A stretch of 64,000 bases of DNA, from NCBI RefSeq assembly GCF_036010505.1, contig NZ_CP108569.1:3545001-3609000 (forward strand), read 5' to 3'. A model generated the notes under the pieces. It was given only the letters and a program-made list of their open reading frames with translations, was not told the DNA's origin and searched no databases. A program made the translations under genes and the position numbers. The number at the start of each line of letters is the position of its first letter. Within the stretch, counting starts at the first letter, position 1. Positions 1 to 64,000 of this stretch are shown here, piece after piece. The stretch is from Streptomyces sp. NBC_01197 (GTDB taxonomy: Bacteria; Actinomycetota; Actinomycetes; Streptomycetales; Streptomycetaceae).

Positions 1-1257
1 CCCGACCAGGCTCATGTCCCCGCGCAGTACGTTCCACAGCTGCGGCAGCTCGTCGAGCGAGGTCCGGCGCAACAGGCTGCCGACGGCGCGCATCCGGTGG
101 TCCGTCGCGACGCTCCACCGGGTCGCCGACTCGTGGTCGTCGGCCGGGCGCAGCGTACGGAACTTGAGCAGTGTGAAGGCCCGCCCGTCCAAGCCGATCC
201 GTTCCTGCCGGAAGAGGACGCCCGGCCCGTCGGAGATCCGTACGGCCAGCGCGCACAGCCCCATCACGGGCGCCGCCGCGAGCAGCGCGAGGCAGGCGAG
301 GGAGGCGTCGAGGGCGCGCTTGCCCCAGCGGCCCACCCGGTGTCCGGGAACGGCCAGCGGGCGGACGGCGAACCCCCACAGATGGTCGGCCGAGTCCCTC
401 CGGCACCCGGGCCCCGACGCGTCGACGAGCCACAGGCGCACGCCGTATCCGCCGAGCAGCCGTACCAGCGCGGGATCGTCGGCGGCGGCCCGGCCGGGGC
501 CGACGAACAGCGCGTGGCGGACCGCGTTCTGGATGACGGCCCGGCCGATGTCCTCGTGGGTCGCCAGCACGGGCAGTACGGAACTCCCGTCCCCGGCAAC
601 GGATCCGGTCTCGGCGGCGGTACCGGTACCGGCGCCGGTCTCCACCAGGCCCACCGGCCTCATGCCGTACGCCGGGTGCGCGTACAGCGCGGCGCCGATC
701 TGCTGGGCGGCGGCGCCACCGCCGACGATCAGCGCCGAGTGGCCGCGCCGGGCGGCGGTGATACGCACCAGCTGGTGGACCGCGCCGCGGACCGCGCAGC
801 CGGTGAGGGTCTGCGCGGTGACCGCGGTGGCCAGCGCCGTCCAGTCGAGGACCCGCCAGGGCCCGACGGCCGCGAGGCACGCGGCCGCCGTGCACCACAG
901 GACCAGTGCGTGGCCGAGCAGCGCGGGCAGTTCGAGCAGCGCCGACGGGGAGAGGCGCCGCCGGTAGAGCCCGCCGCGGAGGTGCAGGATCAGATGCAGC
1001 GCGAGGAGCGGTACGAGGACCAGGGGATCCGGCCGCAGCCCCGGCACCAGCGCACCGGTGGCGACCAGTGCGAGGGTGTCACCGGCGATCAGCGGGGCCG
1101 CGCCGCGGCCCCGCCGCAGCCCCGCCGGCCGTACCGGTTCCGGCCGCGGTCCGTCCGCGCTGCGCGGCGGGTGGATCGCAGGCGCGGGCCGCTGCACGGC
1201 CGTCGCGGGGCCAACGCCGTGGCCCGCATGGGGAGCATGTGCGCTGTCCATCGTCAT
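1..1257 (-). CDS. Undecaprenyl-phosphate sugar phosphotransferase (bacterial sugar transferase family), 3' end beyond the window
   Basis: The minus-strand frame is open from the ATG at 1257 to the window edge (419 codons). The visible carboxy end reads ELPQLWNVLRGDMSLVG, the hallmark of WcaJ/WbaP-type transferases that load the first sugar phosphate onto undecaprenyl phosphate at the membrane. Upstream there is a Leu/Ala-rich membrane-spanning N-terminal half and a nucleotide-binding-like GGGAAAQQIG stretch, as in the long polyprenyl glycosylphosphotransferases. The start overlaps the stop of the upstream glycosyltransferase by four bases (ATGA), which indicates translational coupling in an exopolysaccharide or glycan operon. 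The last residues lie outside the window. The family call is firm; the sugar is unknown. Confidence 0.9.
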   Translation of the reverse strand, partial: MTMDSAHAPHAGHGVGPATAVQRPAPAIHPPRSADGPRPEPVRPAGLRRGRGAAPLIAGDTLALVATGALVPGLRPDPLVLVPLLALHLILHLRGGLYRRRLSPSALLELPALLGHALVLWCTAAACLAAVGPWRVLDWTALATAVTAQTLTGCAVRGAVHQLVRITAARRGHSALIVGGGAAAQQIGAALYAHPAYGMRPVGLVETGAGTGTAAETGSVAGDGSSVLPVLATHEDIGRAVIQNAVRHALFVGPGRAAADDPALVRLLGGYGVRLWLVDASGPGCRRDSADHLWGFAVRPLAVPGHRVGRWGKRALDASLACLALLAAAPVMGLCALAVRISDGPGVLFRQERIGLDGRAFTLLKFRTLRPADDHESATRWSVATDHRMRAVGSLLRRTSLDELPQLWNVLRGDMSLVG

Positions 1258-2420
1258 CGGCGTGTGCGCTCCCTCGTCGTGGGTCGGGGCAGGCCGAGGA
1301 GCCGGCGGTACAGCTCCGAGACCGCGGTGGCCGTGTGCCGGACATCGAAGTTCGCGCGCGCGTGGGCTCCGGCCTCGCGGCCGAGCGCGTCCCGCAGCGG
1401 GGCGTCGGCCAGCAGCTTCCCGACCGCGCGGGCCAGCGCGTGCGGGTCGTCCGGCGGGACGAGCCCGTGCCGGTCATGGCCCGGCGGCAGGCTCTCCCGG
1501 GCGCCGTTCACGTCGGTGAGGACGACGGGCCGCCCGCAGGCCATCGCTTCGAGCGGGGCCAGCGCCATGCCCTCCCAGCGGGACGGCAGGACGACGAGGT
1601 CGGCGGCCCGCAGCCAGTCGCGCGGCCCGTCGACCGCTCCGGTGAACAGCACACCGGGCGGCGCGGTCCTGGCCAGGGCCGCCCGGTCGGGGCCGTCCCC
1701 GACCAGCACCAGCCGGGCCCCGGGCACCGCACGGAGAATCTCTGGCCAGGCCCGCAGGAGTACGTCCTGCCCCTTCTGGCGGCAGAACCGGCCGACACAG
1801 ACGACGACCGGGCCGGGGCCCAACGGCCTTACGCCAGAGCCCGGTTCGGGCCCGGAGCCGCAGTCGGCGCTGAACTCACCGAGATCGACGCCGTTGCGGA
1901 TCACCTCCCACCGGGCGGCGATCCCGGCCGCCTCACCGGCCCGCCGCTCGGCCTCGCTGACGCACAGGACGCGCTCGGCCCACCGGGCCGCGTACCGCTC
2001 CCAGGCCAGCGCGAGCCGTGCGGTGCCGCCGGCGACCGCGTCGAACGACCAGGCGTGCGGCTGGAAGACCGTCGGCACGCGCCCGCGCACGGCGAGCCGT
2101 GCGGCCAGACCGGCCTTGGAGCTGTGCGCGTGCACCACGTCGGGGCGGCATGCCCGGATCAGCCGGGCGGCGGCAGCGGTCTCGGCGGCCAGCCCGGGCC
2201 CCGGCGCCCGGCCGGCCCGCCAGGGACGGACATGCGCGCCGGACCCCGCGAGCGCCGACGCCAGACCGTCGCCGGGGGGGCAGGCCACAACTGCTCTGAT
2301 TCCTTCGGCCACTTGCGCCCGCACCAGGTCGGTGACCACGCGGGCGACTCCGCCTTCCACCGGCTGAACGAGGTGGAATACCGTCAGCCGGCGTCCGGGG
2401 GAAATGTTTTCTGGCAGCAC
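1254..2420 (-). CDS. GT4-family glycosyltransferase
   Basis: This is a GT-B-fold retaining glycosyltransferase, likely cytoplasmic, acting on a lipid-linked glycan. The N-terminal domain opens with LTVFHLVQPVEGGVARVV. The C-terminal domain has CVGRFCRQKGQDVLL, LVLVGDGPDRAAL and the acidic EGMALAPLEAMACGRPVV segment (E-x7-E) that binds the sugar nucleotide. I place the start at the GTG at 2420, because GAAGAGAG lies about 8 bases upstream. The frame stays open to an ATG at 2606, but those extra 62 residues look like leader, not protein. It is coupled to the sugar transferase by an ATGA overlap. Length is about 388 residues, normal for the family. Confidence 0.9.
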   Translation of the reverse strand: MLPENISPGRRLTVFHLVQPVEGGVARVVTDLVRAQVAEGIRAVVACPPGDGLASALAGSGAHVRPWRAGRAPGPGLAAETAAAARLIRACRPDVVHAHSSKAGLAARLAVRGRVPTVFQPHAWSFDAVAGGTARLALAWERYAARWAERVLCVSEAERRAGEAAGIAARWEVIRNGVDLGEFSADCGSGPEPGSGVRPLGPGPVVVCVGRFCRQKGQDVLLRAWPEILRAVPGARLVLVGDGPDRAALARTAPPGVLFTGAVDGPRDWLRAADLVVLPSRWEGMALAPLEAMACGRPVVLTDVNGARESLPPGHDRHGLVPPDDPHALARAVGKLLADAPLRDALGREAGAHARANFDVRHTATAVSELYRRLLGLPRPTTRERTRR

Positions 2421-3132
2421 GTGTGCGGCTCTCTTCGTACCTGACCCGGAGATCGGTTTCCCCGGGGTGCGCGGAGCGGAAGGCTCAGCGACGCGAATCC
2501 GTCTGCACGAGGAGCACGCCGGGAAAAGACCCGCGGCTTTCGTCGGCGAATTGGAAGTCCGGCCGGCCGGCGCCCCAGGCGAGTACGGGCTTCGGACCGA
2601 ATGCACCGGAGACGCGGCCCGCCGGAAGAGAGATGAAGGAACGCACCGCGCCCGGTGGTGCGCCCGAGCCGTACGGCACAGCGAGACCCGTCGTCTTTCG
2701 CATGACTGCCCTCCCGTCTCAACATGACAATTGCAACCAAGCGGCCCAAGCGGCCCAAGCAGGAGTGCACTTTGTCAGAAAGCAGGGTGGAAATCATGCT
2801 GTCCGCGCGCATACCGCCGTACGGCGGATCAACCGAATGCGTCGAATTCCCTTGTGGCAGTGGGTTGTGTCCTCGGGAAGGACCCACGAAGCTCCCCAAT
2901 GGGTGACGGCGCGTACCCCGCGGGAGAGGCATTCGTTAAACGCGTGCGGAAAACGACGGGGAAATACGGGACCACGCGAATGCAGAAGCCGAACCGAACG
3001 ACGAGCAGCCCGCTCCCCCCGTAGCAGCAGCCGCCGCCGGCGGAACCCGCACAGCACGGCGCACCCCGCGCGCAAGGGGCTCACTCCGACGGACCACCGC
3101 ACTCGTGCGCTACGGCAATCGAGTGAACAGGC
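2421..3132. other. Long divergent intergenic region, no convincing gene
   Basis: About 700 bases separate the glycosyltransferase start (minus) from the rodlin promoter (plus). Short open frames occur on both strands, but none has a good ribosome site with a protein-like sequence. A short direct repeat of AAGCGGCCC lies near 2738-2756, and base composition falls toward the rodlin gene, as expected for regulatory DNA. Confidence 0.5.
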
Positions 3133-3160
3133 GGAACCAAACTCGACCCCTGGAGTTGAT
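3133..3160 (+). promoter_or_regulatory. BldN-type promoter of the first rodlin gene
   Basis: GGAACC (3133-3138) is followed after exactly 16 bases by GTTGAT (3155-3160), 45 bases before the rodlin ATG. The second rodlin gene has the same two hexamers with the same 16-base gap (5211-5238). ECF sigma factor BldN is known to drive rodlin and chaplin genes and to read AAC-type -35 and GTTGA-type -10 elements, so the assignment is a reasoned inference from a pattern that is directly visible. Confidence 0.7.
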
Positions 3161-3204
3161 CAGGGTGCTCCACTTCCGGGCAAAAATGCAGAAAAGGGAC
3201 CACA

Positions 3205-3618
3205 GTGATCAAGAAGATTCTGGCCACCGCCGCCGTCACCGCCTCGATCGTCGGCGCCGGCGCGACTCTGGCCCCGCAGGCCCTGGCCGTCGGTAACGAC
3301 AACGGCACCAACTCCGCCAGCGGCAACGGCGCCGAGCAGGCCTTCGGCAACTCGGCCACCAAGGGCAACCAGAGCCCGCAGCTCAGCCTGGTCCAGGGCT
3401 CGCTGAACAAGCCGTGTGTCGGCCTGCCGGTCAAGGCCAACGTGGGCTCCCTCATCGGCCTGATCCCGATCGCCGTCCAGGACATTCCGATCCTGTCCTC
3501 GCCGCAGAACCAGCAGTGCACCGAGAACTCCACCCAGGCGAAGGGCGACGAGGCCCTGTCGCACATCCTGGACAACATCCCGGTCCTCTCGGGCAACGGT
3601 GCGGCGAACGAGGGCTGA
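3205..3618 (+). CDS. rdlA: Rodlin
   Basis: A 137-residue secreted protein of the rodlin family, which organises chaplin fibrils into the rodlet layer on aerial hyphae and spores. A Sec signal peptide covers about residues 1-29 and ends near PQALA-V. The mature part carries family signatures [31 protein letters not shown] and [18 protein letters not shown], with two Cys that may pair. It is paired with a second rodlin at 5287 and two chaplins between them. The rdlA/rdlB naming of the two copies is arbitrary. The start is set by the signal peptide and the AAAAGGGACC ribosome site. Confidence 0.92.
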
Positions 3619-3635
3619 TCGCCTCGCTGCTCCCA

Positions 3636-3671
3636 CGTGGCCGCCGCAGACAGGACGTTGCGGCGGCCACG
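3636..3671 (+). terminator. Intrinsic terminator after the first rodlin
   Basis: Perfect 13-base inverted repeat: CGTGGCCGCCGCA at 3636-3648 and its complement at 3659-3671, with a 10-base loop, 18 bases past the rodlin stop. Confidence 0.75.
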
Positions 3672-3752
3672 CGTGTGTCCGCACCCCGACGGGTTCCCGT
3701 TCCCGTTCCGGAAAGCATTCGGGTTGAGTTGGCGTCGGGCACCGCGAACGGA

Positions 3753-3780
3753 GTTTCCCCAGGGCGTACCGGTCGTTAGC
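3753..3780 (+). promoter_or_regulatory. Shared promoter-like motif upstream of the chaplin gene
   Basis: GTTTCCC, 14 bases, then CGTTAGC. The same two heptamers at the same spacing occur at 4238-4265, upstream of the next gene. CGTTAG resembles an ECF-sigma -10 element. The motif differs from the GGAACC-GTTGAT pair of the rodlins, so the two gene classes may respond to different sigma factors or activators. Confidence 0.5.
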
Positions 3781-3868
3781 AGTCCTGCAGTGGTGTTCAT
3801 GAAAAGGCAACTGGACACGCGTCGCGATGGTCGTGGATGCGGGAGACACCGCTGCGGGAAGGATCGAC

Positions 3869-4102
3869 ATGAAGTTCAAGAAGGCTGCTGTTCTCGCCGC
3901 CGGCGTCATGATGGCCCTGGGCGCCGCTGCGCCCGCCATGGCCGACGCGGGCGCGGAGGGTGCGGCCGTCGGCTCGCCCGGCGTCCTCTCCGGAAACGTC
4001 ATCCAGGTTCCGATTCACATTCCGGTGAACCTCTGCGGCAACACTGTGAACGTCATCGCGCTGCTGAACCCGGCGTTCGGGAACACCTGCGTCAACAAGT
4101 GA
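3869..4102 (+). CDS. Short chaplin
   Basis: A 77-residue precursor: a signal peptide of about 27 residues ending APAMA-D, then one chaplin domain of about 50 residues (GAEGAAVGSPGVLSGNVIQV, then two conserved Cys in NLCGNTVNVIALLNPAFGNTCVN). Short chaplins (ChpD-H class) are amyloid-forming surfactants that let hyphae break surface tension and coat aerial cells. The start is the ATG at 3869 behind GGGAAGGATCGAC. The frame remains open upstream, but that part is not protein-like. It has a near-twin at 4777-5016 on the other strand. Confidence 0.93.
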   Translation: MKFKKAAVLAAGVMMALGAAAPAMADAGAEGAAVGSPGVLSGNVIQVPIHIPVNLCGNTVNVIALLNPAFGNTCVNK

Positions 4103-4133
4103 CGTACGGCTCTCCCGCAAGGGCGAGTCGTTG

Positions 4134-4175
4134 AAGTGGCCCCGCCGGGTCTCGCACGGACCGGCGGGGCCACTT
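4134..4175 (+). terminator. Intrinsic terminator after the first chaplin
   Basis: A 15-base perfect stem: AAGTGGCCCCGCCGG at 4134-4148 and its complement at 4161-4175. It closes the chaplin transcript before the next promoter. Confidence 0.8.
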
Positions 4176-4237
4176 CGTTGTGCGTCCCACTTCCCCGCAG
4201 TCGGCTGAACAGGCGCAGAAACGTTCACCACCCCGGG

Positions 4238-4265
4238 GTTTCCCGCACGGGGAGCGATCGTTAGC
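4238..4265 (+). promoter_or_regulatory. Second copy of the GTTTCCC-N14-CGTTAGC motif
   Basis: Identical heptamers and spacing to 3753-3780, 94 bases before the start of the small secreted protein gene. This suggests co-regulation with the chaplin. Confidence 0.5.
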
Positions 4266-4359
4266 CACGGTGAAGGCGGCGCACCGGTACCCCTCTTTGA
4301 CGGTGCCGTGGCGCGAGAGTCGCAGCTGTGAACAGCGCCGCCGGAGAAAGGTATTCGAC

Positions 4360-4659
4360 ATGAAGTACGCAAAGGCCGCCGCAGTCGTCGCCGGTTCCAT
4401 GATGGCGATCGGCGCGGGCGCGGCCGCGGCCTCCCCCGCGTTCGCCGCCGAGCCGCCCGCCATGCCCCCCATGAGCCTCAACGGCGGACTCGACCAGGCC
4501 ACGCAGTCACTTCAGCAGGGGGCGGCGGTCCCGGTGGCCGCGCTCGCCGACACCGCGACCAGCGTGGTGACGGGCAAGGCCGACGCCCCCGAGAAGGTCA
4601 TGGGCCTCGCCCGGCAGGCCACCCCGATGCTGGGCGGCGTGCAGCTGGGCGGCCAGTAG
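4360..4659 (+). CDS. Small secreted protein of unknown function in the rodlin/chaplin locus
   Basis: A 99-residue protein with a clear Sec signal peptide (MKYAKAAAVVAGSMMAIGAG, cleavage near SPAFA-A). The mature part is about 65 residues, Ala/Gln/Pro-rich, with PPMSLNGGLDQATQSLQQG and a terminal MLGGVQLGGQ. It has no Cys and no chaplin or rodlin domain, so it is neither. The start ATG follows GGAGAAAGG. Its position between chaplins, and a promoter motif shared with the chaplin at 3869, suggest a role in the aerial surface layer; function is not established. Confidence 0.8.
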   Translation: MKYAKAAAVVAGSMMAIGAGAAAASPAFAAEPPAMPPMSLNGGLDQATQSLQQGAAVPVAALADTATSVVTGKADAPEKVMGLARQATPMLGGVQLGGQ

Positions 4660-4686
4660 CAGCCCCGGCATCCTGCCGCGACGCGA

Positions 4687-4725
4687 AAGTGGCGGTACCC
4701 GCATCATCCGCGGATACCGCCACTT
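4687..4725. terminator. Bidirectional terminator between converging genes
   Basis: AAGTGGCGGTACCC (4687-4700) pairs with GGATACCGCCACTT (4712-4725) with one wobble. It lies between the plus-strand secreted protein gene and the minus-strand chaplin gene and can serve both. Confidence 0.75.
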
Positions 4726-4776
4726 CTGCTGTCCGGTCCGGGGACCGGGCTTCACCGGACGAGCCGGATCAGAACG

Positions 4777-5016
4777 TCAGTGGTTGACGCAGGTGTTGCC
4801 GAACGCCGGGTTCAGCAGACCGATGATGTCCACGGTGTTGCCGCAGACGTTGACCGGAACGTGGACCGGGACCTGGACCAGGTTGCCCGACAGGACACCC
4901 GGCGAGCCCACGGCCGCACCCTCGGCGCCGGCGTCGGCGAACGCGGAGCCGGCGGCGCCGCCGGCGGCGAGGCCCGCGGTGGCAAGGACGAGAGCTGCCT
5001 TCTTGGCAGTGTTCAT
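4777..5016 (-). CDS. Short chaplin (second copy)
   Basis: A 79-residue precursor with a signal peptide ending GSAFA-D and a single chaplin domain (GAEGAAVGSPGVLSGNLVQV, with the Cys pair in NVCGNTVDIIGLLNPAFGNTCVN). It differs from the chaplin at 3869 mainly in the signal peptide and a few conservative changes such as NVIQVPIHIPVN versus NLVQVPVHVPVN. It is transcribed opposite to its neighbours. GAGAAGGTGCAACTCCC precedes the ATG. Confidence 0.93.
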   Translation of the reverse strand: MNTAKKAALVLATAGLAAGGAAGSAFADAGAEGAAVGSPGVLSGNLVQVPVHVPVNVCGNTVDIIGLLNPAFGNTCVNH

Positions 5017-5210
5017 GGGAGTTGCACCTTCTCTTCGATGTTGTGCCCTGAATCAGGACTCACTCGATTCGCAACGAACGGTGGGCGGCAGCGACACGGC
5101 CGGGTGGCCCAAGGAACCTGTTCGGCCCAATGGACAAGGACCCCGGCCGCCAGGTGCGTCAACCCGCTTGTCGCGCGCCTGCGACAAGGAAGCCATATGA
5201 GTGAAGCGCC

Positions 5211-5238
5211 GGAACCAATCGCCGGTCCGGCAGTTGAT
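5211..5238 (+). promoter_or_regulatory. BldN-type promoter of the second rodlin gene
   Basis: GGAACC (5211-5216), 16 bases, GTTGAT (5233-5238), 48 bases before the ATG. Hexamers and spacing match the first rodlin promoter. Confidence 0.7.
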
Positions 5239-5286
5239 CAGAGCGCTCCGGAAGCGGGCACTCGTGCGACAACAGAAGGACGCGAT

Positions 5287-5700
5287 ATGATCAAGAAGGC
5301 TGTGGCCACTGCGGCGGCCACCCTCACGATGGCAGGCGCGGGCGCGATGATGGCGTCTCCGGCCATGGCAGTCGGCCACGACGGCGGCACCACGTCGCTG
5401 AGTGGCAACGGTGCCCAGCAGGCGTTCGGCAACTCCGCCACGTACGGCAACATGAGCCCGCAGATCGGCCTCATCCAGGGCTCGCTGAACAAGCCCTGCA
5501 TCGCCCTGCCGGCCAAGGCCAACGTCGGTTCCCTCATCGGCGTGGTCCCGATCTCCGTCCAGGACATCCCGATCCTGTCCTCGCCGCAGACCCAGCAGTG
5601 CACCGAGAACTCCACCCAGGCCAAGGGTGACGAGGCGCTGTCGCACCTCCTGGACAACATCCCGATCCTCTCGGGCAACGGCGCCGGGAACGGCCGCTGA
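5287..5700 (+). CDS. rdlB: Rodlin (second copy)
   Basis: 137 residues, the same length as the rodlin at 3205 and very similar along its whole length ([55 protein letters not shown]). The signal peptide ends near SPAMA-V. The ATG at 5287 follows AGAAGGACGCGAT. Rodlins usually occur as two copies and both are needed for rodlets in S. coelicolor. Which copy corresponds to which named gene cannot be decided here. Confidence 0.92.
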   Translation: MIKKAVATAAATLTMAGAGAMMASPAMAVGHDGGTTSLSGNGAQQAFGNSATYGNMSPQIGLIQGSLNKPCIALPAKANVGSLIGVVPISVQDIPILSSPQTQQCTENSTQAKGDEALSHLLDNIPILSGNGAGNGR

Positions 5701-5755
5701 TCACCGCCGCTCCTCCGACCTCCGGACACTGACGTCCTGGTGGAGCACTGAAGTG

Positions 5756-5787
5756 GCCCCGGTAGCAGCGCGAGCTGCCTCCGGGGC
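5756..5787 (+). terminator. Intrinsic terminator after the second rodlin
   Basis: GCCCCGG.AGCAGC pairs with GCTGC..CCGGGGC around a GCGA loop, followed by TTCTTC. It lies 56 bases past the stop. Confidence 0.7.
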
Positions 5788-5819
5788 TTCTTCAGGTCCG
5801 TGCCCGGGGGCCCGGTGCC

Positions 5820-7088
5820 TCACCTACGCCGGAACAGCACCACGTCGCCGGGCACCGTCGGCGGCGCCGCCGTGTACCCGGGCGGCGGGCCACCCCACTC
5901 CCCCCTTGTCTGCAGGCCGACGCACTCCGCCGCGTACCGCCCGGCGCCGGCGAGCAGCCGCTCCTCATGGCCGGGTGCCCGCAGTCGTACGAACAGCCGC
6001 TCGCCCGGCGCGGTCACCGCGTGCCACAGCGCGTCGAGCCGGCACCCCCCGTCGGGTCCGTTCCCGTCGCCCAGCGCGTACGGCAGGACGGACCACCCGG
6101 GGTCGTCCGCCGCACACCGCAGCAGATGCGCGCGCGGCCCGGGGCGCACCTCGAACGAGACCACGCGCCCGCGGTACCCGGCCCGGCGCAGCCCCGCCAC
6201 ATATCCACCGGCGTCCGCGCCCGCGTCCAGGACGAGGTCGACCTCGGCGTCGGCCAGCAGCTGGACGAGCTCGTGGTACGGGCCGCGGCCCCGGCACCGC
6301 TCCCGCGCTGCTGCCCGCAGGAAGCGCGCGTAGCCCCACACCCCCGTCGGCCACCGCTGCCACCGTGCGCGCAACCGCCCGCGGCGGGCGCCGCCGCGGA
6401 TGAGGGCGAAGGCCGGGCCCGCCGCGACGTACACCGCGGGGTGCGCGGCGGCGAGACGGGCGGCCGCGCTGTGCTGCCGGGCACCGCCGGACCCGCCGAT
6501 CCAGACCAGCCGGGCACCGCTCTCCCTGATGCGGGCCGCCAGCGCCATCCATACGTCGGCGGTGGCCGCCCGGCCGGGCAGCGGCTCGGCGCCCGCGACC
6601 CGCGCTTCTGGGTAGCGGACCAGAAGCTCGGCGGTCAGCAGTCCGGCAGTCAGCTCCTCGCCCGGCCGTCCGGCGCCCGCGGCTGGTCCGCCCGTCCCGC
6701 CGCTCTCCGCTCCGAGCAGATAGTGGCTGAGTCCCTCGCGCTGTGCGGCCCGGACGGTGTCGAGCAGCAGATCGGGTCCGTACACCTGCGCCTCCGGCCG
6801 TCCGCCGGACCGCGCCGCCCGGGCCGGGCCGCGCCCGGCAGGAAGGTTCAGCGTCGCCGAGCGCAGCAGCCGCTGGAGCCCGGGGACGCGAACGGCGTGC
6901 GCGAGGGTGTCCGCGCCGCAGAGGTGGATGTCCGCTGCCGCACCCCGCAGAGCGAGGCGTACGAGCGCATCCGCGGCCGGCCCGGGGGCGAGCGGGGTGA
7001 GCGGGATACCGGCGCAGCGGACCGGGCGGGGCAGGCCGTCGGCGGGCGGGGCCGGATGGCCGTGGGTACGGGGGATCGCCTGGCTCAT
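5820..7088 (-). CDS. WecG/TagA/CpsF-like domain fused to an FkbM-like methyltransferase domain (both divergent)
   Basis: About 422 residues from the ATG at 7088; a longer frame to 7151 lacks a ribosome site. The first 250 residues follow the WecG/TagA/CpsF glycosyltransferase pattern: YLLGAESGG, RYPEARVAGAEPLPG, ARIRESGARLVWIGGSGGAR, GPAFALIRGGARRGR, then WGYARFLRAAARERC. The C-terminal part, about 120-150 residues, resembles FkbM-type SAM methyltransferases (DLVLDAGADAGGYVAGLRRA, YRGRVVSFEVRPGP, WSVLPYALGDG). In both halves the usual motif residues are altered (the FkbM loop is normally DVGANxG; the CpsF loop normally GxGSPxQE). It may be a repurposed surface-glycan enzyme or a binding protein. 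The neighbouring glycan genes fit the first view. Confidence 0.65.
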   Translation of the reverse strand: MSQAIPRTHGHPAPPADGLPRPVRCAGIPLTPLAPGPAADALVRLALRGAAADIHLCGADTLAHAVRVPGLQRLLRSATLNLPAGRGPARAARSGGRPEAQVYGPDLLLDTVRAAQREGLSHYLLGAESGGTGGPAAGAGRPGEELTAGLLTAELLVRYPEARVAGAEPLPGRAATADVWMALAARIRESGARLVWIGGSGGARQHSAAARLAAAHPAVYVAAGPAFALIRGGARRGRLRARWQRWPTGVWGYARFLRAAARERCRGRGPYHELVQLLADAEVDLVLDAGADAGGYVAGLRRAGYRGRVVSFEVRPGPRAHLLRCAADDPGWSVLPYALGDGNGPDGGCRLDALWHAVTAPGERLFVRLRAPGHEERLLAGAGRYAAECVGLQTRGEWGGPPPGYTAAPPTVPGDVVLFRRR

Positions 7089-7372
7089 GCGCCGCCCATC
7101 GGTTGCGGTATCGGGGTGATGCCACCGGGGCATCCAGCTCGAACGATCCACAAGCTAGTTCGTTATGCACCACTATGCGGCGAATAACACGATTGGACGG
7201 AAGACATCCGATGAGGAGACCCTGAGCGACGCAGATCACCGCTTGATCTGGTACATCGCAGTGCGATATGTGGGTACCCTCAGCAGGAACTGCATTAAGT
7301 TACTGCTTAGTAATCACTTGAGAATCACCCGTTAACCGCTGGATCCCCACCTCGCAGGCCCGAGGAGCCCCC
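7089..7372. promoter_or_regulatory. Divergent promoter region with small palindromes
   Basis: A 284-base region, AT-richer than its surroundings, between the fusion gene (minus) and the Fe-S oxidoreductase gene (plus). It holds the palindrome TTACTGCTTAGTAA (7300-7313) and an imperfect ACATCGCAGTGCGATATGT (7254-7272). Either could be a repressor site for the oxidoreductase. No gene is seen. Confidence 0.4.
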
Positions 7373-9655
7373 ATGCAACTCGCCGCGATCATTGTGTCGC
7401 TGGTACTCACCGTGGTCGGTGTCGCGCTGTTCGCCCGAGCCATCGCCCAGATCTACCGCTCCGTGCGACTCGGTCAGAACGTGCCCGCGGGCACCCGCAC
7501 CGACGAACCCGTCCAGCGGACGATCACGGTGGTCAAGGAGTTCCTCGGCCACACCCGGATGAACCGCTGGGGCATCGTCGGGTTCGCGCACTGGTTCGTC
7601 GCGGTCGGGTTCTTCTCGCTCGTACTGACCCTGATCAACGCCCTGGGCCAGCTCTTCAAGGCCGACTGGGTGCTGCCGGTCATCGGTCACTGGCTGCCGT
7701 ACGAGATGTTCGTCGAGTTCATCGGTGTGATGACGACGCTCGGCATCCTCGTCCTGATCACCATCCGCCAGCTGTCGAAGCCGGACCGGCCGGGCCGCAA
7801 GTCCCGCTTCGCGGGCTCCAACTTCGGCCAGGCGTACTTCGTCGAGGCCGTCATCCTCATCATCGGCCTGGCGATCTACTCGCTGCGCGGACTTGAGGGC
7901 GCGCTGGCCGGCGTGCACGGCTACGACGCCGCGTACTTCCTCTCGTACCCGCTGGTCGCGGCGTTTCGCGGCACCAGCGTCAGCACGCTGCAGAACATGA
8001 TCTACCTGACCGCGATGGCCAAGATCGGTACGTCCTTCATCTGGATGATCGTGGTCGGGCTCAAGACGGACATGGGCGTCGCCTGGCACCGCTTCCTCGC
8101 CTTCCCCAACATCTGGTTCAAGCGCGACGCGCAGGGCGGCACCGCCCTCGGCGCGCTGCTGCCGATGACTTCGGGCGGCAAGGAGATCGACTTCGAGGAC
8201 CCGGGCGAGGACGACGTGTTCGGCGTCTCGCAGGTCGAGCACTTCTCGTGGAAGGGCCTGCTGGACTTCTCCACCTGCACGGAGTGCGGCCGCTGCCAGT
8301 CGCAGTGCCCGGCCTGGAACACCGGCAAGCCCCTCTCGCCGAAGCTCCTGATCATGTCGCTGCGCGACCACGCGCACGCCAAGGCGCCGTACCTGCTCGC
8401 CGGCGGCGGCAAGAACATGGAGGGCGAGGAGCAGGCCACGGCCGAGCAGCTCAAGGACGTTCCGCAGTCCGCGCTGGACGAGGCCGAGCGCCCGCTGATC
8501 GGGACGCTCGAAGAGAACGGCGTGATCGACCCGGACGTCCTGTGGTCCTGCACCACCTGCGGTGCGTGCGTGGAGCAGTGCCCGGTCGACATCGAGCACA
8601 TCGACCACATCGTCGACATGCGCCGCTACCAGGTGATGATCGAGTCCGCGTTCCCGTCCGAGGCGGGCACGATGCTCAAGAACCTGGAGAAGAAGGGCAA
8701 CCCCTGGGGGCTCGCCAAGAAGCAGCGCGTCGAGTGGACCAAGGAGGTCGACTTCGAGGTCCCGATCGTCGGCAAGGACGTCGAGGATCTCACCGAGGTC
8801 GACTACCTGTACTGGGTCGGCTGCGCGGGCGCCCTGGAGGACCGCGCGAAGAAGACCACGAAGGCCTTCGCCGAGCTGCTGCACATCGCGGGCGTCAAGT
8901 TCGCGATCATGGGCGGCGACGAGAAGTGCACCGGTGACTCCGCCCGCCGCCTGGGCAACGAGCCGCTGTTCCAGCAGCTCGGCCAGGAGAACGTCGCGAT
9001 GCTGAACATGGCGTACGGCGAGTCCGCCCCAGGTGAGGAAGGGGAAGACGAGTCGGCCAAGAAGCCCAAGGCGACGAAGAAGATCGTCGCCACCTGCCCG
9101 CACTGCTTCAACACCATCGCGAACGAGTACCCGCAGCTCGGTGGCGAGTACGAGGTCATCCACCACACCCAGCTGCTCCAGCACCTCATCGACGAGGGCA
9201 AGCTCATCCCCGTCACCCCGGTCGAGGGTCTGATCACGTACCACGACCCCTGCTACCTGGGCCGCCACAACAAGGTCTACACACCGCCGCGCGAGATCAT
9301 CGCGAAGGTGCCCGGCCTGCGCAGCGAGGAGATGCACCGGCACAAGGAGCGTGGCTTCTGCTGCGGGGCCGGCGGCGCGCGGATGTGGATGGAGGAGCGC
9401 ATCGGCAAGCGCATCAACAACGAGCGCGTCGACGAGGCGCTCTCGCTCAACCCGGACATCGTCTCCACCGCCTGCCCGTTCTGCCTCGTCATGCTGACCG
9501 ACTCGGTCAACGGCAGGAAGAACGACGGCAAGGCGAAGGAGTCGCTCCAGGTCGTCGACGTGGCGCAGCTGCTGCTCGACTCGGTGAAGCTCCCCGCGGA
9601 CCCGGCCGACGACCCGGCCGACGAGGACGCACCGGAGCCCGAGCCGGTGAAGTAA
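7373..9655 (+). CDS. Membrane-bound Fe-S oxidoreductase, EtfD-like (heterodisulfide-reductase-related)
   Basis: 760 residues. The N-terminal third has about five membrane helices (the first at residues 2-25) like a heme-b/quinone-reactive module. Then come two 4Fe-4S motifs (CTECGRCQSQCP near residue 302 and CTTCGACVEQCP near 393) and two cysteine-rich CCG domains (ending CPHCF...HDPCYLGRHN...FCCGAGGARMW...CPFC). This is the layout of mycobacterial Rv0338c/EtfD, which passes electrons from electron-transfer flavoprotein to menaquinone during fatty-acid oxidation. The carboxy tail is acidic (PADDPADEDAPEPEP). The role in Streptomyces is inferred from family. It is monocistronic, with a terminator directly downstream. 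Confidence 0.88.
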   Translation: MQLAAIIVSLVLTVVGVALFARAIAQIYRSVRLGQNVPAGTRTDEPVQRTITVVKEFLGHTRMNRWGIVGFAHWFVAVGFFSLVLTLINALGQLFKADWVLPVIGHWLPYEMFVEFIGVMTTLGILVLITIRQLSKPDRPGRKSRFAGSNFGQAYFVEAVILIIGLAIYSLRGLEGALAGVHGYDAAYFLSYPLVAAFRGTSVSTLQNMIYLTAMAKIGTSFIWMIVVGLKTDMGVAWHRFLAFPNIWFKRDAQGGTALGALLPMTSGGKEIDFEDPGEDDVFGVSQVEHFSWKGLLDFSTCTECGRCQSQCPAWNTGKPLSPKLLIMSLRDHAHAKAPYLLAGGGKNMEGEEQATAEQLKDVPQSALDEAERPLIGTLEENGVIDPDVLWSCTTCGACVEQCPVDIEHIDHIVDMRRYQVMIESAFPSEAGTMLKNLEKKGNPWGLAKKQRVEWTKEVDFEVPIVGKDVEDLTEVDYLYWVGCAGALEDRAKKTTKAFAELLHIAGVKFAIMGGDEKCTGDSARRLGNEPLFQQLGQENVAMLNMAYGESAPGEEGEDESAKKPKATKKIVATCPHCFNTIANEYPQLGGEYEVIHHTQLLQHLIDEGKLIPVTPVEGLITYHDPCYLGRHNKVYTPPREIIAKVPGLRSEEMHRHKERGFCCGAGGARMWMEERIGKRINNERVDEALSLNPDIVSTACPFCLVMLTDSVNGRKNDGKAKESLQVVDVAQLLLDSVKLPADPADDPADEDAPEPEPVK

Positions 9656-9680
9656 CGCGGTACGGAGGACGCAGTACGCG

Positions 9681-9720
9681 GAGAGGGCCGGGAACGCCGT
9701 TGGGCGGTCCCGGCCCTCTC
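9681..9720 (+). terminator. Intrinsic terminator of the Fe-S oxidoreductase gene
   Basis: GAGAGGGCCGGGA (9681-9693) pairs perfectly with TCCCGGCCCTCTC (9708-9720). The distal arm is then repeated directly (CCCGGCCCTCTC at 9725-9736). Confidence 0.85.
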
Positions 9721-9965
9721 TGTTCCCGGCCCTCTCTGTTCCCGCCCCACCCCGCGGTATCCCCGGGCCCGGTATTCACCATGAGGCCACTCCCGCATCA
9801 CATCTCCCCCGCATCCCGTACAACCATGCGACCCCACCGGCGGCCTTCCCTCTGCCGAACACCCGTACCCACAGCGGTTATTGCCGCATTTCCGGCACGG
9901 GGGTCCGCGCCCCTTCCGACTCGGTGCACCGCGCACCCCGTATGGCGCAGGAGAAGAAGACCCGC

Positions 9966-11414
9966 ATGCACAGACAGCTCCGTACCGCCCTTGCCACCGC
10001 CGCGGCCGCCGCTCTCACCGGCGGGCTGCTCGTGGTCACCGCGAGCACCGCCACCGCGGCCACGCCCTCGGGCACCCGGGGGGACTTCAACGGCGACGGT
10101 TACCGGGACATCGCGGTGACCGCGCCGCTCGCCACCGTGAACGGCAAGTCGGGCGCGGGCTCCGTCTCCATCCTGTACGGCTCGAAGGCCGGCGCCGGCG
10201 CCGCCAAGATCCAGACGGTCAGCCAGGACAGCGCCGGGGTCCCCGGCACGGCCGAGAAGGACGACACCTTCGCCGGGGCGGTCTCGGCCGGTGACTTCAA
10301 CGGCGACGGGTACGCGGACCTCGCGGTCGGCGCGCACGGCGAGGACGTGGGCTCGGACGTCGACGGCGGCTCGGTCACCATCCTCTGGGGCACGAGCGGC
10401 GGTCTCTCCGGCGGCACCAACGTCAAGGACCCGTCGGGCGGCAGCCATGACCACTTCGGCATGCTCATCGCGGCGGGCGACTACAACGGCGACGGCAGGG
10501 CCGACCTCGCCATCGGGTCCGACCAGAACGTGGTCGACATCTACCGCGGCGGCTTCACGAAAACGGGCGGCACCGGTGGCCACTACGCCGTCACCGCACC
10601 GGTTCGGAAGGTCCCGGGTACGGACTTCTACAACCTCACCCCCGGCGACGTGAACCACGACGGCCGCACGGACCTCGTCGTCGACGGGTACGAGACCGAC
10701 AGCCAGGAGGGGTGGAACGCCAACTACTACCTTCCCGGCAGCGCGTCCGGGCTGACGCGCACCGGCGTCCAGAAGCTTCCGGCGGGCATCATCTCCGACA
10801 TCGGTGATGTCAACGGTGACGGCTACGGCGACATCGTGATCGGCGCCCACTGGGACAAGGACATCCCCGGCGCGCACAAGGGCGGCGTCGTCAAGGTCGT
10901 CTACGGCACCGCGGGCGGCCCGGACGGCGGCCAGGACTCGGTCAACCAGGACTCCCCCGGTGTCCCCGGAGCTGGTGAGACCAACGACGCGTTCGGCTAC
11001 GAGCTCTCGCTCGGCGACATCAACGGCGACGGCAAGGACGACGTCGTGGTGGGCGCCCCCGGCGAGGACCTGAACGGCATCGCCGACGCCGGCATGGTGA
11101 CCGTCCTCTACGGCTCCACGGACGGTTTCGCCGCCACCGGCGCCCAGTCCTTGGCCCAGGACAGCCCCGGCGTCCCGGGCGACAACGAGAAGGGCGACGG
11201 CTTCGGCGAGGAGATCTACCTGGCCGACACCAACAACGACGGCAAGGCGGACCTGACGGTCGGTACCCCGCACGAGAACAACGGGGACGGCTACCTCGTG
11301 ACGTTCAACTCGGACGGCACGAAGCTGGCCGCCACCGGCAAGGGCTACGGCCTGACCGCGGCCAAGGTGTCGGCAGCGGGTACTCCTCTGCTGGGCTTCG
11401 GAATGGCGGGCTGA
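9966..11414 (+). CDS. Secreted FG-GAP (integrin-like beta-propeller) repeat protein
   Basis: 482 residues from the ATG at 9966, chosen because AGGAGAAGAAG precedes it and the signal peptide starts there; the frame opens earlier at 9924. A signal peptide of about 35 residues ends STATAA. The rest is seven repeats, each with a calcium-loop core of the form GDxNGDGxxDLxVG (for example GDFNGDGYADLAVGAHGE, GDINGDGKDDVVVGAPGE, ADTNNDGKADLTVGTPHE), predicting a seven-bladed, Ca-binding extracellular propeller. A substrate cannot be read from the sequence. Related proteins are abundant in Streptomyces secretomes. Confidence 0.9.
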   Translation: MHRQLRTALATAAAAALTGGLLVVTASTATAATPSGTRGDFNGDGYRDIAVTAPLATVNGKSGAGSVSILYGSKAGAGAAKIQTVSQDSAGVPGTAEKDDTFAGAVSAGDFNGDGYADLAVGAHGEDVGSDVDGGSVTILWGTSGGLSGGTNVKDPSGGSHDHFGMLIAAGDYNGDGRADLAIGSDQNVVDIYRGGFTKTGGTGGHYAVTAPVRKVPGTDFYNLTPGDVNHDGRTDLVVDGYETDSQEGWNANYYLPGSASGLTRTGVQKLPAGIISDIGDVNGDGYGDIVIGAHWDKDIPGAHKGGVVKVVYGTAGGPDGGQDSVNQDSPGVPGAGETNDAFGYELSLGDINGDGKDDVVVGAPGEDLNGIADAGMVTVLYGSTDGFAATGAQSLAQDSPGVPGDNEKGDGFGEEIYLADTNNDGKADLTVGTPHENNGDGYLVTFNSDGTKLAATGKGYGLTAAKVSAAGTPLLGFGMAG

Positions 11415-11529
11415 CCCCGCCCGGCCCCGGGGGGTTCTCCCTTAGGGGATGTCACAGGTCGGCCGCAAAGCCCGGCCTGTTCTCCCAGGTCCGGCACCCC
11501 GCCCACCGGAAGCAGGTACGTTCGAAAGC

Positions 11530-12483
11530 GTGGCTGGATTCAGGATCGGACGCGGCCGGGACAACCGCACGTCGCAACAGCACCCGCAGCGGCAGCAGCA
11601 GCGGGGACCGCAGCAGCAGCCGTACGGCAGGCAGGCACCGCCTCCGCCGTACGGCGGCCCGACGGCGCCCCAGCCGTCGCCTCAGCGTGCGCAGCAGCAC
11701 CAGTGGCCCCCGCAGGCCCAGCAGCCTTACGGCGAGCCGGAGTACTTCGGAGAGCCGTACCAGGGGCAGGGGCCGGGTGACCCGTACCAGGGCGGGCAGG
11801 CCGGGTACGGCGGGCCCCCCGCGGGTCCGTATGCGAACAGCGCGGACAACCCCGGTCACACGCAGGCCTTCAGCATCGGCGAGGACCCGTACGGCGACGG
11901 CAACACCTACCGGGCCGGGCAGACCGCGGCCCCGCCCGCTGGTCCGCGCCTGCACTGGAAGGAACTGCTGCGGGGCATCGTGATGCGCCCGGGCCCGACC
12001 TTCTGGCAGATGCGCGACCACAAGATGTGGGGCCCCGCGCTCACCGTCACGTTCATCTACGGGCTGCTCGCGCTCTTCGGGTTCGACCAGGCCCGTGAGG
12101 ACGCCGTCCACGCGACGCTGTCCAACGCCGTCCCGTACGTCCTGACGACCGGTGTCGCCTTCGTCATCGGCGCTCTGCTGCTGGGCGTGGTGACCCATAC
12201 GCTGGCCCGCCAGCTCGGTGGCGACGGCGCGTGGCAGCCGACCGTGGGCCTCTCCATGCTGATCATGTCGATCACGGACGCACCGCGGCTGCTCTTCGCG
12301 GTCTTCCTGGGCGGCGAGAACGGCTTCGTCCAGGTGCTCGGCTGGGCGACCTGGATCGCGGCGGGCGCGCTGTTCACGTCCATGGTGAGCAAGTCGCACG
12401 ACCTGCCCTGGCCGAAGGCGCTGGCCGCCTCGTCGATCCAGCTGATCGCGCTGCTGTCGCTGCTGAAGCTCGGCACGCTCTGA
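11530..12483 (+). CDS. Yip1-family membrane protein
   Basis: About 317 residues from the GTG at 11530 (MAGFRIGRGRDNR-type start usual for this family; a frame from 11449 is also open). The first about 125 residues are Gln/Pro/Gly/Tyr-rich and disordered (QQHPQRQQQRGPQQQPYG). Next comes LHWKELLRGIVMRPGPTFWQ, the typical entry to a Yip1 domain, followed by five hydrophobic helices (for example ALTVTFIYGLLALFGF, FVIGALLLGVVTHTLA, LAASSIQLIALLSLLKLG). Function is not known beyond membrane location. Confidence 0.82.
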   Translation: MAGFRIGRGRDNRTSQQHPQRQQQRGPQQQPYGRQAPPPPYGGPTAPQPSPQRAQQHQWPPQAQQPYGEPEYFGEPYQGQGPGDPYQGGQAGYGGPPAGPYANSADNPGHTQAFSIGEDPYGDGNTYRAGQTAAPPAGPRLHWKELLRGIVMRPGPTFWQMRDHKMWGPALTVTFIYGLLALFGFDQAREDAVHATLSNAVPYVLTTGVAFVIGALLLGVVTHTLARQLGGDGAWQPTVGLSMLIMSITDAPRLLFAVFLGGENGFVQVLGWATWIAAGALFTSMVSKSHDLPWPKALAASSIQLIALLSLLKLGTL

Positions 12484-12506
12484 GGGCTCTCGCCCTGCCC
12501 GCTCAC

Positions 12507-12545
12507 CACTGAGGCCACCCGGTACCGCTCCGGGTGGCCTCAGTG
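12507..12545. terminator. Bidirectional terminator between the Yip1 gene and the CIS locus
   Basis: A perfect 16-base stem: CACTGAGGCCACCCGG at 12507-12522 and its complement at 12530-12545. It lies 24 bases after the Yip1 stop and 33 bases after the stop of the converging CIS-end gene, so it can end both transcripts. Confidence 0.85.
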
Positions 12546-12578
12546 CTGTTACGGCTGTCGGTGCTGGTACGGAGCGTT

Positions 12579-14006
12579 TCAGGAAGCGGAGTCGGAGGAG
12601 CCGGAGCTGGCGCGTCCGAAGAACTCGACCTCCGCGATCGCGACCTGCTTCTTGGCCGAGATCCCGTAGCCGGTACGCAGGACGAAGCGGACCGCGGAGA
12701 CCGATCCGACGCGGAACTCGATGTGCTGCGGGCCGCTGCCCTGGTCGAGGTTGATGTGCCGCTCGGCGATCTTGCCGTTCGCCTGGGTGATGTACGCGTC
12801 CAGACGGTGCGGCTGGGCGGAGTGCGCGAGGTCGGCGGCCTGGATGGAGATGCCGGGGGTGATGATGATGTCGAGCAGCCGGACCGGGTTCTGGAAGCCG
12901 GCCTGGAGCCACTCGCCCCTGCCGTCCTGCGAGACGCCGGGCTCCCAGTAGGTGTTGTTGAGCTCGTCGAACGCCTTCGACGCGCTGTGGCCGGTGAAGG
13001 ACTTGGACGCGCTGTAGGAGTCGGGGGTGAGGGGGGCCCGCTTGGCGAAGTGGTCGCCGATCGCCTGGACCGCCGTGCCGGTGTTGAGCGCGCCCCAGAT
13101 GATGAGCCCGAGGGCGGCGGCGCCCGCCAGCCAGCGCAGGATCCAGCCGAACCCGCTGCGCAGCCTGGGCCGGTCACCGGCCCACGGCACCTCGCGGTTC
13201 CCGCGGAACAGCCTGCGCCACCACGGAAGCCTGGCCGGACCCTCGGGACGCTCCGCCATGCTCATACCGCAGCGGCGGCAGAAGTGCCGGTCGGGCCGGT
13301 TGCCGGTGCCGCACCAGGGGCAGCCGTAGCCGCCGTCGCCGTCGGGCGCGGCGGCGGGCCCCTGGACGAGCGGCCGCGCGGCCTCCGGGCGGCCCGGCAG
13401 CACGGGCGAGACGGTGGGTGCCCCCGGCGTACGCCGTTCCGGGTCGGCGACCGGGATGAGCAGGGCGCGGGCGCGCTCGTTCGCGGCCGCCTCCGCGGCG
13501 GCCCGGGCCGCCTCGTCCTGCGCGGCGTGCGGGTCCCAGGCGGGGGCCTGCGCGTCAGGGCCGGGCGCCGGGGGGACCTGGCCCGCGGTGGCCGCACCTG
13601 CGTTGTGCGGGGCCGCGTAGTCGGGGGCGCCCTGGGAGGGGGCTCCCTGGCTCGGGGCTCCCTGGGACGGGATCCCGCCGGCCGGTGCGGGCGGACCCTG
13701 GGCACCACGGTCGTCCGACGCCGCACGGTCACCCGCGCCGGGCGTGCCCGGTGCGTCCTGCCGCGCGCTGCCGCCATCCCGTACGGCCGGGGTCGGCAGG
13801 GTGCTCGGCTCATCGTCGTCGTCGGCCGCAGCGGCCGGGGGCGGGTCCGCGGCGGCGGCTGCCCGTTCGCCCGGGGACCAGCTGAGGACGGCGCCGCAGC
13901 CCTCGCAGAAGGAGTGGCCGGGAGTCGAAGGCGTACCGCACTCGGCGCATGTGCGGGTCCGCTCCCGCATTTGTCCCGGGTCGGCGCCTGGGGGCTGAGT
14001 GGTCAT
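12579..14006 (-). CDS. CIS-associated zinc-ribbon / single-pass membrane / discoidin-like protein
   Basis: 475 residues. Two zinc ribbons at the N-terminal side (CAECG...CEGCG, residues 19-38, and CPWCG...CRRCG, near residue 235) flank a Pro/Ala/Asp-rich linker with GAPSQ repeats. A single hydrophobic segment (ILRWLAGAAALGLIIWGAL) follows, then about 165 residues resembling a discoidin/galactose-binding jelly roll (SASKAFDELNNTYWEPG...EWLQAGFQNPVRLLDIIITPG). It is the last gene of the CIS operon, with a 4-base overlap with the tail protein gene. A membrane protein tied to CIS function is known in Streptomyces (CisA); this is a strong candidate for that role, by position and layout, not proven. 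Confidence 0.75.
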   Translation of the reverse strand: MTTQPPGADPGQMRERTRTCAECGTPSTPGHSFCEGCGAVLSWSPGERAAAAADPPPAAAADDDDEPSTLPTPAVRDGGSARQDAPGTPGAGDRAASDDRGAQGPPAPAGGIPSQGAPSQGAPSQGAPDYAAPHNAGAATAGQVPPAPGPDAQAPAWDPHAAQDEAARAAAEAAANERARALLIPVADPERRTPGAPTVSPVLPGRPEAARPLVQGPAAAPDGDGGYGCPWCGTGNRPDRHFCRRCGMSMAERPEGPARLPWWRRLFRGNREVPWAGDRPRLRSGFGWILRWLAGAAALGLIIWGALNTGTAVQAIGDHFAKRAPLTPDSYSASKSFTGHSASKAFDELNNTYWEPGVSQDGRGEWLQAGFQNPVRLLDIIITPGISIQAADLAHSAQPHRLDAYITQANGKIAERHINLDQGSGPQHIEFRVGSVSAVRFVLRTGYGISAKKQVAIAEVEFFGRASSGSSDSAS

Positions 14007-14578
14007 TTGCCGGGGGTCCTTTCGGCCGCGGTCACCTGGACCGTGAAGGGCATATGGGCGGGGCGTGCGGCTTCTACGAGGCTCTCCAGCCGGTGCTGGT
14101 CGCCGGGGGCCGGGTCGGGCAGCACCAGCGACACGCGCAGGCTCGGACGCCGGCCGCCGGGGACGGGCCCGAGCGGGCGGGCGTCCCAGTCGGCCGCGCC
14201 GCTCTCGGTGATCACCGGCTCGACGCCGAACGTCAGCCGGACCGCCTCGGCGAGACCGCGCCGGGTGCCACGGATGCGGTGCAGATGGGCGGCGGCGGCC
14301 ACGGCGGCCCGGAGTACGGCTTCGCCCTCCGGGCCTCCGGCGCGTTCGGCGCCTTCCGTCTCGGCGCCGACCCAGTCCCCGAGCCAGCGGGCGAAGTCGA
14401 TGGGCGCCAGCGACGGGGTGAAGTAGGAGTCGAGGCAGTCGAGCACGTTGTGGATCGGGGCGAGCACCTCGTCGAGACCGGCGACGAAGCGCTGCGCGAG
14501 GTCGTCGTCGGCGAAGACCGCGGGCAGCATCAGGCCCAGCGGCGCCGAGGAGCCAAGGCCGTCGACCGAGCCCCTCAT
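14003..14578 (-). CDS. CIS baseplate-associated tail protein (phage tail protein I / TIGR02242-like)
   Basis: 191 residues from the ATG at 14578, which overlaps the stop of the baseplate J gene (ATGA). The frame is open further upstream, but that would run deep into the baseplate gene. It contains the family core FFTPSLAPIDFARWLGDWVG-type segment and AAHLHRIRGTRRGLAEAVRL followed by a short beta-rich end. In R-type and eCIS particles such proteins sit at the baseplate wedge next to the J protein. A partner role with the J protein is inferred from the overlap. Confidence 0.8.
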   Translation of the reverse strand: MRGSVDGLGSSAPLGLMLPAVFADDDLAQRFVAGLDEVLAPIHNVLDCLDSYFTPSLAPIDFARWLGDWVGAETEGAERAGGPEGEAVLRAAVAAAAHLHRIRGTRRGLAEAVRLTFGVEPVITESGAADWDARPLGPVPGGRRPSLRVSLVLPDPAPGDQHRLESLVEAARPAHMPFTVQVTAAERTPGK

Positions 14579-16533
14579 GATCCGTCCCCGATGACCCGGA
14601 CCCGGTGGTCGAACGAGAAGACCAGCGCCGGGGCTTCGAGGTCGATCCGCTCGGTCGCGTCGCCGCGCTTGCCGGTCAGCGGGTCGGCCGGGTGCAGCAG
14701 CACCTGGTCCACCAGCTCCACGCCCGGCACCCGTTGCAGGACCGCGAATATCTCGCCGGACTGCACCGGACGCCCGAACGGCCACCCGGTGCCGTGGGCG
14801 CCGCCGGTCAGCGGGTCGAGGTGCCGGTAGAGCGCCTCGTGCGCCTGCCGCCTGACCTTGTCGGTGTCGGCGCCGCGGAACGCGTGCACGGTCGCGACGA
14901 CGGTGATGCCCTGGTAGTAGGGCGGGCCCACGGCCAGCCGGGTGCCCAGCAGCCGCCGCTCGTCCAGATAGCGGGTGATCCGCTCCAGCAGCGCGTCCCC
15001 GGGCACGAGCTGCTCGAAGCGCAGCCAGCCGCCGGGGTCCGGCACCGCCTGCGGCACGACCAGGACACGTACGGCGTGCGCGCCGTGCTCGTCGGAGTCG
15101 CCTTCGAGGCAGGTGATCCGGGCGGTCTCCGGGGCCGCGCGCCGGGCCAGCTCCTCGTAGTCGCGCAGGGTCACCGCGCGGTCCTGGGCGCGAAGCGTGA
15201 TCGGCGCGCGGGCCTTGGCCTCCTCGACGGTCTCCCCGTCGACACCGCCCCTGGCGGCCTCGCGGTTGATGACCTCGGAGACGTACGGGACGGAGTTGCG
15301 CAGCACCTGCACGGCACCGCGTGCGACGTTGCCGGCCCGTCCGCCGCCGGTCCGGTAGGCGCGGGCACGGATGACTGCGCCCTTCGGCGGCACCGCACCG
15401 TACTGGCGCAGGGTGCCGTCGGCCTCGCGTACGGAGGGGCCGAAGGCGATCTCGCCGGTGGCCGCGTCGAGCGTCAGGTGCCGGTCGTCCGGGCCGGACG
15501 CGGCGAAGTGCGGGACGACGTGCCAGTCGGTCCAGCCGTCGCGCTCGGCGATCTGGAGGTTCAGCGGCGGTACGTCACCGACGACCGGGGCGGCGGCGAG
15601 CCGCAGCCGCTGGCCGGGCAGCCCGGTGGACTCCCCCAGCGCCTCGTCGCTCACGGTCTCCGCGTGCACGGCGCCGGTGGTGCCGCCGATGGTGAACCCC
15701 TCGGCCGACCGCACGGTGGGCGAAGTGGTGTAGAAGGGCTGCCCGGTGACGGGTTCGGTGACCCGGCAGCGCAGCCAGCCCGCCTCGCGGCGCCCACTGC
15801 GGGACCTGGTGTGGCCACCGGGTATGTGCAGGACGACCTCGCCGGGGCGGTTGAGGCCGCCGGTGCCGTCCCGGTCCACCTCGCAGGCGGTCCAGCCGTC
15901 CTCGGTCCACGCCTCCCAGACCAGCGGGGGCTGCCGGGGATCGACACCGACACCGTCGACGCGGCTGTCGAGGGTCAGCGCCACGGCGCAGTGCGGCACG
16001 GCCGAAGTGAGCCCGAACATCAGGCAGTCACCGGGCTTCGGCGACTCGGAGAAGCAGAGCAGGTCCTTGCCCTCGGCCAGCTCGTCCGTACGGTCGACGG
16101 CGGTCTCGCCGGTGCGGTGGACCACCAGGTAGGCCAACTCGCAGGAGAAAATGGTGAGTTCGCGCTCGGTGGCGAAGACGACGGCCTCCTCGCTCTCCGT
16201 ACGGGCGGTGGCGACCTCTGTGCCCACGGGCAGCCGTACCGCATCTTCCAGCGGCGCCGACAGCCAGAAGGTGACGTCGGTGCGCGCGGCCGACGGCGGG
16301 AAGAGGGTGATGCCGATCAGGTCGAGGAAGGCGAGGTGGTTCTTCTCGGGGACGCGGTTGAGCCGGTAGACGATCTGGTCGGCCATGTGGGCGACCGTTT
16401 CGACGAGCGTGACCCCGGGGTCGGACACGTTGTGGTCCGTCCACTCCGGGGCGCGCTGCTGGATGTAGCGCTTGGCGTCATCCACGAACTGCTGGAAGCG
16501 GCGGTCGTCGAGGTGGGGAGAGGGCAGTGCCAT
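14575..16533 (-). CDS. cis11: CIS baseplate J-like (gp6/gp47) wedge protein
   Basis: 652 residues. It starts MALPSPHLDDRRFQQFVDDA and continues with EWTDHNVSDPGVTLVETVAH, the conserved opening of eCIS baseplate J proteins (Afp11/Pvc11 class). A long beta-rich middle follows, then GNVARGAVQVLRNSVPYVSE and TLRDYEELARRAAPETARI near residue 450, typical of the J-domain end. It forms the ring of wedges that holds the sheath before firing. The start abuts the gp25 gene stop by one base. Confidence 0.92.
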   Translation of the reverse strand: MALPSPHLDDRRFQQFVDDAKRYIQQRAPEWTDHNVSDPGVTLVETVAHMADQIVYRLNRVPEKNHLAFLDLIGITLFPPSAARTDVTFWLSAPLEDAVRLPVGTEVATARTESEEAVVFATERELTIFSCELAYLVVHRTGETAVDRTDELAEGKDLLCFSESPKPGDCLMFGLTSAVPHCAVALTLDSRVDGVGVDPRQPPLVWEAWTEDGWTACEVDRDGTGGLNRPGEVVLHIPGGHTRSRSGRREAGWLRCRVTEPVTGQPFYTTSPTVRSAEGFTIGGTTGAVHAETVSDEALGESTGLPGQRLRLAAAPVVGDVPPLNLQIAERDGWTDWHVVPHFAASGPDDRHLTLDAATGEIAFGPSVREADGTLRQYGAVPPKGAVIRARAYRTGGGRAGNVARGAVQVLRNSVPYVSEVINREAARGGVDGETVEEAKARAPITLRAQDRAVTLRDYEELARRAAPETARITCLEGDSDEHGAHAVRVLVVPQAVPDPGGWLRFEQLVPGDALLERITRYLDERRLLGTRLAVGPPYYQGITVVATVHAFRGADTDKVRRQAHEALYRHLDPLTGGAHGTGWPFGRPVQSGEIFAVLQRVPGVELVDQVLLHPADPLTGKRGDATERIDLEAPALVFSFDHRVRVIGDGS

Positions 16534-16970
16534 CAGCGTTCGCTTTCGGTGGCCGGTCCCGCATCCGAGGACGGCTCGTCGTGGGAGGGAATGACGTAGA
16601 ACGGGAAGACCAGGCTGCGCGGGTTGTTGGTGCCGCGGATCGAGTACCGGACGTCGATGAAGAGCACGCCCTGCTGGTCTCCGGCGCTGACCTCCACGTC
16701 CTCCACCTCGATGCGCGGCTCCCAGCGGTCGAGGCTCACGTACACCTCGTGCTGGATGCGGCCGGCCGTCGCCTCGTTGACGGGGGCGAAGACCATGTCG
16801 TGGATGGCGCAGCCGAAGTCGGGGCGCATCGGCCGTTCACCCGGGGCGGTGGCGAGGACGAGCCGGATCGCCTCCTCGACCTCGCGCTCCCCGCTGACCA
16901 TGGCGATGCCACCGGTGGGGCCGATACGGAGCGGGAACGCCCAGCCGGTGCCGACGAATTGCTCTGCCAT
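16533..16970 (-). CDS. cis9: CIS baseplate gp25/GPW-like protein
   Basis: 145 residues. GWAFPLRIGPTGGIAMVSGE, EEAIRLVLATAPGERPMRPD and GCAIHDMVF are the classic gp25/lysozyme-like wedge signature (ERPMRPDFG is nearly invariant). The protein starts sheath assembly at the baseplate in T4, R-pyocins and eCIS. It has an acidic tail. The length is normal. Confidence 0.95.
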   Translation of the reverse strand: MAEQFVGTGWAFPLRIGPTGGIAMVSGEREVEEAIRLVLATAPGERPMRPDFGCAIHDMVFAPVNEATAGRIQHEVYVSLDRWEPRIEVEDVEVSAGDQQGVLFIDVRYSIRGTNNPRSLVFPFYVIPSHDEPSSDAGPATESER

Positions 16971-16971
16971 G

Positions 16972-18855
16972 TCAGACCACCGGCAGGTCGTTGGCGGTGA
17001 CGACGCCCGCCATCATCACGGTGGCGGCCTTGATGCCGATGTTCGCGATCGCGCTGAGCTGGAGGCTGCCCTCACCGGAGATGGTGGCCAGGCCGACGGC
17101 GTTCAGGCCCAACTCGCCTCCCGCTTCCATGTTCAACGCGCCGACGGCCTTGGCATTGATGATCGACCCCTGCATGTCGAGGATGCCCCCGCTCCTGATC
17201 GAGATCTTGCCGCCCGCCTTCAACGAAAGGTCCTTGCCCGCCTCGACGGACACCGACCGGGTGCCCTTGATGGTGACGGAGCCCTTGCTGTCGATGGTTA
17301 TCTCGGTCTTGGTGCGGTCCAGGTTGATGGTAAGCCGGTCGTCGCCGCTGCTGATACGGACCCCGCGTTTGCCGCCCACCCGTTCGTCGAGCAGGTCGAC
17401 CCGGTTGCGGTTGCGGTCGGCCAGCGTGTGGCGGGTGGCCCGGCCGCTGGTGCGGTCGTACGGCTGGACGTCGTTGCTGCCCGGCTTGTCCTTGCCGTTG
17501 TAGAGGCCGCCGATCACGAACGGGTGGTCCAGGGCGCCCCGGTCGAAGCCCACCAGCACCTCGTCACCGGCGTCGGGCGCGATGATGCCGCCGCCCTTGA
17601 ACCCGCCGAACTGCACCGTACGGGTCCAGTCGCTGGTGTACGTGTCGTCGAGCCACGGGAAGCGCAGCTTGACCCTGCCCTGCTTCAGCGGGTCCTTGAT
17701 GTCGGTGACCAGCGCGTTGGCGACGCTGGGCAGCCGGGCCGACGGGCTCTGGCCGCCCGATGTGAGCCCGTACAGCGAACGCCACTGGCGGCCGCTGACC
17801 GTCAGGAACGTCTCGTAGTGCCGGCCGTCGCCGAACGAGTGGCGGGCGGCGGTCACCGTGTACTTGCCCTCGAACGGGTCGCCGACATCGGCGAGCGCGA
17901 CCGGGACGCCGGGCCGCAGCTTGGGATTGCCGCGGACCGTCACCTCCAGCTCGGCGAAGGCCGCGGTGATGTCGTCGGCGAGGGCCGAAGCCGCGTTCTT
18001 CACCTCGTTCTGCTTGTCGTACGGGGTGTCCGTCTCGACGATGGTCGCGGGCCCGAACTTGCTGCTGGCCTTCGCGGGCGTGGTCCCGATGGAGATCCCC
18101 GGGTTGGACGTGGCGGGCGACTTGCCGACGATGTCGCGCTTGGCCGTCACGTCCCAGCCGCGCGCCTCGGCGGTGGCAACCTGGTCGGCGGAGGTGACAG
18201 CGGCGCGGCAGCGCAGGATGTCGACCCCGGACTCCAGGACGTACGGGCTCTTCTCACTCGGCGTGCTGACCGGCGGGGCGCCGGACGCCTTGTCGGCCTT
18301 GGCGAACTGGAACTCGCCCTCGGAGTCGACGGACATCACCCGCTCGTTCTCGTCGGCGAGCCGGCACAGGAAGTCCCAGTCGGTGACGTTGGCCTGGGTG
18401 ATGTACTCGTAGATGCCCTTCGTGGCGTCGATCTTGCCGATCTTCAGACTGTCCTGACCGGCGAGCTTGCGCGCGATGTCGGACGCGGTCATGTTCCGGT
18501 ACCCGACCACCCGCCGCTGCCGCAGCATCCGGTGGCCGCCGTCGTAGCCACGGATGACCGTCATGGTGCCGGTGCCGTCGTAGTCGACCTCCAGGCCGGT
18601 GATCTCACCGGTGATCAGCGGGGACTGGGCCCCCTGGCCGTCGGCGACCGGCGCGATGACGATCTTTTTGCCGATGTCGGCGCCGGAGTCGGAGAGCACC
18701 TTCTTCTTGGGGTCGCGGAAGGTGAGCTGGAAGGAGCCTGGCACACCCGCACCGAAGTCGACCCACCCGGCGACGAGGAGCGATGCGAGCTCCTTCGTCA
18801 ACGGCGCCCCGCCGATGGTGACATGGAGGACATTGGAGTAGCCGATCTTGGTCAT
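16972..18855 (-). CDS. cis8: CIS VgrG-like central spike protein
   Basis: 627 residues. The N-terminal half resembles phage protein D/gp27-type hub proteins (ITGEITGLEVDYDGTGTMTV, YITQANVTDWDFLCRLADEN). The gp5 OB-fold region follows (VTDIKDPLKQGRVKLRFPWL, APDAGDEVLVGFDRG, FVIGGLYNGKDKPG), then a C-terminal beta-helix of short repeats (SIKGTRSVSVEAGKDLSLKA-like). This forms the membrane-piercing needle. The ATG shares bases with the stop of the LysM gene. Confidence 0.93.
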   Translation of the reverse strand: MTKIGYSNVLHVTIGGAPLTKELASLLVAGWVDFGAGVPGSFQLTFRDPKKKVLSDSGADIGKKIVIAPVADGQGAQSPLITGEITGLEVDYDGTGTMTVIRGYDGGHRMLRQRRVVGYRNMTASDIARKLAGQDSLKIGKIDATKGIYEYITQANVTDWDFLCRLADENERVMSVDSEGEFQFAKADKASGAPPVSTPSEKSPYVLESGVDILRCRAAVTSADQVATAEARGWDVTAKRDIVGKSPATSNPGISIGTTPAKASSKFGPATIVETDTPYDKQNEVKNAASALADDITAAFAELEVTVRGNPKLRPGVPVALADVGDPFEGKYTVTAARHSFGDGRHYETFLTVSGRQWRSLYGLTSGGQSPSARLPSVANALVTDIKDPLKQGRVKLRFPWLDDTYTSDWTRTVQFGGFKGGGIIAPDAGDEVLVGFDRGALDHPFVIGGLYNGKDKPGSNDVQPYDRTSGRATRHTLADRNRNRVDLLDERVGGKRGVRISSGDDRLTINLDRTKTEITIDSKGSVTIKGTRSVSVEAGKDLSLKAGGKISIRSGGILDMQGSIINAKAVGALNMEAGGELGLNAVGLATISGEGSLQLSAIANIGIKAATVMMAGVVTANDLPVV

Positions 18856-19592
18856 CAGTGGCCGACCTCTTCGGCGGCGGGGAGCATGAGTTCGGTGCCC
18901 GGGCTCAACTGCCCCGGGTCGTCGATGCCGTTGGCCTCGGCGATGGTCCGCCAGACGGTGGCGTCCCCGTACTCGCGCCAGGCGAGGAACTGGAGCGAGT
19001 CACCCGCGACGACCCGGTGCACCCGGCGTGCGGTGAGCGCGCCCGACGTGGGGTTCTGCCCGGCGGTCTTGCTCGGGATCTCGTGCAGATGCACCTGGCA
19101 GGTGGCGCGGATCGGGACACCCGTGGTGCTGAAGAGGCTGTACGAGGCGTCGACCGAGCTGACGTACGCGGTGAAGCGCGCGGTGGAGAAAGCGCCCCAC
19201 TGGAAGACCACCCACGGTGTCGACGGCTGCTTCGCCGCGATGCTGGCCGAGGTGACCTCGCAGCAGGAGAAGAGCGCTTCGACGTTCTTGCGGACGTCGT
19301 TGCTGTCCGGCTCGTCCGAGGTGTCCAGGAACACCTCGACGGTCATCTCACGGGGTTCGGGCCCCATGAACTCCGGCACAGCGCCGTCGCGCACCGCCGC
19401 CGTGGGGGTCGTCTTCCACTGGGCGCGGCGGCTCAGCGCCAGCTGGGACGGGTTGAAGTCGAAGTTGAACGTGCGGATCAGCCCGCCCGGCGTGGTGCTG
19501 TAGCCGACGGGCGGCTGGTGGATCGCGAGCGTCGCACGTACCAGGCTCTTGCCCGCGCCGCCCTTACCGCCCTTGCCTCCGGTGCTCGCCAT
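18855..19592 (-). CDS. cis7: CIS LysM-containing tube-baseplate adaptor
   Basis: 245 residues. A beta-rich body (FNFDFNPSQLALSRRAQW, MTVEVFLDTSDEPDSNDVRK) ends with a LysM-like module (RVHRVVAGDSLQFLAWREYG, then WRTIAEANGIDDPGQLSPGT). In Afp/PVC-type particles such proteins join the inner tube to the spike complex (gp53/Afp7 class). A Gly/Lys-rich N-terminal tail (GGKGGKGGAGK) is present. Confidence 0.92.
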   Translation of the reverse strand: MASTGGKGGKGGAGKSLVRATLAIHQPPVGYSTTPGGLIRTFNFDFNPSQLALSRRAQWKTTPTAAVRDGAVPEFMGPEPREMTVEVFLDTSDEPDSNDVRKNVEALFSCCEVTSASIAAKQPSTPWVVFQWGAFSTARFTAYVSSVDASYSLFSTTGVPIRATCQVHLHEIPSKTAGQNPTSGALTARRVHRVVAGDSLQFLAWREYGDATVWRTIAEANGIDDPGQLSPGTELMLPAAEEVGH

Positions 19593-19604
19593 CTGCGCTG
19601 CCCC

Positions 19605-20030
19605 CTAGTCCGTGAATCCGTGGTGGGTGATCTCCAGCGTCTCGACGGCCACCGAAGGGTTCGACGGGTTCAGCGACGGACCCCGCCAGCTCACCGGCAG
19701 CACATCGATCAGTCCCCAGCGGGCCACCAGCGAACCGTCGGCGCGCAGCGCGGAGATCTGCGCGGTGGGCCGGGTGACACCGGTGGTGATGGAGGAGATC
19801 CAGGCCGCGACCTTCGAGGTGTCCGGGGTGAGCGGGCGGGTCAGCGTGATGTTGGAGAAAGTGACCCGGGACGGCAACTGCCAGACGAAGCCGTTGTTGC
19901 CGCCCTCCTGCCGCTGCTCGATCTCCACCTGGGAGGAGAGCCCTTCGCAGCCGTTGAACGTGCCCAGGCTCTCTCCGTCGATGGACAGGCTGAAGAAGAT
20001 GGTGGAGCCGGGATCCTGGTCCTGGGGCAT
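19605..20030 (-). CDS. CIS inner-tube initiator/tube protein (gp19-like, second paralogue)
   Basis: 141 residues with the T4 gp19 fold pattern: FFSLSIDGESLGTFNGCEGL, VTFSNITLTRPLTPDTSKVA and VETLEITHHGF. It differs clearly from the tube protein at 24496 and lies next to the LysM gene, the place occupied by Afp5-type initiator tube proteins. I infer that it makes the first ring on the baseplate, the other paralogue forming the bulk tube. Confidence 0.88.
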   Translation of the reverse strand: MPQDQDPGSTIFFSLSIDGESLGTFNGCEGLSSQVEIEQRQEGGNNGFVWQLPSRVTFSNITLTRPLTPDTSKVAAWISSITTGVTRPTAQISALRADGSLVARWGLIDVLPVSWRGPSLNPSNPSVAVETLEITHHGFTD

Positions 20031-20129
20031 CGGGTGCGGCTTTCCTTCCTGCGGGTCGGTGCGGGTGGTGCGGTGCTGCTGTGCTGCCGGGTGGTGCTGT
20101 GGTCCTCAGTGGTGCGGTTGCTGTCGCCG

Positions 20130-23100
20130 TCAGCGCCGGGGGTCCCGGAGTCTGCCGATCCGTTCACGGTCCATGCGCAGCTCCGTCCTCAGCAGCCGGG
20201 TGAGCGGGCCCATCAACCGGTGGGTGAGCTCGTCCACCTGGCCGTCGGACAACTCCCGTGCGTCGAACCTGTTCCCGGACGCCTCGGTGGAACCGTCGCA
20301 GCGGGGACCATTGTTGAGGATCGGCGGAACCGCACTGTACGGCGGGGGGCTGTCGGGCCGCTCGGTGTACGGGGGCGGAGGTGCGCCTCCACCGCCGTTG
20401 CCGCTGCCACTGCCGCCGTTGCCGCTGCCGCCCGATGTGCTGTGGGCAGTGACATTGACGGCCGAAAGCTGCGGCGGCGCGGGCACGGATGGCTTGACCA
20501 GTGCGGGAGGGCCGCCTGGCGCCCGCTGCACCGGCAGCGCGGCGGACGCGGGCCCGGCGGACGCACTGCCGAGACCGACCACGCGCGTGGCGGCCTGGCG
20601 CCCTGCGGCGTCCGGTACCGGTACGGCCCCCGGCGTGGGCAGCGTGGTCCGGGCCGTGAGCGGGGCCGGCGGTGCGGGCATGGCCGGTGCGGTGGGTGCG
20701 GAGGGTGTGCTCTGGGTGCTCTGTGGAGCGGCCGCGCGCTGCACGGGCAGGGATGTGAGGGCCTGGGCGACACCGCCGGCCCCGAGGCCGTCGACGCCGT
20801 GCCGTGCCGGAGCACCTTCCTGGCGGACGGAGTCCGGGGCACGGCTCACGGCCGCCGGTCCCAGCGGTACGGGAGTCACGGGGCCGCCCGGAACCGATGC
20901 GCGCTGCAGGGCCTGCGGCACCGGCACTGCGGCGGACTGCTGGGCGGACTGCCGGGCGGACGGACCACCGGGAAGAGCCACCGAAGGCACCGGGCCCGAC
21001 AGACCGGCCGAGCGCTGAACGGGACGAACCACGGGAGTCGTAGCGGCGCCCGCAGCAGGCACGTCGGCCGCAGCGGCCGCGCTGCCCAGCGGTGCGGTCC
21101 CACCGGATCCCGGCAGGGACACGGCGCGGCGCTGGACCACCGGCTCACCCGAGCGGGTGGGCCGGACCACGGGGTGAGCCGCTGCGGAACTCCCGGGCGC
21201 CGGGGCCCGGTTCGGCTCCGGCGCCGGGGCGCGGTTCGGCTCCGGCACCGGGGCACGGTTCGGCTCCGGCATGGCGTGCGGTACGGGCATACCGGGCGCG
21301 GCGGAACGCTGGACGGCCGGCGCAGTGCCGGACACCGAGCGGTCATCCGGCAACGGGAGAGCCGGGACAGGGAGGGAAGGGACAGAGCGGCCCGGCACAG
21401 GGAAGCCCGGGGCTGCGAGTTCCGGGACTGCGAGTTCCGGGACTGCGAGTTCCGGGACTCGCGTTTCGGGCGCGACGGAGCGGAGCGGGGCGGCGGCGCC
21501 CGGAGCGCTCCGACGCTGCACGGCGCCCGACGGCTCGGCCGGCGGCCGCACGGCGCGGGCTGACGCCAGAGGGCGTACGGCCGGACGGGGCGCACTGGGG
21601 GTCCGGCGCTCCGGCGGCGCGGTGGCGGCGGGGGTCGGCCCACCGGCGGCGCGCTGCACGACCCGGGGGGCCGCTACCGGCCCGACATCGTTGCCGGGGG
21701 CGGGGGTTGAAGGCGCGTCGGCGGCTGCCCGGCCAACCGGTACAGCTGCGGAGGGGGGCGTGGAAGCGGACATGGACGGGGGCGCCGGTGCGGACGCGGG
21801 TGCTGGCGCTACGACCTCCGCGCCCCCCACGCCGCTCCCGGCGGATCCGGCATCCTGACGGCTCGGAGCCGGAGCAGCGGAGGACGTGGCCGACCGCTGT
21901 ACGGGCGCCGGAACAGCATTGCCACCCGGAGCGCCTCCCTGCTTACGCTGCAACGGAGTTGGCCCCTTCACCTCGCCCCCGACCGGCCGAGCCCCGTCCG
22001 GCGGCCCGGCCAGCGGCGCGCCGAGCAGCGGCCTGCGACGGGGAGCGGAGGACGGCGAGGCGGGCGTGGCCGCAGTGCCGGCCCCGCTGCCGGTCCCGGT
22101 GGCCCCGCTTCCGCTCCCGGTCGCACGCTTCTGTACGGGGACGGACGACGATTGCGACTGGGGCTGGGAGTCAGCCGGGCTCTGGGCCTTCGGCCGGCCC
22201 TGAGGCCGGGCCTGGGACTGGGGCCGGGAAGCCTCGACCGGCGGGCCGGACGGCGTCGAACGCTGCGGCTCCGGGGCCGACGTGGGCGGCCCGAGCCTGC
22301 TGGAGCGGACCGGCTGTGGCGTCTCGGGCACTCCCGGGCCGCCCCCCGCACCACTCCGTACCGGCGCACCGAGCCCGGAGGCGCGGCCGGGCCCCTGGGT
22401 CGCCGCGCGCTGAACGGCGGCGGGACCGGTCTGCGCCCTTACCGCACGATCGGGAGCCATGGACCGCTGAACGTCACGTTCCGGCACGGCACTTCCCGCC
22501 GCGGGGCTCCCGGTCGGTTCCGTACCACTGACGCCGGCCTCATCGGGCGTGGGCGTGCTCCTCGGCACTGCGCCCCCGGCAACCGGCCCGACAGGACCAG
22601 CGGGCGGCACGGACGGCGCGGAGGACGGCACAGGCCCCGCCGAACCCGCCGGACCTGACGGCGCCGCAGCCGGAGACGAACCAGCCGAACCGGCAGGCCG
22701 GGACGGCAACTTCGACGGAGATTTCGACTTCGACAGCTGTACGGGAGGCCGCGCAGGCGTGGACGGCACAGGCGTGGACGGCGCGGACGTGGACGGCACA
22801 GGCGTGGACGGCGCGGACGTGGACGGCACAGGCGTGGACGGCGCGGGCGCTGACCGTCGTACCGGTGCTCCCGACGTTGCTGCCGCGCTTCCCGGCACGT
22901 CCCCGGCCTGCCCGGAAGCGGCGGGGCCGGCGGCACCCCGCGCCGGGGGCCGGGCCGCAGTGCTCGCGCGCTGGACGGGGCGCGCACCAGGGTCGACGCC
23001 CCCCGCCGGACCCGGACCCGGACCCGGAGCGGGGACGGGCGAAGCCCCGGAGGGCCGAGAAGCCCCGGAGGGCCGAGAAGCCTCGGAAGACGCGGGAGTC

Positions 23101-23846
23101 CTGGCAGACGCAGGAGCCCCAGGAGCGCCAACCGCCCTGGGAGACTCAGCAGACGAAGACTCAGACCTGGCCGGAGCCGGAGATTCCGCCTCCCTGGCGG
23201 GAGGCTCACCCGCCTGCGCCGGACGGGCTGCCGAAGCAGGCAGCACCCGCCGCTGCACCGCAGGCGGAGCCGCCTTCGTCAGCGGAGCCCGGCGGCTCGC
23301 AGCCTTCTGTACGGGCGCGACGCGAGGACCGGCGGGGCGCGCGGCGGCGACCGCCCGCTGGACCGGCGAGCCCGGCAGCAGGCCGGAACCCTCGTACGGG
23401 CTGGGCCCCGCGTCCGCGAGGTCGGCGCCGTCATCGAACGCCGCGACCGGCAGCGACAGCGCGGGCAGCCCGAAGCCGGCCCCGGAAGGAGCGGCCGCGG
23501 GCGTCAGGGCGTCACGGAGCAGCCCGCCGGGAGCGCCGTCGAGCACGGCGTGCGAGAGCGACCCCGAGAAGGACGGGTTCTGCCAAGTGGCGAGCCGGGA
23601 GGCGAAGTCGGCGGTCGCCACGGCGTGCCCCGCCGTGCGGTCGGTCGCCCGCTGGATCTCGGGCAGGTTGTTCCAGTCGCGCCCGGAAGCCCCCACCGCG
23701 ACCGGCGCGGCCTGCGTCGGCGTAGAAGAAGCCGGGCCGGAAGAAACCGGGCCGGAAGGTGCCGGGCCGGAGGGCGCCTGAGCGTTGCGCGCAGACGTGT
23801 CCGAGCTCGTGTCCGTACGGCCCCGAAGCCGGTCGAGGAATCCCAT
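20130..23846 (-). CDS. Very long Pro/Ala/Ser-rich CIS protein with about twenty VQR motifs
   Basis: 1238 residues. An ordered N-terminal part (WNNLPEIQRATDRTAGHAVA, FASRLATWQNPSFSGSLSHA; residues about 50-130) and a C-terminal helical end (FDARELSDGQVDELTHRLMG, RTELRMDRERIGRLRD) bracket about 1000 residues of low-complexity Pro/Ala/Ser/Gly sequence. A short motif (hydrophobic)-Q-R/K-(Ala/Ser/Arg) recurs about twenty times in it. Two PPPY motifs lie near residues 1157-1170. Tandem DNA repeats occur in the gene. The position between tube genes and small CIS genes, and the length, suggest a tape measure or a cargo-related scaffold. There are no catalytic residues or membrane segment that I can identify. 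Confidence 0.8.
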   Translation of the reverse strand: MGFLDRLRGRTDTSSDTSARNAQAPSGPAPSGPVSSGPASSTPTQAAPVAVGASGRDWNNLPEIQRATDRTAGHAVATADFASRLATWQNPSFSGSLSHAVLDGAPGGLLRDALTPAAAPSGAGFGLPALSLPVAAFDDGADLADAGPSPYEGSGLLPGSPVQRAVAAARPAGPRVAPVQKAASRRAPLTKAAPPAVQRRVLPASAARPAQAGEPPAREAESPAPARSESSSAESPRAVGAPGAPASARTPASSEASRPSGASRPSGASPVPAPGPGPGPAGGVDPGARPVQRASTAARPPARGAAGPAASGQAGDVPGSAAATSGAPVRRSAPAPSTPVPSTSAPSTPVPSTSAPSTPVPSTPARPPVQLSKSKSPSKLPSRPAGSAGSSPAAAPSGPAGSAGPVPSSAPSVPPAGPVGPVAGGAVPRSTPTPDEAGVSGTEPTGSPAAGSAVPERDVQRSMAPDRAVRAQTGPAAVQRAATQGPGRASGLGAPVRSGAGGGPGVPETPQPVRSSRLGPPTSAPEPQRSTPSGPPVEASRPQSQARPQGRPKAQSPADSQPQSQSSSVPVQKRATGSGSGATGTGSGAGTAATPASPSSAPRRRPLLGAPLAGPPDGARPVGGEVKGPTPLQRKQGGAPGGNAVPAPVQRSATSSAAPAPSRQDAGSAGSGVGGAEVVAPAPASAPAPPSMSASTPPSAAVPVGRAAADAPSTPAPGNDVGPVAAPRVVQRAAGGPTPAATAPPERRTPSAPRPAVRPLASARAVRPPAEPSGAVQRRSAPGAAAPLRSVAPETRVPELAVPELAVPELAAPGFPVPGRSVPSLPVPALPLPDDRSVSGTAPAVQRSAAPGMPVPHAMPEPNRAPVPEPNRAPAPEPNRAPAPGSSAAAHPVVRPTRSGEPVVQRRAVSLPGSGGTAPLGSAAAAADVPAAGAATTPVVRPVQRSAGLSGPVPSVALPGGPSARQSAQQSAAVPVPQALQRASVPGGPVTPVPLGPAAVSRAPDSVRQEGAPARHGVDGLGAGGVAQALTSLPVQRAAAPQSTQSTPSAPTAPAMPAPPAPLTARTTLPTPGAVPVPDAAGRQAATRVVGLGSASAGPASAALPVQRAPGGPPALVKPSVPAPPQLSAVNVTAHSTSGGSGNGGSGSGNGGGGAPPPPYTERPDSPPPYSAVPPILNNGPRCDGSTEASGNRFDARELSDGQVDELTHRLMGPLTRLLRTELRMDRERIGRLRDPRR
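21412..21461. repeat. 18-base tandem repeat inside the long CIS gene
   Basis: The unit TGCGAGTTCCGGGACTGC-like recurs about three times and encodes PELAV-type pentapeptide/hexapeptide repeats (VPELAVPELAVPELAAP). Its copy number is likely to vary between strains. Confidence 0.7.
22757..22850. repeat. 30-base tandem repeat inside the long CIS gene
   Basis: About three copies of a 30-base unit (GGCGTGGACGGCGCGGACGT plus ten bases) encode STPVPSTSAP repeats on the minus strand. Confidence 0.8.
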
Positions 23847-23864
23847 GACGGTGCTCCCGCCTCC

Positions 23865-24023
23865 TTACCGCTCCGCCGACGCGCGGGTCACGAGCGTGGC
23901 GATCTGCTCTGCATACTGGCGCCGGTCGCGGTGTTCGAGGTCCAGGATGTCCTCCAGGCTCCAGTGGAAGTGGTAGGCGATGTACGCGATCTCCTCGTGG
24001 ACACGTTCGGTCGCGTACGTCAC
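23865..24023 (-). CDS. Small CIS-locus protein, DUF6760-like
   Basis: 52 residues. The GTG start overlaps the stop of the upstream gene (GTGA). The protein reads MTYATERVHEEIAYIAYHFH, WSLEDILDLEHRDRRQYAEQ and a short tail. It is fully helical and Tyr/His-rich, without signal peptide or membrane segment. Proteins of this size and sequence type occur in other phage-tail-like loci of actinobacteria (DUF6760 from memory). The gene sits at the usual place of tape-measure chaperones, between the tube/chaperone genes and the very long protein, so an assembly role is likely. Confidence 0.75.
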   Translation of the reverse strand: MTYATERVHEEIAYIAYHFHWSLEDILDLEHRDRRQYAEQIATLVTRASAER

Positions 24024-24496
24024 GATTCCCCCAGGCGGCTCCCGCCGAGTTCGACCTCGAACGGCTGCTCGCAGTGCGGACAGGTCACGCCGGCCCTGGT
24101 GTGGCCCTCGGCGTTGACCTGACGGTAGAAGTCCTGCAGGAACGCGAGGTCGGAGGCGAACATGTTCTCCACCACGCCGTCGTGCATGTGCGTCACGCTG
24201 CCCAGCCGGGTGATGACCCGGCCGAGCAGGACGACGGACAGATACGCGGGGTTCTCCTGCACCCGTATGTCCCGCAGCGGGATCAGCTCGTCCCGTGCGG
24301 TGGCCAGGCGCATCACACCTTCGCGGTGTACGTTCCCCGCCTCGTCCACGTAGCCGCGCGGCAGCTCGAAGGCGAACTCGGTGCGCAACTCCCGGCGTGC
24401 GGGAGGTGGTTCGGCCGGTACCGCGACCGGGGCCGCCGCCTCGGGAGTGACCGAAGCGGCAGCGGGCGCGGGCTGGGCAACTGCTCCCCTGCGCAT
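24020..24496 (-). CDS. CIS assembly protein with CPHC zinc motif
   Basis: 158 residues from the ATG at 24496, which overlaps the stop of the tube gene. The N-terminal about 50 residues are Ala/Pro-rich. The folded part begins LRTEFAFELPRGYVDEAGNV, with GVMRLATARDELIPLRDIRV, AYLSVVLLGRVITRLGSVTH and FASDLAFLQDFYRQVN, and ends with a possible zinc site (VTCPHCEQPFEVEL). Such proteins occur next to tube genes in eCIS and phage loci and are thought to be tail assembly chaperones; the biochemical role is not defined. The long upstream extension of the frame is an artefact. Confidence 0.8.
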   Translation of the reverse strand: MRRGAVAQPAPAAASVTPEAAAPVAVPAEPPPARRELRTEFAFELPRGYVDEAGNVHREGVMRLATARDELIPLRDIRVQENPAYLSVVLLGRVITRLGSVTHMHDGVVENMFASDLAFLQDFYRQVNAEGHTRAGVTCPHCEQPFEVELGGSRLGES

Positions 24497-24939
24497 TACT
24501 CCATGATCATTTCTTCGTAGGTGATCGTGACGGTCTCGGTGAGGGCCGAGGCCTCGCCGGCCTTGACCGTGCTGGCCGAGACCTTGCTGCACCAGGCGTT
24601 GCGGAGGTGGTAACGCTTCACGGGGCTGTTCTGGTAGTCCATCACGATGATGGAGGCGTTCTTACGGGCCGAACCCATGTCACCGCGTACGGAGGCGTTG
24701 ATCCAGTCGTTGAAGGACTTGGACTGGGTCATGCCGCGGACGACCGTGGCCTCCCCCGCCTTCTTCACGCCGGGCAGCTTCTTGGTGATGGGCTGGCCGT
24801 TCGAAGAGACCTGCTGGAACTCGATGACGTCCTGCGTCATGTCCAGGCCGTTGACCTCCTGGAGGTACTCGACCATGACGCCGTCGATCTGAAGGCCGAA
24901 ATTATGTGAAGTGAGCGAATCGCCAGGCATGAGGCTCAT
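24496..24939 (-). CDS. cis1: CIS inner tube protein (gp19-like, main paralogue)
   Basis: 147 residues: FGLQIDGVMVEYLQEVNGLD, GATVVRGMTQSKSFNDWINA-type middle, IIVMDYQNSPVKRYHLRNAW and ETVTITYEEMIME. This is the typical Hcp/gp19-like tube subunit that stacks in hexameric rings inside the sheath. It lies directly downstream of the sheath gene, separated by a 160-base gap holding a strong hairpin. An alternative start three codons in (MPGDSL) is possible. Confidence 0.93.
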   Translation of the reverse strand: MSLMPGDSLTSHNFGLQIDGVMVEYLQEVNGLDMTQDVIEFQQVSSNGQPITKKLPGVKKAGEATVVRGMTQSKSFNDWINASVRGDMGSARKNASIIVMDYQNSPVKRYHLRNAWCSKVSASTVKAGEASALTETVTITYEEMIME

Positions 24940-25060
24940 GGACGCTGTTCCTTCTGTTCGCGCTGTCCGTGGTGTCGGTAGTGCCGGTGGTGCTGGTACC
25001 GGTGCCGTCCGCCCTGACTCCGATGGCCGTGGCGGGCGGGCGCCCGGTGGTGCGCGGTCC

Positions 25061-25093
25061 GGACCCGGCGGCCAGGTCCTGGCCGCCGGGTCC
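25061..25093 (-). terminator. Strong hairpin between sheath and tube genes (possible attenuator)
   Basis: A perfect 14-base stem: GGACCCGGCGGCCA at 25061-25074 and its complement at 25080-25093, with a 5-base loop, 8 bases after the sheath stop. No promoter is obvious before the tube gene, so partial termination or processing could set the sheath-to-tube ratio. Confidence 0.75.
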
Positions 25094-25101
25094 GGGCGCT
25101 G

Positions 25102-26694
25102 CTACTCCTCCAGCTCTCCGCCACCGCTGGAGAACTGGGCCAGCCTGAAGATCACGAACTCGGCCGGCTTGACCGGTGAGACACCGATCTCGCAGATGAC
25201 ACGGCCGAGGTCCACCGACTCCGGCGGGTTGGTCTCGGCGTCGCACTTCACGTAGTAGGCGTCCTCCGGCGTAGCGCCGAAGAGTGCGCCGTTGCGCCAC
25301 TCAGTCACCATGAAGGCGGAGATGTTCCGCCGGATCCTGGCCCAGAGAGCCTGGTCGTTCGGCTCGAAGACGACCCACTGGGTACCTGTGAGGATCGACT
25401 CCTCCAGGTAGTTGAAGTACCGGCGGACGTTCAGGTAGCGCCAGGCCGGGTCGGAGGAGAGGGTGCGCGCACCCCAGATCCGGATACCGCGGCCGGGGAA
25501 GGCCCTGATGCAGTTGATGCCGAGCGGGTTGAGCAGGTCCTGCTCACCGCGGGTGATCTGCATCTCCAGGTCCACCGCGCCACGTACGACCTCGTTGGCC
25601 GGCGCCTTGTGCACACCGCGCTCGAAGTCGTTGCGGGCCCAGATGCCGGAGACGTGACCGCTCGGCGGGATCAGCCGGGTCTGGCCGCCCGCCGGGTCGA
25701 AGACCTTGATCCACGGGTAGTACAGGGCCGCGTACTTGGAGTCGTAACCCGCGGTCTCCTGGCGCCAGACACGGATCTGGCGGGCGTTGAGGCCGGGCGG
25801 CGGGTCGATGACGGCCAGCCGGTCGCCCATCAGCTCGCAGTGCGCGATCAGACCGAGCTGGACGGCCTTGACGGCCTCCAGGTCGATGGCGCCGCGCTGG
25901 TAGGCGGCCATCAGGTCGGGGACCGCGACCATCGAGATCTCGTCGACCGCTTCAAGACCGCCGAAGCCGGTCCGGTCGGCGGAGTCGCCGAGGTAGTCGC
26001 CGATCCGCACCTGCTCGGTCTGCTGCTGCTCCACGGGGGCCGGGGTGGCCGGGGCGGCGGGCGGCGCGGCGAGCGCGACCGTCTGGTTGTCCGGCCTGGC
26101 GACCTGCGCGGCAGCGGCGTCCTCCTGGAGGAGGATCAGCTTCGAGCGCTCCTTGACCTGCGTGACAACGTAGTTGCGGTTGCCCTTCTTGGCCGACACG
26201 TCGAAGGACTCCGCGACCTTCTCGCCGTCCTTGACGATCAGCTTGAAGCGGTCGGCGGGCCCCTCGGAGTCCGCGACCTCGACGCTGATGGAGCCGCTCT
26301 CGCCGGGCGCGATCGCCGACACGGCGAAGGTGCCGAGCTGCTTCGGCTCGCCCGGCGGCAGCGCGGCCGGCGCGCGACGTCCTGCGACGGCCGCGGGGCT
26401 CTGCTCCTCCTCGCCGGGAATCCCGCCGGGGGTTCCACCGACGCGGACCACATAGGCGGCCGAGCCGCCGTTGTTGAAGAAACCGTAGACCGAGTGCGCC
26501 AGGTAATAGCCGTCGGTGAACTCACCGAACGACGCGACGTACTGCGTCCAGTTGGTCACCAGCGTCGGCTCGTTCAGCGGCCCAACGGGCGCGAGACCGA
26601 CAAAGGCGGCGACCGAGGTGCCCACCCCCTCGATCGGACGGGAGCCGCTGGCCACCTCCTCCACGTACACACCTGGTGACAGGTAAGACGGCAT
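25102..26694 (-). CDS. cis2: CIS contractile sheath protein
   Basis: 530 residues from the ATG at 26694 (CGAGGAGAG upstream; a frame to 26790 lacks one). The N-terminus MPSYLSPGVYVEEVASGSRP is the near-universal sheath opening. Then come GVGTSVAAFVGLAPVGPLNE and a variable insertion domain (residues about 140-260), followed by the conserved C-terminal half: VSGIWARNDFERGVHKAPAN, LLNPLGINCIRAFPGRGIRI, RRYFNYLEESILTGTQWVVF, and VICEIGVSPVKPAEFVIFRL. It builds the outer tube that shortens on firing. It is the first gene of the main operon. Confidence 0.97.
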   Translation of the reverse strand: MPSYLSPGVYVEEVASGSRPIEGVGTSVAAFVGLAPVGPLNEPTLVTNWTQYVASFGEFTDGYYLAHSVYGFFNNGGSAAYVVRVGGTPGGIPGEEEQSPAAVAGRRAPAALPPGEPKQLGTFAVSAIAPGESGSISVEVADSEGPADRFKLIVKDGEKVAESFDVSAKKGNRNYVVTQVKERSKLILLQEDAAAAQVARPDNQTVALAAPPAAPATPAPVEQQQTEQVRIGDYLGDSADRTGFGGLEAVDEISMVAVPDLMAAYQRGAIDLEAVKAVQLGLIAHCELMGDRLAVIDPPPGLNARQIRVWRQETAGYDSKYAALYYPWIKVFDPAGGQTRLIPPSGHVSGIWARNDFERGVHKAPANEVVRGAVDLEMQITRGEQDLLNPLGINCIRAFPGRGIRIWGARTLSSDPAWRYLNVRRYFNYLEESILTGTQWVVFEPNDQALWARIRRNISAFMVTEWRNGALFGATPEDAYYVKCDAETNPPESVDLGRVICEIGVSPVKPAEFVIFRLAQFSSGGGELEE

Positions 26695-26912
26695 TCTCAG
26701 CTCTCCTCGGGGTACGAGACACGACCTGCTCTCCACCCTGCGGGACCGGAACCGGCGACGAAACGTCCGCCGGTACCTATCCGAGGGCATGGCGAATGCC
26801 CCGATGGGCAGCCGGGCGCTCGCGGGGCCGCCGCCGATCCGTGGCGCGGTCCCGCACGGTGACGGTGCGGCAACGGGTGAACGGCCAGATGATTACAGGC
26901 AGATGCCTTCTT

Positions 26913-26986
26913 GTCACCCGTTGCTGTCCCCCTCGTCACCCGATACTGTCCCCACGACCCTCGGTCCGGCCGCCCGGACCGAGGGT
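26913..26986. promoter_or_regulatory. Regulatory region upstream of the CIS sheath operon: 22-bp-period repeat and palindrome
   Basis: GTCACCCGTTGCTGTCCCC (26913-26931) and GTCACCCGATACTGTCCCC (26935-26953) are direct repeats spaced by exactly 22 bases, i.e. on one face of the helix. A perfect 13-base palindrome follows, ACCCTCGGTCCGG (26957-26969) with its complement at 26974-26986. The block lies in the 449-base gap between the divergent sheath and ricin-protein genes, which is otherwise empty. Confidence 0.55.
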
Positions 26987-27143
26987 GTCCGCACGGACAC
27001 GGGCCGCTGCCCGGTGCGGCTGCCCCCGGGAGCCACAACCGGTGCCCGTGGAGCCGCGACCGGTGCCCGTGACGGCCACGAAGGGCAGCCGGAAATGCCG
27101 CCCGGGGCAATGGTCCTGCCCCGCAGCCTGGTGACAGGGCATC

Positions 27144-28610
27144 ATGGCGCTGACTAGTGTCCGGCGCGTGAGCATCTGGACTTCTCTGGAGCCTGCTTCC
27201 ACCACGGTGGACCCGGGCAGTACGGCCACCGTGCGGCTACGGCTGCGCAACACGGGCGACGTCGTCGACGAGTACCGGTGCGTACCCGTCGGTGACCTGG
27301 CCCCGTACGTGACCGTCGAACCGCCGACCATCCGACTTTTCCCCGGCACCACCGGCACCGTGGACCTCACGTTCGCCCCGCCACGCACCCCCGACGCCAT
27401 CGCCGGACCCAACCCGTACGGCGTCCAGGTCATCCCCACCGAACACCCCGAGGCGACCACCGTCCCCGAGGGCAACGTCACCATCACCCCCTTCTCCGAA
27501 ATCCGCGCCGAACTCGTCCCCCACACCGTCAAGGGCCGATTCCGCGGACGCCCCAAGCTCGCGATCGACAACCTCGGCAACACCAAGCTCACCGCCTCGG
27601 TCAACGGCAGCGAGAACGGTGACCAGCTCTCGTACGAGATCCTCCCGGCCAACGTCCAGATCGAACCCGGCCGCGCCGCCTTCGTACGCGCCACCCTCCG
27701 CCCCCGCCAGATCACCTGGTTCGGCCGCAAACAGGACCGCCCCTACCGCCTCGCCATCCAGCGCTCCGGTACCAAACCCCACGACGTCGACGGCCTCTAC
27801 GTCCAACGCGGCGTACTCCCCCGCTGGCTCGCCACCGTCTTCGCGATCTTCATGGCCATCGCCATCGTCTTCGTCATGTACTGGTTCACGCACAAGCCCA
27901 CCGTCGCCACCCGCGCCGTGGCGAAGGTCGAGCAGGCAGGTGCCATCCCCGCCCCGACCCCCACGCCGAGTCTGCCGCCGCCCGCGGCCAGCGAGCCCCC
28001 GCCGCCCTCCCCGTCCGCTCCCAACCCGGACGCCGGCAACAGCGGCGGTGGAAACGGAGGCGGCGGAGGCGGAGGCGGAGGCGGCGCACCCAAGAAGAAG
28101 CCCGATCCGGCGAACGCCAAACACGTGCTGATCAAGAACGACGGGACAAAGCTCTGCGCCGAACTCCCCGGGCGGGACAAGGGCCAGATCGACGGCTGGG
28201 TCATCGAGAACGACTGCAACCCCACGGACGCGGACAACCAGATCTGGGACCTGGAGGTGCGCTACCCGCACGGCGGCCCGAACAACAACAGCCTCTTCCA
28301 GATGCGCAACATCAAGGACCGCCTCTGCATGGACCTGGGGGAGATGGGCCCCAGGCCGGCCGGCACCGGGCTCGCCGAGTTCACCTGCGACGGCACCAAG
28401 GCCGACAACCAGCTGTGGTGGCTCGACAAGCAGCGCGACGACCACTACTTGATCCGCAACTACGCGAGCAACGACCTCTGCCTGAAGTCGACTCAGAACG
28501 GCCCGGACAACCAGCAGGGCACCAACGACGACAACGAGCTCATGATCGGGCGGTGCGACCTCCCGGACGCCCATGAATGGTCCTTCATCGCGATCCCCAA
28601 GGACTCGTGA
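27144..28610 (+). CDS. CIS-locus membrane protein: Ig-like / transmembrane / ricin-type lectin
   Basis: About 488 residues. The N-terminal about 215 residues are beta-rich (SLEPASTTVDPGSTATVRLR, NLGNTKLTASVNGSENGDQL) and resemble the cytosolic Ig-like half of Streptomyces CIS-linked proteins once annotated as hydrolytic. One membrane helix (ATVFAIFMAIAIVFVMYWF, near residue 235) and a Pro/Gly linker with a run of glycines follow. A ricin-type beta-trefoil of about 150 residues with Q-x-W-like repeats (DNQIWDLE, DNQLWWLD, HEWSFIA) ends the protein. If oriented N-in, the lectin would face the cell wall. It is divergent from the sheath operon. The start could also be the GTG at 27168. Confidence 0.8.
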   Translation: MALTSVRRVSIWTSLEPASTTVDPGSTATVRLRLRNTGDVVDEYRCVPVGDLAPYVTVEPPTIRLFPGTTGTVDLTFAPPRTPDAIAGPNPYGVQVIPTEHPEATTVPEGNVTITPFSEIRAELVPHTVKGRFRGRPKLAIDNLGNTKLTASVNGSENGDQLSYEILPANVQIEPGRAAFVRATLRPRQITWFGRKQDRPYRLAIQRSGTKPHDVDGLYVQRGVLPRWLATVFAIFMAIAIVFVMYWFTHKPTVATRAVAKVEQAGAIPAPTPTPSLPPPAASEPPPPSPSAPNPDAGNSGGGNGGGGGGGGGGAPKKKPDPANAKHVLIKNDGTKLCAELPGRDKGQIDGWVIENDCNPTDADNQIWDLEVRYPHGGPNNNSLFQMRNIKDRLCMDLGEMGPRPAGTGLAEFTCDGTKADNQLWWLDKQRDDHYLIRNYASNDLCLKSTQNGPDNQQGTNDDNELMIGRCDLPDAHEWSFIAIPKDS

Positions 28611-28648
28611 TCCTCAAGGACTCGTGATCCTCAAGGACTCGTGATCCC
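28598..28648. repeat. 17-base tandem repeat at the stop codon of the ricin-type gene
   Basis: Three consecutive copies of CAAGGACTCGTGATCCT (the last differing at the final base), the first including the gene's stop codon. It looks like slippage. Confidence 0.9.
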
Positions 28649-28701
28649 GTCCGGTCCTGTCCGGAGCCGGGCGAACCGTGAGCGGCGGGTGATGAAAGAG
28701 G

Positions 28702-28727
28702 GGGCGGCGGGGGAGAACCCGCCGCCC
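28702..28727. terminator. Terminator between the ricin-type gene and the ATPase gene
   Basis: GGGCGGCGGG (28702-28711) pairs perfectly with CCCGCCGCCC (28718-28727). The two genes converge here, so it may serve both. Confidence 0.7.
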
Positions 28728-28775
28728 GCCACCGTTCACCGTCCGGGCGTCACCGGCCGACCTCGGCGCCGCCGC

Positions 28776-30989
28776 TCACCAGCCGCCCTCGTCCAGGACC
28801 AGCCGCCCGGCCTTGCGGTACTCGCGCTGCGCGCCCGCCAGCAGGTCAGCTGATGTGACCGGGGAGTTCCGGCCCGCGGCCGCATACGCGGCGGTGACCA
28901 CGGCGCTGCGGATCGAACCGCCCGCCAGCTCGAACTCCTTGGCGCACGGGCCCGGATCGATGTCCTCCGCGCACGGCACATGCGTCAGGCTGTGCTGCCA
29001 CAGCGCCAGCCGCTGGGCGGCGTCCGGGAACGGGAAATCGATGATCAGGTCGAGGCGCCGGGTGAACGCCTCGTCGATGTTGCCCCGCAGGTTGGTGGTG
29101 AGCAGCACGATGCCGTCGAAGGACTCCAGGCGCTGGAGCAGATAGGCGCTCTCCAGGTTCGCGTAGCGGTCGTTCGAACTGGTCACCTGTGAGCGCTTGC
29201 CGAAGACGGCGTCGGCCTCGTCGAAGAGCAGCACCGCGTCCGTACGGTCGGCCTCGGCGAAGATCCGTTCCAGGTTCTTCTCGGTCTCGCCGATGTACTT
29301 GTCGACCACCGACGAGAGCTGAACGACGTAGAGATCGAGGCCGAGTTCGGCGGCGACCACCTCGGCGGACAGCGTCTTCCCGGTCCCCGACTCACCCGCG
29401 AACAGCGCCAGCGCACCCCGCCCGCGCCCGCCGCCGGCACTCAGCCGCCAGTCGCCGAGCACCCGGTCGCGGTGGCGGGCCCGCAGGGCCAGTTCATGCA
29501 ACTGGGCCAACGGCCGGTCAGGCAGCACCAGATCGTCCCAGCCCACGTCGGGCCTGATCCGCCGGGCGTGCTGCTCAAGCCCCGACGCGGACTGCTGCCG
29601 GGCGGCGAGCCGCAGATGCGCGGCGGTCAGCTCCACGCCTTCGAAGGCGGCGAGGTCCAGCGCGGCGCGCGCGGTACGGCGGATACGGTCGCCGCCCAGC
29701 CGGTACGGGGCGACGACGGGCGCCAGCTCGAAGCCGAGGGAGCCCGGCCCGTCCGCCGGCCCGAGGGCCGCCGACCAGACATCGAGATCGCCGGAGCGCT
29801 GCCGGGGGGCGTCGAGGACCAGCGGGTCCCGGCCGCACCAGTCAGGATCGTACGGACGCCCGCCGGCCAGCAGCACGGAGACGCCGTGCGAATGCGAGGT
29901 GCCCTGCGCCGTGGTCGGCGCTGCGCCCTCTGCCATCAGCGCCCGGAGCAGTGGTCCCGGGCTCTCCGGTACCGGTGCCACGACGATGGGGCACCCGCGC
30001 AGCCGCGCCTCGCGCAGCAGGTCGGAGAGCAGCCCGGGTGCGCCCTGCTCGCCCGGGGCCGGGTACGGGGCAGCCGGATCCGTCGCGGCGGTGGCGCCGG
30101 GAGGGCCCTGTCCGGGGGTGAAGTGCAGGGCCTCCAGACCCGCGGCGGCCAGCGCGGCGGTGGCAAGGGAGAGGGCGTCCCCGTTCCGCTCCTCGCGGAG
30201 GTACACCGTCAGCCGTCCGGCGGTCAGCCGCCCGGCCAGCTGCTCGACGAGAGAGCCGCCGGGCGGCGCGGACTCCACCGGGCGGGGCGCCAGCAGCGTG
30301 ACCTGTCCGGCGAGCGCGGCGTCCGGGGTGTCGTCGCCGAGCAGATGGGCGGTGACCCGGTCGGGCACCCGCAACGACCGGCTGAGAAAGGGGCGTTCGG
30401 GCTCCTCGACCTGAACGAGCCCGAGGGCGAGCAGCGGCGCGGAGGGGTGGAAGCGGGCACGGGCGCCGGCGTCGTGCACGGCCAGGCCGCACAGTTCGAT
30501 GGCCGGCCCGACAGTCGCCCGGCGGCGGCTGACGTCGTCGTTGAGGTAGCCGTACAACGGCTCGAAGCTGCGGTCGAGGTCGGGCGCGAGGGCCAGCAGC
30601 AGGATCGCCTCGTCCAGCGGGCCGAGCCCGAGCCGGCTGGTGAGACGGCGCAACCGGTCGTCCCCGCCGGACGCGCCGGGGCCCGGGCCGGTGCCCAGGG
30701 CGGTGCTCCCGTCAGCGGCCCCGGACCTGTCACCGGCCCTGTCATCGGACCGGAGGAGATGCTGGACGGCCTCGTCGGAGAGATACAGCCCGCGCAGCGG
30801 ATCGGCGGCGGTCGGGTCGGTGGCGCTGCGTGACTCGACCAGCTCCGCGACCCGCTCCCGCAGCAGCGCCAGCCGGATGATCAGCGCGTCGGCCGCCCCG
30901 TCTGCACCGGGGCGGGTGCCGGTGCCGGTGCTATCAGGAAGCCCCGCTTCCCGCCCGGTGTCACGGCCGGGATCGGTGTCCGTCGTCAC
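28776..30989 (-). CDS. cis15: CIS AAA+ ATPase
   Basis: 737 residues from the GTG at 30989 (GTGA overlap with the upstream gene; the much longer open frame is spurious). The N-terminal about 480 residues are helical and specific to eCIS ATPases. Then come RRIRPDVGWDDLVLPDRPLA, Walker A FAGESGTGKT (near residue 530), Walker B LLFDEADAVFG (near 585), sensor/arginine region LLTTNLRGNIDEAFTRRLDL, and a small lid domain. Afp15-type ATPases are always present in eCIS loci and are needed for assembly or cargo handling in an unresolved way. Confidence 0.93.
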   Translation of the reverse strand: MTTDTDPGRDTGREAGLPDSTGTGTRPGADGAADALIIRLALLRERVAELVESRSATDPTAADPLRGLYLSDEAVQHLLRSDDRAGDRSGAADGSTALGTGPGPGASGGDDRLRRLTSRLGLGPLDEAILLLALAPDLDRSFEPLYGYLNDDVSRRRATVGPAIELCGLAVHDAGARARFHPSAPLLALGLVQVEEPERPFLSRSLRVPDRVTAHLLGDDTPDAALAGQVTLLAPRPVESAPPGGSLVEQLAGRLTAGRLTVYLREERNGDALSLATAALAAAGLEALHFTPGQGPPGATAATDPAAPYPAPGEQGAPGLLSDLLREARLRGCPIVVAPVPESPGPLLRALMAEGAAPTTAQGTSHSHGVSVLLAGGRPYDPDWCGRDPLVLDAPRQRSGDLDVWSAALGPADGPGSLGFELAPVVAPYRLGGDRIRRTARAALDLAAFEGVELTAAHLRLAARQQSASGLEQHARRIRPDVGWDDLVLPDRPLAQLHELALRARHRDRVLGDWRLSAGGGRGRGALALFAGESGTGKTLSAEVVAAELGLDLYVVQLSSVVDKYIGETEKNLERIFAEADRTDAVLLFDEADAVFGKRSQVTSSNDRYANLESAYLLQRLESFDGIVLLTTNLRGNIDEAFTRRLDLIIDFPFPDAAQRLALWQHSLTHVPCAEDIDPGPCAKEFELAGGSIRSAVVTAAYAAAGRNSPVTSADLLAGAQREYRKAGRLVLDEGGW

Positions 30990-31744
30990 TCGGGCTGCGC
31001 TCCCGTGCCGGTGCTCGTACCTGTGCCGGTGCTCGTGCCTGTGCCTGTGCCCGTCCCTGTACTCGCGTCCGTACTGGTGGCCCCGCCCGCGGCGCCCGGC
31101 CGGCGGCGCGCGCCGGTCCGGGCGAAGTGGCGCGGCTGGTGATCCCGTCGCTGCGAGTCGTCGAGAGTGCCGTCCGTGCCGCGTACCCGCACCCCGGCGC
31201 CCTCGGTGACCGGCGGCCCGACCTCGTACTCGGGGAACGCCGGGAAGGGCGCGGTCACGACCAGGTCCAGTGACGGCTTGAGCTCGCCGCCCAGCGCCGA
31301 CCAGATCTCGGCGAACGACCGCGCATCGGTCTGCAGCCCGGCGATCGTCATGGGCACGGTGAGCCCGAGTTCGGCCAGCGCCCCTGTCAGCTCCTCCGGC
31401 GGCAGCACCTCGCGGGGCAGCAGCGTGGCCAGTACGGCGGAGAGCATCCGGTGCTCGTCCTGGGGCTGCTTGGTCCAGGCCGTGACGAGATACGAGAGCC
31501 GGAACCAACGCGGCGGCTGGCGCCGCTTCAGCACCACACCGCGCTCGTCCTTGACCGCGATGGCGCCGCGTTCACGCCGCTTGACGTCCTCGCGGATGTC
31601 GTACAGATAGGCGTCGATCGTCGGTGAGTTGCGCCGGGCCGCCCAGTCGCGGGTCGGGGCCTCGAAGGCGATGTCCACTCCGGTCCCCGCCAGGGCGCCG
31701 CCGGACAGCAGCCCCTTCAGGACCTCGTCCACCTCGTGGATCAC
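30986..31744 (-). CDS. cis16: CIS tail-terminator/cap protein (DUF4255, Pvc16-like)
   Basis: 252 residues from the GTG at 31744, chosen because GGAGGG lies 9 bases upstream; a longer frame to 31846 has no such site. VIHEVDEVLKGLLSGGALAG, VDIAFEAPTRDWAARRNSPT, IDAYLYDIREDVKRRE and RPPRWFRLSYLVTAWT-like segments are the DUF4255 signature. The protein caps the tube and sheath. The tail is a Thr-Gly/Ser-Thr repeat (TGTGTGTSTGTGTSTGTG) encoded by hexanucleotide-like repeats, probably disordered and length-variable. It is coupled to the ATPase gene. Confidence 0.9.
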   Translation of the reverse strand: MIHEVDEVLKGLLSGGALAGTGVDIAFEAPTRDWAARRNSPTIDAYLYDIREDVKRRERGAIAVKDERGVVLKRRQPPRWFRLSYLVTAWTKQPQDEHRMLSAVLATLLPREVLPPEELTGALAELGLTVPMTIAGLQTDARSFAEIWSALGGELKPSLDLVVTAPFPAFPEYEVGPPVTEGAGVRVRGTDGTLDDSQRRDHQPRHFARTGARRRPGAAGGATSTDASTGTGTGTGTSTGTGTSTGTGAQPE

Positions 31745-31977
31745 TGTCGCGCCCTCCGCTGATGCCGGTGTCACAGGCGTCACCCGCTCCGGGTCGCGGG
31801 TCCGCACCGCCATCCTGCACCCAGGTCGCACCGGCACCCCAGGCATGGGAGGGACGGTCCGGGGACAACACCGTCGGTCCCCAGGGGCAAGTGAGGCTTG
31901 CCCTTGAGGACCGACGGGAATGACCAGCAGGGCACCGGCCGACTGATCGCCACCAGCCGGGACCCGTCCGACAATGG

Positions 31978-32631
31978 TCAGATATAGCCCTCCCTGAAGG
32001 CATAAGCGACGGCATGGGCCCGGTTGCGCAGGTGCAGCCGGGTCGTGAGGCCGTGCATCACGTTCTTGACGGTGCGTTCCGAGTACGAGAGCTTGCGGGC
32101 GACCTCAGCCGTGTCCATGCCTTCGGCGACCAGTTGCAGCACCTCCAGCTCACGCGAGGAGAGCCCCGAAGCGGGGGCCCCGGGCGAGCTGGTGGCTTTG
32201 CGCTGGAGGGCACCGACCTGGGATATCAACCGCCCGAGCAGATCGGACGGGAGGTCTCCCTCGCCCCTTGAGGCAGCGATGACAGCCTGCAGGAGCCGGT
32301 GCCCGGTGGCCTCATGCCGCCAGACAATGGCCGCGACGCCGCTCTCTATGACCTGAAGCAGTTCCGCCTCGCGGATCAGACCCGCCACGAGGACGGCCCG
32401 GGTGCCGTCTATCCGTACCAGCCGCCGCAGCTGCGACAGGGTGGGCTCGTCCAGCGCGTCCGCCAGCAGGACCGCCACCGTTCCAGGCCGCCCGCTCGCC
32501 TCGTCGACCAGCTCGATGGCCGGCTGCTGGCGCAGCTGAGTGGTAGCTCCTGCCAGCGAGAGCGGGTCGGACGCGTGGATGGCGACCGGGATCCTGGCTT
32601 CAGGTCCCGTCGAATCTAATGACGTCCGCAT
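31978..32631 (-). CDS. LuxR/NarL-type response-regulator-like transcription factor next to the CIS locus
   Basis: 217 residues from the ATG at 32631 (GTGAGGGGTT upstream). The N-terminal about 125 residues fold like a receiver (IPVAIHASDPLSLAGATTQL, VAVLLADALDEPTLSQLRRL), but the acidic pocket looks incomplete. The C-terminal HTH is clear: LSSRELEVLQLVAEGMDTAE, VARKLSYSERTVKNVMHGLT, RLHLRNRAHAVAYAF. No kinase gene is nearby. An orphan, phosphorylation-independent regulator at this place, possibly for the CIS operons, is likely by location. Confidence 0.85.
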   Translation of the reverse strand: MRTSLDSTGPEARIPVAIHASDPLSLAGATTQLRQQPAIELVDEASGRPGTVAVLLADALDEPTLSQLRRLVRIDGTRAVLVAGLIREAELLQVIESGVAAIVWRHEATGHRLLQAVIAASRGEGDLPSDLLGRLISQVGALQRKATSSPGAPASGLSSRELEVLQLVAEGMDTAEVARKLSYSERTVKNVMHGLTTRLHLRNRAHAVAYAFREGYI

Positions 32632-33128
32632 GGCCAACCCCTCACGTTCTCGCAGAACACCATGATGCGTTACACCGTGATCCGGCGGAATCAACGGAGT
32701 CCGCACTCCTTTGGCTGATGGTGCGTCCGCATTCGTGGGTCTACACGAGATCGGCACGAGACGGACAGCCCGGCATTAAGGCGACCACCGACCGGAAAGC
32801 CTCTCACACGCCCCTAACGGACCCGTTACACACCCCGGGCGGTCGGAGACGGCAGACCCGTGAACTCTCGGACCGATGGGGTGTATTGCCTCCACGAACC
32901 GTGCGGCATCCCGGCCGCATCAGACCAGAAAGCCGGACAAAACCCGCCGGAACTCAGGGCCCGGAGCAGCCCGCCGGTGGAATAACAAGTCCACTGCGCC
33001 ACAAACAACAGGTACAGAACGGAGACATAACAGAGACGGAGGGGGGCGGAGAGAGCCCCCGCGAGAGGATTCGAGTGCCGGTCAGCACCCGTATCCTTCA
33101 CCATTCCCCCGCATTTACGATTCCGCCG
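32632..33128. other. Intergenic region without a recognisable gene
   Basis: About 500 bases upstream of the regulator gene and downstream of the phosphoribosyltransferase. The open frames here are not protein-like. A purine-rich stretch lies near 33025-33065. I see no RNA gene. Confidence 0.4.
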
Positions 33129-33626
33129 TCAGGCGTCGAGCACCTGGCCCTCGCGCCGCACGACGGGCGGCTCGACGCTCCACGGGAAGTTGATCCACTC
33201 GTCGGTGCGCTTCCACACGTACTCGCATTTCACCAGCGACTGCGACTTCTCGTAGATCACGGCGCTGCGCACCTCGGCGACGGCACCAACACAGAAGTCG
33301 TGGACCAGTTTGAGGGTCTTCCCTGTGTCGGCGACATCATCGGTGATGAGTACCTTTTTGGCCGAGAAGTCGATTGCGTTGGGGACGGGCGCCAGCATGA
33401 CCGGCATCTCCAACGTGGTCCCTACACCGGTGTAGAACTCCACGTTCACCAGATGAATGTTCTTACAGTCCAGGGCATAGGCGAGCCCACCGGCCACGAA
33501 TACTCCGCCGCGCGCGATGCTGAGCACGATGTCCGGCTCATAGCCGTCGTCGGCGATGGTCTGCGCGAGCTCGCGCACCGCGTGCCCGAAACCGTCATAT
33601 GTCAGGTTCTCGCGTACGTCACTCAT
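33129..33626 (-). CDS. Phosphoribosyltransferase (xanthine/hypoxanthine type)
   Basis: 165 residues. The PRPP loop KVLITDDVADTGKTL (residues 91-105) and the pyrophosphate loop LSIARGGVFVAGGLAY (residues 35-50) are both intact, with a Tyr-Thr-containing flexible loop (VEFYTGVGTTLE) between. It transfers a base to PRPP in purine salvage; the exact base is not readable. It lies 9 bases downstream of the dCTP deaminase gene, so the two nucleotide-metabolism genes probably share a transcript. Confidence 0.9.
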   Translation of the reverse strand: MSDVRENLTYDGFGHAVRELAQTIADDGYEPDIVLSIARGGVFVAGGLAYALDCKNIHLVNVEFYTGVGTTLEMPVMLAPVPNAIDFSAKKVLITDDVADTGKTLKLVHDFCVGAVAEVRSAVIYEKSQSLVKCEYVWKRTDEWINFPWSVEPPVVRREGQVLDA

Positions 33627-33635
33627 GGCTGGATA

Positions 33636-34211
33636 TCACACCTGGGTCCGATGGAAATTGAGGAAGGACCGCGAGGCGGTCGGCCCGCGCTGGCCCTGGT
33701 AACGCGACCCGTACCGCTCACTGCCGTACGGGTGCTCGGCCGGCGAGGCGAGCCGGAACATGCAGAGCTGCCCGATCTTCATCCCGGGCCAGAGCTTCAT
33801 GGGGAGCGTCGCCACGTTCGACAGCTCAAGCGTGACGTGCCCCGAGAAACCCGGGTCGATGAACCCGGCGGTGGAATGCGTGACGAGCCCGAGCCGCCCG
33901 AGGCTCGACTTGCCTTCGAGACGGGATGCGAGATCGTCGGGCAGCGTGACGACCTCATAGGTGGAGGCGAGCACGAACTCACCGGGGTGCAGGATGAACG
34001 CCTCGTCCCCCTCCGGCTCGACCTTGCGCGTCAGATCCGCCTGCTCGACCGCGGGGTCGATGTGCGGATACCGGTGGTTCTCGAACACCCGGAAGTAGCG
34101 GTCGAGCCGCACGTCGATGCTGGAGGGCTGCACCATGTATTCGTCGTACGGATCGATGCGCACGCGCCCGGCGTCGATCTCGGCCCGGATGTCCTTGTCT
34201 GAGAGAAGCAC
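33636..34211 (-). CDS. dcd: dCTP deaminase
   Basis: 191 residues from the GTG at 34211 ([15 protein letters not shown] is the standard Dcd N-terminus). [48 protein letters not shown] and [13 protein letters not shown] are the trimeric dUTPase/dCTP deaminase core, with the catalytic Glu in HVTLELSN. It converts dCTP to dUTP for dTMP synthesis; actinobacterial forms may also hydrolyse dUTP. Longer open frames upstream are not part of the gene. Confidence 0.95.
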
Positions 34212-34399
34212 GCCCCGAGGATACGGGGACCGCGCGGCCCCGCCCCAATCGGCCGACCCGCACACCCCGCACCACGGACGACGCACCCGCACCGAAGCCA
34301 CTCCTACGGCCCCGGCTGATCTTGCCACCGCCGGCCCTGCCGACGGCCTGCACGGACTACCGCTGCTGCCGCCCTGCCACGACTACTGGCCCACTGCGG

Positions 34400-34573
34400 C
34401 TACTGCTGCTCAAGCCCCACCGGCACGGCATGCCGCAACCGCGCACAGCGCGGACACCGAATGAGCCGCCCGGGCCCGATCCGGTCGGTCCCGAGCTGCT
34501 GCAACGGGAACGAGGCAGTACTGAACACGTGCCCTTCGGCACAGCGGACCACAGTGCGTTCCATCGGATCCAT
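34400..34573 (-). CDS. Small zinc-ribbon protein
   Basis: 57 residues from the ATG at 34573 (GGGGAAGGGACTTG just upstream, a good ribosome site). The protein reads MDPMERTVVRCAEGHVFSTA, then SFPLQQLGTDRIGPGRLIRC and PRCARLRHAVPV. One Cys near the start and a Cys-x2-Cys (CPRCA) could bind one zinc ion, with the GH as a further ligand. Similar short proteins are common in Streptomyces; function is unknown. Confidence 0.65.
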   Translation of the reverse strand: MDPMERTVVRCAEGHVFSTASFPLQQLGTDRIGPGRLIRCPRCARLRHAVPVGLEQQ

Positions 34574-34959
34574 CAAGTCCCTTCCCCATGAAGCGCGGAC
34601 GAGAGAAAACACCACATTAGGGGATGTACAGGACACCGCTCCAACCGGCACTCCGATCGGCCACGGTACGCCCCAACTTCCGCACCCGGCAGCGGGATCC
34701 CCACCCGAAAACGAGACCGACACCCCCCGAACCGGACGGCTGTACGGACGGTCCCCCACCCACCAGCACGGTGTAACCGGGGACGGGTCGGGGCGTGGGG
34801 AGATGCCTGGGGGCGAACAGGAAACACCACGGGGCGGACGAGAACCTACGACCCCGACACCCCGCCGCGGGCCAGCACACCTCCGGGACACGGACACCGG
34901 GTGCGGCTGGGCATGAGGTAGAGTGGCCGCGATGCGATTCCCTCCGGGAAGATCGCTGC
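34574..34959. other. Intergenic region before the tRNA, no gene seen
   Basis: 386 bases with only non-protein-like open frames, presumably carrying the promoters of the small zinc-ribbon gene (minus) and the tRNA (plus). Confidence 0.4.
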
Positions 34960-35033
34960 GCGAGTGTAGTTTAATGGTAGAACATGAGCTTCCCAAGCTC
35001 AGAGCGCGGGTTCGATTCCCGTCACTCGCTCCA
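34960..35033 (+). tRNA. tRNA-Gly (anticodon CCC), CCA encoded
   Basis: A cloverleaf of 74 bases. The acceptor stem GCGAGTG pairs with CACTCGC, the anticodon arm TGAGC-TTCCCAA-GCTCA gives anticodon CCC, the T arm is GCGGG-TTCGATT-CCCGT-like, discriminator T, then CCA. Its 3' half is the attachment site of the island that follows. Confidence 0.97.
34990..35033 (+). repeat. Attachment-site core within the tRNA (copy 1 of 3)
   Basis: 44 bases from the anticodon loop to CCA. They recur at 38976-39019 with one G-to-A change, and the last 31 recur perfectly at 47339-47369. tRNA 3' ends are the usual attB of tyrosine-integrase elements in Streptomyces. Confidence 0.9.
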
Positions 35034-35096
35034 CCAACTCAGGCCCAGGTCAGGGACATGATCCCCCACCCGGGCCTTTGTGTTGTCTAGACCGAT

Positions 35097-35583
35097 TCAG
35101 GCGTCGCGCACCACCTCCGCACCACCTGGGCCTGTTTTTGCCTGCTCAGCGCGCTTCTGCCGCTCTGCTCGGACCATCGTGTCCAGCCCACTCACGTCTT
35201 CTTTCTGACGCTGGTGATCCCGAGGGCTGATAGAGAACGACCTTCTCCGAGGACTGCCCGGCCCGCACCATCGTGTTTTTGAGCGTGGCGCCCGACCGGG
35301 TGGCCATCGTGCGCTCGGTGTGACGAAGGTCGTAGAACCGGATGCTCTCCGGCAGCCCTACCGCGGCGCGGACTTCCGCCGCTTGCAGCCGAAGGAGGAA
35401 CGACGGAACATTGCGCAGCGCCGTGTCGAATTCGTTCTCGAGGAGCGCCGTGGCGCCGGCGCGCTGGAGCAGATCCATCTCCAGGAGCCCTCCGGTATGC
35501 AGGTGCCCACTGTCACTACGTACGTCACGCCTCTGGGCATGGCACGAAAGGGCCCCTGCGAGGGAGAATCGGGTCGTTCGCAA
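35097..35583 (-). pseudogene. Decayed tyrosine integrase (C-terminal remnant)
   Basis: The catalytic-domain signature survives as GLPESIRFYDLRHTERTMAT (R-H-T box) and NTMVRAGQSSEKVVLYQ (the place of the GH box and active Tyr; His is now Gln). The reading frame then breaks. The natural end is still visible in another frame as GPGGAEVVRDA followed by a stop at 35097-35099. The N-terminal half is not recognisable. The gene lies just inside the tRNA, as in pSAM2-like elements, where int abuts attL. The product is almost certainly dead. Confidence 0.75.
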
Positions 35584-35980
35584 ACGCGACGCCCCATCAG
35601 CTTCACAATCCGCAATAGCGGCAGGGGCTGGCTCCCGCTCAGGGCGGCGGACACGGAGCCGACCACATCGAGGCGACCGTAGGCGCCGACAGTCGGCTTG
35701 GCGTTCACCTTGCCCATCCCACGGCTGCTACTTCGCCTTCGACCCTCTCGGCACCGCAGGCGTCGTTCGCTTTCCCGCGCCACTGCGAGGTGCGACCGCA
35801 GGTCTGGATGTTGCGCGAACCTCTACACCCGGCCCCGACCAAAGCCCTGGTCAGCCGTCAGGGGTCCCCCTGTCACGTGAACCACAGAAGTAGCCGCGAG
35901 CATTTTGCGCGTTGTATCCGCCAAGTAGCCTGCTGAGCAGCTGGTAACCGACTCGCCTGCGCATGAGAGGGCGAACCGTC
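35584..35980. other. Degenerate sequence between integrase remnant and toxin operon
   Basis: About 400 bases with no intact gene. It may hold more of the eroded integrase or excisionase. The promoter of the toxin operon should lie at its right end. Confidence 0.4.
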
Positions 35981-36289
35981 ATGCCCGACAAGGAATCGCC
36001 GGCGCAGTTGCACAAGCGCGCTGACACACTGCGCACCTGCGCCCGGCAGGCTCGCCACGCGGCACACGAGATGGGCACGTATCTCGACCGGGAAGCAAAG
36101 CAGGCGTCCGGCACCGGAGACGACCTGATCTGGATCGGTCCGTACGCTACGGATACAACCGGCACTCTGCAGGCCCGCAAGTCCGCCCTGCACCGCATGG
36201 CCTCGGACCTGATAGCCGATGCGCGCCGGTGGGAGACAGAGGCCATGCACCTTGAAGAGAAGGCCAACGGCAAGTCGGGGGCACGCTGA
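35981..36289 (+). CDS. WXG100-like small helical protein of the toxin operon
   Basis: 102 residues from the ATG at 35981 (GAGAGGGCG upstream). Two long helices flank a turn containing DLIWIGPYATDTTG, the position where WXG/ESAT-6-like partners of type VII secreted toxins carry W-x-G. Other stretches: LHKRADTLRTCARQARHAAH and ALHRMASDLIADARRWETEA. It likely acts as secretion partner or chaperone of the toxin. The next gene starts inside its stop codon (TGATG). Confidence 0.65.
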   Translation: MPDKESPAQLHKRADTLRTCARQARHAAHEMGTYLDREAKQASGTGDDLIWIGPYATDTTGTLQARKSALHRMASDLIADARRWETEAMHLEEKANGKSGAR

Positions 36290-36519
36290 TGGGATTCAGG
36301 GGATTCAAAGCCGACCGGGTGCGCAAGTTGGCAGGAGACCTGGACAAGGCCGGCCAGGACTCACCCGGACTACACCGACGGATCGCCGGCATACTCAACG
36401 AAGCCGAGGCAGCACTGGGCCCAGGGAAGAAGGCCACCAGCAGCCCGCAACTACAGCAGGTTCAACACTATGCGTCGCTCGGAACAGGAGCTCAGCTTCC
36501 TGGCGCGCTGAACGACTAA
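36289..36519 (+). CDS. Small helical protein, apparently shortened by a stop codon
   Basis: 76 residues: KADRVRKLAGDLDKAGQDSP, GLHRRIAGILNEAEAALGPG, KKATSSPQLQQVQHYASLG and a Leu-Pro-rich end. It is translationally coupled to the upstream WXG-like gene. Reading past its TAA in the same frame gives LPAIAKEIRRRCHMADEAGE before the next stop, which looks like natural protein, so the gene has probably been truncated by a point change or uses a very late alternative. It is likely a second secretion-partner protein of the toxin. Confidence 0.6.
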   Translation: MGFRGFKADRVRKLAGDLDKAGQDSPGLHRRIAGILNEAEAALGPGKKATSSPQLQQVQHYASLGTGAQLPGALND

Positions 36520-36551
36520 CTCCCCGCCATCGCCAAGGAGATAAGGCGACG

Positions 36552-37439
36552 GTGCCACATGGCAGACGAGGCGGGCGAGAGCACGGATTCGGCCAGGGCA
36601 TCACGCCGCTGGACGCCTTTAACGGGGTAACGCCGCAGCCGGAACCCAAGCCCAAGAAGAAGGGCTGGTTCCAAAAATACATCAGTGACCCCGTCGAGCA
36701 TGGCATCGAGGATGTCGGCGGATTCATGTCGTCGGTGTTCAGCTGGCGCAACATGCTTGACGCAGGTTCGGTAGCTCTCGGGGCTTTCCTGATGGCTGCG
36801 GGCGCGGGCATGGAAGTGGGTGGGGGCGCACTTGACATAACGGGAGTCGGGGCATTAGTAGGGGTCCCTGTAAATATCGCGGGTGTCGCAGTCATCGGCA
36901 CGGGCGGGGCGCTCGCGCTGGCCGGCTTCGGCGACTTCATGACCCGGATGTCCGACGGCGACACAGACGGCGCTTGGGACCGAAGCGGTAGTCAGGGCTC
37001 GTCCGGCGATGCTGCGGAACCACAGCCGGTCTCCGAGGAGCAACAACAGGCATTTACACAGAGTCAGCAGAAACTCTCCGGCCTCAGCAAGAACAAGCAG
37101 ATAGCCGAGGTCAACAAGGGCGTCGAGAAGGACGGCCAAAAGTTTAAGCCCGAGGGCGCCTTGACCAAAGGTGCGAAGCACGGGATCGATTGGCACGAGG
37201 GCCCGCAGCGCGCGAAGGTCGAGGGTAAACCGCAGGGGCGGTTCGGAAGTTCAGCCGATGTCAAGTTCGCCACGGAAAAGGGTGCGGAGCTCGGTCCCGG
37301 CAAAACCGGTTTCTTCAAACTGCCCAAAGACAATGACTGCATCGAATACATGCCGGATGGTTCGATACGCAAACCCAACTCCGTCTTCGTGAAAGTTCGC
37401 CCAAACGGGACGGTTCACGCATATCCCACCACTAGATAG
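36552..37439 (+). CDS. Polymorphic toxin candidate (type VII-like N-terminus, C-terminal toxin domain)
   Basis: About 295 residues from the GTG at 36552 (AAGGAGATAAGG upstream). N-terminal GFGQGITPLDAFNGVTPQPE and PKPKKKGWFQKYISDPVE are typical leader sequences of Streptomyces polymorphic toxins. A Gly/Ala hydrophobic region (residues about 70-130) could cross or insert in a membrane. After a Gln-rich linker comes a variable C-terminal domain of about 90 residues: HGIDWHEGPQRAKVEGKPQG, RFGSSADVKFATEKGAELGP, FFKLPKDNDCIEYMPDGSI and VFVKVRPNGTVHAYPTTR. I suspect an RNase of the BECR-fold group, by feel only. The immunity gene follows after 7 bases. Confidence 0.65.
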   Translation: MPHGRRGGREHGFGQGITPLDAFNGVTPQPEPKPKKKGWFQKYISDPVEHGIEDVGGFMSSVFSWRNMLDAGSVALGAFLMAAGAGMEVGGGALDITGVGALVGVPVNIAGVAVIGTGGALALAGFGDFMTRMSDGDTDGAWDRSGSQGSSGDAAEPQPVSEEQQQAFTQSQQKLSGLSKNKQIAEVNKGVEKDGQKFKPEGALTKGAKHGIDWHEGPQRAKVEGKPQGRFGSSADVKFATEKGAELGPGKTGFFKLPKDNDCIEYMPDGSIRKPNSVFVKVRPNGTVHAYPTTR

Positions 37440-37446
37440 GACAGCT

Positions 37447-37965
37447 ATGAGCTTTTGGATCCAGACAGGAAATCCCGCCCTTCTGGACGTAGACCAGGTT
37501 GCCGATAGTTTTTTCGAAGCGATCGGGCTTGTCTACCAGCCCGACACCGAATACCTGGTGCTGTCCTGGAACAACGTTCTTGTGCCGGTCAACTACGCCG
37601 AGGACCTATATGTTTTCGTCGACGACATCATCGTCCTGCTGGAGACGATCCAGGCCCCCGGATTCACCCATGCCCAGTTGGTCACCGGCGCCTCTTCGTT
37701 CTTCACCACCTGGGAGATCCGCCGGGAGGAAACGAACCTGATCATCGACTCCCGGTGGGAAAGCATCCTGGGCAGCTACGAGTTCGTGCTCAATGAGCGG
37801 AGCCAACTCACCCTCACTGCGGAAGAATTCACCCGCCAATGGCTGAAGATGCTCCGTCGAGTGGTCGACGACATCACCTCAAAAGCCGTTCGGATAGAGG
37901 ACGACGACATGTTCCTGCGGGCCAAAGCCCTACTAGCCGACTGTAGCGAACACGACGGGGCGTGA
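37447..37965 (+). CDS. Probable immunity protein for the upstream toxin
   Basis: 172 residues, acidic, no signal peptide or membrane segment (FWIQTGNPALLDVDQVADSF, VYQPDTEYLVLSWNNVLVPV, DDIIVLLETIQAPGFTHAQL, NLIIDSRWESILGSYEFVLN). It starts 7 bases after the toxin gene with AGGACAGCT as ribosome site. Small acidic cytosolic proteins directly after polymorphic toxin genes are the rule for immunity proteins. I do not recognise a named immunity family. Confidence 0.65.
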   Translation: MSFWIQTGNPALLDVDQVADSFFEAIGLVYQPDTEYLVLSWNNVLVPVNYAEDLYVFVDDIIVLLETIQAPGFTHAQLVTGASSFFTTWEIRREETNLIIDSRWESILGSYEFVLNERSQLTLTAEEFTRQWLKMLRRVVDDITSKAVRIEDDDMFLRAKALLADCSEHDGA

Positions 37966-37968
37966 GCC

Positions 37969-38712
37969 GTGACGCAGCCTGATATCTTCGCCCCCGACAC
38001 CGAATGGCTCCCCGAGCTAAGGCAACTGCTTGAGGCATACTGCTCCGTACCAGTACCCGCTGAAGAGTGCTTCGTCGATTCCGAAGAGTGTCCATCCCGA
38101 GGCATGCGCAGCTACCTGAGGGTGGCCGTCTACTATCCGGCGAGGCCGTTTCGTGCGACCCGAGAAATCGCCGAGATCATCCATCTGGGAATCAACCACT
38201 GGGACGTCAGTACCTGTCTAGCCACAATGCCCCCGATCATCCCGCCTCGCGGCAGAATCCGCGTCGACTGTCTCCTGGCAATGATCCCATATCTGGCGGC
38301 CTTCGAGAACGAGGGCTATCGCGAGGCGCCCATTCCGCCCGACTCTTCCTGGGAGTGGCGCGAACGCTTTCCCAACCTGTCTATACTGGTCTCCCACGCC
38401 GCCCGGCAATACCTCTCGACACCGAACGAAGCAATCTCCCCCCTCCTGTTCAAAGAGATATCAGACCACCGGATCGCCGCCGGACGCCGGGAACTCGACG
38501 AGCTGCGTGGGATCTGGCCCGCAGCACGGGATTGGGACGAGGCAACTGTCGGCCTTGGCATGACCAGCGCACCACCAGGACAGTTGTCGCCTGCCAGTTG
38601 GCTTGCACATCTGGACACCTCGGCCGAAAGGCATTTGGAAGCTACCGGGTATAAGCCGGCGAACACGCTCCATGCCGCCTACCCGGCCCACGATCTGCGC
38701 GCCCTTTTGTGA
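37969..38712 (+). CDS. Uncharacterised protein of the toxin operon (second immunity or accessory)
   Basis: 247 residues from the GTG at 37969, three bases after the immunity gene stop, so co-transcribed. Soluble and acidic in the first half (DIFAPDTEWLPELRQLLEAY, VYYPARPFRATREIAEIIHL), with a helical second half (HRIAAGRRELDELRGIWPAA). The last residues, RALL, lie 260 bases before the tRNA repeat. There are no catalytic motifs that I can recognise. It could protect against the same toxin or against a lost one. Confidence 0.55.
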   Translation: MTQPDIFAPDTEWLPELRQLLEAYCSVPVPAEECFVDSEECPSRGMRSYLRVAVYYPARPFRATREIAEIIHLGINHWDVSTCLATMPPIIPPRGRIRVDCLLAMIPYLAAFENEGYREAPIPPDSSWEWRERFPNLSILVSHAARQYLSTPNEAISPLLFKEISDHRIAAGRRELDELRGIWPAARDWDEATVGLGMTSAPPGQLSPASWLAHLDTSAERHLEATGYKPANTLHAAYPAHDLRALL

Positions 38713-38975
38713 TCGTCGCTGCGTCCCCGCCACACGATCAGCGGTGGTCCGGGCCCATCCTGAGCTGGAGGACGGCGGAGCAAGCGTTGACGAGCCCCGA
38801 GCACGGAGAGGCAACGTAGGCACGACACTCGTCCACCTCTCGAGCGTCGTGCCCATAGCGTGCCCTTCAGAGCGGACAACCACGGTCAACAGTGGCGCCA
38901 CCAGACCCTCTCTCCTGCCGCAGCACAACGAATCTGCCCAGGTCAGCAGCCATATGACCACGCAAGCCACGGTGA
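38713..38975. other. Island end without genes
   Basis: About 260 bases between the last toxin-operon gene and the second tRNA fragment. Nothing recognisable. Confidence 0.4.
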
Positions 38976-39019
38976 TTCCCAAGCTCAGAGCGCGAGTTCG
39001 ATTCCCGTCACTCGCTCCA
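38976..39019 (+). repeat. tRNA-Gly 3' fragment (attachment site copy 2)
   Basis: 44 bases identical to 34990-35033 except G to A in the T stem (CGCGAGTTCG). It marks the right end of the first island and possibly the left end of a second. A GTCTAGACC sequence follows both copy 1 and copy 2 at a similar distance. Confidence 0.9.
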
Positions 39020-39324
39020 TGACGAAGGCCCTGGTCGGCGACCAGGGCCTTGTTTGATGTCTAGACCACTTTCGGCGCGCATGCCATTCGCGGTCGATGA
39101 CGGCCCCGAATGGGGCGCTGCCAGCCCTTCTTTACTCCCCTGACGCAAGGTCATCCCGAAACCAGAGATCGACATCGGCGTGACCTGCGCCACTAGCGGT
39201 GTCGCGCGCGGGCGGTCGGCAGAGCGTGGACCGCTGCCGTCTGCCCGACGGGCTGGGCCGCTTGCGCTCGTTGGCGCTTTACGTCGGTGTTGAGCCTTCC
39301 CCTTGATCGTGGGCACCTGGTGAC
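39020..39324. other. Post-attachment-site region with hairpin, no intact gene
   Basis: A hairpin AAGGCCCTGGTC-GGC-GACCAGGGCCTT lies at 39024-39050, then TGTCTAGACC near 39057, similar to the sequence after the real tRNA (35084-35093). The rest holds no convincing gene; a minus-strand frame (39008-39316) may be the eroded end of another element's gene. Confidence 0.45.
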
Positions 39325-40705
39325 GGGTCTGTCAAACGAGCGGTGTAACTCGGGTTGTTGAGGGTTACTGGCGGGCTGCGGAGAGTCGGCCGTCGAAGGT
39401 GATGTCGAAGGCGTTCAAGGCTGTCTTCCAGCGCATGGTCCAGCGGGCTTGGCCCTTGCCGGTCGGGTCGAGCGACATGATTGCCATGTAGACGCATTTC
39501 AGTGCGGCCTGCTCGTTGGGGAAGTGGCCGCGGGCTTTCACCGCCCGTCGGATCCGCGCGTTCACGGACTCGATCGCGTTCGTCGTGCAGACGATGCGGC
39601 GGATTTCGGTGTCGAAGCGGAGGAAGGGAGTGAACTCCTCCCACGCGTTCTCCCAGAGCCGCACGATCGCCGGATACTTCTTGCCCCACGCGTCGGCGAA
39701 CTCCGCGAACCGCTCGAGTGCGGCGTCTTCGGTCGACGCGGTGTAGACGGGCTTGAGGAGTTTCGCGATCTTGTCCCAGTCCTGGCGGGCGGCATAGCGG
39801 AAGGAGTTCCGCAGCAGGTGGACCACACAGGTCTGCACGACCGTCTGCGGCCAGACGGTCTCGACCGCGTCGGGCAGGCCCTTGAGTCCGTCGCAGACGA
39901 GCATAAGGACGTCGTTCACGCCGCGGTTCTTGATCTCGGTGAGGATGTGCATCCAGTGCTTGGCGCCCTCGCCGCCGTCGCCGGCCCACAGCCCGAGAAT
40001 GTCGCGCCGACCCTCGGTCGTGACCGCCAAGGCCACGTAGATGGGCCGGTTGGCGACCGCGCCGTCGCGGATCTTCACGTGGATGGCGTCGATGAAGACC
40101 ACCGGGTAGACGGCGTCGAGCGGCCGGTTCTGCCATTCGGCCATGCCCTCGAGAACCTTGTCGGTGATCGTGGAGATCGTCTGACGGGACACGTCGGCGC
40201 CGTAGACCTCGGCAAGGTGGGCCTGGACCTCGCCGGTGGTCAGGCCCTTCGCCGCGAGCGAGATGACCATCTCGTCCACGCCGGACAGACGCTTCTGCCG
40301 CTTCTTGACGATCTTCGGCTCGAAGGAACCCTCACGGTCGCGGGGCACAGTTATCTCCACCGGGCCGACATCCGTCAGCACGGTCTTGGATCGGGTGCCG
40401 TTGCGGGAGTTGCCACCGTTCTTCCCGGCGGGATCGTGTTTGTCATAGCCGAGGTGGTCGGTGATCTCGCCCTCGAGAGCCGACTCCAGGAGCCGCTTGG
40501 TCAGCTGCTGGAGCAGCCCGCCCTCGCCGGTCAGCTGAAGGCCCTCGGCCTGAGCCCGGCCCACCAGCTCGTCAATCAACCGGTCGTCCACAGGCTTCGA
40601 CGGAACCGCCTCAGACGGCTCGGCAGGATCGGCCTCGGTCACGTTGTCGCTGGTCATCGATGCATCTTCCATGATCGGGAGTTACACCGAACGTTTTACA
40701 GTCCC
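39325..40705 (-). mobile_element. IS256-family insertion sequence
   Basis: About 1381 bases bounded by imperfect inverted repeats: GGGTCTGTCAAACGAGCGGT (39325-39344, continuing GTAACTC) and, at the right, the complement of GGGACTGTAAAACGTTCGGT (ending 40705). It holds one transposase gene. No clear 8-9 bp target duplication is visible, so the flanks may have rearranged. Confidence 0.85.
39365..40672 (-). CDS. IS256-family transposase (Mutator-like DDE)
   Basis: 435 residues and apparently intact. The N-terminal part includes LLQQLTKRLLESALEGEITD and HLGYDKHDPAGKNGGNSRNG (typical IS256 opening). The DDE residues are Asp in VVFIDAIHVKIRDG, Asp in LMLVCDGLKGLPDAV and Glu in CTTNAIESVNARIRR. It catalyses movement of the element that encodes it. 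A second ATG at 40657 is possible. Confidence 0.95.
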   Translation of the reverse strand: MEDASMTSDNVTEADPAEPSEAVPSKPVDDRLIDELVGRAQAEGLQLTGEGGLLQQLTKRLLESALEGEITDHLGYDKHDPAGKNGGNSRNGTRSKTVLTDVGPVEITVPRDREGSFEPKIVKKRQKRLSGVDEMVISLAAKGLTTGEVQAHLAEVYGADVSRQTISTITDKVLEGMAEWQNRPLDAVYPVVFIDAIHVKIRDGAVANRPIYVALAVTTEGRRDILGLWAGDGGEGAKHWMHILTEIKNRGVNDVLMLVCDGLKGLPDAVETVWPQTVVQTCVVHLLRNSFRYAARQDWDKIAKLLKPVYTASTEDAALERFAEFADAWGKKYPAIVRLWENAWEEFTPFLRFDTEIRRIVCTTNAIESVNARIRRAVKARGHFPNEQAALKCVYMAIMSLDPTGKGQARWTMRWKTALNAFDITFDGRLSAARQ

Positions 40706-40760
40706 GAAAGCGATCTTGGGGAGGCTGTCCGTGGCGCTGGTCGGTGCCGGTGGTCTGGCA

Positions 40761-41152
40761 CTAGCGGGCGAAAAAAGCGCTGACGGTCTTGCCGTCGGCC
40801 GCCCCGTTGGTCACGGAGGTGGTGCGAGCGAGATGGTTGACCACGGGCCAGCCGAAGCCTCCGGTGGCGCCGTTCAGGTCGGGGGTGCGCATGCTCGGTG
40901 GATGTGGGCTGTGGTCATGCACGGCCCTCGATGCTGTCGGGGTGGGCGGTGAGGTCCAGGGTGCAGGTGCCGCCCGCCGTGGCGCAGTGCGTTGGTGACG
41001 AGCTCCGAGACGACAAGGATCACGGTGTCGGCAGTCTCGGTCGCTCTCACGGACGGTATGAGACCTGCGAGGAATTCCCGGGCGCTTTGGCGTGCGTCGG
41101 CAATGCATGCCGTGGGGCGGGCAGTTGTCACGTTGACGCTCATTGTGTCCAT
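40761..41152 (-). pseudogene. Broken ATP-binding (RsbW/HATPase-like) regulator gene
   Basis: From the ATG at 41152 (CAGGGGGACCTG upstream) the frame reads MDTMSVNVTTARPTACIADA, RQSAREFLAGLIPSVRAT and TVILVVSELVTNALRHGG, the N box of anti-sigma-type kinases. It then shifts: TCTLDLTAHPDSIE is in a second frame and VHDHSPHPPSMRTPDLNGAT, GGFGWPVVNHLART and GKTVSAFFAR in a third. Two indels thus separate three good pieces. In an intact form it would be a Streptomyces ATP-binding protein of about 130 residues. Sequencing error would have to hit twice, so a true pseudogene is more likely. Confidence 0.8.
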
Positions 41153-41412
41153 CAGGTCCCCCTGGCCTTGCATCGTCACGCGGGTCCTGTCTGGCGTTTC
41201 TGACGGTGCTTCTGCCGGGCCTGCGGTGCGCCAACCGCGCAAGCGTCGGCTGTGGCGCGTGTCCTGAGCGGTCATCCGCATGGCCAGACGGGGCGGCTGT
41301 GGTGTTCGCGGCGTCGAGGCCGGTGGCATTGGCCTGGTCAGAGTGGGCGAGCCTGGCTGGAGCGGGGCCGCCGGGCACCCGTTCCGTGGCCGGTGTCAAC
41401 TGTCTCTCCACC

Positions 41413-42081
41413 CGGGCCTCGAAAATCTATGTCGGCCGGAGTAGACATTGGGGGGCGGTCTGGTTATGGTTTCTCTCGTAGAACAGAGAGACAGCAGGGC
41501 CCGGCAGAGACGAACTGGCGGGCAGCAGTAACCGCAGTAGCAGGACGGTGCGGTGGTGGAGTTTCGAAGCCAGGGTTGTTGCAGGACGGCGACGGGACTG
41601 ACGACCGGACCGGGCAGCCCGCAGTAATCAGGGGCCGCCGGAAGCAGTACCGCAGGGGCAGTACCCAGCAGTGAAGTGAGTAGTACCTCGGTGAAGGCGT
41701 CGGCTGCGGACGCGCGTGCCGGGAGGTTCGGCAGTGGGGTTCCAAGCCAGAGCAGACGCAGGACGGGCGACGGGGCTGGCTGCCGAAGAGTGGCGCTGCC
41801 GTAGGCCGCGGAGCAGTAGTACCAGCAGTAGGTAAGTGAGTGATCCCAGAGGGAAGAACGGAGGAGCCAGGCACCATCAGGATCGCCCGGGCGGAGTGTC
41901 GAGCCCGGGTACCGCAGGACATCGATAGTGAGGTGGTCTCCGGTCAAGCAACCGCGATCCCCGCAATCCACGCCCTCTCCCGGGCGTGCACGCGGAAACA
42001 GAAGGCCGACACAGTACGAGAGTCGGCAGATGGTGTAGCAGTTCCTTCGGGGCCCGGGTGCCAGATGGCATCCGGGCCCCT
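41413..42081 (+). ncRNA. Long structured leader or noncoding RNA upstream of the MerR/cold-shock genes
   Basis: A 650-base plus-strand stretch that is purine-rich and Ala-Gly-poor in coding sense, with no convincing gene in any frame. It contains an imperfect internal duplication: TTTCGAAGCCAGG...GCAGGACGGCGACGGG (41561-41595) against TTCCAAGCCAGAGC...GCAGGACGGGCGACGG (41740-41774), and CAGTACCCAGCAGTGAAGTG (41659-) against CAGTAGTACCAGCAGTAGGT (41814-). Then come hairpins CCCGGGC/GCCCGGG (41886-41909) and GCCGAC/GTCGGC (42005-42027). It ends in a 14-bp terminator-like stem. This looks like a structured RNA; its class is unknown to me. Confidence 0.45.
42049..42080 (+). terminator. Terminator-like stem 25 bases before the MerR-type gene (attenuator candidate)
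   Basis: GGGGCCCGGGTGCC (42049-42062), loop AGAT, GGCATCCGGGCCCC (42067-42080): 14 pairs with one G-U. It could end the leader RNA or control read-through into the MerR gene. Confidence 0.65.
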
Positions 42082-42105
42082 CAACGCGTTCCACAGAGAG
42101 GTGAA

Positions 42106-42444
42106 ATGACAGCAGACGACTCGTTCGGCCGTCTCGACGACGACGACTACCCCGCCTACACCATGGGCCGGGCCGCCGAAATGCTCGGCACCACGCAGGG
42201 TTTTCTCCGCGCCATCGGCGAAGCCCGCCTCATCACCCCGCTGCGCTCCGAGGGCGGCCACCGCCGCTACTCCCGCTACCAGCTGCGCATCGCCGCCCGC
42301 GCCCGCGAACTCGTCGACCAGGGCACACCCATCGAGGCCGCCTGCCGCATCGTCATCCTCGAAGACCAGCTCACAGAAGCCCAGCGCATCAACGCCGAAC
42401 ACCACCGCGCCGCCGAAGCGGAGCACCCGCCGTCCGCAAGCTGA
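42106..42444 (+). CDS. MerR-type small DNA-binding regulator
   Basis: 112 residues. YTMGRAAEMLGTTQGFLRAI, GEARLITPLRSEGGHRRYSR and YQLRIAARARELVDQGTPIE form a complete MerR winged HTH, followed by a short coiled-coil (RIVILEDQLTEAQRINAEHH) and no effector domain. AGAGAGGTGAA precedes the ATG. Genes like this occur beside cold-shock protein and DEAD-box helicase genes in many Streptomyces, as here, so it probably regulates that module. Confidence 0.9.
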   Translation: MTADDSFGRLDDDDYPAYTMGRAAEMLGTTQGFLRAIGEARLITPLRSEGGHRRYSRYQLRIAARARELVDQGTPIEAACRIVILEDQLTEAQRINAEHHRAAEAEHPPSAS

Positions 42445-43009
42445 GATGGTGTGTGTCCGCCCGCGCCTGACGCGTATGGCGCCCCCTGGGCGGGCTGCCT
42501 TTCGACTGGTTTGGCCACGAACGGTGGGTGCCGGCAGCCAGGCGACAGTGGTGGGAGCTGGGGCACTCCTGGCAGGGCCGCGCAGCAGCGGGTTGTGCGG
42601 CCCTGTCTGTGTTGGGACCGGCATACGCCCTGATGGGCCGCTGCCCGACAGGAGGGTGCCGCGGCGGTGGTTGCGCCTTGCGGGCCGCAAATGGCGACCG
42701 CTCCTGCTGGAACGTTGTGTTGCGGGTAGGGCAATATCTATTGCCGTGAGGCGAGATTTAAATGTTTCGCACGGGCATTTTGTTTAACGCAGCGGACCGA
42801 GTGGTTTTATTGACTGTACGCACGCCGCTACCGCGTGCTATTGTCGGCCCCAGTTGCAGTCGTGGTTCCCAAAAACTTCAACGCTTTTGTCGCTATTTTA
42901 ACTGCGGGAAGCGTTCTTTATTTCCGGTTATTCTCCGGCGGGGCATCATCGCGGCGACCCGGTATCCGTGGCTGCGGGTGCCGGCGTACTGCCCCAAGGG
43001 AGATATGAC
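42445..43009. other. Intergenic region and probable cold-shock leader
   Basis: 565 bases. The left 270 hold nothing recognisable. The right 250 (from about 42735) are AT-richer than the surroundings, with TTGACT at 42839-region and TTTATTTCCGGTTATTC near 42917. A long AT-rich 5' leader before the cold-shock gene is common for this gene class. Confidence 0.4.
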
Positions 43010-43213
43010 ATGGCGTCTGGCACTGTGAAGTGGTTCAACGCGGCTAAGGGTTTCGGCTTCATCGAGCAGGACGGTGGCGGCGCTGACGTGTTCGCCCACT
43101 TCTCGAACATCGCCGCCCAGGGTTACCGCGAGTTGCTCGAAGGCCAGAAGGTGACCTTCGACATTGCGGCGGGCCAGAAGGGCCCGACGGCCGAGAACAT
43201 CGTTCCCACCTGA
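43010..43213 (+). CDS. Cold-shock protein (CspA family)
   Basis: 67 residues, a single cold-shock domain: [20 protein letters not shown] (RNP1 KGFGFI) and [20 protein letters not shown] (RNP2 VFAHF). It binds single-stranded RNA or DNA and melts structure at low temperature. AAGGGAGATATGAC precedes the ATG at 43010. It is followed by a perfect terminator, so it forms its own short transcript between the MerR and helicase genes. Confidence 0.97.
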
Positions 43214-43230
43214 CACTGAAGCACACTTCG

Positions 43231-43270
43231 TAGCTGGGGCCCGCATCCCTCGGGGTGCGGGCCCCAGCTA
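43231..43270 (+). terminator. Terminator of the cold-shock gene
   Basis: A perfect 15-base stem: TAGCTGGGGCCCGCA (43231-43245) with its complement at 43256-43270. Confidence 0.9.
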
Positions 43271-43505
43271 CGGGCATTTCCCTCAGTGGTGCCACTGTGG
43301 GAATGCCACCGCTCTCAGTTCTTTCCCCCAGGGGTGCGCGTCTCTTCTGAGCCGCACCCGTCGACGTCCGGGATCTCACGCCCAGATGACGTCACCCATT
43401 TCAGCGCCTGCATCCCGCACCGCATTCACTGCAAAGCGGCTTCGCTTTCGCATTCCATTTCGGCCCGTTCTTGTGATTCCCCGCGCTGCTTTTCCGCTGC
43501 GGGAA

Positions 43506-43532
43506 TTCCTTGATACGTGCCGTATCAAGGAA
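43506..43532 (+). promoter_or_regulatory. Perfect hairpin that hides the helicase Shine-Dalgarno
   Basis: TTCCTTGATACG, loop TGC, CGTATCAAGGAA: 12 perfect pairs, 8 bases before the helicase ATG. The ribosome site AAGGAAGG (43527-43534) lies mostly in the 3' arm. It could be a temperature- or helicase-responsive switch, or as DNA a repressor operator. Confidence 0.6.
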
Positions 43533-43540
43533 GGTTCTCA

Positions 43541-45061
43541 ATGAACCCCGCACGTACGAACAACCGCAACTCCCGTACTCGCGGCCGTACCGGCGGCACC
43601 GCTTTCGGCTCCGGCGCCGGTTCAGGCCGGGGCAGCCGCTTCGGCTCGCCCGCCCCCAGCCGCTCCGGGGGTCCGAGCCGCTCGGGCGGCCAGGGCCGGA
43701 GGCCCGCTGCGGTCCAGGGCGAGTTCGCCCTGCCGAAGACGATCACTCCCGCGCTGCCCGCCGTCGAGGCGTTCGCCGATCTCGACATGCCAGAGCGGCT
43801 GCTGGCCGCGCTCACCGCACAGGGCATGCGCGTCCCGTTCCCGATCCAGGGCGCGACGCTGCCCAACACCCTCGCGGGCCGCGACGTCCTCGGGCGCGGG
43901 CGCACCGGTTCAGGCAAGACTCTCGCCTTCGGCCTGGCCCTGGTGGCCCGTACCGCCGGACAGTGCGCCGAGCCCTGCCAGCCGCTGGCTCTGATCCTCG
44001 TGCCGACGCGTGAGCTGGCGCAGCAAGTGACTGACGCTCTCACCCCCTACGCCCGCTCGGTCAGGCTGCGCCTGACCACCGTCGTCGGCGGAATGCCGAT
44101 CAGCCGACAGGTCAGCGCACTGCGCCGTGGAGCCGAAGTCGTCGTCGCGACACCGGGACGGCTCAAGGACCTCATCGACCGGGGTGACTGCCGGCTGAAC
44201 CAGGTCGCGATCACCGTCCTGGACGAGGCCGACCAGATGGCCGACATGGGCTTCATGCCCCAGGTCACCGCGCTCCTGGACCAAGTACGCCCCGAGGGCC
44301 AGCGGATGCTGTTCTCCGCCACTCTCGACCGCAACGTCGATCTCCTGGTCCGCCGTTACCTCACCGACCCTGTCGTCCACTCCGTCGACCCGTCCGCAGG
44401 CGCGGTCACCACGATGGAGCACCACGTGCTGCACGTCCACGGCGCGGACAAGCACCGCACGACGATCCAGATCGCGGCACGCGAGGGCCGGGTGATCATG
44501 TTCCTGGACACGAAGCACGCCGTCGACCGGCTGACGCAGGACCTGCTGAACAGCGGGGTGCGGGCCGCTGCCCTGCACGGCGGCAAGTCGCAGCCGCAGC
44601 GCACCCGGACTCTGGCCCAGTTCAAGACCGGGCACGTCACCGTGCTCGTCGCGACGAACGTCGCGGCACGCGGCATCCACGTCGACAACCTCGACCTCGT
44701 CGTCAACGTCGACCCGCCGACCGACCACAAGGACTACCTCCACCGCGGCGGCCGCACCGCACGGGCCGGCGAGTCCGGCCGTGTAGTCACCCTCGTCACC
44801 CCCAGCCAGCGCCGCGACATGACGCGCCTCATGACGGCAGCCGGCATCGTCCCGCAGACCACCCCGGTCCGCTCCGGGGAAGAAGCACTCATCCGGATCA
44901 CCGGCGCCCAGACACCCTCCGGCATTCCCGTGACGATCACCGCGCCGGCGGCCGCACGGCGTGAGCGCACCCGCAGCACGGCCTCCCGCGGCCGACGCAG
45001 CCCCGCCTCGGCTGCCCGGCGCGTGAGCGCGCGTCAGTCCTCCTTCGACGCGGCGGCCTAA
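43541..45061 (+). CDS. DEAD-box RNA helicase
   Basis: 506 residues from the ATG at 43541. An Arg/Gly/Ser-rich N-terminus (RNSRTRGRTGGTAFGSGAGS) is RNA-binding-like. All helicase motifs follow: Q motif region VPFPIQGATLPNTLAGRDVL, I GRTGSGKT, Ia PTRELAQQ, II VLDEADQM, III SAT, then ALHGGKSQPQRTRTLAQF, VATNVAARGIHVDNLDLVVN and HRGGRTARAG. It unwinds structured RNA, probably in cold adaptation with the CspA protein next door. Its TAA stop is formed by the junction with MITE copy 1. Confidence 0.95.
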   Translation: MNPARTNNRNSRTRGRTGGTAFGSGAGSGRGSRFGSPAPSRSGGPSRSGGQGRRPAAVQGEFALPKTITPALPAVEAFADLDMPERLLAALTAQGMRVPFPIQGATLPNTLAGRDVLGRGRTGSGKTLAFGLALVARTAGQCAEPCQPLALILVPTRELAQQVTDALTPYARSVRLRLTTVVGGMPISRQVSALRRGAEVVVATPGRLKDLIDRGDCRLNQVAITVLDEADQMADMGFMPQVTALLDQVRPEGQRMLFSATLDRNVDLLVRRYLTDPVVHSVDPSAGAVTTMEHHVLHVHGADKHRTTIQIAAREGRVIMFLDTKHAVDRLTQDLLNSGVRAAALHGGKSQPQRTRTLAQFKTGHVTVLVATNVAARGIHVDNLDLVVNVDPPTDHKDYLHRGGRTARAGESGRVVTLVTPSQRRDMTRLMTAAGIVPQTTPVRSGEEALIRITGAQTPSGIPVTITAPAAARRERTRSTASRGRRSPASAARRVSARQSSFDAAA

Positions 45062-45222
45062 GGGCTGTCCCGCAATTCCTGGTGGATCAGCGCGCGGCGT
45101 CAGATGCGGTGCATCGCAAGGCGGAGGGACGTCCGCATACTGGATGTATGTGGACGTTCCGGCAACGCGGCGAGGTGCCGTAGCTGTCGTCGCGCGCCCG
45201 CCGGGAATTGCGGGACAGCCCT
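45061..45222. mobile_element. MITE copy 1 (162 bp)
   Basis: Perfect 19-base inverted ends (AGGGCTGTCCCGCAATTCC and its complement), flanked by TA on both sides (45059-45060, 45223-45224). It is near-identical to 48775-48936 and 52340-52501. It has no coding capacity of its own. TA duplications and ends of this type suggest mobilisation by an IS5-like (IS427 group) or similar transposase that is not in the window. Confidence 0.9.
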
Positions 45223-45271
45223 TAGGACCCCCGTGATCAGGAAACTGACCCATCTCTGCAGGAGGCACGCT

Positions 45272-45670
45272 TTGACTCTGGTCCAGATGCAACCCCGCCC
45301 GGCGAAAGCCATACACAGTGCGCCGGCCGGCGCCATGGACACGGCCGGACCGCAGGTCTGTGACGACATGACCATCGAGGTGGCCCTCTCCCTCATGGCC
45401 AGTGCCCACACCAGGCACCTGCTCATCTGCGACAACGACCGCCTGTTCACCGGTTCGGTCCCCCAGGCCCAGCTCGCCGCCGTCCGCGACAGTTCCACGT
45501 ACACGGACCGGGTCCAGCTACGCGACATGCTCGATGACCGCGTGCCGTTCGCCTCTCCCGTGAAGGCAATCGCCGAAGCCAAGCACACAGTGCGCGGCCG
45601 CCGGCCCGATGCCCTGCGGGTCGTCGACGAGCACGGCAGTGCCCTGGGCGTCCTCGCCCTTCCCCGCTGA
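45272..45670 (+). CDS. CBS-domain-like small protein
   Basis: 132 residues from the TTG at 45272 (GGAGG six bases upstream). The core resembles a single CBS-domain pair half: VCDDMTIEVALSLMASAHTR, HLLICDNDRLFTGSVPQAQL, LRDMLDDRVPFASPVKAIAE and DALRVVDEHGSALGVLAL. CBS domains bind adenosyl ligands. It likely belongs to the helicase transcript, now interrupted by MITE copy 1 between the two genes. Confidence 0.75.
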   Translation: MTLVQMQPRPAKAIHSAPAGAMDTAGPQVCDDMTIEVALSLMASAHTRHLLICDNDRLFTGSVPQAQLAAVRDSSTYTDRVQLRDMLDDRVPFASPVKAIAEAKHTVRGRRPDALRVVDEHGSALGVLALPR

Positions 45671-45719
45671 ACCGCCTCACCGCGGTGGAACCATCCCTTT
45701 TCTCTCCCTGTGAGGCATC

Positions 45720-46031
45720 ATGCGCTGTGTCATCGCCCGCTTCCCGTTCGACCTCACCAAGAACGGCGTCCTGGAATCCATGAAGGGCGTCAAGCCCGAA
45801 CAGGTCATCGGCGAGTCCGTGATCATCGGCCGCCGCACCTACCCGATCAAGCAGGTCGGACAGGTCATCACACGCCAGGACCGCCGCGATTTCAGCGCCG
45901 GTGAAATCCTCCGCGCCATGACCCAACTCGGCTTCACCTGCCCCGGCCTCCCCCACAGCGCCGCGCCCGAGCACGCCCCCAGCCCGATCCAGCAGGCTTC
46001 CGCGATGCTCGGCGCCCCTGCCGCCGTCTGA
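45720..46031 (+). CDS. Conserved small protein of the cold-shock/helicase module
   Basis: 103 residues: MRCVIARFPFDLTKNGVLES, MKGVKPEQVIGESVIIGRRT, YPIKQVGQVITRQDRRDFSA and GEILRAMTQLGFTCPGLPH. TGTGAGGCATC precedes the ATG. It lies 50 bases after the CBS-like gene and is followed by a terminator, so it closes the module. It has the look of a small RNA- or DNA-binding protein, but no named family is recognised. Confidence 0.75.
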   Translation: MRCVIARFPFDLTKNGVLESMKGVKPEQVIGESVIIGRRTYPIKQVGQVITRQDRRDFSAGEILRAMTQLGFTCPGLPHSAAPEHAPSPIQQASAMLGAPAAV

Positions 46032-46064
46032 CCGACCGGACAGGCACGAGCCACCAGAACCACA

Positions 46065-46102
46065 GTGAGGGTCCGACCGCCAAACGCCGGCCGGACCCTC
46101 AC
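46065..46102 (+). terminator. Terminator of the helicase module
   Basis: GTGAGGGTCCG (46065-46075) pairs perfectly with CGGACCCTCAC (46092-46102). Confidence 0.8.
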
Positions 46103-46170
46103 GGCGTGCTTGGGACCCTTCCAGTCCGGCAGCCCTCATCCGAACGAGCGATCCGTCCTGCTGGCCAAGC

Positions 46171-46518
46171 GGGGTACCCGAAGATGGTGGACACCTTCGA
46201 CAGCACTGTCCCGCATCCGTACGCGAAACGATTTCCGGGATCGTCACGGCCGGCCGCGACGGCGACGAAAGCCGTATTCGGTCCCTGCTCGAACGTCTGG
46301 CCAAAGTGGCGGACACACCCGCTCTCCTCCTGCTGCGCAGCCGTCTCAACGAGGACCTGCACGACCCTGACGCACACACGCCGCACCGACCCGCTCATGG
46401 CCGAACGGCCTCACCGCATCCCGCGGCGCCCATCACGAGCGGCGAGTCCAAGGGGGAGATCGCGGACCGTATCGAGCGGCAGTCGCCGCATGACGACCAC
46501 TCACTCCGCCTCATGTGA
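46171..46518 (+). pseudogene. Gene fragment without a start
   Basis: One plus frame is open and protein-like in its middle: VRETISGIVTAGRDGDESRI, RSLLERLAKVADTPALLLLR and SRLNEDLHDP, a helical repeat-like sequence. No start with a ribosome site is visible upstream, and the tail becomes Pro/His-rich. It is probably the remnant of a small cytosolic protein gene. Confidence 0.4.
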
Positions 46519-46759
46519 TGAGGTCTGCGCCACGCCCTCTGATCGAACCATGGACGGAGCGGTCGTCCCTCCTCGGCACGGCTGACCAGGCCCTTGACCC
46601 TGGAGTTCGAGGCAAGCCCCAGCCCATGGGGGACCGAGGCGTCGCCAGGGGGCGGGAAGCCCCTTCTCCGCTCGGCCGCCGAGGCGTTGGGATCGCTGAA
46701 GACATCGAAAGTTCGTGTGCATAATGTGAAGACAACGCGACGTAACTACGGGGGAAGCC

Positions 46760-47080
46760 ATGGGGAAGGCAGAAGAACGCAGCACTCTCTACCACCAGTT
46801 CCTCGGCCTGGCGGAACAGATTCAGCGCCTTATGAGCACGGATCGAGGCCAGGCGCCGAGCCAGCCCGCGCGCTGGAAGGAGCTCAGCGAGCCGGAGGTG
46901 AGGAGAGTCCTTCACCGCCGGGACTACATCCTGGTTCCCGGCGCTATCCCGTCCGCTGACACCCTCCGCGAGTGGAACGCCCACGCGGCCCACGTGCTCA
47001 AGACAGCCGACGGAACTCCGCTCAGAGATGACGCAGCCGGGTGTGGGCAGCGAAACGCTGAGTACGAGCCCGCTCCGTAG
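46760..47080 (+). CDS. Hypothetical protein
   Basis: 106 residues from the ATG at 46760 (GGGGGAAGCC upstream; CATAAT near 46720 may be a -10). MGKAEERSTLYHQFLGLAEQ, IQRLMSTDRGQAPSQPARWK, ELSEPEVRRVLHRRDYILVP and SADTLREWNAHAAHVLKTAD. Soluble, mixed helical. No family recognised. It sits between remnants, 260 bases before the third tRNA fragment, so it may be island cargo. Confidence 0.5.
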   Translation: MGKAEERSTLYHQFLGLAEQIQRLMSTDRGQAPSQPARWKELSEPEVRRVLHRRDYILVPGAIPSADTLREWNAHAAHVLKTADGTPLRDDAAGCGQRNAEYEPAP

Positions 47081-47338
47081 CGGACCCCCGCACATCGAGC
47101 CCGGCCCGGCCCATTGACAGTGGGTGGCTGCAATCCTGACTGGATGCCCGGCGACGCTCATAACCGAAGCCGATGCCCCCGTCGGGTGCCTAGACCAGTA
47201 TGCAGAATCCTCAGCCACGGATTCCTCAAACACAGCAGGACGGGAAGCAGCCCAGGACCGATGGCTCCGCTCGGCCCACTGTCGCCCCAGGCGGATGCCC
47301 TCCCCCGAAGACCCGCACCGTCGCGCGCCCCCATCCGT

Positions 47339-47369
47339 AGCGCGGGTTCGATTCCCGTCACTCGCTCCA
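47339..47369 (+). repeat. tRNA-Gly 3' fragment (attachment site copy 3)
   Basis: 31 bases identical to the tRNA end (35003-35033), from the T stem to CCA. Directly to its right lies a cut IS630 transposase gene, whose minus-strand frame runs into the fragment. Confidence 0.9.
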
Positions 47370-48455
47370 TTACTTAGTGGTCGGCTCCGGAAGTCCTGCG
47401 CGTTGTAGCGGTCTTCGAAGTCTCGGAGCCGCTCCCTGACCTGGGTCAGCTTGGTGAAGTCGTTGGGCGAGACGACCTTGCGCTGCACCACGGAGAAGTA
47501 GATCTCCACCTGGTTCAGCCATGAGGCGTGGACAGGGGTGTGCACCAGGACTGCGTTCGGGAACGCCGCGACCAGCCGGTCGGCGGCTTTCGTGCCGCGG
47601 TGGGAGGAGCCGTTGTCGACGATCCAGAACACCCGTTTAGCACTGGCGTAGGGCTCCTGGCTCATGACCTGGGCGACCAGGGCCATGAACGGCTCGATGC
47701 CGGTGCGCGCCTCGGTGCGGCCGAAGACCTTCGCACGGTGGACGTCGTAGGCAGCCAGGTAGGCCAGCGCGCCGCCCCGCCCGTAGGTGTGGTTCACCCG
47801 CATGGCGCGGGCCGCTCCGGGGGCCAGGGTGGGGTGACAGCGGCACCTGGCCTGGATGGAGGTCTTTTCGTCAGAGCTGACGACGTACTCCTCCGCGCCC
47901 AGCGGAACACCCTCGAACGTGCGGGCGTACAACTCCAGGACCCGCTTGGCCTTGGCACGGAAGGCCGGGTCGCGGATGAAGATCCATGACTGGTACTGCC
48001 AGGGCTTGATCGCGTCCTGGCGTAGCCAGCGGCGCACGGTGGACGCCGAGACGGGGCCGGTGATGCCGCGCGCCGTCAGTTCGGCGGCCAGTTCGGGGCA
48101 CGACCAGCGCGACAGCGGGATGCCGGTCTCGGCCGGTAACTGGCATGCCAGGGCCTTGGTCTGGGCGACCTGCACCGGGGTGAACCGGGCGGGGCGCCCG
48201 GAGCGTCTGGCGTCGGCCAGGGCCGGCAGGCCGCCCTGGGCGAACCGGTTTCGCCACCGACGCACCGTGTCCAGGTGCAGGCCCGTCTCCCGGGCGATCC
48301 GGGCGTTGGAGTGTCCCCACGCCGCGTGCAGCACCACCTGCGCCCGGATCCGGGCCTGGTGAGGGGTCTTGACCGAAGGCCGCCTTCTTCAGGTGCTGCC
48401 TTTGCGAGGCGGTCAGGGATATCGGGCAGGCGGCGGCAATGAGCAAGGCAGGCAA
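47370..48455 (-). pseudogene. IS630-family transposase, frameshifted at the start and cut at the tRNA scar
   Basis: The N-terminal piece (ISLTASQRQHLKKAAF) is in one frame and the rest (VVLHAAWGHSNARIARETGL and on) in another; two bases near 48380 seem lost. The DDE residues remain: VVSSDEKTSIQARCRCHP, FWIVDNGSSHRG and HASWLNQVEIYFSVVQRK. After RLRDFEDRYNAQDFRSRP the frame enters the tRNA fragment and runs on as junk to 46511, making a meaningless 608-residue open frame. The normal end of about 25 residues is missing. The gene is dead. Confidence 0.85.
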
Positions 48456-48564
48456 GCCGATCAGCAGAAGTGGATCTTCCCTGCGGGAGTTTGCAGCGCC
48501 CCCGCCACGACGACCGGGCGGGATGGACGCATGCCCACCGTGCCGGAGTCGACCAAGTCCCTCC

Positions 48565-48705
48565 CTCGCCCAGAAGCTGACCGCCCGCGCCCGCGCCTCC
48601 TGGCCCCAGCTTGCGGGTCTGGACGTCCGTCACCTCGGCAGTTCGCCTATGTCGACGGCGAACTGGCTGACGGACAAAGCGGCGGTCTCCGCCAGGGACT
48701 GCAGC
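48565..48705 (+). pseudogene. Remnant of a mobile-element-associated gene (N-terminal piece)
   Basis: LAQKLTARARASWPQLAGLD and VRHLG in one frame continue as QFAYVDGELADGQ in the next. Together they resemble the start of a protein often seen near integrases and insertion sequences in Streptomyces. A matching C-terminal-side piece (GFALYLASSDRYEDTILPTG) lies at 50841, which suggests one gene split by about 2 kb of inserted DNA. Confidence 0.5.
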
Positions 48706-48774
48706 CTGTGCACGACCCGGACGCTCCCGAGGACACCGACGACGGGAGTTCGGATGGGTGTGAGGGGGTCACTA

Positions 48775-48936
48775 AGGGCTGTCCCGCAATTCCTGGTGGA
48801 TCAGCGCGCGGCGGCAGATGCGGTGCATCGCAAGGCGGAGGGACGTCCGCATACTGGATGTATGTGGACGTTCCGACAACGCGGCGAGGTGCCGTAGCTG
48901 TCGTCGCGCGCCCGCCGGGAATTGCGGGACAGCCCT
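48775..48936. mobile_element. MITE copy 2 (162 bp)
   Basis: Same perfect 19-base ends, TA on both flanks (48773-48774, 48937-48938). It differs from copy 3 at one base. Its right end supplies the last base of the TAA stop of the SDR gene on the minus strand. Confidence 0.9.
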
Positions 48937-49844
48937 TAGGCCGGCGTGGCCAAGTAGTCGCCGTGCTCCAGGTCATGGAGAAGTGTCGGATGGGTGGGAG
49001 ACCAGCCGAGCAGATCCTGTGTGTGAGCACTGGAGACGGGCGCGTCGAAGCCGTAGACCCTGGCCATGAACGGGCTGACGTAGTGCCTGGCAGCCTCGTC
49101 GGGGGTCAGCGAGACCGCGGGCAGGTCCAGGCCCCGGGCGATGGTCTGCGCGATGCTCTTCATGGTGACGCCGCTTTCGGCTACTCCGTGCAGCACACTG
49201 CCCGCAGGAGCCTTCTCCAGGGCCAGGCGGAACAGGACCGCGGCGTCGATCCGGTGCACTGCGGGCCACCGGTTGGTGCCGTCGCCGACGTAGGCCGAGA
49301 CGCCGGTCTTTCGCGCGGTGGCGATGAGCATGGGGATGAAGCCGTGGTCTTCAGGGCCGTGGACGGTAGGAGCGAGGCGGACCACGCTCGCGCGTACTCC
49401 CCGGGCGGCGAAGCCCAGACAGGCTCGCTCGCCCGCGATACGGAAGGCGGCGATCCCGGCCGCGTCGGGTTCGTCCTTCTCGGTGGTCTCCCGGCCGGCG
49501 GGCATGACCAGCGTGCCCGAAGTGATGACGAGCGGCTTGCCCGAGCGTTCCAACGGCTGGCCGAGAGCCTCGATCGCGGTCCGGTCGCGCCTCATCATGT
49601 CGTCGAGGTCGGAGAAGTCGCCGCCGTAGGCCATGTGCAGGACACCGTCAGCGGCCTCGGCGCCGCGGCGCAGGCTGTCGTGGTCGTCCAGGGAGCCGCG
49701 GTGTGGTGTGGCGCCCAGCGACTCCAGCCTGGTGGCTGCGGCATCCGAGCGCGCCAGACCAGTGACGTTGTGGCCGGCCGCGACGAGCTCGGCGACGACG
49801 GCGGGGCCGGTCTGGCCAGAACCACCAGTGACAAAGATATGCAC
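48936..49844 (-). CDS. NAD(P)-dependent extended SDR (NmrA/epimerase-like)
   Basis: 302 residues from the GTG at 49844 (AAAGGAAGCG upstream; the frame to 50075 is not needed). Rossmann opening HIFVTGGSGQTGPAVVAEL, then LGATPHRGSLDDHDSLRRGA, VLHMAYGGDFSDLDDMMRRD, RASVVRLAPTVHGPEDHGF and WPAVHRIDAAVLFRLALEKA. The usual YxxxK is not evident, so it may bind a nucleotide without classic catalysis, as some NmrA-like sensors do. It is divergent from a TetR gene with a repeat operator between, a common repressor-target arrangement. Confidence 0.88.
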   Translation of the reverse strand: MHIFVTGGSGQTGPAVVAELVAAGHNVTGLARSDAAATRLESLGATPHRGSLDDHDSLRRGAEAADGVLHMAYGGDFSDLDDMMRRDRTAIEALGQPLERSGKPLVITSGTLVMPAGRETTEKDEPDAAGIAAFRIAGERACLGFAARGVRASVVRLAPTVHGPEDHGFIPMLIATARKTGVSAYVGDGTNRWPAVHRIDAAVLFRLALEKAPAGSVLHGVAESGVTMKSIAQTIARGLDLPAVSLTPDEAARHYVSPFMARVYGFDAPVSSAHTQDLLGWSPTHPTLLHDLEHGDYLATPA

Positions 49845-50066
49845 GAAACGCTTCCTTTGTGGGTGTGTACACCGGGCCGCTGAACGGTTCCGGTGTGGGT
49901 GAGGCGGGAGTGGCCTGCCTTCGAGGACGGGAGCGCAGCCACGTGTCGCATGCGCCCTGTCAGCGCCTGCGAGGCGGAACGGAGACCTTGATCGCCTCGA
50001 CGGCGTTCGGACCGAAAGGTCGGGGTCGCTGCCACCAGCGACGAAAACCTCCCACTTAATGTCGGC

Positions 50067-50145
50067 CACTGGCACTAAGTAGTGCCAGTGACTGACATTA
50101 CGTAGCGCCAGTCACTGACGTCAAGTAGTGCCAGCCGCTGGCGTA
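50067..50145. promoter_or_regulatory. TetR-type operator array
   Basis: CACTGGCACTA-AG-TAGTGCCAGTG (50067-50090) is a perfect palindrome with 11-base arms. Its half site TAGTGCCAG recurs as TAGCGCCAG (50103-50111) and TAGTGCCAG (50126-50134), each exactly 23 bases from the previous, and an inverted CTGGCGTA closes the row (50138-50145). It overlaps the expected promoters of both the SDR and TetR genes. Confidence 0.75.
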
Positions 50146-50162
50146 TGCGGTATCTTCGAGGG

Positions 50163-50753
50163 GTGCCACGAAGCGGAGCAGAAGCGCGCCGCCGCCTTCA
50201 ACAGGCGGCTCTGGAGCTGTACCGGGAGCGCGGGTTCGATCAGACCACTACGGCTGAGATCGCCGCCCGGGCAGGCGTCAACGAGCGCACGTTCTTCCGG
50301 CACTTCCCGGACAAGCGCGAGGTGCTCTTCGGCGGCGAGGCCGACCTGCGCGCCGCGCTGACGCAGGAGGTCGCTGACGCCCCCGATGGCCTGCAGCCAC
50401 TCGGCATTCTGCTGTGCGCCTTCCGGAAAGCCGGACGAATCCTTGAGGACAACCGCCCGTTTGCCGAGCCACGGCTGGCGGTCATCGCCAAGACGCCAGC
50501 CCTGCGAGAACGTGACTTGGCCAAGGCCGCAGCCCTCACCGAAGCCCTAGCGGAGGCGCTACGCCAGCGCGATGTCCCCGACCGGCTGGCCAGCCTGGCC
50601 GCACACACCGGCTGGGCCACCTTCCACCACGCCGCCCAAGCCTGGATCGACGACCCCTCACAGGGCTTGGACACACATCTCCTTGAAGCCTTCGACGATC
50701 TGCACGCCCTCTCCGCGACCGTCCCACCGGAGCAGACGCGGCCTGAAAGCTGA
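50163..50753 (+). CDS. TetR-family transcriptional regulator
   Basis: 196 residues if it starts at the GTG at 50163, right after the operator array. There is no spaced ribosome site, so translation may be leaderless; an ATG at 50145 is the alternative. The HTH is typical: ARRRLQQAALELYRERGFDQ, TTTAEIAARAGVNERTFFRH and FPDKREVLFGGEADL. The C-terminal ligand domain is ordinary (LLCAFRKAGRILEDNRPFAE). It probably represses itself and the SDR gene; the inducer is unknown. Confidence 0.92.
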   Translation: MPRSGAEARRRLQQAALELYRERGFDQTTTAEIAARAGVNERTFFRHFPDKREVLFGGEADLRAALTQEVADAPDGLQPLGILLCAFRKAGRILEDNRPFAEPRLAVIAKTPALRERDLAKAAALTEALAEALRQRDVPDRLASLAAHTGWATFHHAAQAWIDDPSQGLDTHLLEAFDDLHALSATVPPEQTRPES

Positions 50754-50840
50754 TACCGCTCCGCCCGCGACCACCTATCGCCGCGAAGCAAGGGGGTTCC
50801 AAGACCCTCGACGAAAGTGGAAGCCGAGCCCACCATCACC

Positions 50841-50915
50841 TGAGGCTTCGCCCTCTACCTCGCCAGCAGCGACAGGTACGAAGACACCATCCTGCCCACG
50901 GGCAGGAATCCCTGG
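50841..50915 (+). pseudogene. Second remnant of the mobile-element-associated gene
   Basis: After an in-frame TGA (where Trp is expected) the plus strand reads GFALYLASSDRYEDTILPTG. It matches the continuation expected for the fragment at 48565-48705. The segment after 50915 is not recognisable. Confidence 0.5.
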
Positions 50916-51062
50916 GCTGCGACTACAGTGCCGGCCCACGGCCGCCCGTCGAGCCGACGCCCGACCCTGCCGCCGCCGCCGCCGTGCGGTTGGCAGCATG
51001 ACGTGTACGCGTCGTTCTATAGTCGCCCGGGTCGACCGTTTTCCATGGGGGGTCCGGAACAC

Positions 51063-51857
51063 ATGCACTCCAGGAGCTCACTGGCCGCCGTCCTGCTGAG
51101 CGCCGTTGCCGTCCTGCTGCTCGGAGCCTGCGGGACCCAGCGGGTCGGGGCAGGGGCGCCGACGACGACGGAAGCGCCGCACTGGCAGAGGTTCGCGCCG
51201 TTCCGCGTGACCGCCGCCCGGCTCTCCGACAGCGGGCGCGCGCTCAGCGTCGACGCAGAGGTGCCAGGCAAGGGGAAGACCTGCGCGCGCGATCTGAAGG
51301 CGGTCGTGACCTCCACCTCGGAGCGCACCGTGTGGGTGCAGGTCACCTTCTCCGCCCTGACCGGCGACCCGCACGCCGACTGCTCGAAGACCGCGACCGG
51401 CACGGCGAAGGTGCGGCTGCCATCCGCGCTCGGCCACCGCGAACTGTCCGTGGACAACGACACGACGTTCACGGCGGACGACGCCGGCCTGCCCGACCTG
51501 CGGCTGTGCGGCGACCGCGGCTGCCACCCGGCACCCACCGGCTGCACTCCCGCCTCCTACGACCAGGCCGTGGCGGCGCTCGACGTGCCGAACCACACCT
51601 CCCGCGGCGAGGAGCGCTGCGACGGGAAGTGGCTGGTGTTCGACGTGTCCTCGCGCATGGGCCCGGCCTGCGCCGACGGCGAGGCGCCGGGCTGCGGGGC
51701 GAGCCTCGGCGACCGGTGGTTCTTCCGGGCCGAGAAGTCAGGCTGGGTGCCCCTCGCACGCGGCACGAAGGCGGGCTGCGCCGACGTGCACCGCATCGAG
51801 CCCGCCTTCCCGGCCGCCCTGTGCGCCGACCTGCCCGCCCTGCGGCGCTCGAACTGA
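51063..51857 (+). CDS. Lipoprotein of unknown function
   Basis: 264 residues from the ATG at 51063 (GGGGGGTCCGGAAC before it). A lipoprotein signal SLAAVLLSAVAVLLLGAC has the lipid-anchored Cys at about residue 23. The exported part is beta-rich with eleven or so further Cys (for example LRLCGDRGCHPAPTGC, ACADGEAPGCGASLGDRWFF), suggesting several disulfides. It would sit outside the membrane. No family recognised. It has its own context, with remnants on both sides. Confidence 0.8.
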   Translation: MHSRSSLAAVLLSAVAVLLLGACGTQRVGAGAPTTTEAPHWQRFAPFRVTAARLSDSGRALSVDAEVPGKGKTCARDLKAVVTSTSERTVWVQVTFSALTGDPHADCSKTATGTAKVRLPSALGHRELSVDNDTTFTADDAGLPDLRLCGDRGCHPAPTGCTPASYDQAVAALDVPNHTSRGEERCDGKWLVFDVSSRMGPACADGEAPGCGASLGDRWFFRAEKSGWVPLARGTKAGCADVHRIEPAFPAALCADLPALRRSN

Positions 51858-51879
51858 GCACCGCACCGGGCCTGTTGCA

Positions 51880-52606
51880 CTGCCCGGCCCGCAGCCCGGT
51901 CATGGCCGGCGCGTCGAACACGCCGCCGAACTTCGCGATGGCGGCCCGCTTCGCGCGGTCCCGCTCGGCCAGTGTCCCGGCAACGAGGTCGTCACCGGCG
52001 GGTCGGCCCAGGATGTCCGAAGGCGCTATACGCTGCAGGGCGTTGAGGAACTCCGCCAGCTCCACTGCCACGGTGACGGAACCCCCCAGCGCGTCGGTGG
52101 TCGCCACCTCACCTTCGAGCCAGCGGGACACCGCCCACTCCCGGGGATAGCCGGAATCCGGCTTTCCCGACGCCACCGGAACCGGAACGGCCAGCGGCAG
52201 GTGCGGAACGAGCCGGGGCAACCACACGGATTCCTTGCGGGCCTGTCCGACAGCCCCGGCATGCCCGGGCAGCCTGACAGCGAGTCCGTCACCCAGGCGA
52301 TGGATCACAGGGACCGAGCCGACCGGATCGAGCAGCCTAAGGGCTGTCCCGCAATTCCTGGTGGATCAGCGCGCGGCGTCAGATGCGGTGCATCGCAAGG
52401 CGGAGGGACGTCCGCATACTGGATGTATGTGGACGTTCCGACAACGCGGCGAGGTGCCGTAGCTGTCGTCGCGCGCCCGCCGGGAATTGCGGGACAGCCC
52501 TTAACGGCAACTCCGACCACTGCGGGAACTGTGTGTCGACCAGGCGCCTGACCAGCTCCTGGTCGATCGCGGGCCGGACGACGTCAACGGTACCTTCCGT
52601 TGCCAA
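51880..52606 (-). pseudogene. Aminoglycoside-phosphotransferase-like gene, split by a MITE and truncated
   Basis: A TTG start at 52606 with GGAGGAGCTG upstream gives DVVRPAIDQELVRRLVDTQF and PQWSELPL. MITE copy 3 then interrupts (52340-52501). The gene resumes one frame away as LLDPVGSVPVIHRLGDGLAV, RLPGHAGAVGQARKESVWLP, LAVPVPVASGKPDSGYPREW and IAPSDILGRPAGDD. It loses similarity after FGGVFDAPAMTGL, before the Brenner-type catalytic HGD loop. The product cannot be an active kinase. Confidence 0.85.
52340..52501. mobile_element. MITE copy 3 (162 bp) inside the phosphotransferase remnant
   Basis: Same 19-base perfect ends and TA flanks (52338-52339, 52502-52503). It is identical to copy 1 except one base. 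Confidence 0.9.
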
Positions 52607-52660
52607 GAACAGCTCCTCCGTCCGGTCCGCTCCCTCTATCGCGTACCGCGGGTCAGGCAG

Positions 52661-52686
52661 GCAGTGGGCTCCACGCGGCCCACTGC
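52661..52686. terminator. Hairpin downstream of the glucanase gene
   Basis: GCAGTGGGC (52661-52669) pairs with GCCCACTGC (52678-52686). It is a second stem beyond the stronger one at 52714. Confidence 0.5.
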
Positions 52687-52713
52687 AGCGCGCGCCTCAC
52701 CGGACACTCACGC

Positions 52714-52747
52714 TGAAGGGCCCCGCAGTTCGCTGCCGGGCCCTTCA
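52714..52747 (-). terminator. Terminator of the glucanase gene
   Basis: TGAAGGGCCC (52714-52723) pairs with GGGCCCTTCA (52738-52747), 35 bases past the stop. Confidence 0.75.
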
Positions 52748-52782
52748 ACGTACAGAGAGAGGCTGGGGGCTCAGGACAGAGC

Positions 52783-54510
52783 TCAGGCCGGGGTGAACTT
52801 CTGGGCGGCCGATCCGTTGCAGTCGTAGATCTGGAGGCGGGTGCCGTTGGCGGTGGCGCCGGACGGGGAGTCGATGCAGCGGCCTGTGGTCGGGTTGGAG
52901 ATCGAACCATTGGGGTTGGTGACCCAGTTCTGGTAGCCGCTGTTGTTGCAGGTGGCCAGTTGGAGCTTGGTGCCGTTGGCGTTGACCCCGCCGGCAATGT
53001 CCAGGCACTTGCCGAGAGTGTGCAGGGTCTGGCCGCTCCAGGCCCACTTCTGGTCGAGCGAGGTCGCCTGCTGGCAGTCCCAGAGCTGGACCGCGGTGCC
53101 GTCGCCGCCGGTGTCGTCGCCCGCGACGTCCACGCACTTGCCGCCGGGGCCGTAGATCGGGGTGCCGATGGCGAACTCCTGGGCGTCCGCGCCGTTGCAG
53201 TCCCAGATCTGGAGGCGGGTGCCGTTGGCGGTGGCGCCGGACGGGGAGTCGATGCAGCGGCCGCTGGTCGGGTTCTCCAGGGAACCGTTGCCCTGGCGCA
53301 CCCAGTTCTGGTAGCCGCCGCCGTTGCAGGTGGCGAGCTGGAGTCTGGTGCCCGCGGCGCTGTTGCCGCCGGCGATGTCGAGGCACTTGCCGAGGGTCTG
53401 CAGGGTCTGGCCGCTCCAGGTCCAGTGCTGGTCCTTCGCCGCAGCCTGGCAGTCCCAGAGCTGGACCGCGGTGCCGTCGCCGCCGGTGTCGTCGCCCGCC
53501 ACGTCCACGCACTTGCCACCCGGACCGGTGATCGTCTGGCCGGTCACCGGACCGCCGCCGTTCCCGGAGCCGGGCGCCTTGTTGTACACGGCCACCGAGT
53601 CGATCACCAGCTTGCCGCCGGAGACCGTGGCCGCGTTCGGACCGCCGCCGAACGCGGCCGGGAAGCCGCCGCCCATCGCCAGGTCGTAGATGATGAAGAA
53701 GGGGTGGTCGATCGCGTCGGCCCAGGTGGTCGCGTCGACCTGGTTGGCCCTGACGGTGAAGAAGTTGGTCCCGTCGAGGTAGAACCGGACCTGCTCCGGC
53801 GAGACCGAGCGGTCGATCTCCACCGCGTAGTCGTGGAAGCCGGTCTGGCAGCCCGCACAGGCGTGCTCACCGGAGCCGATGCCGGTCGACTCGTTGCACG
53901 GGCCGCCCGGGTTCACGCCGCAGTGGATGGTGCTGAAGTCGGAGCTGCGGCCGTTGATGTCCTCCATGATGTCGACCTCACCGGACTTCGGCCAGGTTAC
54001 GCCGGACCGCAGCGTCGAGCCGAGCATCCAGAACGCCGGCCAGTAGCCGGCGCCGTTGGCGGTGCTGACGTTGGGCTGCTGGAGGACGGACTCCATGCGT
54101 ACGACGCCGCCGGCCGGGGCGCCGAAGGTCGCCGCCTGGGTCTCCACGCGTCCGGAGGTCCAGCCGCTCGCCGGGTCGGAACCGGAGTGCAGGGCCTGGA
54201 GCACCAGATGGCTCTGGCCGTCGTAGTAGACGTTGGACGTACTGCTGGTCATGGTCTCGATCTCACCGGTGCCGAACGTGCTGCCCGGACCGGTGTCGTA
54301 CTTCCACAGGTTCTGGTCGATGCCGGTGCCGGAGGACCCGTTGAAGTCGTCGCTCCAGGTGAGGGTGAATCCCGACGGCGCCGAGGGCACCGTCGCCTCG
54401 GCGTTCGGCGAACCGACGAGGGTGGTCGCCACCGTGACGGCGACGACAGGAAGAAGCTTGAGCGTTCTCTTCCACCCGCCGCGCCGCTGTCTTGCCCAAC
54501 TCAAACGCAT
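52783..54510 (-). CDS. Secreted GH16 glucanase with two ricin-type carbohydrate-binding modules
   Basis: 575 residues. The signal peptide covers about residues 1-40 (RTLKLLPVVAVTVATTLVG, cleavage near AEA-T). The GH16 domain (about 45-310) has FTLTWSDDFNGSSGTGIDQN, YWPAFWMLGSTLRSG and the catalytic SGEVDIMED (nucleophile E178, D180, acid/base E183). Two beta-trefoils of the CBM13 kind follow, each opening with GPGGKCVDVAGDDTGGDGTA, joined by a Gly/Pro linker. It probably cleaves beta-1,3-glucan (laminarin, fungal wall); the exact bond is not certain. GGAGG precedes the ATG. No sugar-responsive operator was identified. Confidence 0.93.
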   Translation of the reverse strand: MRLSWARQRRGGWKRTLKLLPVVAVTVATTLVGSPNAEATVPSAPSGFTLTWSDDFNGSSGTGIDQNLWKYDTGPGSTFGTGEIETMTSSTSNVYYDGQSHLVLQALHSGSDPASGWTSGRVETQAATFGAPAGGVVRMESVLQQPNVSTANGAGYWPAFWMLGSTLRSGVTWPKSGEVDIMEDINGRSSDFSTIHCGVNPGGPCNESTGIGSGEHACAGCQTGFHDYAVEIDRSVSPEQVRFYLDGTNFFTVRANQVDATTWADAIDHPFFIIYDLAMGGGFPAAFGGGPNAATVSGGKLVIDSVAVYNKAPGSGNGGGPVTGQTITGPGGKCVDVAGDDTGGDGTAVQLWDCQAAAKDQHWTWSGQTLQTLGKCLDIAGGNSAAGTRLQLATCNGGGYQNWVRQGNGSLENPTSGRCIDSPSGATANGTRLQIWDCNGADAQEFAIGTPIYGPGGKCVDVAGDDTGGDGTAVQLWDCQQATSLDQKWAWSGQTLHTLGKCLDIAGGVNANGTKLQLATCNNSGYQNWVTNPNGSISNPTTGRCIDSPSGATANGTRLQIYDCNGSAAQKFTPA

Positions 54511-54893
54511 TCGTCCGACCTCCGTGGGGAACGGGGGGAGAGGCGTGCTCTCGCCTGCCTCCGCACCCCCTCTGACGGGACATCGCCGGGGCGCGGTGCC
54601 GACGTGCGCCGACCCGTCCTGGCTGGGTCAGGCCCCCGAGGGTGTCATGGACACAGCATGTCGGGGGGGTCGGGTCTTCGACAAGACAGCCGGCACGGTC
54701 ACCTTTCGGAGCGGCCCGCGGGGGCGGCATGGCGACTCCTGCGGAGGGGGCCGCCGTGCTCCCGCCGGGATGGCGCCAGGTGACCGGAGAGTGCATCCCG
54801 CAGTGTGAAAAACCCAGACCTCCCGGAGCGTGCTGATCGCTGAGGACGCGCTCTTCAAAACTGACGGGCACAGATGTCCGGAGAGCCGCGCCG
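54511..54893. other. Intergenic region, no gene seen
   Basis: 383 bases between the acyl-CoA dehydrogenase-like gene and the glucanase gene, both minus. It should contain the glucanase promoter. Nothing distinctive. Confidence 0.4.
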
Positions 54894-56009
54894 TCACATC
54901 CCCCGGAGCATCGCCCGTGCGGTCTCCGCGCGGAGCTGGCCGGTCTGAGCCTGGATCAGGTGGAACTGAGCCTCGCGCGCCAGCCGCCCCGCCGTGTTGC
55001 CGTACTGCACGGCACGGCCACCGGTCGCTGCCACGCACGCGGTCGCGGCGCGCACGCCCAGGTCCAGCACCGCCGACCGGATCGCGATCCGTTCCTCGAC
55101 CCCTTCTTCCGGGGGCAGTTCGTCCCGCAGTGCATACGCTTCGGCGCGGAGCCGGGCTGCTTCTTCGGCCAGGCGGTGGCCGAGTCTCTCGTACGTGGCG
55201 CCCGCCCGGGGCGCGGAACGGATCAGGTAGTCCGCCGCTGAGCGGAGGTGGCCGAAGACCGCGGGGTGGGAGTTCGCGTTCTCCAGGTCATAGGCGAGGG
55301 ACCAGGCCTTCCGGGGCTCCAGCGAAATGACCTCGTCCGCGGGCACGACGACATCGCGCAGTTCCACCGCCGTCGTGTGTGTCGCGTTCATCGCCCAGAG
55401 CGGGGGCGAGTCCACCGCGGTCAGCCGGCTGCCCTGTGCGGCACAGTCGATCAGTACGAACAACGCTTGATCGTCAGGAGTGACGGCTCCGATGAAGGCC
55501 AGACCGGCGATGCCCCAGCCAGTCATCCACGGCACGCGCCCCCGCAGGCGCCAGCCGTCGCCGAGCGGTTCGGCGGTGACGGGTGGCTGCGGGTGATTCA
55601 GAAAGGCGAATCCCGCGGTTGCGAGCCGTTCGCCCCTGCGGAGCATGGGGAGCCAGCGCTCCCTCAACTCGGCGTTACCGCTCTTGAGCAGCCCTTTGAC
55701 AAGGGCGAAATGCTGGGTGAAGACGAACCACGTCGAGGGGTCGGTCGCCGACAGGATCTCGTGGGCCTCCCAGACCACGTTCCATGCGGACACGCCGCTG
55801 CCCGCCACGGGTTCGTAGCCGACGAGCCCGAAGGCGCCGATCCGGGCCAGCTCGTCGAGATGCGAGCGGGGAACGCCCCCCTGCGCGGTCTCTTCCGCGA
55901 CCGGCAGGAGGACGCCGGCCGCCACGTCCGTCACAGCCGAGACCATCGGGTCTTCCGCAAGCTCAGCGCTGGTGGCCAAGGCTGTTGTCGCTCCAGGAAT
56001 CCTCGGCAT
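54894..56009 (-). CDS. Acyl-CoA dehydrogenase-like flavoprotein
   Basis: 371 residues. HLDELARIGAFGLVGYEPVA, WFVFTQHFALVKGLLKSGNA, WRLRGRVPWMTGWGIAGLAF, VELRDVVVPADEVISLEP and the helical end (YLIRSAPRAGATYERLGHRL, VRAATACVAATGGRAVQYGN) follow the acyl-CoA dehydrogenase/FAD monooxygenase fold. The usual catalytic Glu near the end is not evident, so it may be a hydroxylase-type or otherwise modified member. GAGGATGG precedes the ATG. It heads the left side of the acyl cluster. Confidence 0.85.
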   Translation of the reverse strand: MPRIPGATTALATSAELAEDPMVSAVTDVAAGVLLPVAEETAQGGVPRSHLDELARIGAFGLVGYEPVAGSGVSAWNVVWEAHEILSATDPSTWFVFTQHFALVKGLLKSGNAELRERWLPMLRRGERLATAGFAFLNHPQPPVTAEPLGDGWRLRGRVPWMTGWGIAGLAFIGAVTPDDQALFVLIDCAAQGSRLTAVDSPPLWAMNATHTTAVELRDVVVPADEVISLEPRKAWSLAYDLENANSHPAVFGHLRSAADYLIRSAPRAGATYERLGHRLAEEAARLRAEAYALRDELPPEEGVEERIAIRSAVLDLGVRAATACVAATGGRAVQYGNTAGRLAREAQFHLIQAQTGQLRAETARAMLRGM

Positions 56010-56086
56010 TGCCGCACCATCCTCATTTTCGGTCCGTCGGTCCGGCGGTCCGCCGGGTCGTCCGGGGCGCCCTTACTCTCCCCCGG

Positions 56087-56280
56087 TCAGGCCGGACGCA
56101 AGCCCCGTGAAGTGGGAGGCTCGTCGCCGCCGAGGAAGAGGGCGGCGTCGGCGACTTCGCGGGGACGGCCTCGCCTCCGACACCTCGGCCCGGGACGCCT
56201 ACACGGAGACCTCCGGCCACCCCGACCGCTTCCGGCTGCAGAGCACCTACGTACACACTGGTCCCCCACGCGTTCGACGG
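56087..56280 (-). pseudogene. SDR C-terminal remnant
   Basis: GRPREVADAALFLGGDEPPT followed by SRGLRPA and a stop resembles the C-terminal end of classical SDRs (GRPEEVA...FLxSDxAsfxTG). The preceding piece (VYVGALQPEAVGVAGGLRVG) is in another frame. Nothing of the Rossmann half remains. Confidence 0.4.
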
Positions 56281-56360
56281 CGTCCTCACCGCCCCGGCGT
56301 CCACCGTCACCGCGGGCCGCCGTATCTGACGACCGGGCGGGTGGGCCTCTTGCCCGTACG

Positions 56361-57656
56361 TCAGGTCAAGGGCAGGCGGGCGGGCCTCCGGCAGTGGCGG
56401 GGGTGCCGGTTGAGGTGAATGTCGTTGGCGGCGAGGCAGGCGAACTGGCCGGCGAGGTAGGTGGAACGGGCGTCGGTGATCACAGTGGCGTGGCGGCCCG
56501 TGTGGCGGGCGAGTTCGAGTACGTCGGACCAGTGGCTGTAGCGCATCACAACCGCGAGGGGGCCTGGCGGGATGGCGGCCGGCAGCTCGGGGTCGAGGGC
56601 AGCTGTGGTGACGACCGCTTCGTGCAGGTAGAGGGAGAGGGGAGTGCCGGTGAGGACCGGGCGGAACGTTCCGTCGGCCCCGTCGGCGGAGACACGCCGC
56701 ACGAAGTGAGTGAACTCCTCGCTGTAACGGCTCCCCGGAAGGGAGGACATCGCACGCGCCGGCAGCTGAGCGGCTGTTGCGGTGAGCCGGCGCAGGAGTG
56801 CGTCGTGATGTTTGTCGTGCGCGACGACGAGCGGGGCAGCTGTGCAGCCGCGCCCGGCCCGGTCGAAGCAGGCATGGCGAGCTTGCGCGACTGCCGTTCG
56901 CAGGTCGGCGTCGTGACGGACGATGAGCATGCCGGGCCGGCGCGCACCCGCAGTGGTCGCCGGGCAGCACCGTGGGACGACGCTGTCCGCATGCTCGTCG
57001 AGCACCGCGGCGGTGATGGACCCGGTGGGGGCGACGACCAGCTGCCAGGTGCCCGGGGGAAGACCGGATGCCGATGCTGCTGCGCACAGTCGGGCGGCGA
57101 GCACGGCGGTGCGCGGGGAGACGTGGCTGATGACGGCGCTGCCGGTCAGAAGGGCGGGCACCGCGGCTTCGAGCAGCGATACAAGGGGCTTGCAGTCCTC
57201 GGCGTGTGTGGCGACGGTTTCCGGCGGCTGCGGAGGCCGGCGACGGATGGAGACGAGGGAATGGAGCGGTGTGCGGTGGTGTCGCATGGTGCGCCGGGCG
57301 TCGCGCAACTCGGCCGCTGCGTCGGCGCTGGACAGGCCCGAGCCATGGGTCAGGAGCGCACCGAGGTAAGTACGGTGCCGGGCGATCCACGTGTGCAGGC
57401 CGGCCAGGGCGTTCCTGCGGCAGGCGGCAGAGGCCCGCGACCAGGTCTGCCGGGCAGCCTCGGCCGTGGTGATCGCCTCAAGGACGTCTGAGGGCGTGGA
57501 GTGCGGGATGGTGGCGGCCCGCTGGTCGGTCAGCAGGCTGCGTACGTCGCTGACGGGGCCGGTGCCACTGACGGCCATGGCCTGCTGCGCGGCGGCGGAC
57601 AGCGGACCGCCGAGGAGCCCGGTGACGGTGAGGAGGGGTGGGGCCTGCCGGTTCAT
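56361..57656 (-). CDS. Aldehyde-dehydrogenase-superfamily protein (possible acyl reductase), divergent
   Basis: 431 residues, shorter than normal ALDHs. AAEAARQTWSRASAACRRNA, PALLTGSAVISHVSPRTAVL, GLPPGTWQLVVAPTGSITAA and FDRAGRGCTAAPLVVAHDKH follow the ALDH order. The catalytic Cys is present (GRGCTAA), but the usual E-L-G-G-K with the general-base Glu is replaced (GARRPGMLIV), more like LuxC-type acyl reductases. Its ATG overlaps the stop of the MMPL gene (TGATG), so they are coupled. It may reduce or oxidise an acyl/aldehyde intermediate of the cluster. Confidence 0.75.
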   Translation of the reverse strand: MNRQAPPLLTVTGLLGGPLSAAAQQAMAVSGTGPVSDVRSLLTDQRAATIPHSTPSDVLEAITTAEAARQTWSRASAACRRNALAGLHTWIARHRTYLGALLTHGSGLSSADAAAELRDARRTMRHHRTPLHSLVSIRRRPPQPPETVATHAEDCKPLVSLLEAAVPALLTGSAVISHVSPRTAVLAARLCAAASASGLPPGTWQLVVAPTGSITAAVLDEHADSVVPRCCPATTAGARRPGMLIVRHDADLRTAVAQARHACFDRAGRGCTAAPLVVAHDKHHDALLRRLTATAAQLPARAMSSLPGSRYSEEFTHFVRRVSADGADGTFRPVLTGTPLSLYLHEAVVTTAALDPELPAAIPPGPLAVVMRYSHWSDVLELARHTGRHATVITDARSTYLAGQFACLAANDIHLNRHPRHCRRPARLPLT

Positions 57657-60202
57657 CAGTGTCCTTCCTCCTGTTGGCCGGCCGGCCCTCGTCGACCGCC
57701 CGGCCCTCCTCTACCGCCCGCTCCCTGTTGACCGTCCGCAGCGCGTGGCCCGCCCACGAGGTGTTCGGAAGGTACGGGTGCGAGAGGTCCGGACGGCCAC
57801 AGCACTGGGGCGACGGCGGGCAGCGGGCTGGGGCGCCGACGCCGGAAGCCGCTCGGCACCCACCAATTGGCGTTTCCGGCCAGTGCCATGACGGCGGGGA
57901 CCAGCAGGGGCCGGATGAGCAAGGTGTCGATGAGCAGTGAGAGTGCGACGGTGACACCGATGAGCTTGATCACGGTGATGTCGGCGGAGGCGAGAGCGAG
58001 CAGTACGGCGATGACGACGGCTGCGGAGGCCGTGAACAGCGGTGCGGCGGCCTGTAGTCCAGTCGCTGTCGCCCGGACCGTGTCGCGGGTGCGGGCGTGG
58101 GACTCCCCGATACGGGAGAGCAGGAGAACCTCGTAGTCCATGGAGAGCCCGAACGCCAGGCAGACCGCCACCATCGGGGTGAGCAGGTCAGTGGTTCCGG
58201 TGACAGTGAACTCCCCGACCCATGACCGCAGATGGCCGTCCTGGAAGATCCATACCATGCCCCCGGCGGTTGCCGTGAGGCTGAACAGGTTCATCAGCAG
58301 CGCCTTGACCGGCAAGAAGAGGCTGCGTGTGAACACCCCGAGGAGGGCCAGAGTGCAGAGGACGACCAGCCCAGCGGCGTAGGGCAGCCGTTGGGCGATG
58401 GCAGCCTTGATGTCGTGCAGTTCCGCTGCGGGTCCGGCCAGCCGGACAGCAACGGGGGCGGCGGTGGCGCGTACGGAGCTCGCCAGCTGCGTTCCGGCCG
58501 GGCCGTAGGCCGCCGGTGGGCCGCTCAGAGCGACCCACGTCCCGGCTGCCGCACGGTGGCGGTCGGCAAGGTCGGCGCACGTGACCCGTCGTACGAGCGG
58601 ATCCACCGGGGCCGCAGGGCAGCTCACGACAGAACGCCCGGAAGCGTAGATGCCGGTGACGGTCCGCACACCCGCTGCCCCCGGCAGGGCGGACAAGTGA
58701 CGTGCGTAGGCGCCCAGTTCATGGCGGCGCAGTGGGGAGTCGGCCTGCCAGTGCGACAGCACGACGTCGACGGGGGAACTCGCGACCGCAGGAAGGTCAG
58801 CACGCAGGGCACGTGCCGCGCTTGCCACGGGCGCGGTCCTGGGGAGGACGCGCTCGTCGCTGAGACCGAAGACGGCACCGCGAAACGGCACCGCGAGCGC
58901 GGTCAGTACCAGCAGACCGCCGACGCCCACCAGCACGGGGCGTCGCATGACCGCGGCGGCCAGCCGGTACCAGCGCCCTCGCTCCACGGGCCCCCGCATG
59001 CGCCGACGCGCGAACCAGTCCGCACCGGCCCGTCTTTCGCCCAGGCAGGACAGGGCAGCCGGGACCACCAGCAACGCGACGACGGCAGCCAGCGCCACGA
59101 CCGCCAGCCCCGCCCAGGCGAGGGAGCGCAGGAAATACAGCGGAAAGAGCAGCAGCCCGGTCAGGGCGGAACCGACGACCGCAGCGGACACCACGACGAT
59201 GCGGCCGCCAGTGATCATCATCAGCTGGATCGCGACGTCATGAGGTACGCCGGCGGCGCGTTCCTCCCGGTAGCGGGCGACCAGGAACAGGCTGTAATCG
59301 ACGGCCATGGCCAGGCCCACCGCGGTGGTGAGGTTCAGCGCGAATACGGACACCTCCGTCAGGGTGGTCAGCACACGCAGCACTGCCATGGCACCCGCGA
59401 CCGCCACCGCGCCGACAGCGAGGGGCAGCAACGCCGCCCACAGACTCCCAAAAGCCCACAGCAGGAGGATCAACACCGCCGGCGCGGCGATGAGTTCGGC
59501 GGTCCGCAGGTCTCGTTCACTCTGTTCTTCGAGGTCTCTGAGTGCTGCGGCCTGTCCCGTCGCTACGACTCTCAGTGGCCCCTGGCGTCCGGTGACTTCG
59601 GGGAGCAGCCGGTCCACCGCTCCACGCACTTCACTGGCGCTGCCGTGCAGGCGCACCAGGACCGCAACGGTGCGCCTGTCCTGCGTACGGAGCCCCCGCG
59701 TCAGCGCGTTCGCCGCTCCTGCCGCAACGGGTGTCGCCGGAGTGCCGCGACGGACGGCGCCTGTCCAGTAGGAGTCCACATCGGTCACCTGACGGTCAGC
59801 GAGCAGGCGGGAGACCAGCCGCAGGCCGTTGCGCCGGGCATCCGGCGCGTCGACCCTGCCCCGGGTGTGGACCAGCAGAACGAAGTCGGGCGCACCGCCG
59901 CCGAAGCCTTCCATGGTCTTGTGGGTCACGGCGGAGGGAGCGGAGCCGGGGACGAAGCCGCCGTTGACCAACCGGCCGCTGACGTCGTACCCGGCCAGGG
60001 CGAAGAGCAGGGTCAGCGCCGTGGCCAGCAGCAGTACGGCGCGCCGCCATCGCACGGCGACGCGCCCTGTCGCGGTGAGCAGGCGGCTGGGGCCGTGGGG
60101 CGCCACCCCACGTGGTCGCGGTGCCCCTGTGTGCCGCCCGGTGTTCCGCCCTGTGTGCACGCCCACGCATCTCTCACTCGGTCCGAGCGACACCGGCTTC
60201 AC
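57656..60202 (-). CDS. MMPL-family (RND) lipid exporter
   Basis: 848 residues at most; a GTG at 60166 preceded by GTGAGAGATGC is an alternative start. A first helix (AVLLLATALTLLFALAGYDV), a periplasmic domain, helices 2-6 (LIAAPAVLILLLWAFGSLWA, VGLAMAVDYSLFLVARYREE with the family Asp/Tyr pair), a second periplasmic domain and helices 8-12 (LAFGLSMDYEVLLLSRIGES) give the standard 12-helix MMPL fold. These proteins use the proton gradient to export lipids or polyketides. Next to ACP, ketosynthase and reductase genes it is the likely exporter of their product. Confidence 0.92.
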   Translation of the reverse strand: MKPVSLGPSERCVGVHTGRNTGRHTGAPRPRGVAPHGPSRLLTATGRVAVRWRRAVLLLATALTLLFALAGYDVSGRLVNGGFVPGSAPSAVTHKTMEGFGGGAPDFVLLVHTRGRVDAPDARRNGLRLVSRLLADRQVTDVDSYWTGAVRRGTPATPVAAGAANALTRGLRTQDRRTVAVLVRLHGSASEVRGAVDRLLPEVTGRQGPLRVVATGQAAALRDLEEQSERDLRTAELIAAPAVLILLLWAFGSLWAALLPLAVGAVAVAGAMAVLRVLTTLTEVSVFALNLTTAVGLAMAVDYSLFLVARYREERAAGVPHDVAIQLMMITGGRIVVVSAAVVGSALTGLLLFPLYFLRSLAWAGLAVVALAAVVALLVVPAALSCLGERRAGADWFARRRMRGPVERGRWYRLAAAVMRRPVLVGVGGLLVLTALAVPFRGAVFGLSDERVLPRTAPVASAARALRADLPAVASSPVDVVLSHWQADSPLRRHELGAYARHLSALPGAAGVRTVTGIYASGRSVVSCPAAPVDPLVRRVTCADLADRHRAAAGTWVALSGPPAAYGPAGTQLASSVRATAAPVAVRLAGPAAELHDIKAAIAQRLPYAAGLVVLCTLALLGVFTRSLFLPVKALLMNLFSLTATAGGMVWIFQDGHLRSWVGEFTVTGTTDLLTPMVAVCLAFGLSMDYEVLLLSRIGESHARTRDTVRATATGLQAAAPLFTASAAVVIAVLLALASADITVIKLIGVTVALSLLIDTLLIRPLLVPAVMALAGNANWWVPSGFRRRRPSPLPAVAPVLWPSGPLAPVPSEHLVGGPRAADGQQGAGGRGGPGGRRGPAGQQEEGH

Positions 60203-60590
60203 CGTTCACGCCGGTAGCGGCCGGTCCGCCGCTATGCCACTCGGCCCATCGGCCGTTTCGTGCAGGTAATTCCACGGAGGCAACGATGCACAGCCTGTCC
60301 AGGGCACGGTGGGTTGCCGTCGCCTCCCAGCGGTGAATGGCGCGCCGGTTCTTATGACTTGAACGATGATTTGAAGAGCGTCCTCAGAAATCCGGAGTGA
60401 GGAAAATATTCGAAGCTGTGGAATACATCCCCCGATGGGGTGGAACTGAGCCCGGACCGAGCCCCTCCGCCCCTATCGGGTACTGCGGCGCCTTCCGGCC
60501 GGTATAGGTTCGGGCATCTCGTGAGACAGAAGACGGAATTTCGAGTACGCAATCCACTCCGCCACTCCACAGAGAATGCGAAGACGGGCC
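60203..60590. promoter_or_regulatory. Divergent promoter region of the acyl cluster
   Basis: 388 bases between the exporter (minus) and reductase (plus) genes, with an AT-rich part (60350-60425, for example GAGGAAAATATTCGAAGC). No gene and no clear palindrome recognised. Confidence 0.5.
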
Positions 60591-61787
60591 ATGCCGGACA
60601 CGGTGCAATCGGCCGAACGGGCCACCGGGCTCCCGTACGAGAGGCCTATCGGCTCCACGATCGCCATGAGCGGAGCCACCGGTTTCCTCGCCTCGCACCT
60701 GCTGCTGCGTCTGCTGCCGCATGACACCCGGGTGGTGGCCCTGGTACGGAAGCCCCCGCACCGGGCCTTGGCCTCACTTGCCTGCGCCCTGCGTTCAGCG
60801 GGGGCACCGGCCGAGACGGTGGCACGGATCCACCACCAGGTACGTGCGGTCCAGGTATGCCTCGACCGTCCACAACTCGGTCTGACCGAAAGGGAATTCG
60901 CCGGCATCGCCGACAGCGTCGATGCCGTATGGCACTGTGCAGCGCTCACCAAACTCCATGGTGCCGCCGAGGAACTGCACCGGACCAACGTGGAAGGGAC
61001 CCGGCAGATAATTGCCCTGGCCACGGCCGGCAGCCGCAGACCGCCGCTGTTCCACATCAGTACGGCATTCGTGGCCGGAGCACAGCTGGAAGGAGTTGTA
61101 CCGGAACGGCAGCTGGAGTGCACCCATGGCTTCCTCACTCCGTACGAGGAGTCCAAATACCGGGCCGAGAATCTGGTCCACCACTGGGCGCGTGACAACA
61201 GCCGGTGCGCCACGGTCTTCCGGCCCAGTGTGCTGCTGAGCAGTCGCCGCGCCCTGCCCCGGGCCCCGCAGCACACCTACGCCGTTCTTGCCGCCAAGCT
61301 CGCCCTGTTCCTCCGCCATTCGCTCCACGGTCTGCCGGGGCCGGCGCCTTCCGCGGCATCCGGCCGCGCGGGGCAGCTGGTAGTCCGTCTGCTCGGCGCA
61401 CCCGACTCCGGTATCAACCTGCTGCAGGTCGAGTACGCGGCACTGGCCATGCTGCGGCTGGCAGGGCGCCCGCCCAGCGAGCCCGGGGCATCCGTCCACC
61501 ACATCGTGCACCCCGTCGAGACGCCTGTGGAACGGGTCAATGACGCACTGCAGCGGTCCGTCCCCCGGCTCCGTCTGGAACTGGTCGCCGACCGCCCGGA
61601 CCCCACGGGCCTGGAGCGCGCCGTCGACCAGTACGGGGCCGAGGCCACCGCCTATCTCGGGCTGCGTCGGCGTTACGAACGCAGCAGCCTGGCGGACCTG
61701 GAGCGCCGTCGGCTGGCCAGCCCCCCGGCGCCCATCGACAGTGCCTACCTCGACGCCGTCCTCAGTCCGCCGGCACCGGCCCGCTGA
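60591..61787 (+). CDS. Thioester-reductase-like SDR (NAD_binding_4)
   Basis: 398 residues from the ATG at 60591 (GAAGACGGGCC before it; ATG at 60576 is possible). IAMSGATGFLASHLLLRLLP (residues about 22-41) is the NADP site. AVWHCAALTKLHGAAEELHR, NVEGTRQIIALATAGSRRPP and the catalytic Tyr185/Lys189 in YEESKYRAE follow the reductase domain of carboxylic acid reductases and NRPS/fatty acyl reductases. It likely releases an ACP-bound acyl chain as aldehyde or alcohol. The next gene is the ACP. Confidence 0.9.
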   Translation: MPDTVQSAERATGLPYERPIGSTIAMSGATGFLASHLLLRLLPHDTRVVALVRKPPHRALASLACALRSAGAPAETVARIHHQVRAVQVCLDRPQLGLTEREFAGIADSVDAVWHCAALTKLHGAAEELHRTNVEGTRQIIALATAGSRRPPLFHISTAFVAGAQLEGVVPERQLECTHGFLTPYEESKYRAENLVHHWARDNSRCATVFRPSVLLSSRRALPRAPQHTYAVLAAKLALFLRHSLHGLPGPAPSAASGRAGQLVVRLLGAPDSGINLLQVEYAALAMLRLAGRPPSEPGASVHHIVHPVETPVERVNDALQRSVPRLRLELVADRPDPTGLERAVDQYGAEATAYLGLRRRYERSSLADLERRRLASPPAPIDSAYLDAVLSPPAPAR

Positions 61788-61841
61788 CCTCAGCCCACCG
61801 CCCTCGACCCGCCTCCCCCGTCTGCTGCCACAGGAGTAAGC

Positions 61842-62126
61842 ATGAGCGTTCCGACGCAAGGTCCCCTCCACGATCCGATGCAAGACCGGATCGCCGAGAT
61901 CATCTGCGAGCACTTCGGTATCGACCCGGCCGAGATCACACCTACCACCACGTTCGAGGACCTGGACATGGACTCTCTGGCTCTGGCCGAGACCGTAGTC
62001 GTCCTCGAAGACCGGTACGGGCTCCAATTCCCCGAAATCGAGGGTTCCTTCAGCCCCGGCGTGACGCTGGCGCAGGCAGCCGAAGCCCTCTCGCGGCTGC
62101 TGGCGACCGTTCCCACCACATCATGA
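61842..62126 (+). CDS. Acyl carrier protein
   Basis: 94 residues. QDRIAEIICEHFGIDPAEIT, FEDLDMDSLALAETVVVLED and the phosphopantetheine Ser45 in DMDSLALAE. AGGAGTAAGC precedes the ATG. It carries the growing acyl chain for the ketosynthase next door; its stop overlaps the ketosynthase start (ATGA). Confidence 0.95.
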   Translation: MSVPTQGPLHDPMQDRIAEIICEHFGIDPAEITPTTTFEDLDMDSLALAETVVVLEDRYGLQFPEIEGSFSPGVTLAQAAEALSRLLATVPTTS

Positions 62127-63349
62127 CCTCCCGCTCCGTCTCCGTCACCGGGCTCGGTATGACCACCCCCGCCGGCGTGGGGGCCGCAGCGACCTGGGCC
62201 CGCCTGTGCGAAGGCACATCTACTGCCACACCGGATCCGAGACTGGACGGCATGCCGGTCGCCTTCTCCTGCCAGATCCCCGAGTTCGACGCCGTCAGAG
62301 CCATCGGCCGTCGCATCGTCTGGCGCACCGACCGGTTCGTGCACCTCGCACTCCTCACCGCACGGGAGGCCCTCGCCGACTCGGGTCTCGACCCCACCAC
62401 CTGGGACGGCAACCGGGTCGGGGTCGTGATCGGCGTCGGCGGGAGCAGCCAGGACACCGCCTCACGCGAGTACGAGCAACTGGCCCGTGGCGCCTACCGG
62501 GCGCTGTCGCCGACCGATGTGCCCCGCAGTATGCCGAACATGGCCCCCGCCGAGATCGCCATCGACTGCCAGGCCACCGGGCCCAACTTCGCCGTCAGCA
62601 CGGCCTGCGCATCGGGGGCCACGGCTATCGGTCTCGCCCGCGACCTGATCGTCTCCGGCACGTGCGACATCGTCATCGCAGGAGGCAGCGAATCCGCCGG
62701 CTCCTCACGTCTCGCCGCCGGAGCGTTCTGGCGGATGGGCGCCCTGTCCACCCGCAGCCACGACCCCGCCGGAGCCTCCCGCCCCTTTGACGCCGACCGT
62801 GACGGTTTCGTCCTCGGCGAAGGCGCCGGCGTCCTGATCCTGGAGGAAACCCGCCACGCCAGAGCGCGACGTGCCCCTGTCCGCGCCCATCTGGCCGGAT
62901 ACGGCACCACCTGCGACGCCCACCACTGGACCACCCCACACCCAGGGGGGCGCGGCACCGTACAGGCCCTGCGCACCGCTCTCAGCGACGCGGCTCTCAC
63001 GCCCGCCGACATCGGCCACGTCAACGCCCACGCCACATCGACCCCCGCCAACGACATCAGCGAAGCCGAGGCCCTGCGCGCTGTCTTCCACACACCCCCG
63101 CCCGTCACCGCCACCAAGAGCGTCATCGGCCACGCCATCGCAGGAGCCGGTGCGATCGAGGCGGCGGTCAGCGTCCTGAGTCTCACCACTCAGACCATCC
63201 ACCCCACCGCCAACCTCGACCGGCCCGACCCCGCCATCGACCTCGACATCGTCACCAAACAACCCCGGCACGAGACGATGACCGCGGTCGCGAGCACTTC
63301 TATCGGCTTCGGCGGCCAGAACACCGCCCTGATCTTCACCACGGCATGA
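62123..63349 (+). CDS. Beta-ketoacyl-ACP synthase (KAS II-like)
   Basis: 408 residues. The triad is complete: Cys162 in VSTACASGATAIG, His303 in VNAHATSTPANDIS, His337 in VIGHAIAGAGAIEA, with FDADRDGFVLGEGAGVLILE between. It condenses malonyl-ACP with the acyl chain. It is coupled to the ACP and P450 genes by ATGA overlaps on both sides. No chain-length factor or other PKS gene lies in the window. Confidence 0.96.
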   Translation: MTSRSVSVTGLGMTTPAGVGAAATWARLCEGTSTATPDPRLDGMPVAFSCQIPEFDAVRAIGRRIVWRTDRFVHLALLTAREALADSGLDPTTWDGNRVGVVIGVGGSSQDTASREYEQLARGAYRALSPTDVPRSMPNMAPAEIAIDCQATGPNFAVSTACASGATAIGLARDLIVSGTCDIVIAGGSESAGSSRLAAGAFWRMGALSTRSHDPAGASRPFDADRDGFVLGEGAGVLILEETRHARARRAPVRAHLAGYGTTCDAHHWTTPHPGGRGTVQALRTALSDAALTPADIGHVNAHATSTPANDISEAEALRAVFHTPPPVTATKSVIGHAIAGAGAIEAAVSVLSLTTQTIHPTANLDRPDPAIDLDIVTKQPRHETMTAVASTSIGFGGQNTALIFTTA

Positions 63350-64000
63350 CCCGCACCGCGCCTCCAGCAGGCCCGCCGACGCACTCGGCCTGTCCAACCC
63401 CCCTGGTCCGCCCGCCCCTCCTGGCCTGCCCAACCCTCAACGAAGGCGGGTTCGGTACGGCGCTGAGCGGGCTCACCGAACCGGACGGCCCCGCCCTGCG
63501 TCCCGTCACCCTCGCGGGCGGTCTGCGCGCCTGGGCCGCGACGGGTGCTGCCGTGTCCCGCGCCGTACTCACCGATCCGCGTCTGACCAACGACATCAGC
63601 GAAGTGGGTCGGCCGGTGCAGGGCTTCCCCGTCCGCCGCTATCCGGAGGACTTCTTCGCCCACGCACCGCAGTTGCTGTCCGCCTCCGGAGACCGCCATC
63701 GCAGGATGCGCCGGATCGTGGCTCCCTTCTTCACCGCAGCCGCGGCAGCGGGGACAGCTGCCAGACTGCGGTGCGAGGCCGCACAGATCATCCGGTCGCT
63801 GGCCGGCCGCGACCGCGTCGACATCGTCGCCGATCTCGCCCTGCCGCTGGCAGGCGCCACCGTCGGCGAGGTCCTCGGCATTCCGCCCGAGCGGCGCCGG
63901 ACAGCTGTGACGGCCGCTCTCGCCGCCAGTGCGTCAGCTCCGGGGACGGAGGCGGCCCGGTCGGCGCACCGCGCCTTCTCCCGCACCGTCCTGCAGGTCA
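63346..64000 (+). CDS. Cytochrome P450, 5' part (continues beyond the window)
   Basis: The ATG at 63346 overlaps the ketosynthase stop (ATGA) and the frame is open to the right edge (218 codons). The opening is Pro-rich, then AVSRAVLTDPRLTNDISEVG, LLSASGDRHRRMRRIVAPFF (the C-helix GxxHxRxRR) and VDIVADLALPLAGATVGEVL with GIPPERRR give a bacterial class I P450. The I-helix and heme Cys lie outside. It probably oxidises the acyl chain made by the adjacent ACP/ketosynthase. Confidence 0.85.
   Translation, partial: MTRTAPPAGPPTHSACPTPLVRPPLLACPTLNEGGFGTALSGLTEPDGPALRPVTLAGGLRAWAATGAAVSRAVLTDPRLTNDISEVGRPVQGFPVRRYPEDFFAHAPQLLSASGDRHRRMRRIVAPFFTAAAAAGTAARLRCEAAQIIRSLAGRDRVDIVADLALPLAGATVGEVLGIPPERRRTAVTAALAASASAPGTEAARSAHRAFSRTVLQV

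What the first reader, a model, noticed from the sequence alone, without database searches (positions are those of the whole stretch)
35981..38712. Five-gene toxin-immunity operon as cargo of the first island
WXG-like protein, small helical partner, polymorphic toxin with a C-terminal domain of about 90 residues that I cannot name, immunity candidate and a fifth unknown gene are packed with overlaps or 3-32 base gaps inside the tRNA-bounded interval. The toxin domain (conserved His in HGIDWHEGP, FGSSADVKFA, and HAYP at the end) may be a new or poorly described family.
Basis: inference. Interest (0 to 1): 0.85.

Follow-up and report, generated by a model that had tools for sequence, protein, structure and literature searches.

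The report
Broken bacterial toxin gene, two immunities
A small island in a Streptomyces-like genome carries a split antibacterial toxin gene whose end part belongs to an undescribed, swappable toxin family with its own immunity gene, followed by a second immunity gene apparently left over from a different toxin.

The parts
34960..35033 (+). tRNA-Gly (CCC), integration site; its 3' 44 bases are the left repeat
38976..39019 (+). right repeat of the tRNA 3' end, 98% identical, end of the first island
35146..35583 (-). possible remnant of an integrase C-terminus (weak)
   Evidence: PHROG integrase E 0.048 over residues 72-117 only; no Pfam match
35981..36289 (+). WXG-like small protein, 102 aa; W-x-G invariant in 3 of 3 aligned sequences, the window's included
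36289..36519 (+). N-terminal piece of the toxin gene (76 aa), ends in a stop codon that intact relatives lack
36552..37439 (+). remaining piece of the toxin gene in another frame (295 aa if read from the GTG): glycine-rich pre-toxin region and toxin domain
37047..37436 (+). C-terminal toxin domain with its helical lead-in, 130 aa; probable RNase
   Evidence: relatives
37447..37965 (+). cognate immunity candidate, 172 aa
   Evidence: directly downstream of the domain in 6 of 6 loci
37969..38712 (+). second, probably orphan, immunity gene, 247 aa, of the kind that stands behind RNase A-like toxins

Best explanation
The operon is a polymorphic toxin-immunity operon probably linked to type VII secretion (WXG partner, toxin, immunity), carried by a small island at tRNA-Gly. 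Its last toxin domain was replaced. An ancestral operon, like the intact paralogue near G000:C1:4862-4864 kb, had an RNase A-like toxin domain followed by its CdiI-like immunity gene. A low-G+C cassette (new toxin domain plus the 172-aa immunity gene) was inserted between the shared N-terminal region and the old immunity gene, leaving that gene as an orphan. The new domain most likely cuts RNA in the target cell with a His/Arg/His/Tyr active site, and the 172-aa protein would bind it and block that site. In this genome the toxin gene broke into two frames, so export of the toxin is unlikely, while the domain and both immunity genes stay open. Shown by sequence: the split, the cassette and its pairing, and the relationship of the fifth gene. 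Inferred: RNase activity, neutralisation, type VII export, and the order of events.
Confidence: 0.7

Rival explanations
1. Same cassette, but the domain is not an RNase: it is a toxin of another activity, or of unknown fold, that only resembles the RNase A-like/BECR arrangement.
For: No family match above cut-off, no profile-profile relation, weak Foldseek scores.
Against: The four best of 1000 aligned chains come from CDI or polymorphic toxin-immunity complexes, and an invariant His/Arg/His/Tyr set resembles that of the metal-independent RNase 5E3E.
Confidence: 0.3
2. The fifth gene is not an orphan but a second functional partner: both immunity proteins act on the same toxin, or the 247-aa family is a general accessory of this scaffold.
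For: The gene order toxin, 172-aa, 247-aa is kept in a second genome with 66% identity and dN/dS 0.12. The predicted toxin fold is nearest to the RNase A-like toxin whose immunity this family resembles.
Against: Of the six domain loci only the window and L084 hold a relative of the 247-aa protein; L033, L034, L035 and L083 do not, within the DNA held.
Confidence: 0.2
3. The split toxin gene was domesticated: the 295-aa frame is translated inside the cell from the GTG and works with the 172-aa gene as a toxin-antitoxin pair that stabilises the island.
For: A purine-rich stretch lies upstream of the GTG, and the domain and immunity frames are open with low dN/dS.
Against: A recent break explains the same pattern; the glycine-rich pre-toxin region is also kept; no expression data.
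Confidence: 0.1

Closest known systems
Polymorphic toxin systems with type VII (WXG) delivery (Zhang et al. 2012, PMC3482391, passages seen)
   Same: exchangeable C-terminal toxin domain, adjacent immunity gene, WXG-like partner, further immunity genes downstream
   Different: the domain and its immunity match no Pfam or NCBIfam model above cut-off; the toxin gene in the window is split
Y. kristensenii CdiA-CT/CdiI (PDB 5E3E), RNAse_A_bac / CdiI_2
   Different: no sequence relation of the toxin domain; His in place of the active-site Thr; the 172-aa immunity has no sequence match to it
YxiD-YxxD of B. subtilis (PDB 9v8i; PMC12700104, abstract and outline seen)
   Different: middling similarity only, 10% identity
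Orphan immunity and module displacement in CDI/Rhs loci (PMC3150448, start of abstract in a listing only; the displacement model is recalled)
   Same: a downstream immunity gene left behind after exchange of the toxin domain
   Different: here in a Gram-positive WXG-type operon, with a paralogue that still has an RNase A-like domain in the same genome

Membership tests
Polymorphic toxin system | same C-terminal domain on different N-terminal scaffolds | tested here: met
   window and L084 share one scaffold; L033 (shared only from residue 49 on), L083 (from 115), L034 (from 152) differ; L035 has a WXG100-like N-terminal frame
Polymorphic toxin system | same N-terminal region with a different C-terminal domain | tested here: met
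   paralogue L002: homology ends at residue 159 of 295, then RNAse_A_bac
Polymorphic toxin system | immunity gene directly downstream | tested here: met
   6 of 6 loci, gaps 6-8 bases
Polymorphic toxin system | toxicity neutralised by the immunity protein | not testable with these tools
   no experiment possible
WXG / type VII substrate | W-x-G partner and a type VII machine in the genome | tested here: inconclusive
   W-x-G invariant in 3 of 3 but no WXG100 model match; one EccC match over the cut-off in the genome, its neighbour part in another frame; 0 of 14 control genomes over the cut-off; the toxin gene is split
RNAse_A_bac (PF18431) | match to the family model or profile | tested here: not met
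   no Pfam match; hhalign probability 0.07% to six Streptomyces members
RNAse_A_bac / BECR fold | same fold | tested here: inconclusive
RNAse_A_bac | active site H175, R186, T276, Y278 | tested here: inconclusive
   invariant H45, R55, H124, Y126 in 5 of 5; mapping inferred, Thr replaced by His
Ntox50/Ntox19-type BECR clades | N-terminal His plus C-terminal His in place of S/T | tested here: inconclusive
   pattern fits the text and two invariant His; the domain matched no such Pfam model
CdiI_2 (fifth gene) | match to the family model | tested here: not met
   window protein no match, nor the L084 one; the 49% identical paralogue matches, E 3.3e-12
CdiI-like immunity of RNase A-like toxins (fifth gene) | homology and location beside RNase A-like domains | tested here: met
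   profile matches 5e3e_A E 0.0038; relatives directly behind such domains in L002/L091, L089, L090, L095, L096, L098; no such domain beside the window's own copy

The most novel reading that the evidence does not exclude
The domain founds a new family of metal-independent RNase toxins on the RNase A-like/BECR fold with a His/Arg/His/Tyr active site. It moves through Streptomycetaceae as a low-G+C cassette with its own immunity gene across different export scaffolds, and it displaced an RNase A-like toxin of similar fold while the old immunity gene was kept.
Probability: 0.45. Interest if true: 0.6.

Novelty: new member of a known kind. Interest (0 to 1): 0.45.

Why it matters
It adds an undescribed toxin-immunity family to the arsenal of Streptomyces. 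Within one genome it also gives a before-and-after view of toxin domain exchange: a paralogous operon with the presumed old domain, and an operon with the new cassette and the old kind of immunity gene behind it. That makes the displacement model, and the question of whether kept immunity genes still protect, directly testable. It also corrects the gene count and shows that the window's toxin gene is broken.

Full report
Observation. The interval begins at tRNA-Gly(CCC), 34960-35033, and ends at a 44-base copy of the tRNA 3' end at 38976-39019, 98% identical. A third copy lies at 47340-47369; none is expected by chance in shuffles. So there are probably two tandem islands, and the operon is the main content of the first, about 4 kb. 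An integrase remnant on the minus strand is only weakly supported.

Gene count. The genome holds a paralogous operon (L002): a 107-aa WXG-like protein, one 388-aa toxin and a 253-aa protein. The 76-aa frame of the window matches residues 1-72 of that toxin at 52% identity, and the 295-aa frame matches it from residue 109 on. A second genome, G941 (L084), has the whole operon with an intact 398-aa toxin, to which the 76-aa piece is 47% and the 295-aa piece 67% identical. In the window a stop and a frame change separate the two pieces, and the short stretch between them still resembles the paralogue (18 residues, 39%, E 0.045 against that one protein). Pairwise dN/dS against L084 is low for the domain (0.14) and highest for the 76-aa piece (0.38); the values are rough because dS is 1.0-2.4. 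So the break is recent or the domain is still used; one comparison cannot tell.

The toxin domain and its immunity. A scan of genome contigs gave three further loci with the domain (L033 Streptantibioticus silvisoli, L034 Streptomyces violascens, L035 Streptomyces sp. 8L), and a scan of 382 order genomes added L083 and L084. With the window that is six loci, one of them (L035) with a broken domain. The four other intact domains are 65-69% identical to the window's. In 6 of 6 the 172-aa family follows directly; the other five are 42-64% identical to the window's. The N-terminal parts differ: the scaffold of the window and L084; one in L033 that shares residues 49 onward; a WXG100-like frame in L035; a 612-aa protein with long hydrophobic stretches in L083; and a glycine/proline-rich part cut by the contig end in L034. 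Within each of the six, domain and immunity gene have lower G+C (0.547-0.626) than what was measured beside them (0.617-0.735); the RNase A-like domain of the paralogue shows no dip. The immunity family without the domain occurs in 4 more of 392 genus genomes, intact in one (G199) and broken or partial in three. In G078 it lies downstream of an EndoU toxin, with one gene between. This is what an exchangeable toxin-immunity cassette looks like.

The fifth gene. In the paralogue the toxin ends in RNAse_A_bac (E 5.8e-22), and the next gene, 49% identical to the window's fifth, carries CdiI_2 (E 3.3e-12). The paralogue toxin matches 5e3e_B (E 9.6e-10) and its 253-aa protein matches 5e3e_A, the CdiI (E 8.3e-4). 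The profile of the three family members, the window's included, matches 5e3e_A at E 0.0038, although the window's protein alone does not reach CdiI_2. PF18431 occurs in 6 of 13 Streptomyces genomes drawn; in 5 of these 6 a relative of the window's fifth protein lies directly behind an RNase A-like domain (L091, L089, L090, L095, L096; E 8e-60 to 1e-4). The exception is G004, with no match at E <= 1e-3. The same is true on a S. avidinii plasmid, where the gene is annotated as CDI immunity (L098). The window has no RNase A-like domain beside it, and of the six cassette loci only the window and L084 have this gene. The simplest history is that the new cassette took the place of an RNase A-like domain and the old immunity gene stayed. 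L084 has the same order with 66% identity, so one event may have been inherited by both.

Export. The W-x-G motif of the small protein is invariant in 3 of 3 and the genome encodes EccC of a type VII system, so type VII export of the intact relatives is plausible; it is not shown. In the window the toxin's N-terminal piece is cut off, so export is unlikely.

Verdict. A known kind of system (polymorphic toxin operon with domain exchange and a probable orphan immunity gene) carrying an undescribed toxin-immunity family, in a degenerate copy.

Noticed in passing
window 35004-47369; related genomes G004, G012: The tRNA-Gly(CCC) site carries several tandem copies of the tRNA 3' end: three in the window, and in G004 and G012 the tRNA plus six further places each on one strand within about 38 and 50 kb. 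It looks like a hotspot with stepwise accretion.
   Followed up: partly
L033 8159-8232: In Streptantibioticus silvisoli the same toxin cassette lies about 2-3 kb from tRNA-Gly(CCC) on its 3' side, the same kind of site as in the window; no second repeat was found within the locus.
   Followed up: partly
L083 1501-3336: The toxin domain sits on a 612-aa protein with many hydrophobic stretches, unlike the WXG-type scaffolds; no Pfam family above cut-off.
   Followed up: partly
L033 5326-6261: Immunity protein in one frame with DUF6086 (E 8.5e-24).
   Followed up: no
G000:C1:2636260-2638937: The best EccC match of the genome runs over two reading frames (frames of 575 and 930 aa): broken or split type VII ATPase, or an assembly error; a second EccC-like frame of 1555 aa lies at about 3135-3137 kb.
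   Followed up: no
L098 (S. avidinii plasmid NZ_CP108617.1, 25119-31394): Two WXG genes, an RNase A-like toxin, a hypothetical gene, a detached RNase A-like domain and a CDI immunity gene in a row: another likely product of domain exchange.
   Followed up: partly
window 39365-40672: Mutator-family (IS256-like, name recalled) transposase just right of the first island, Pfam E 1.4e-128.
   Followed up: no
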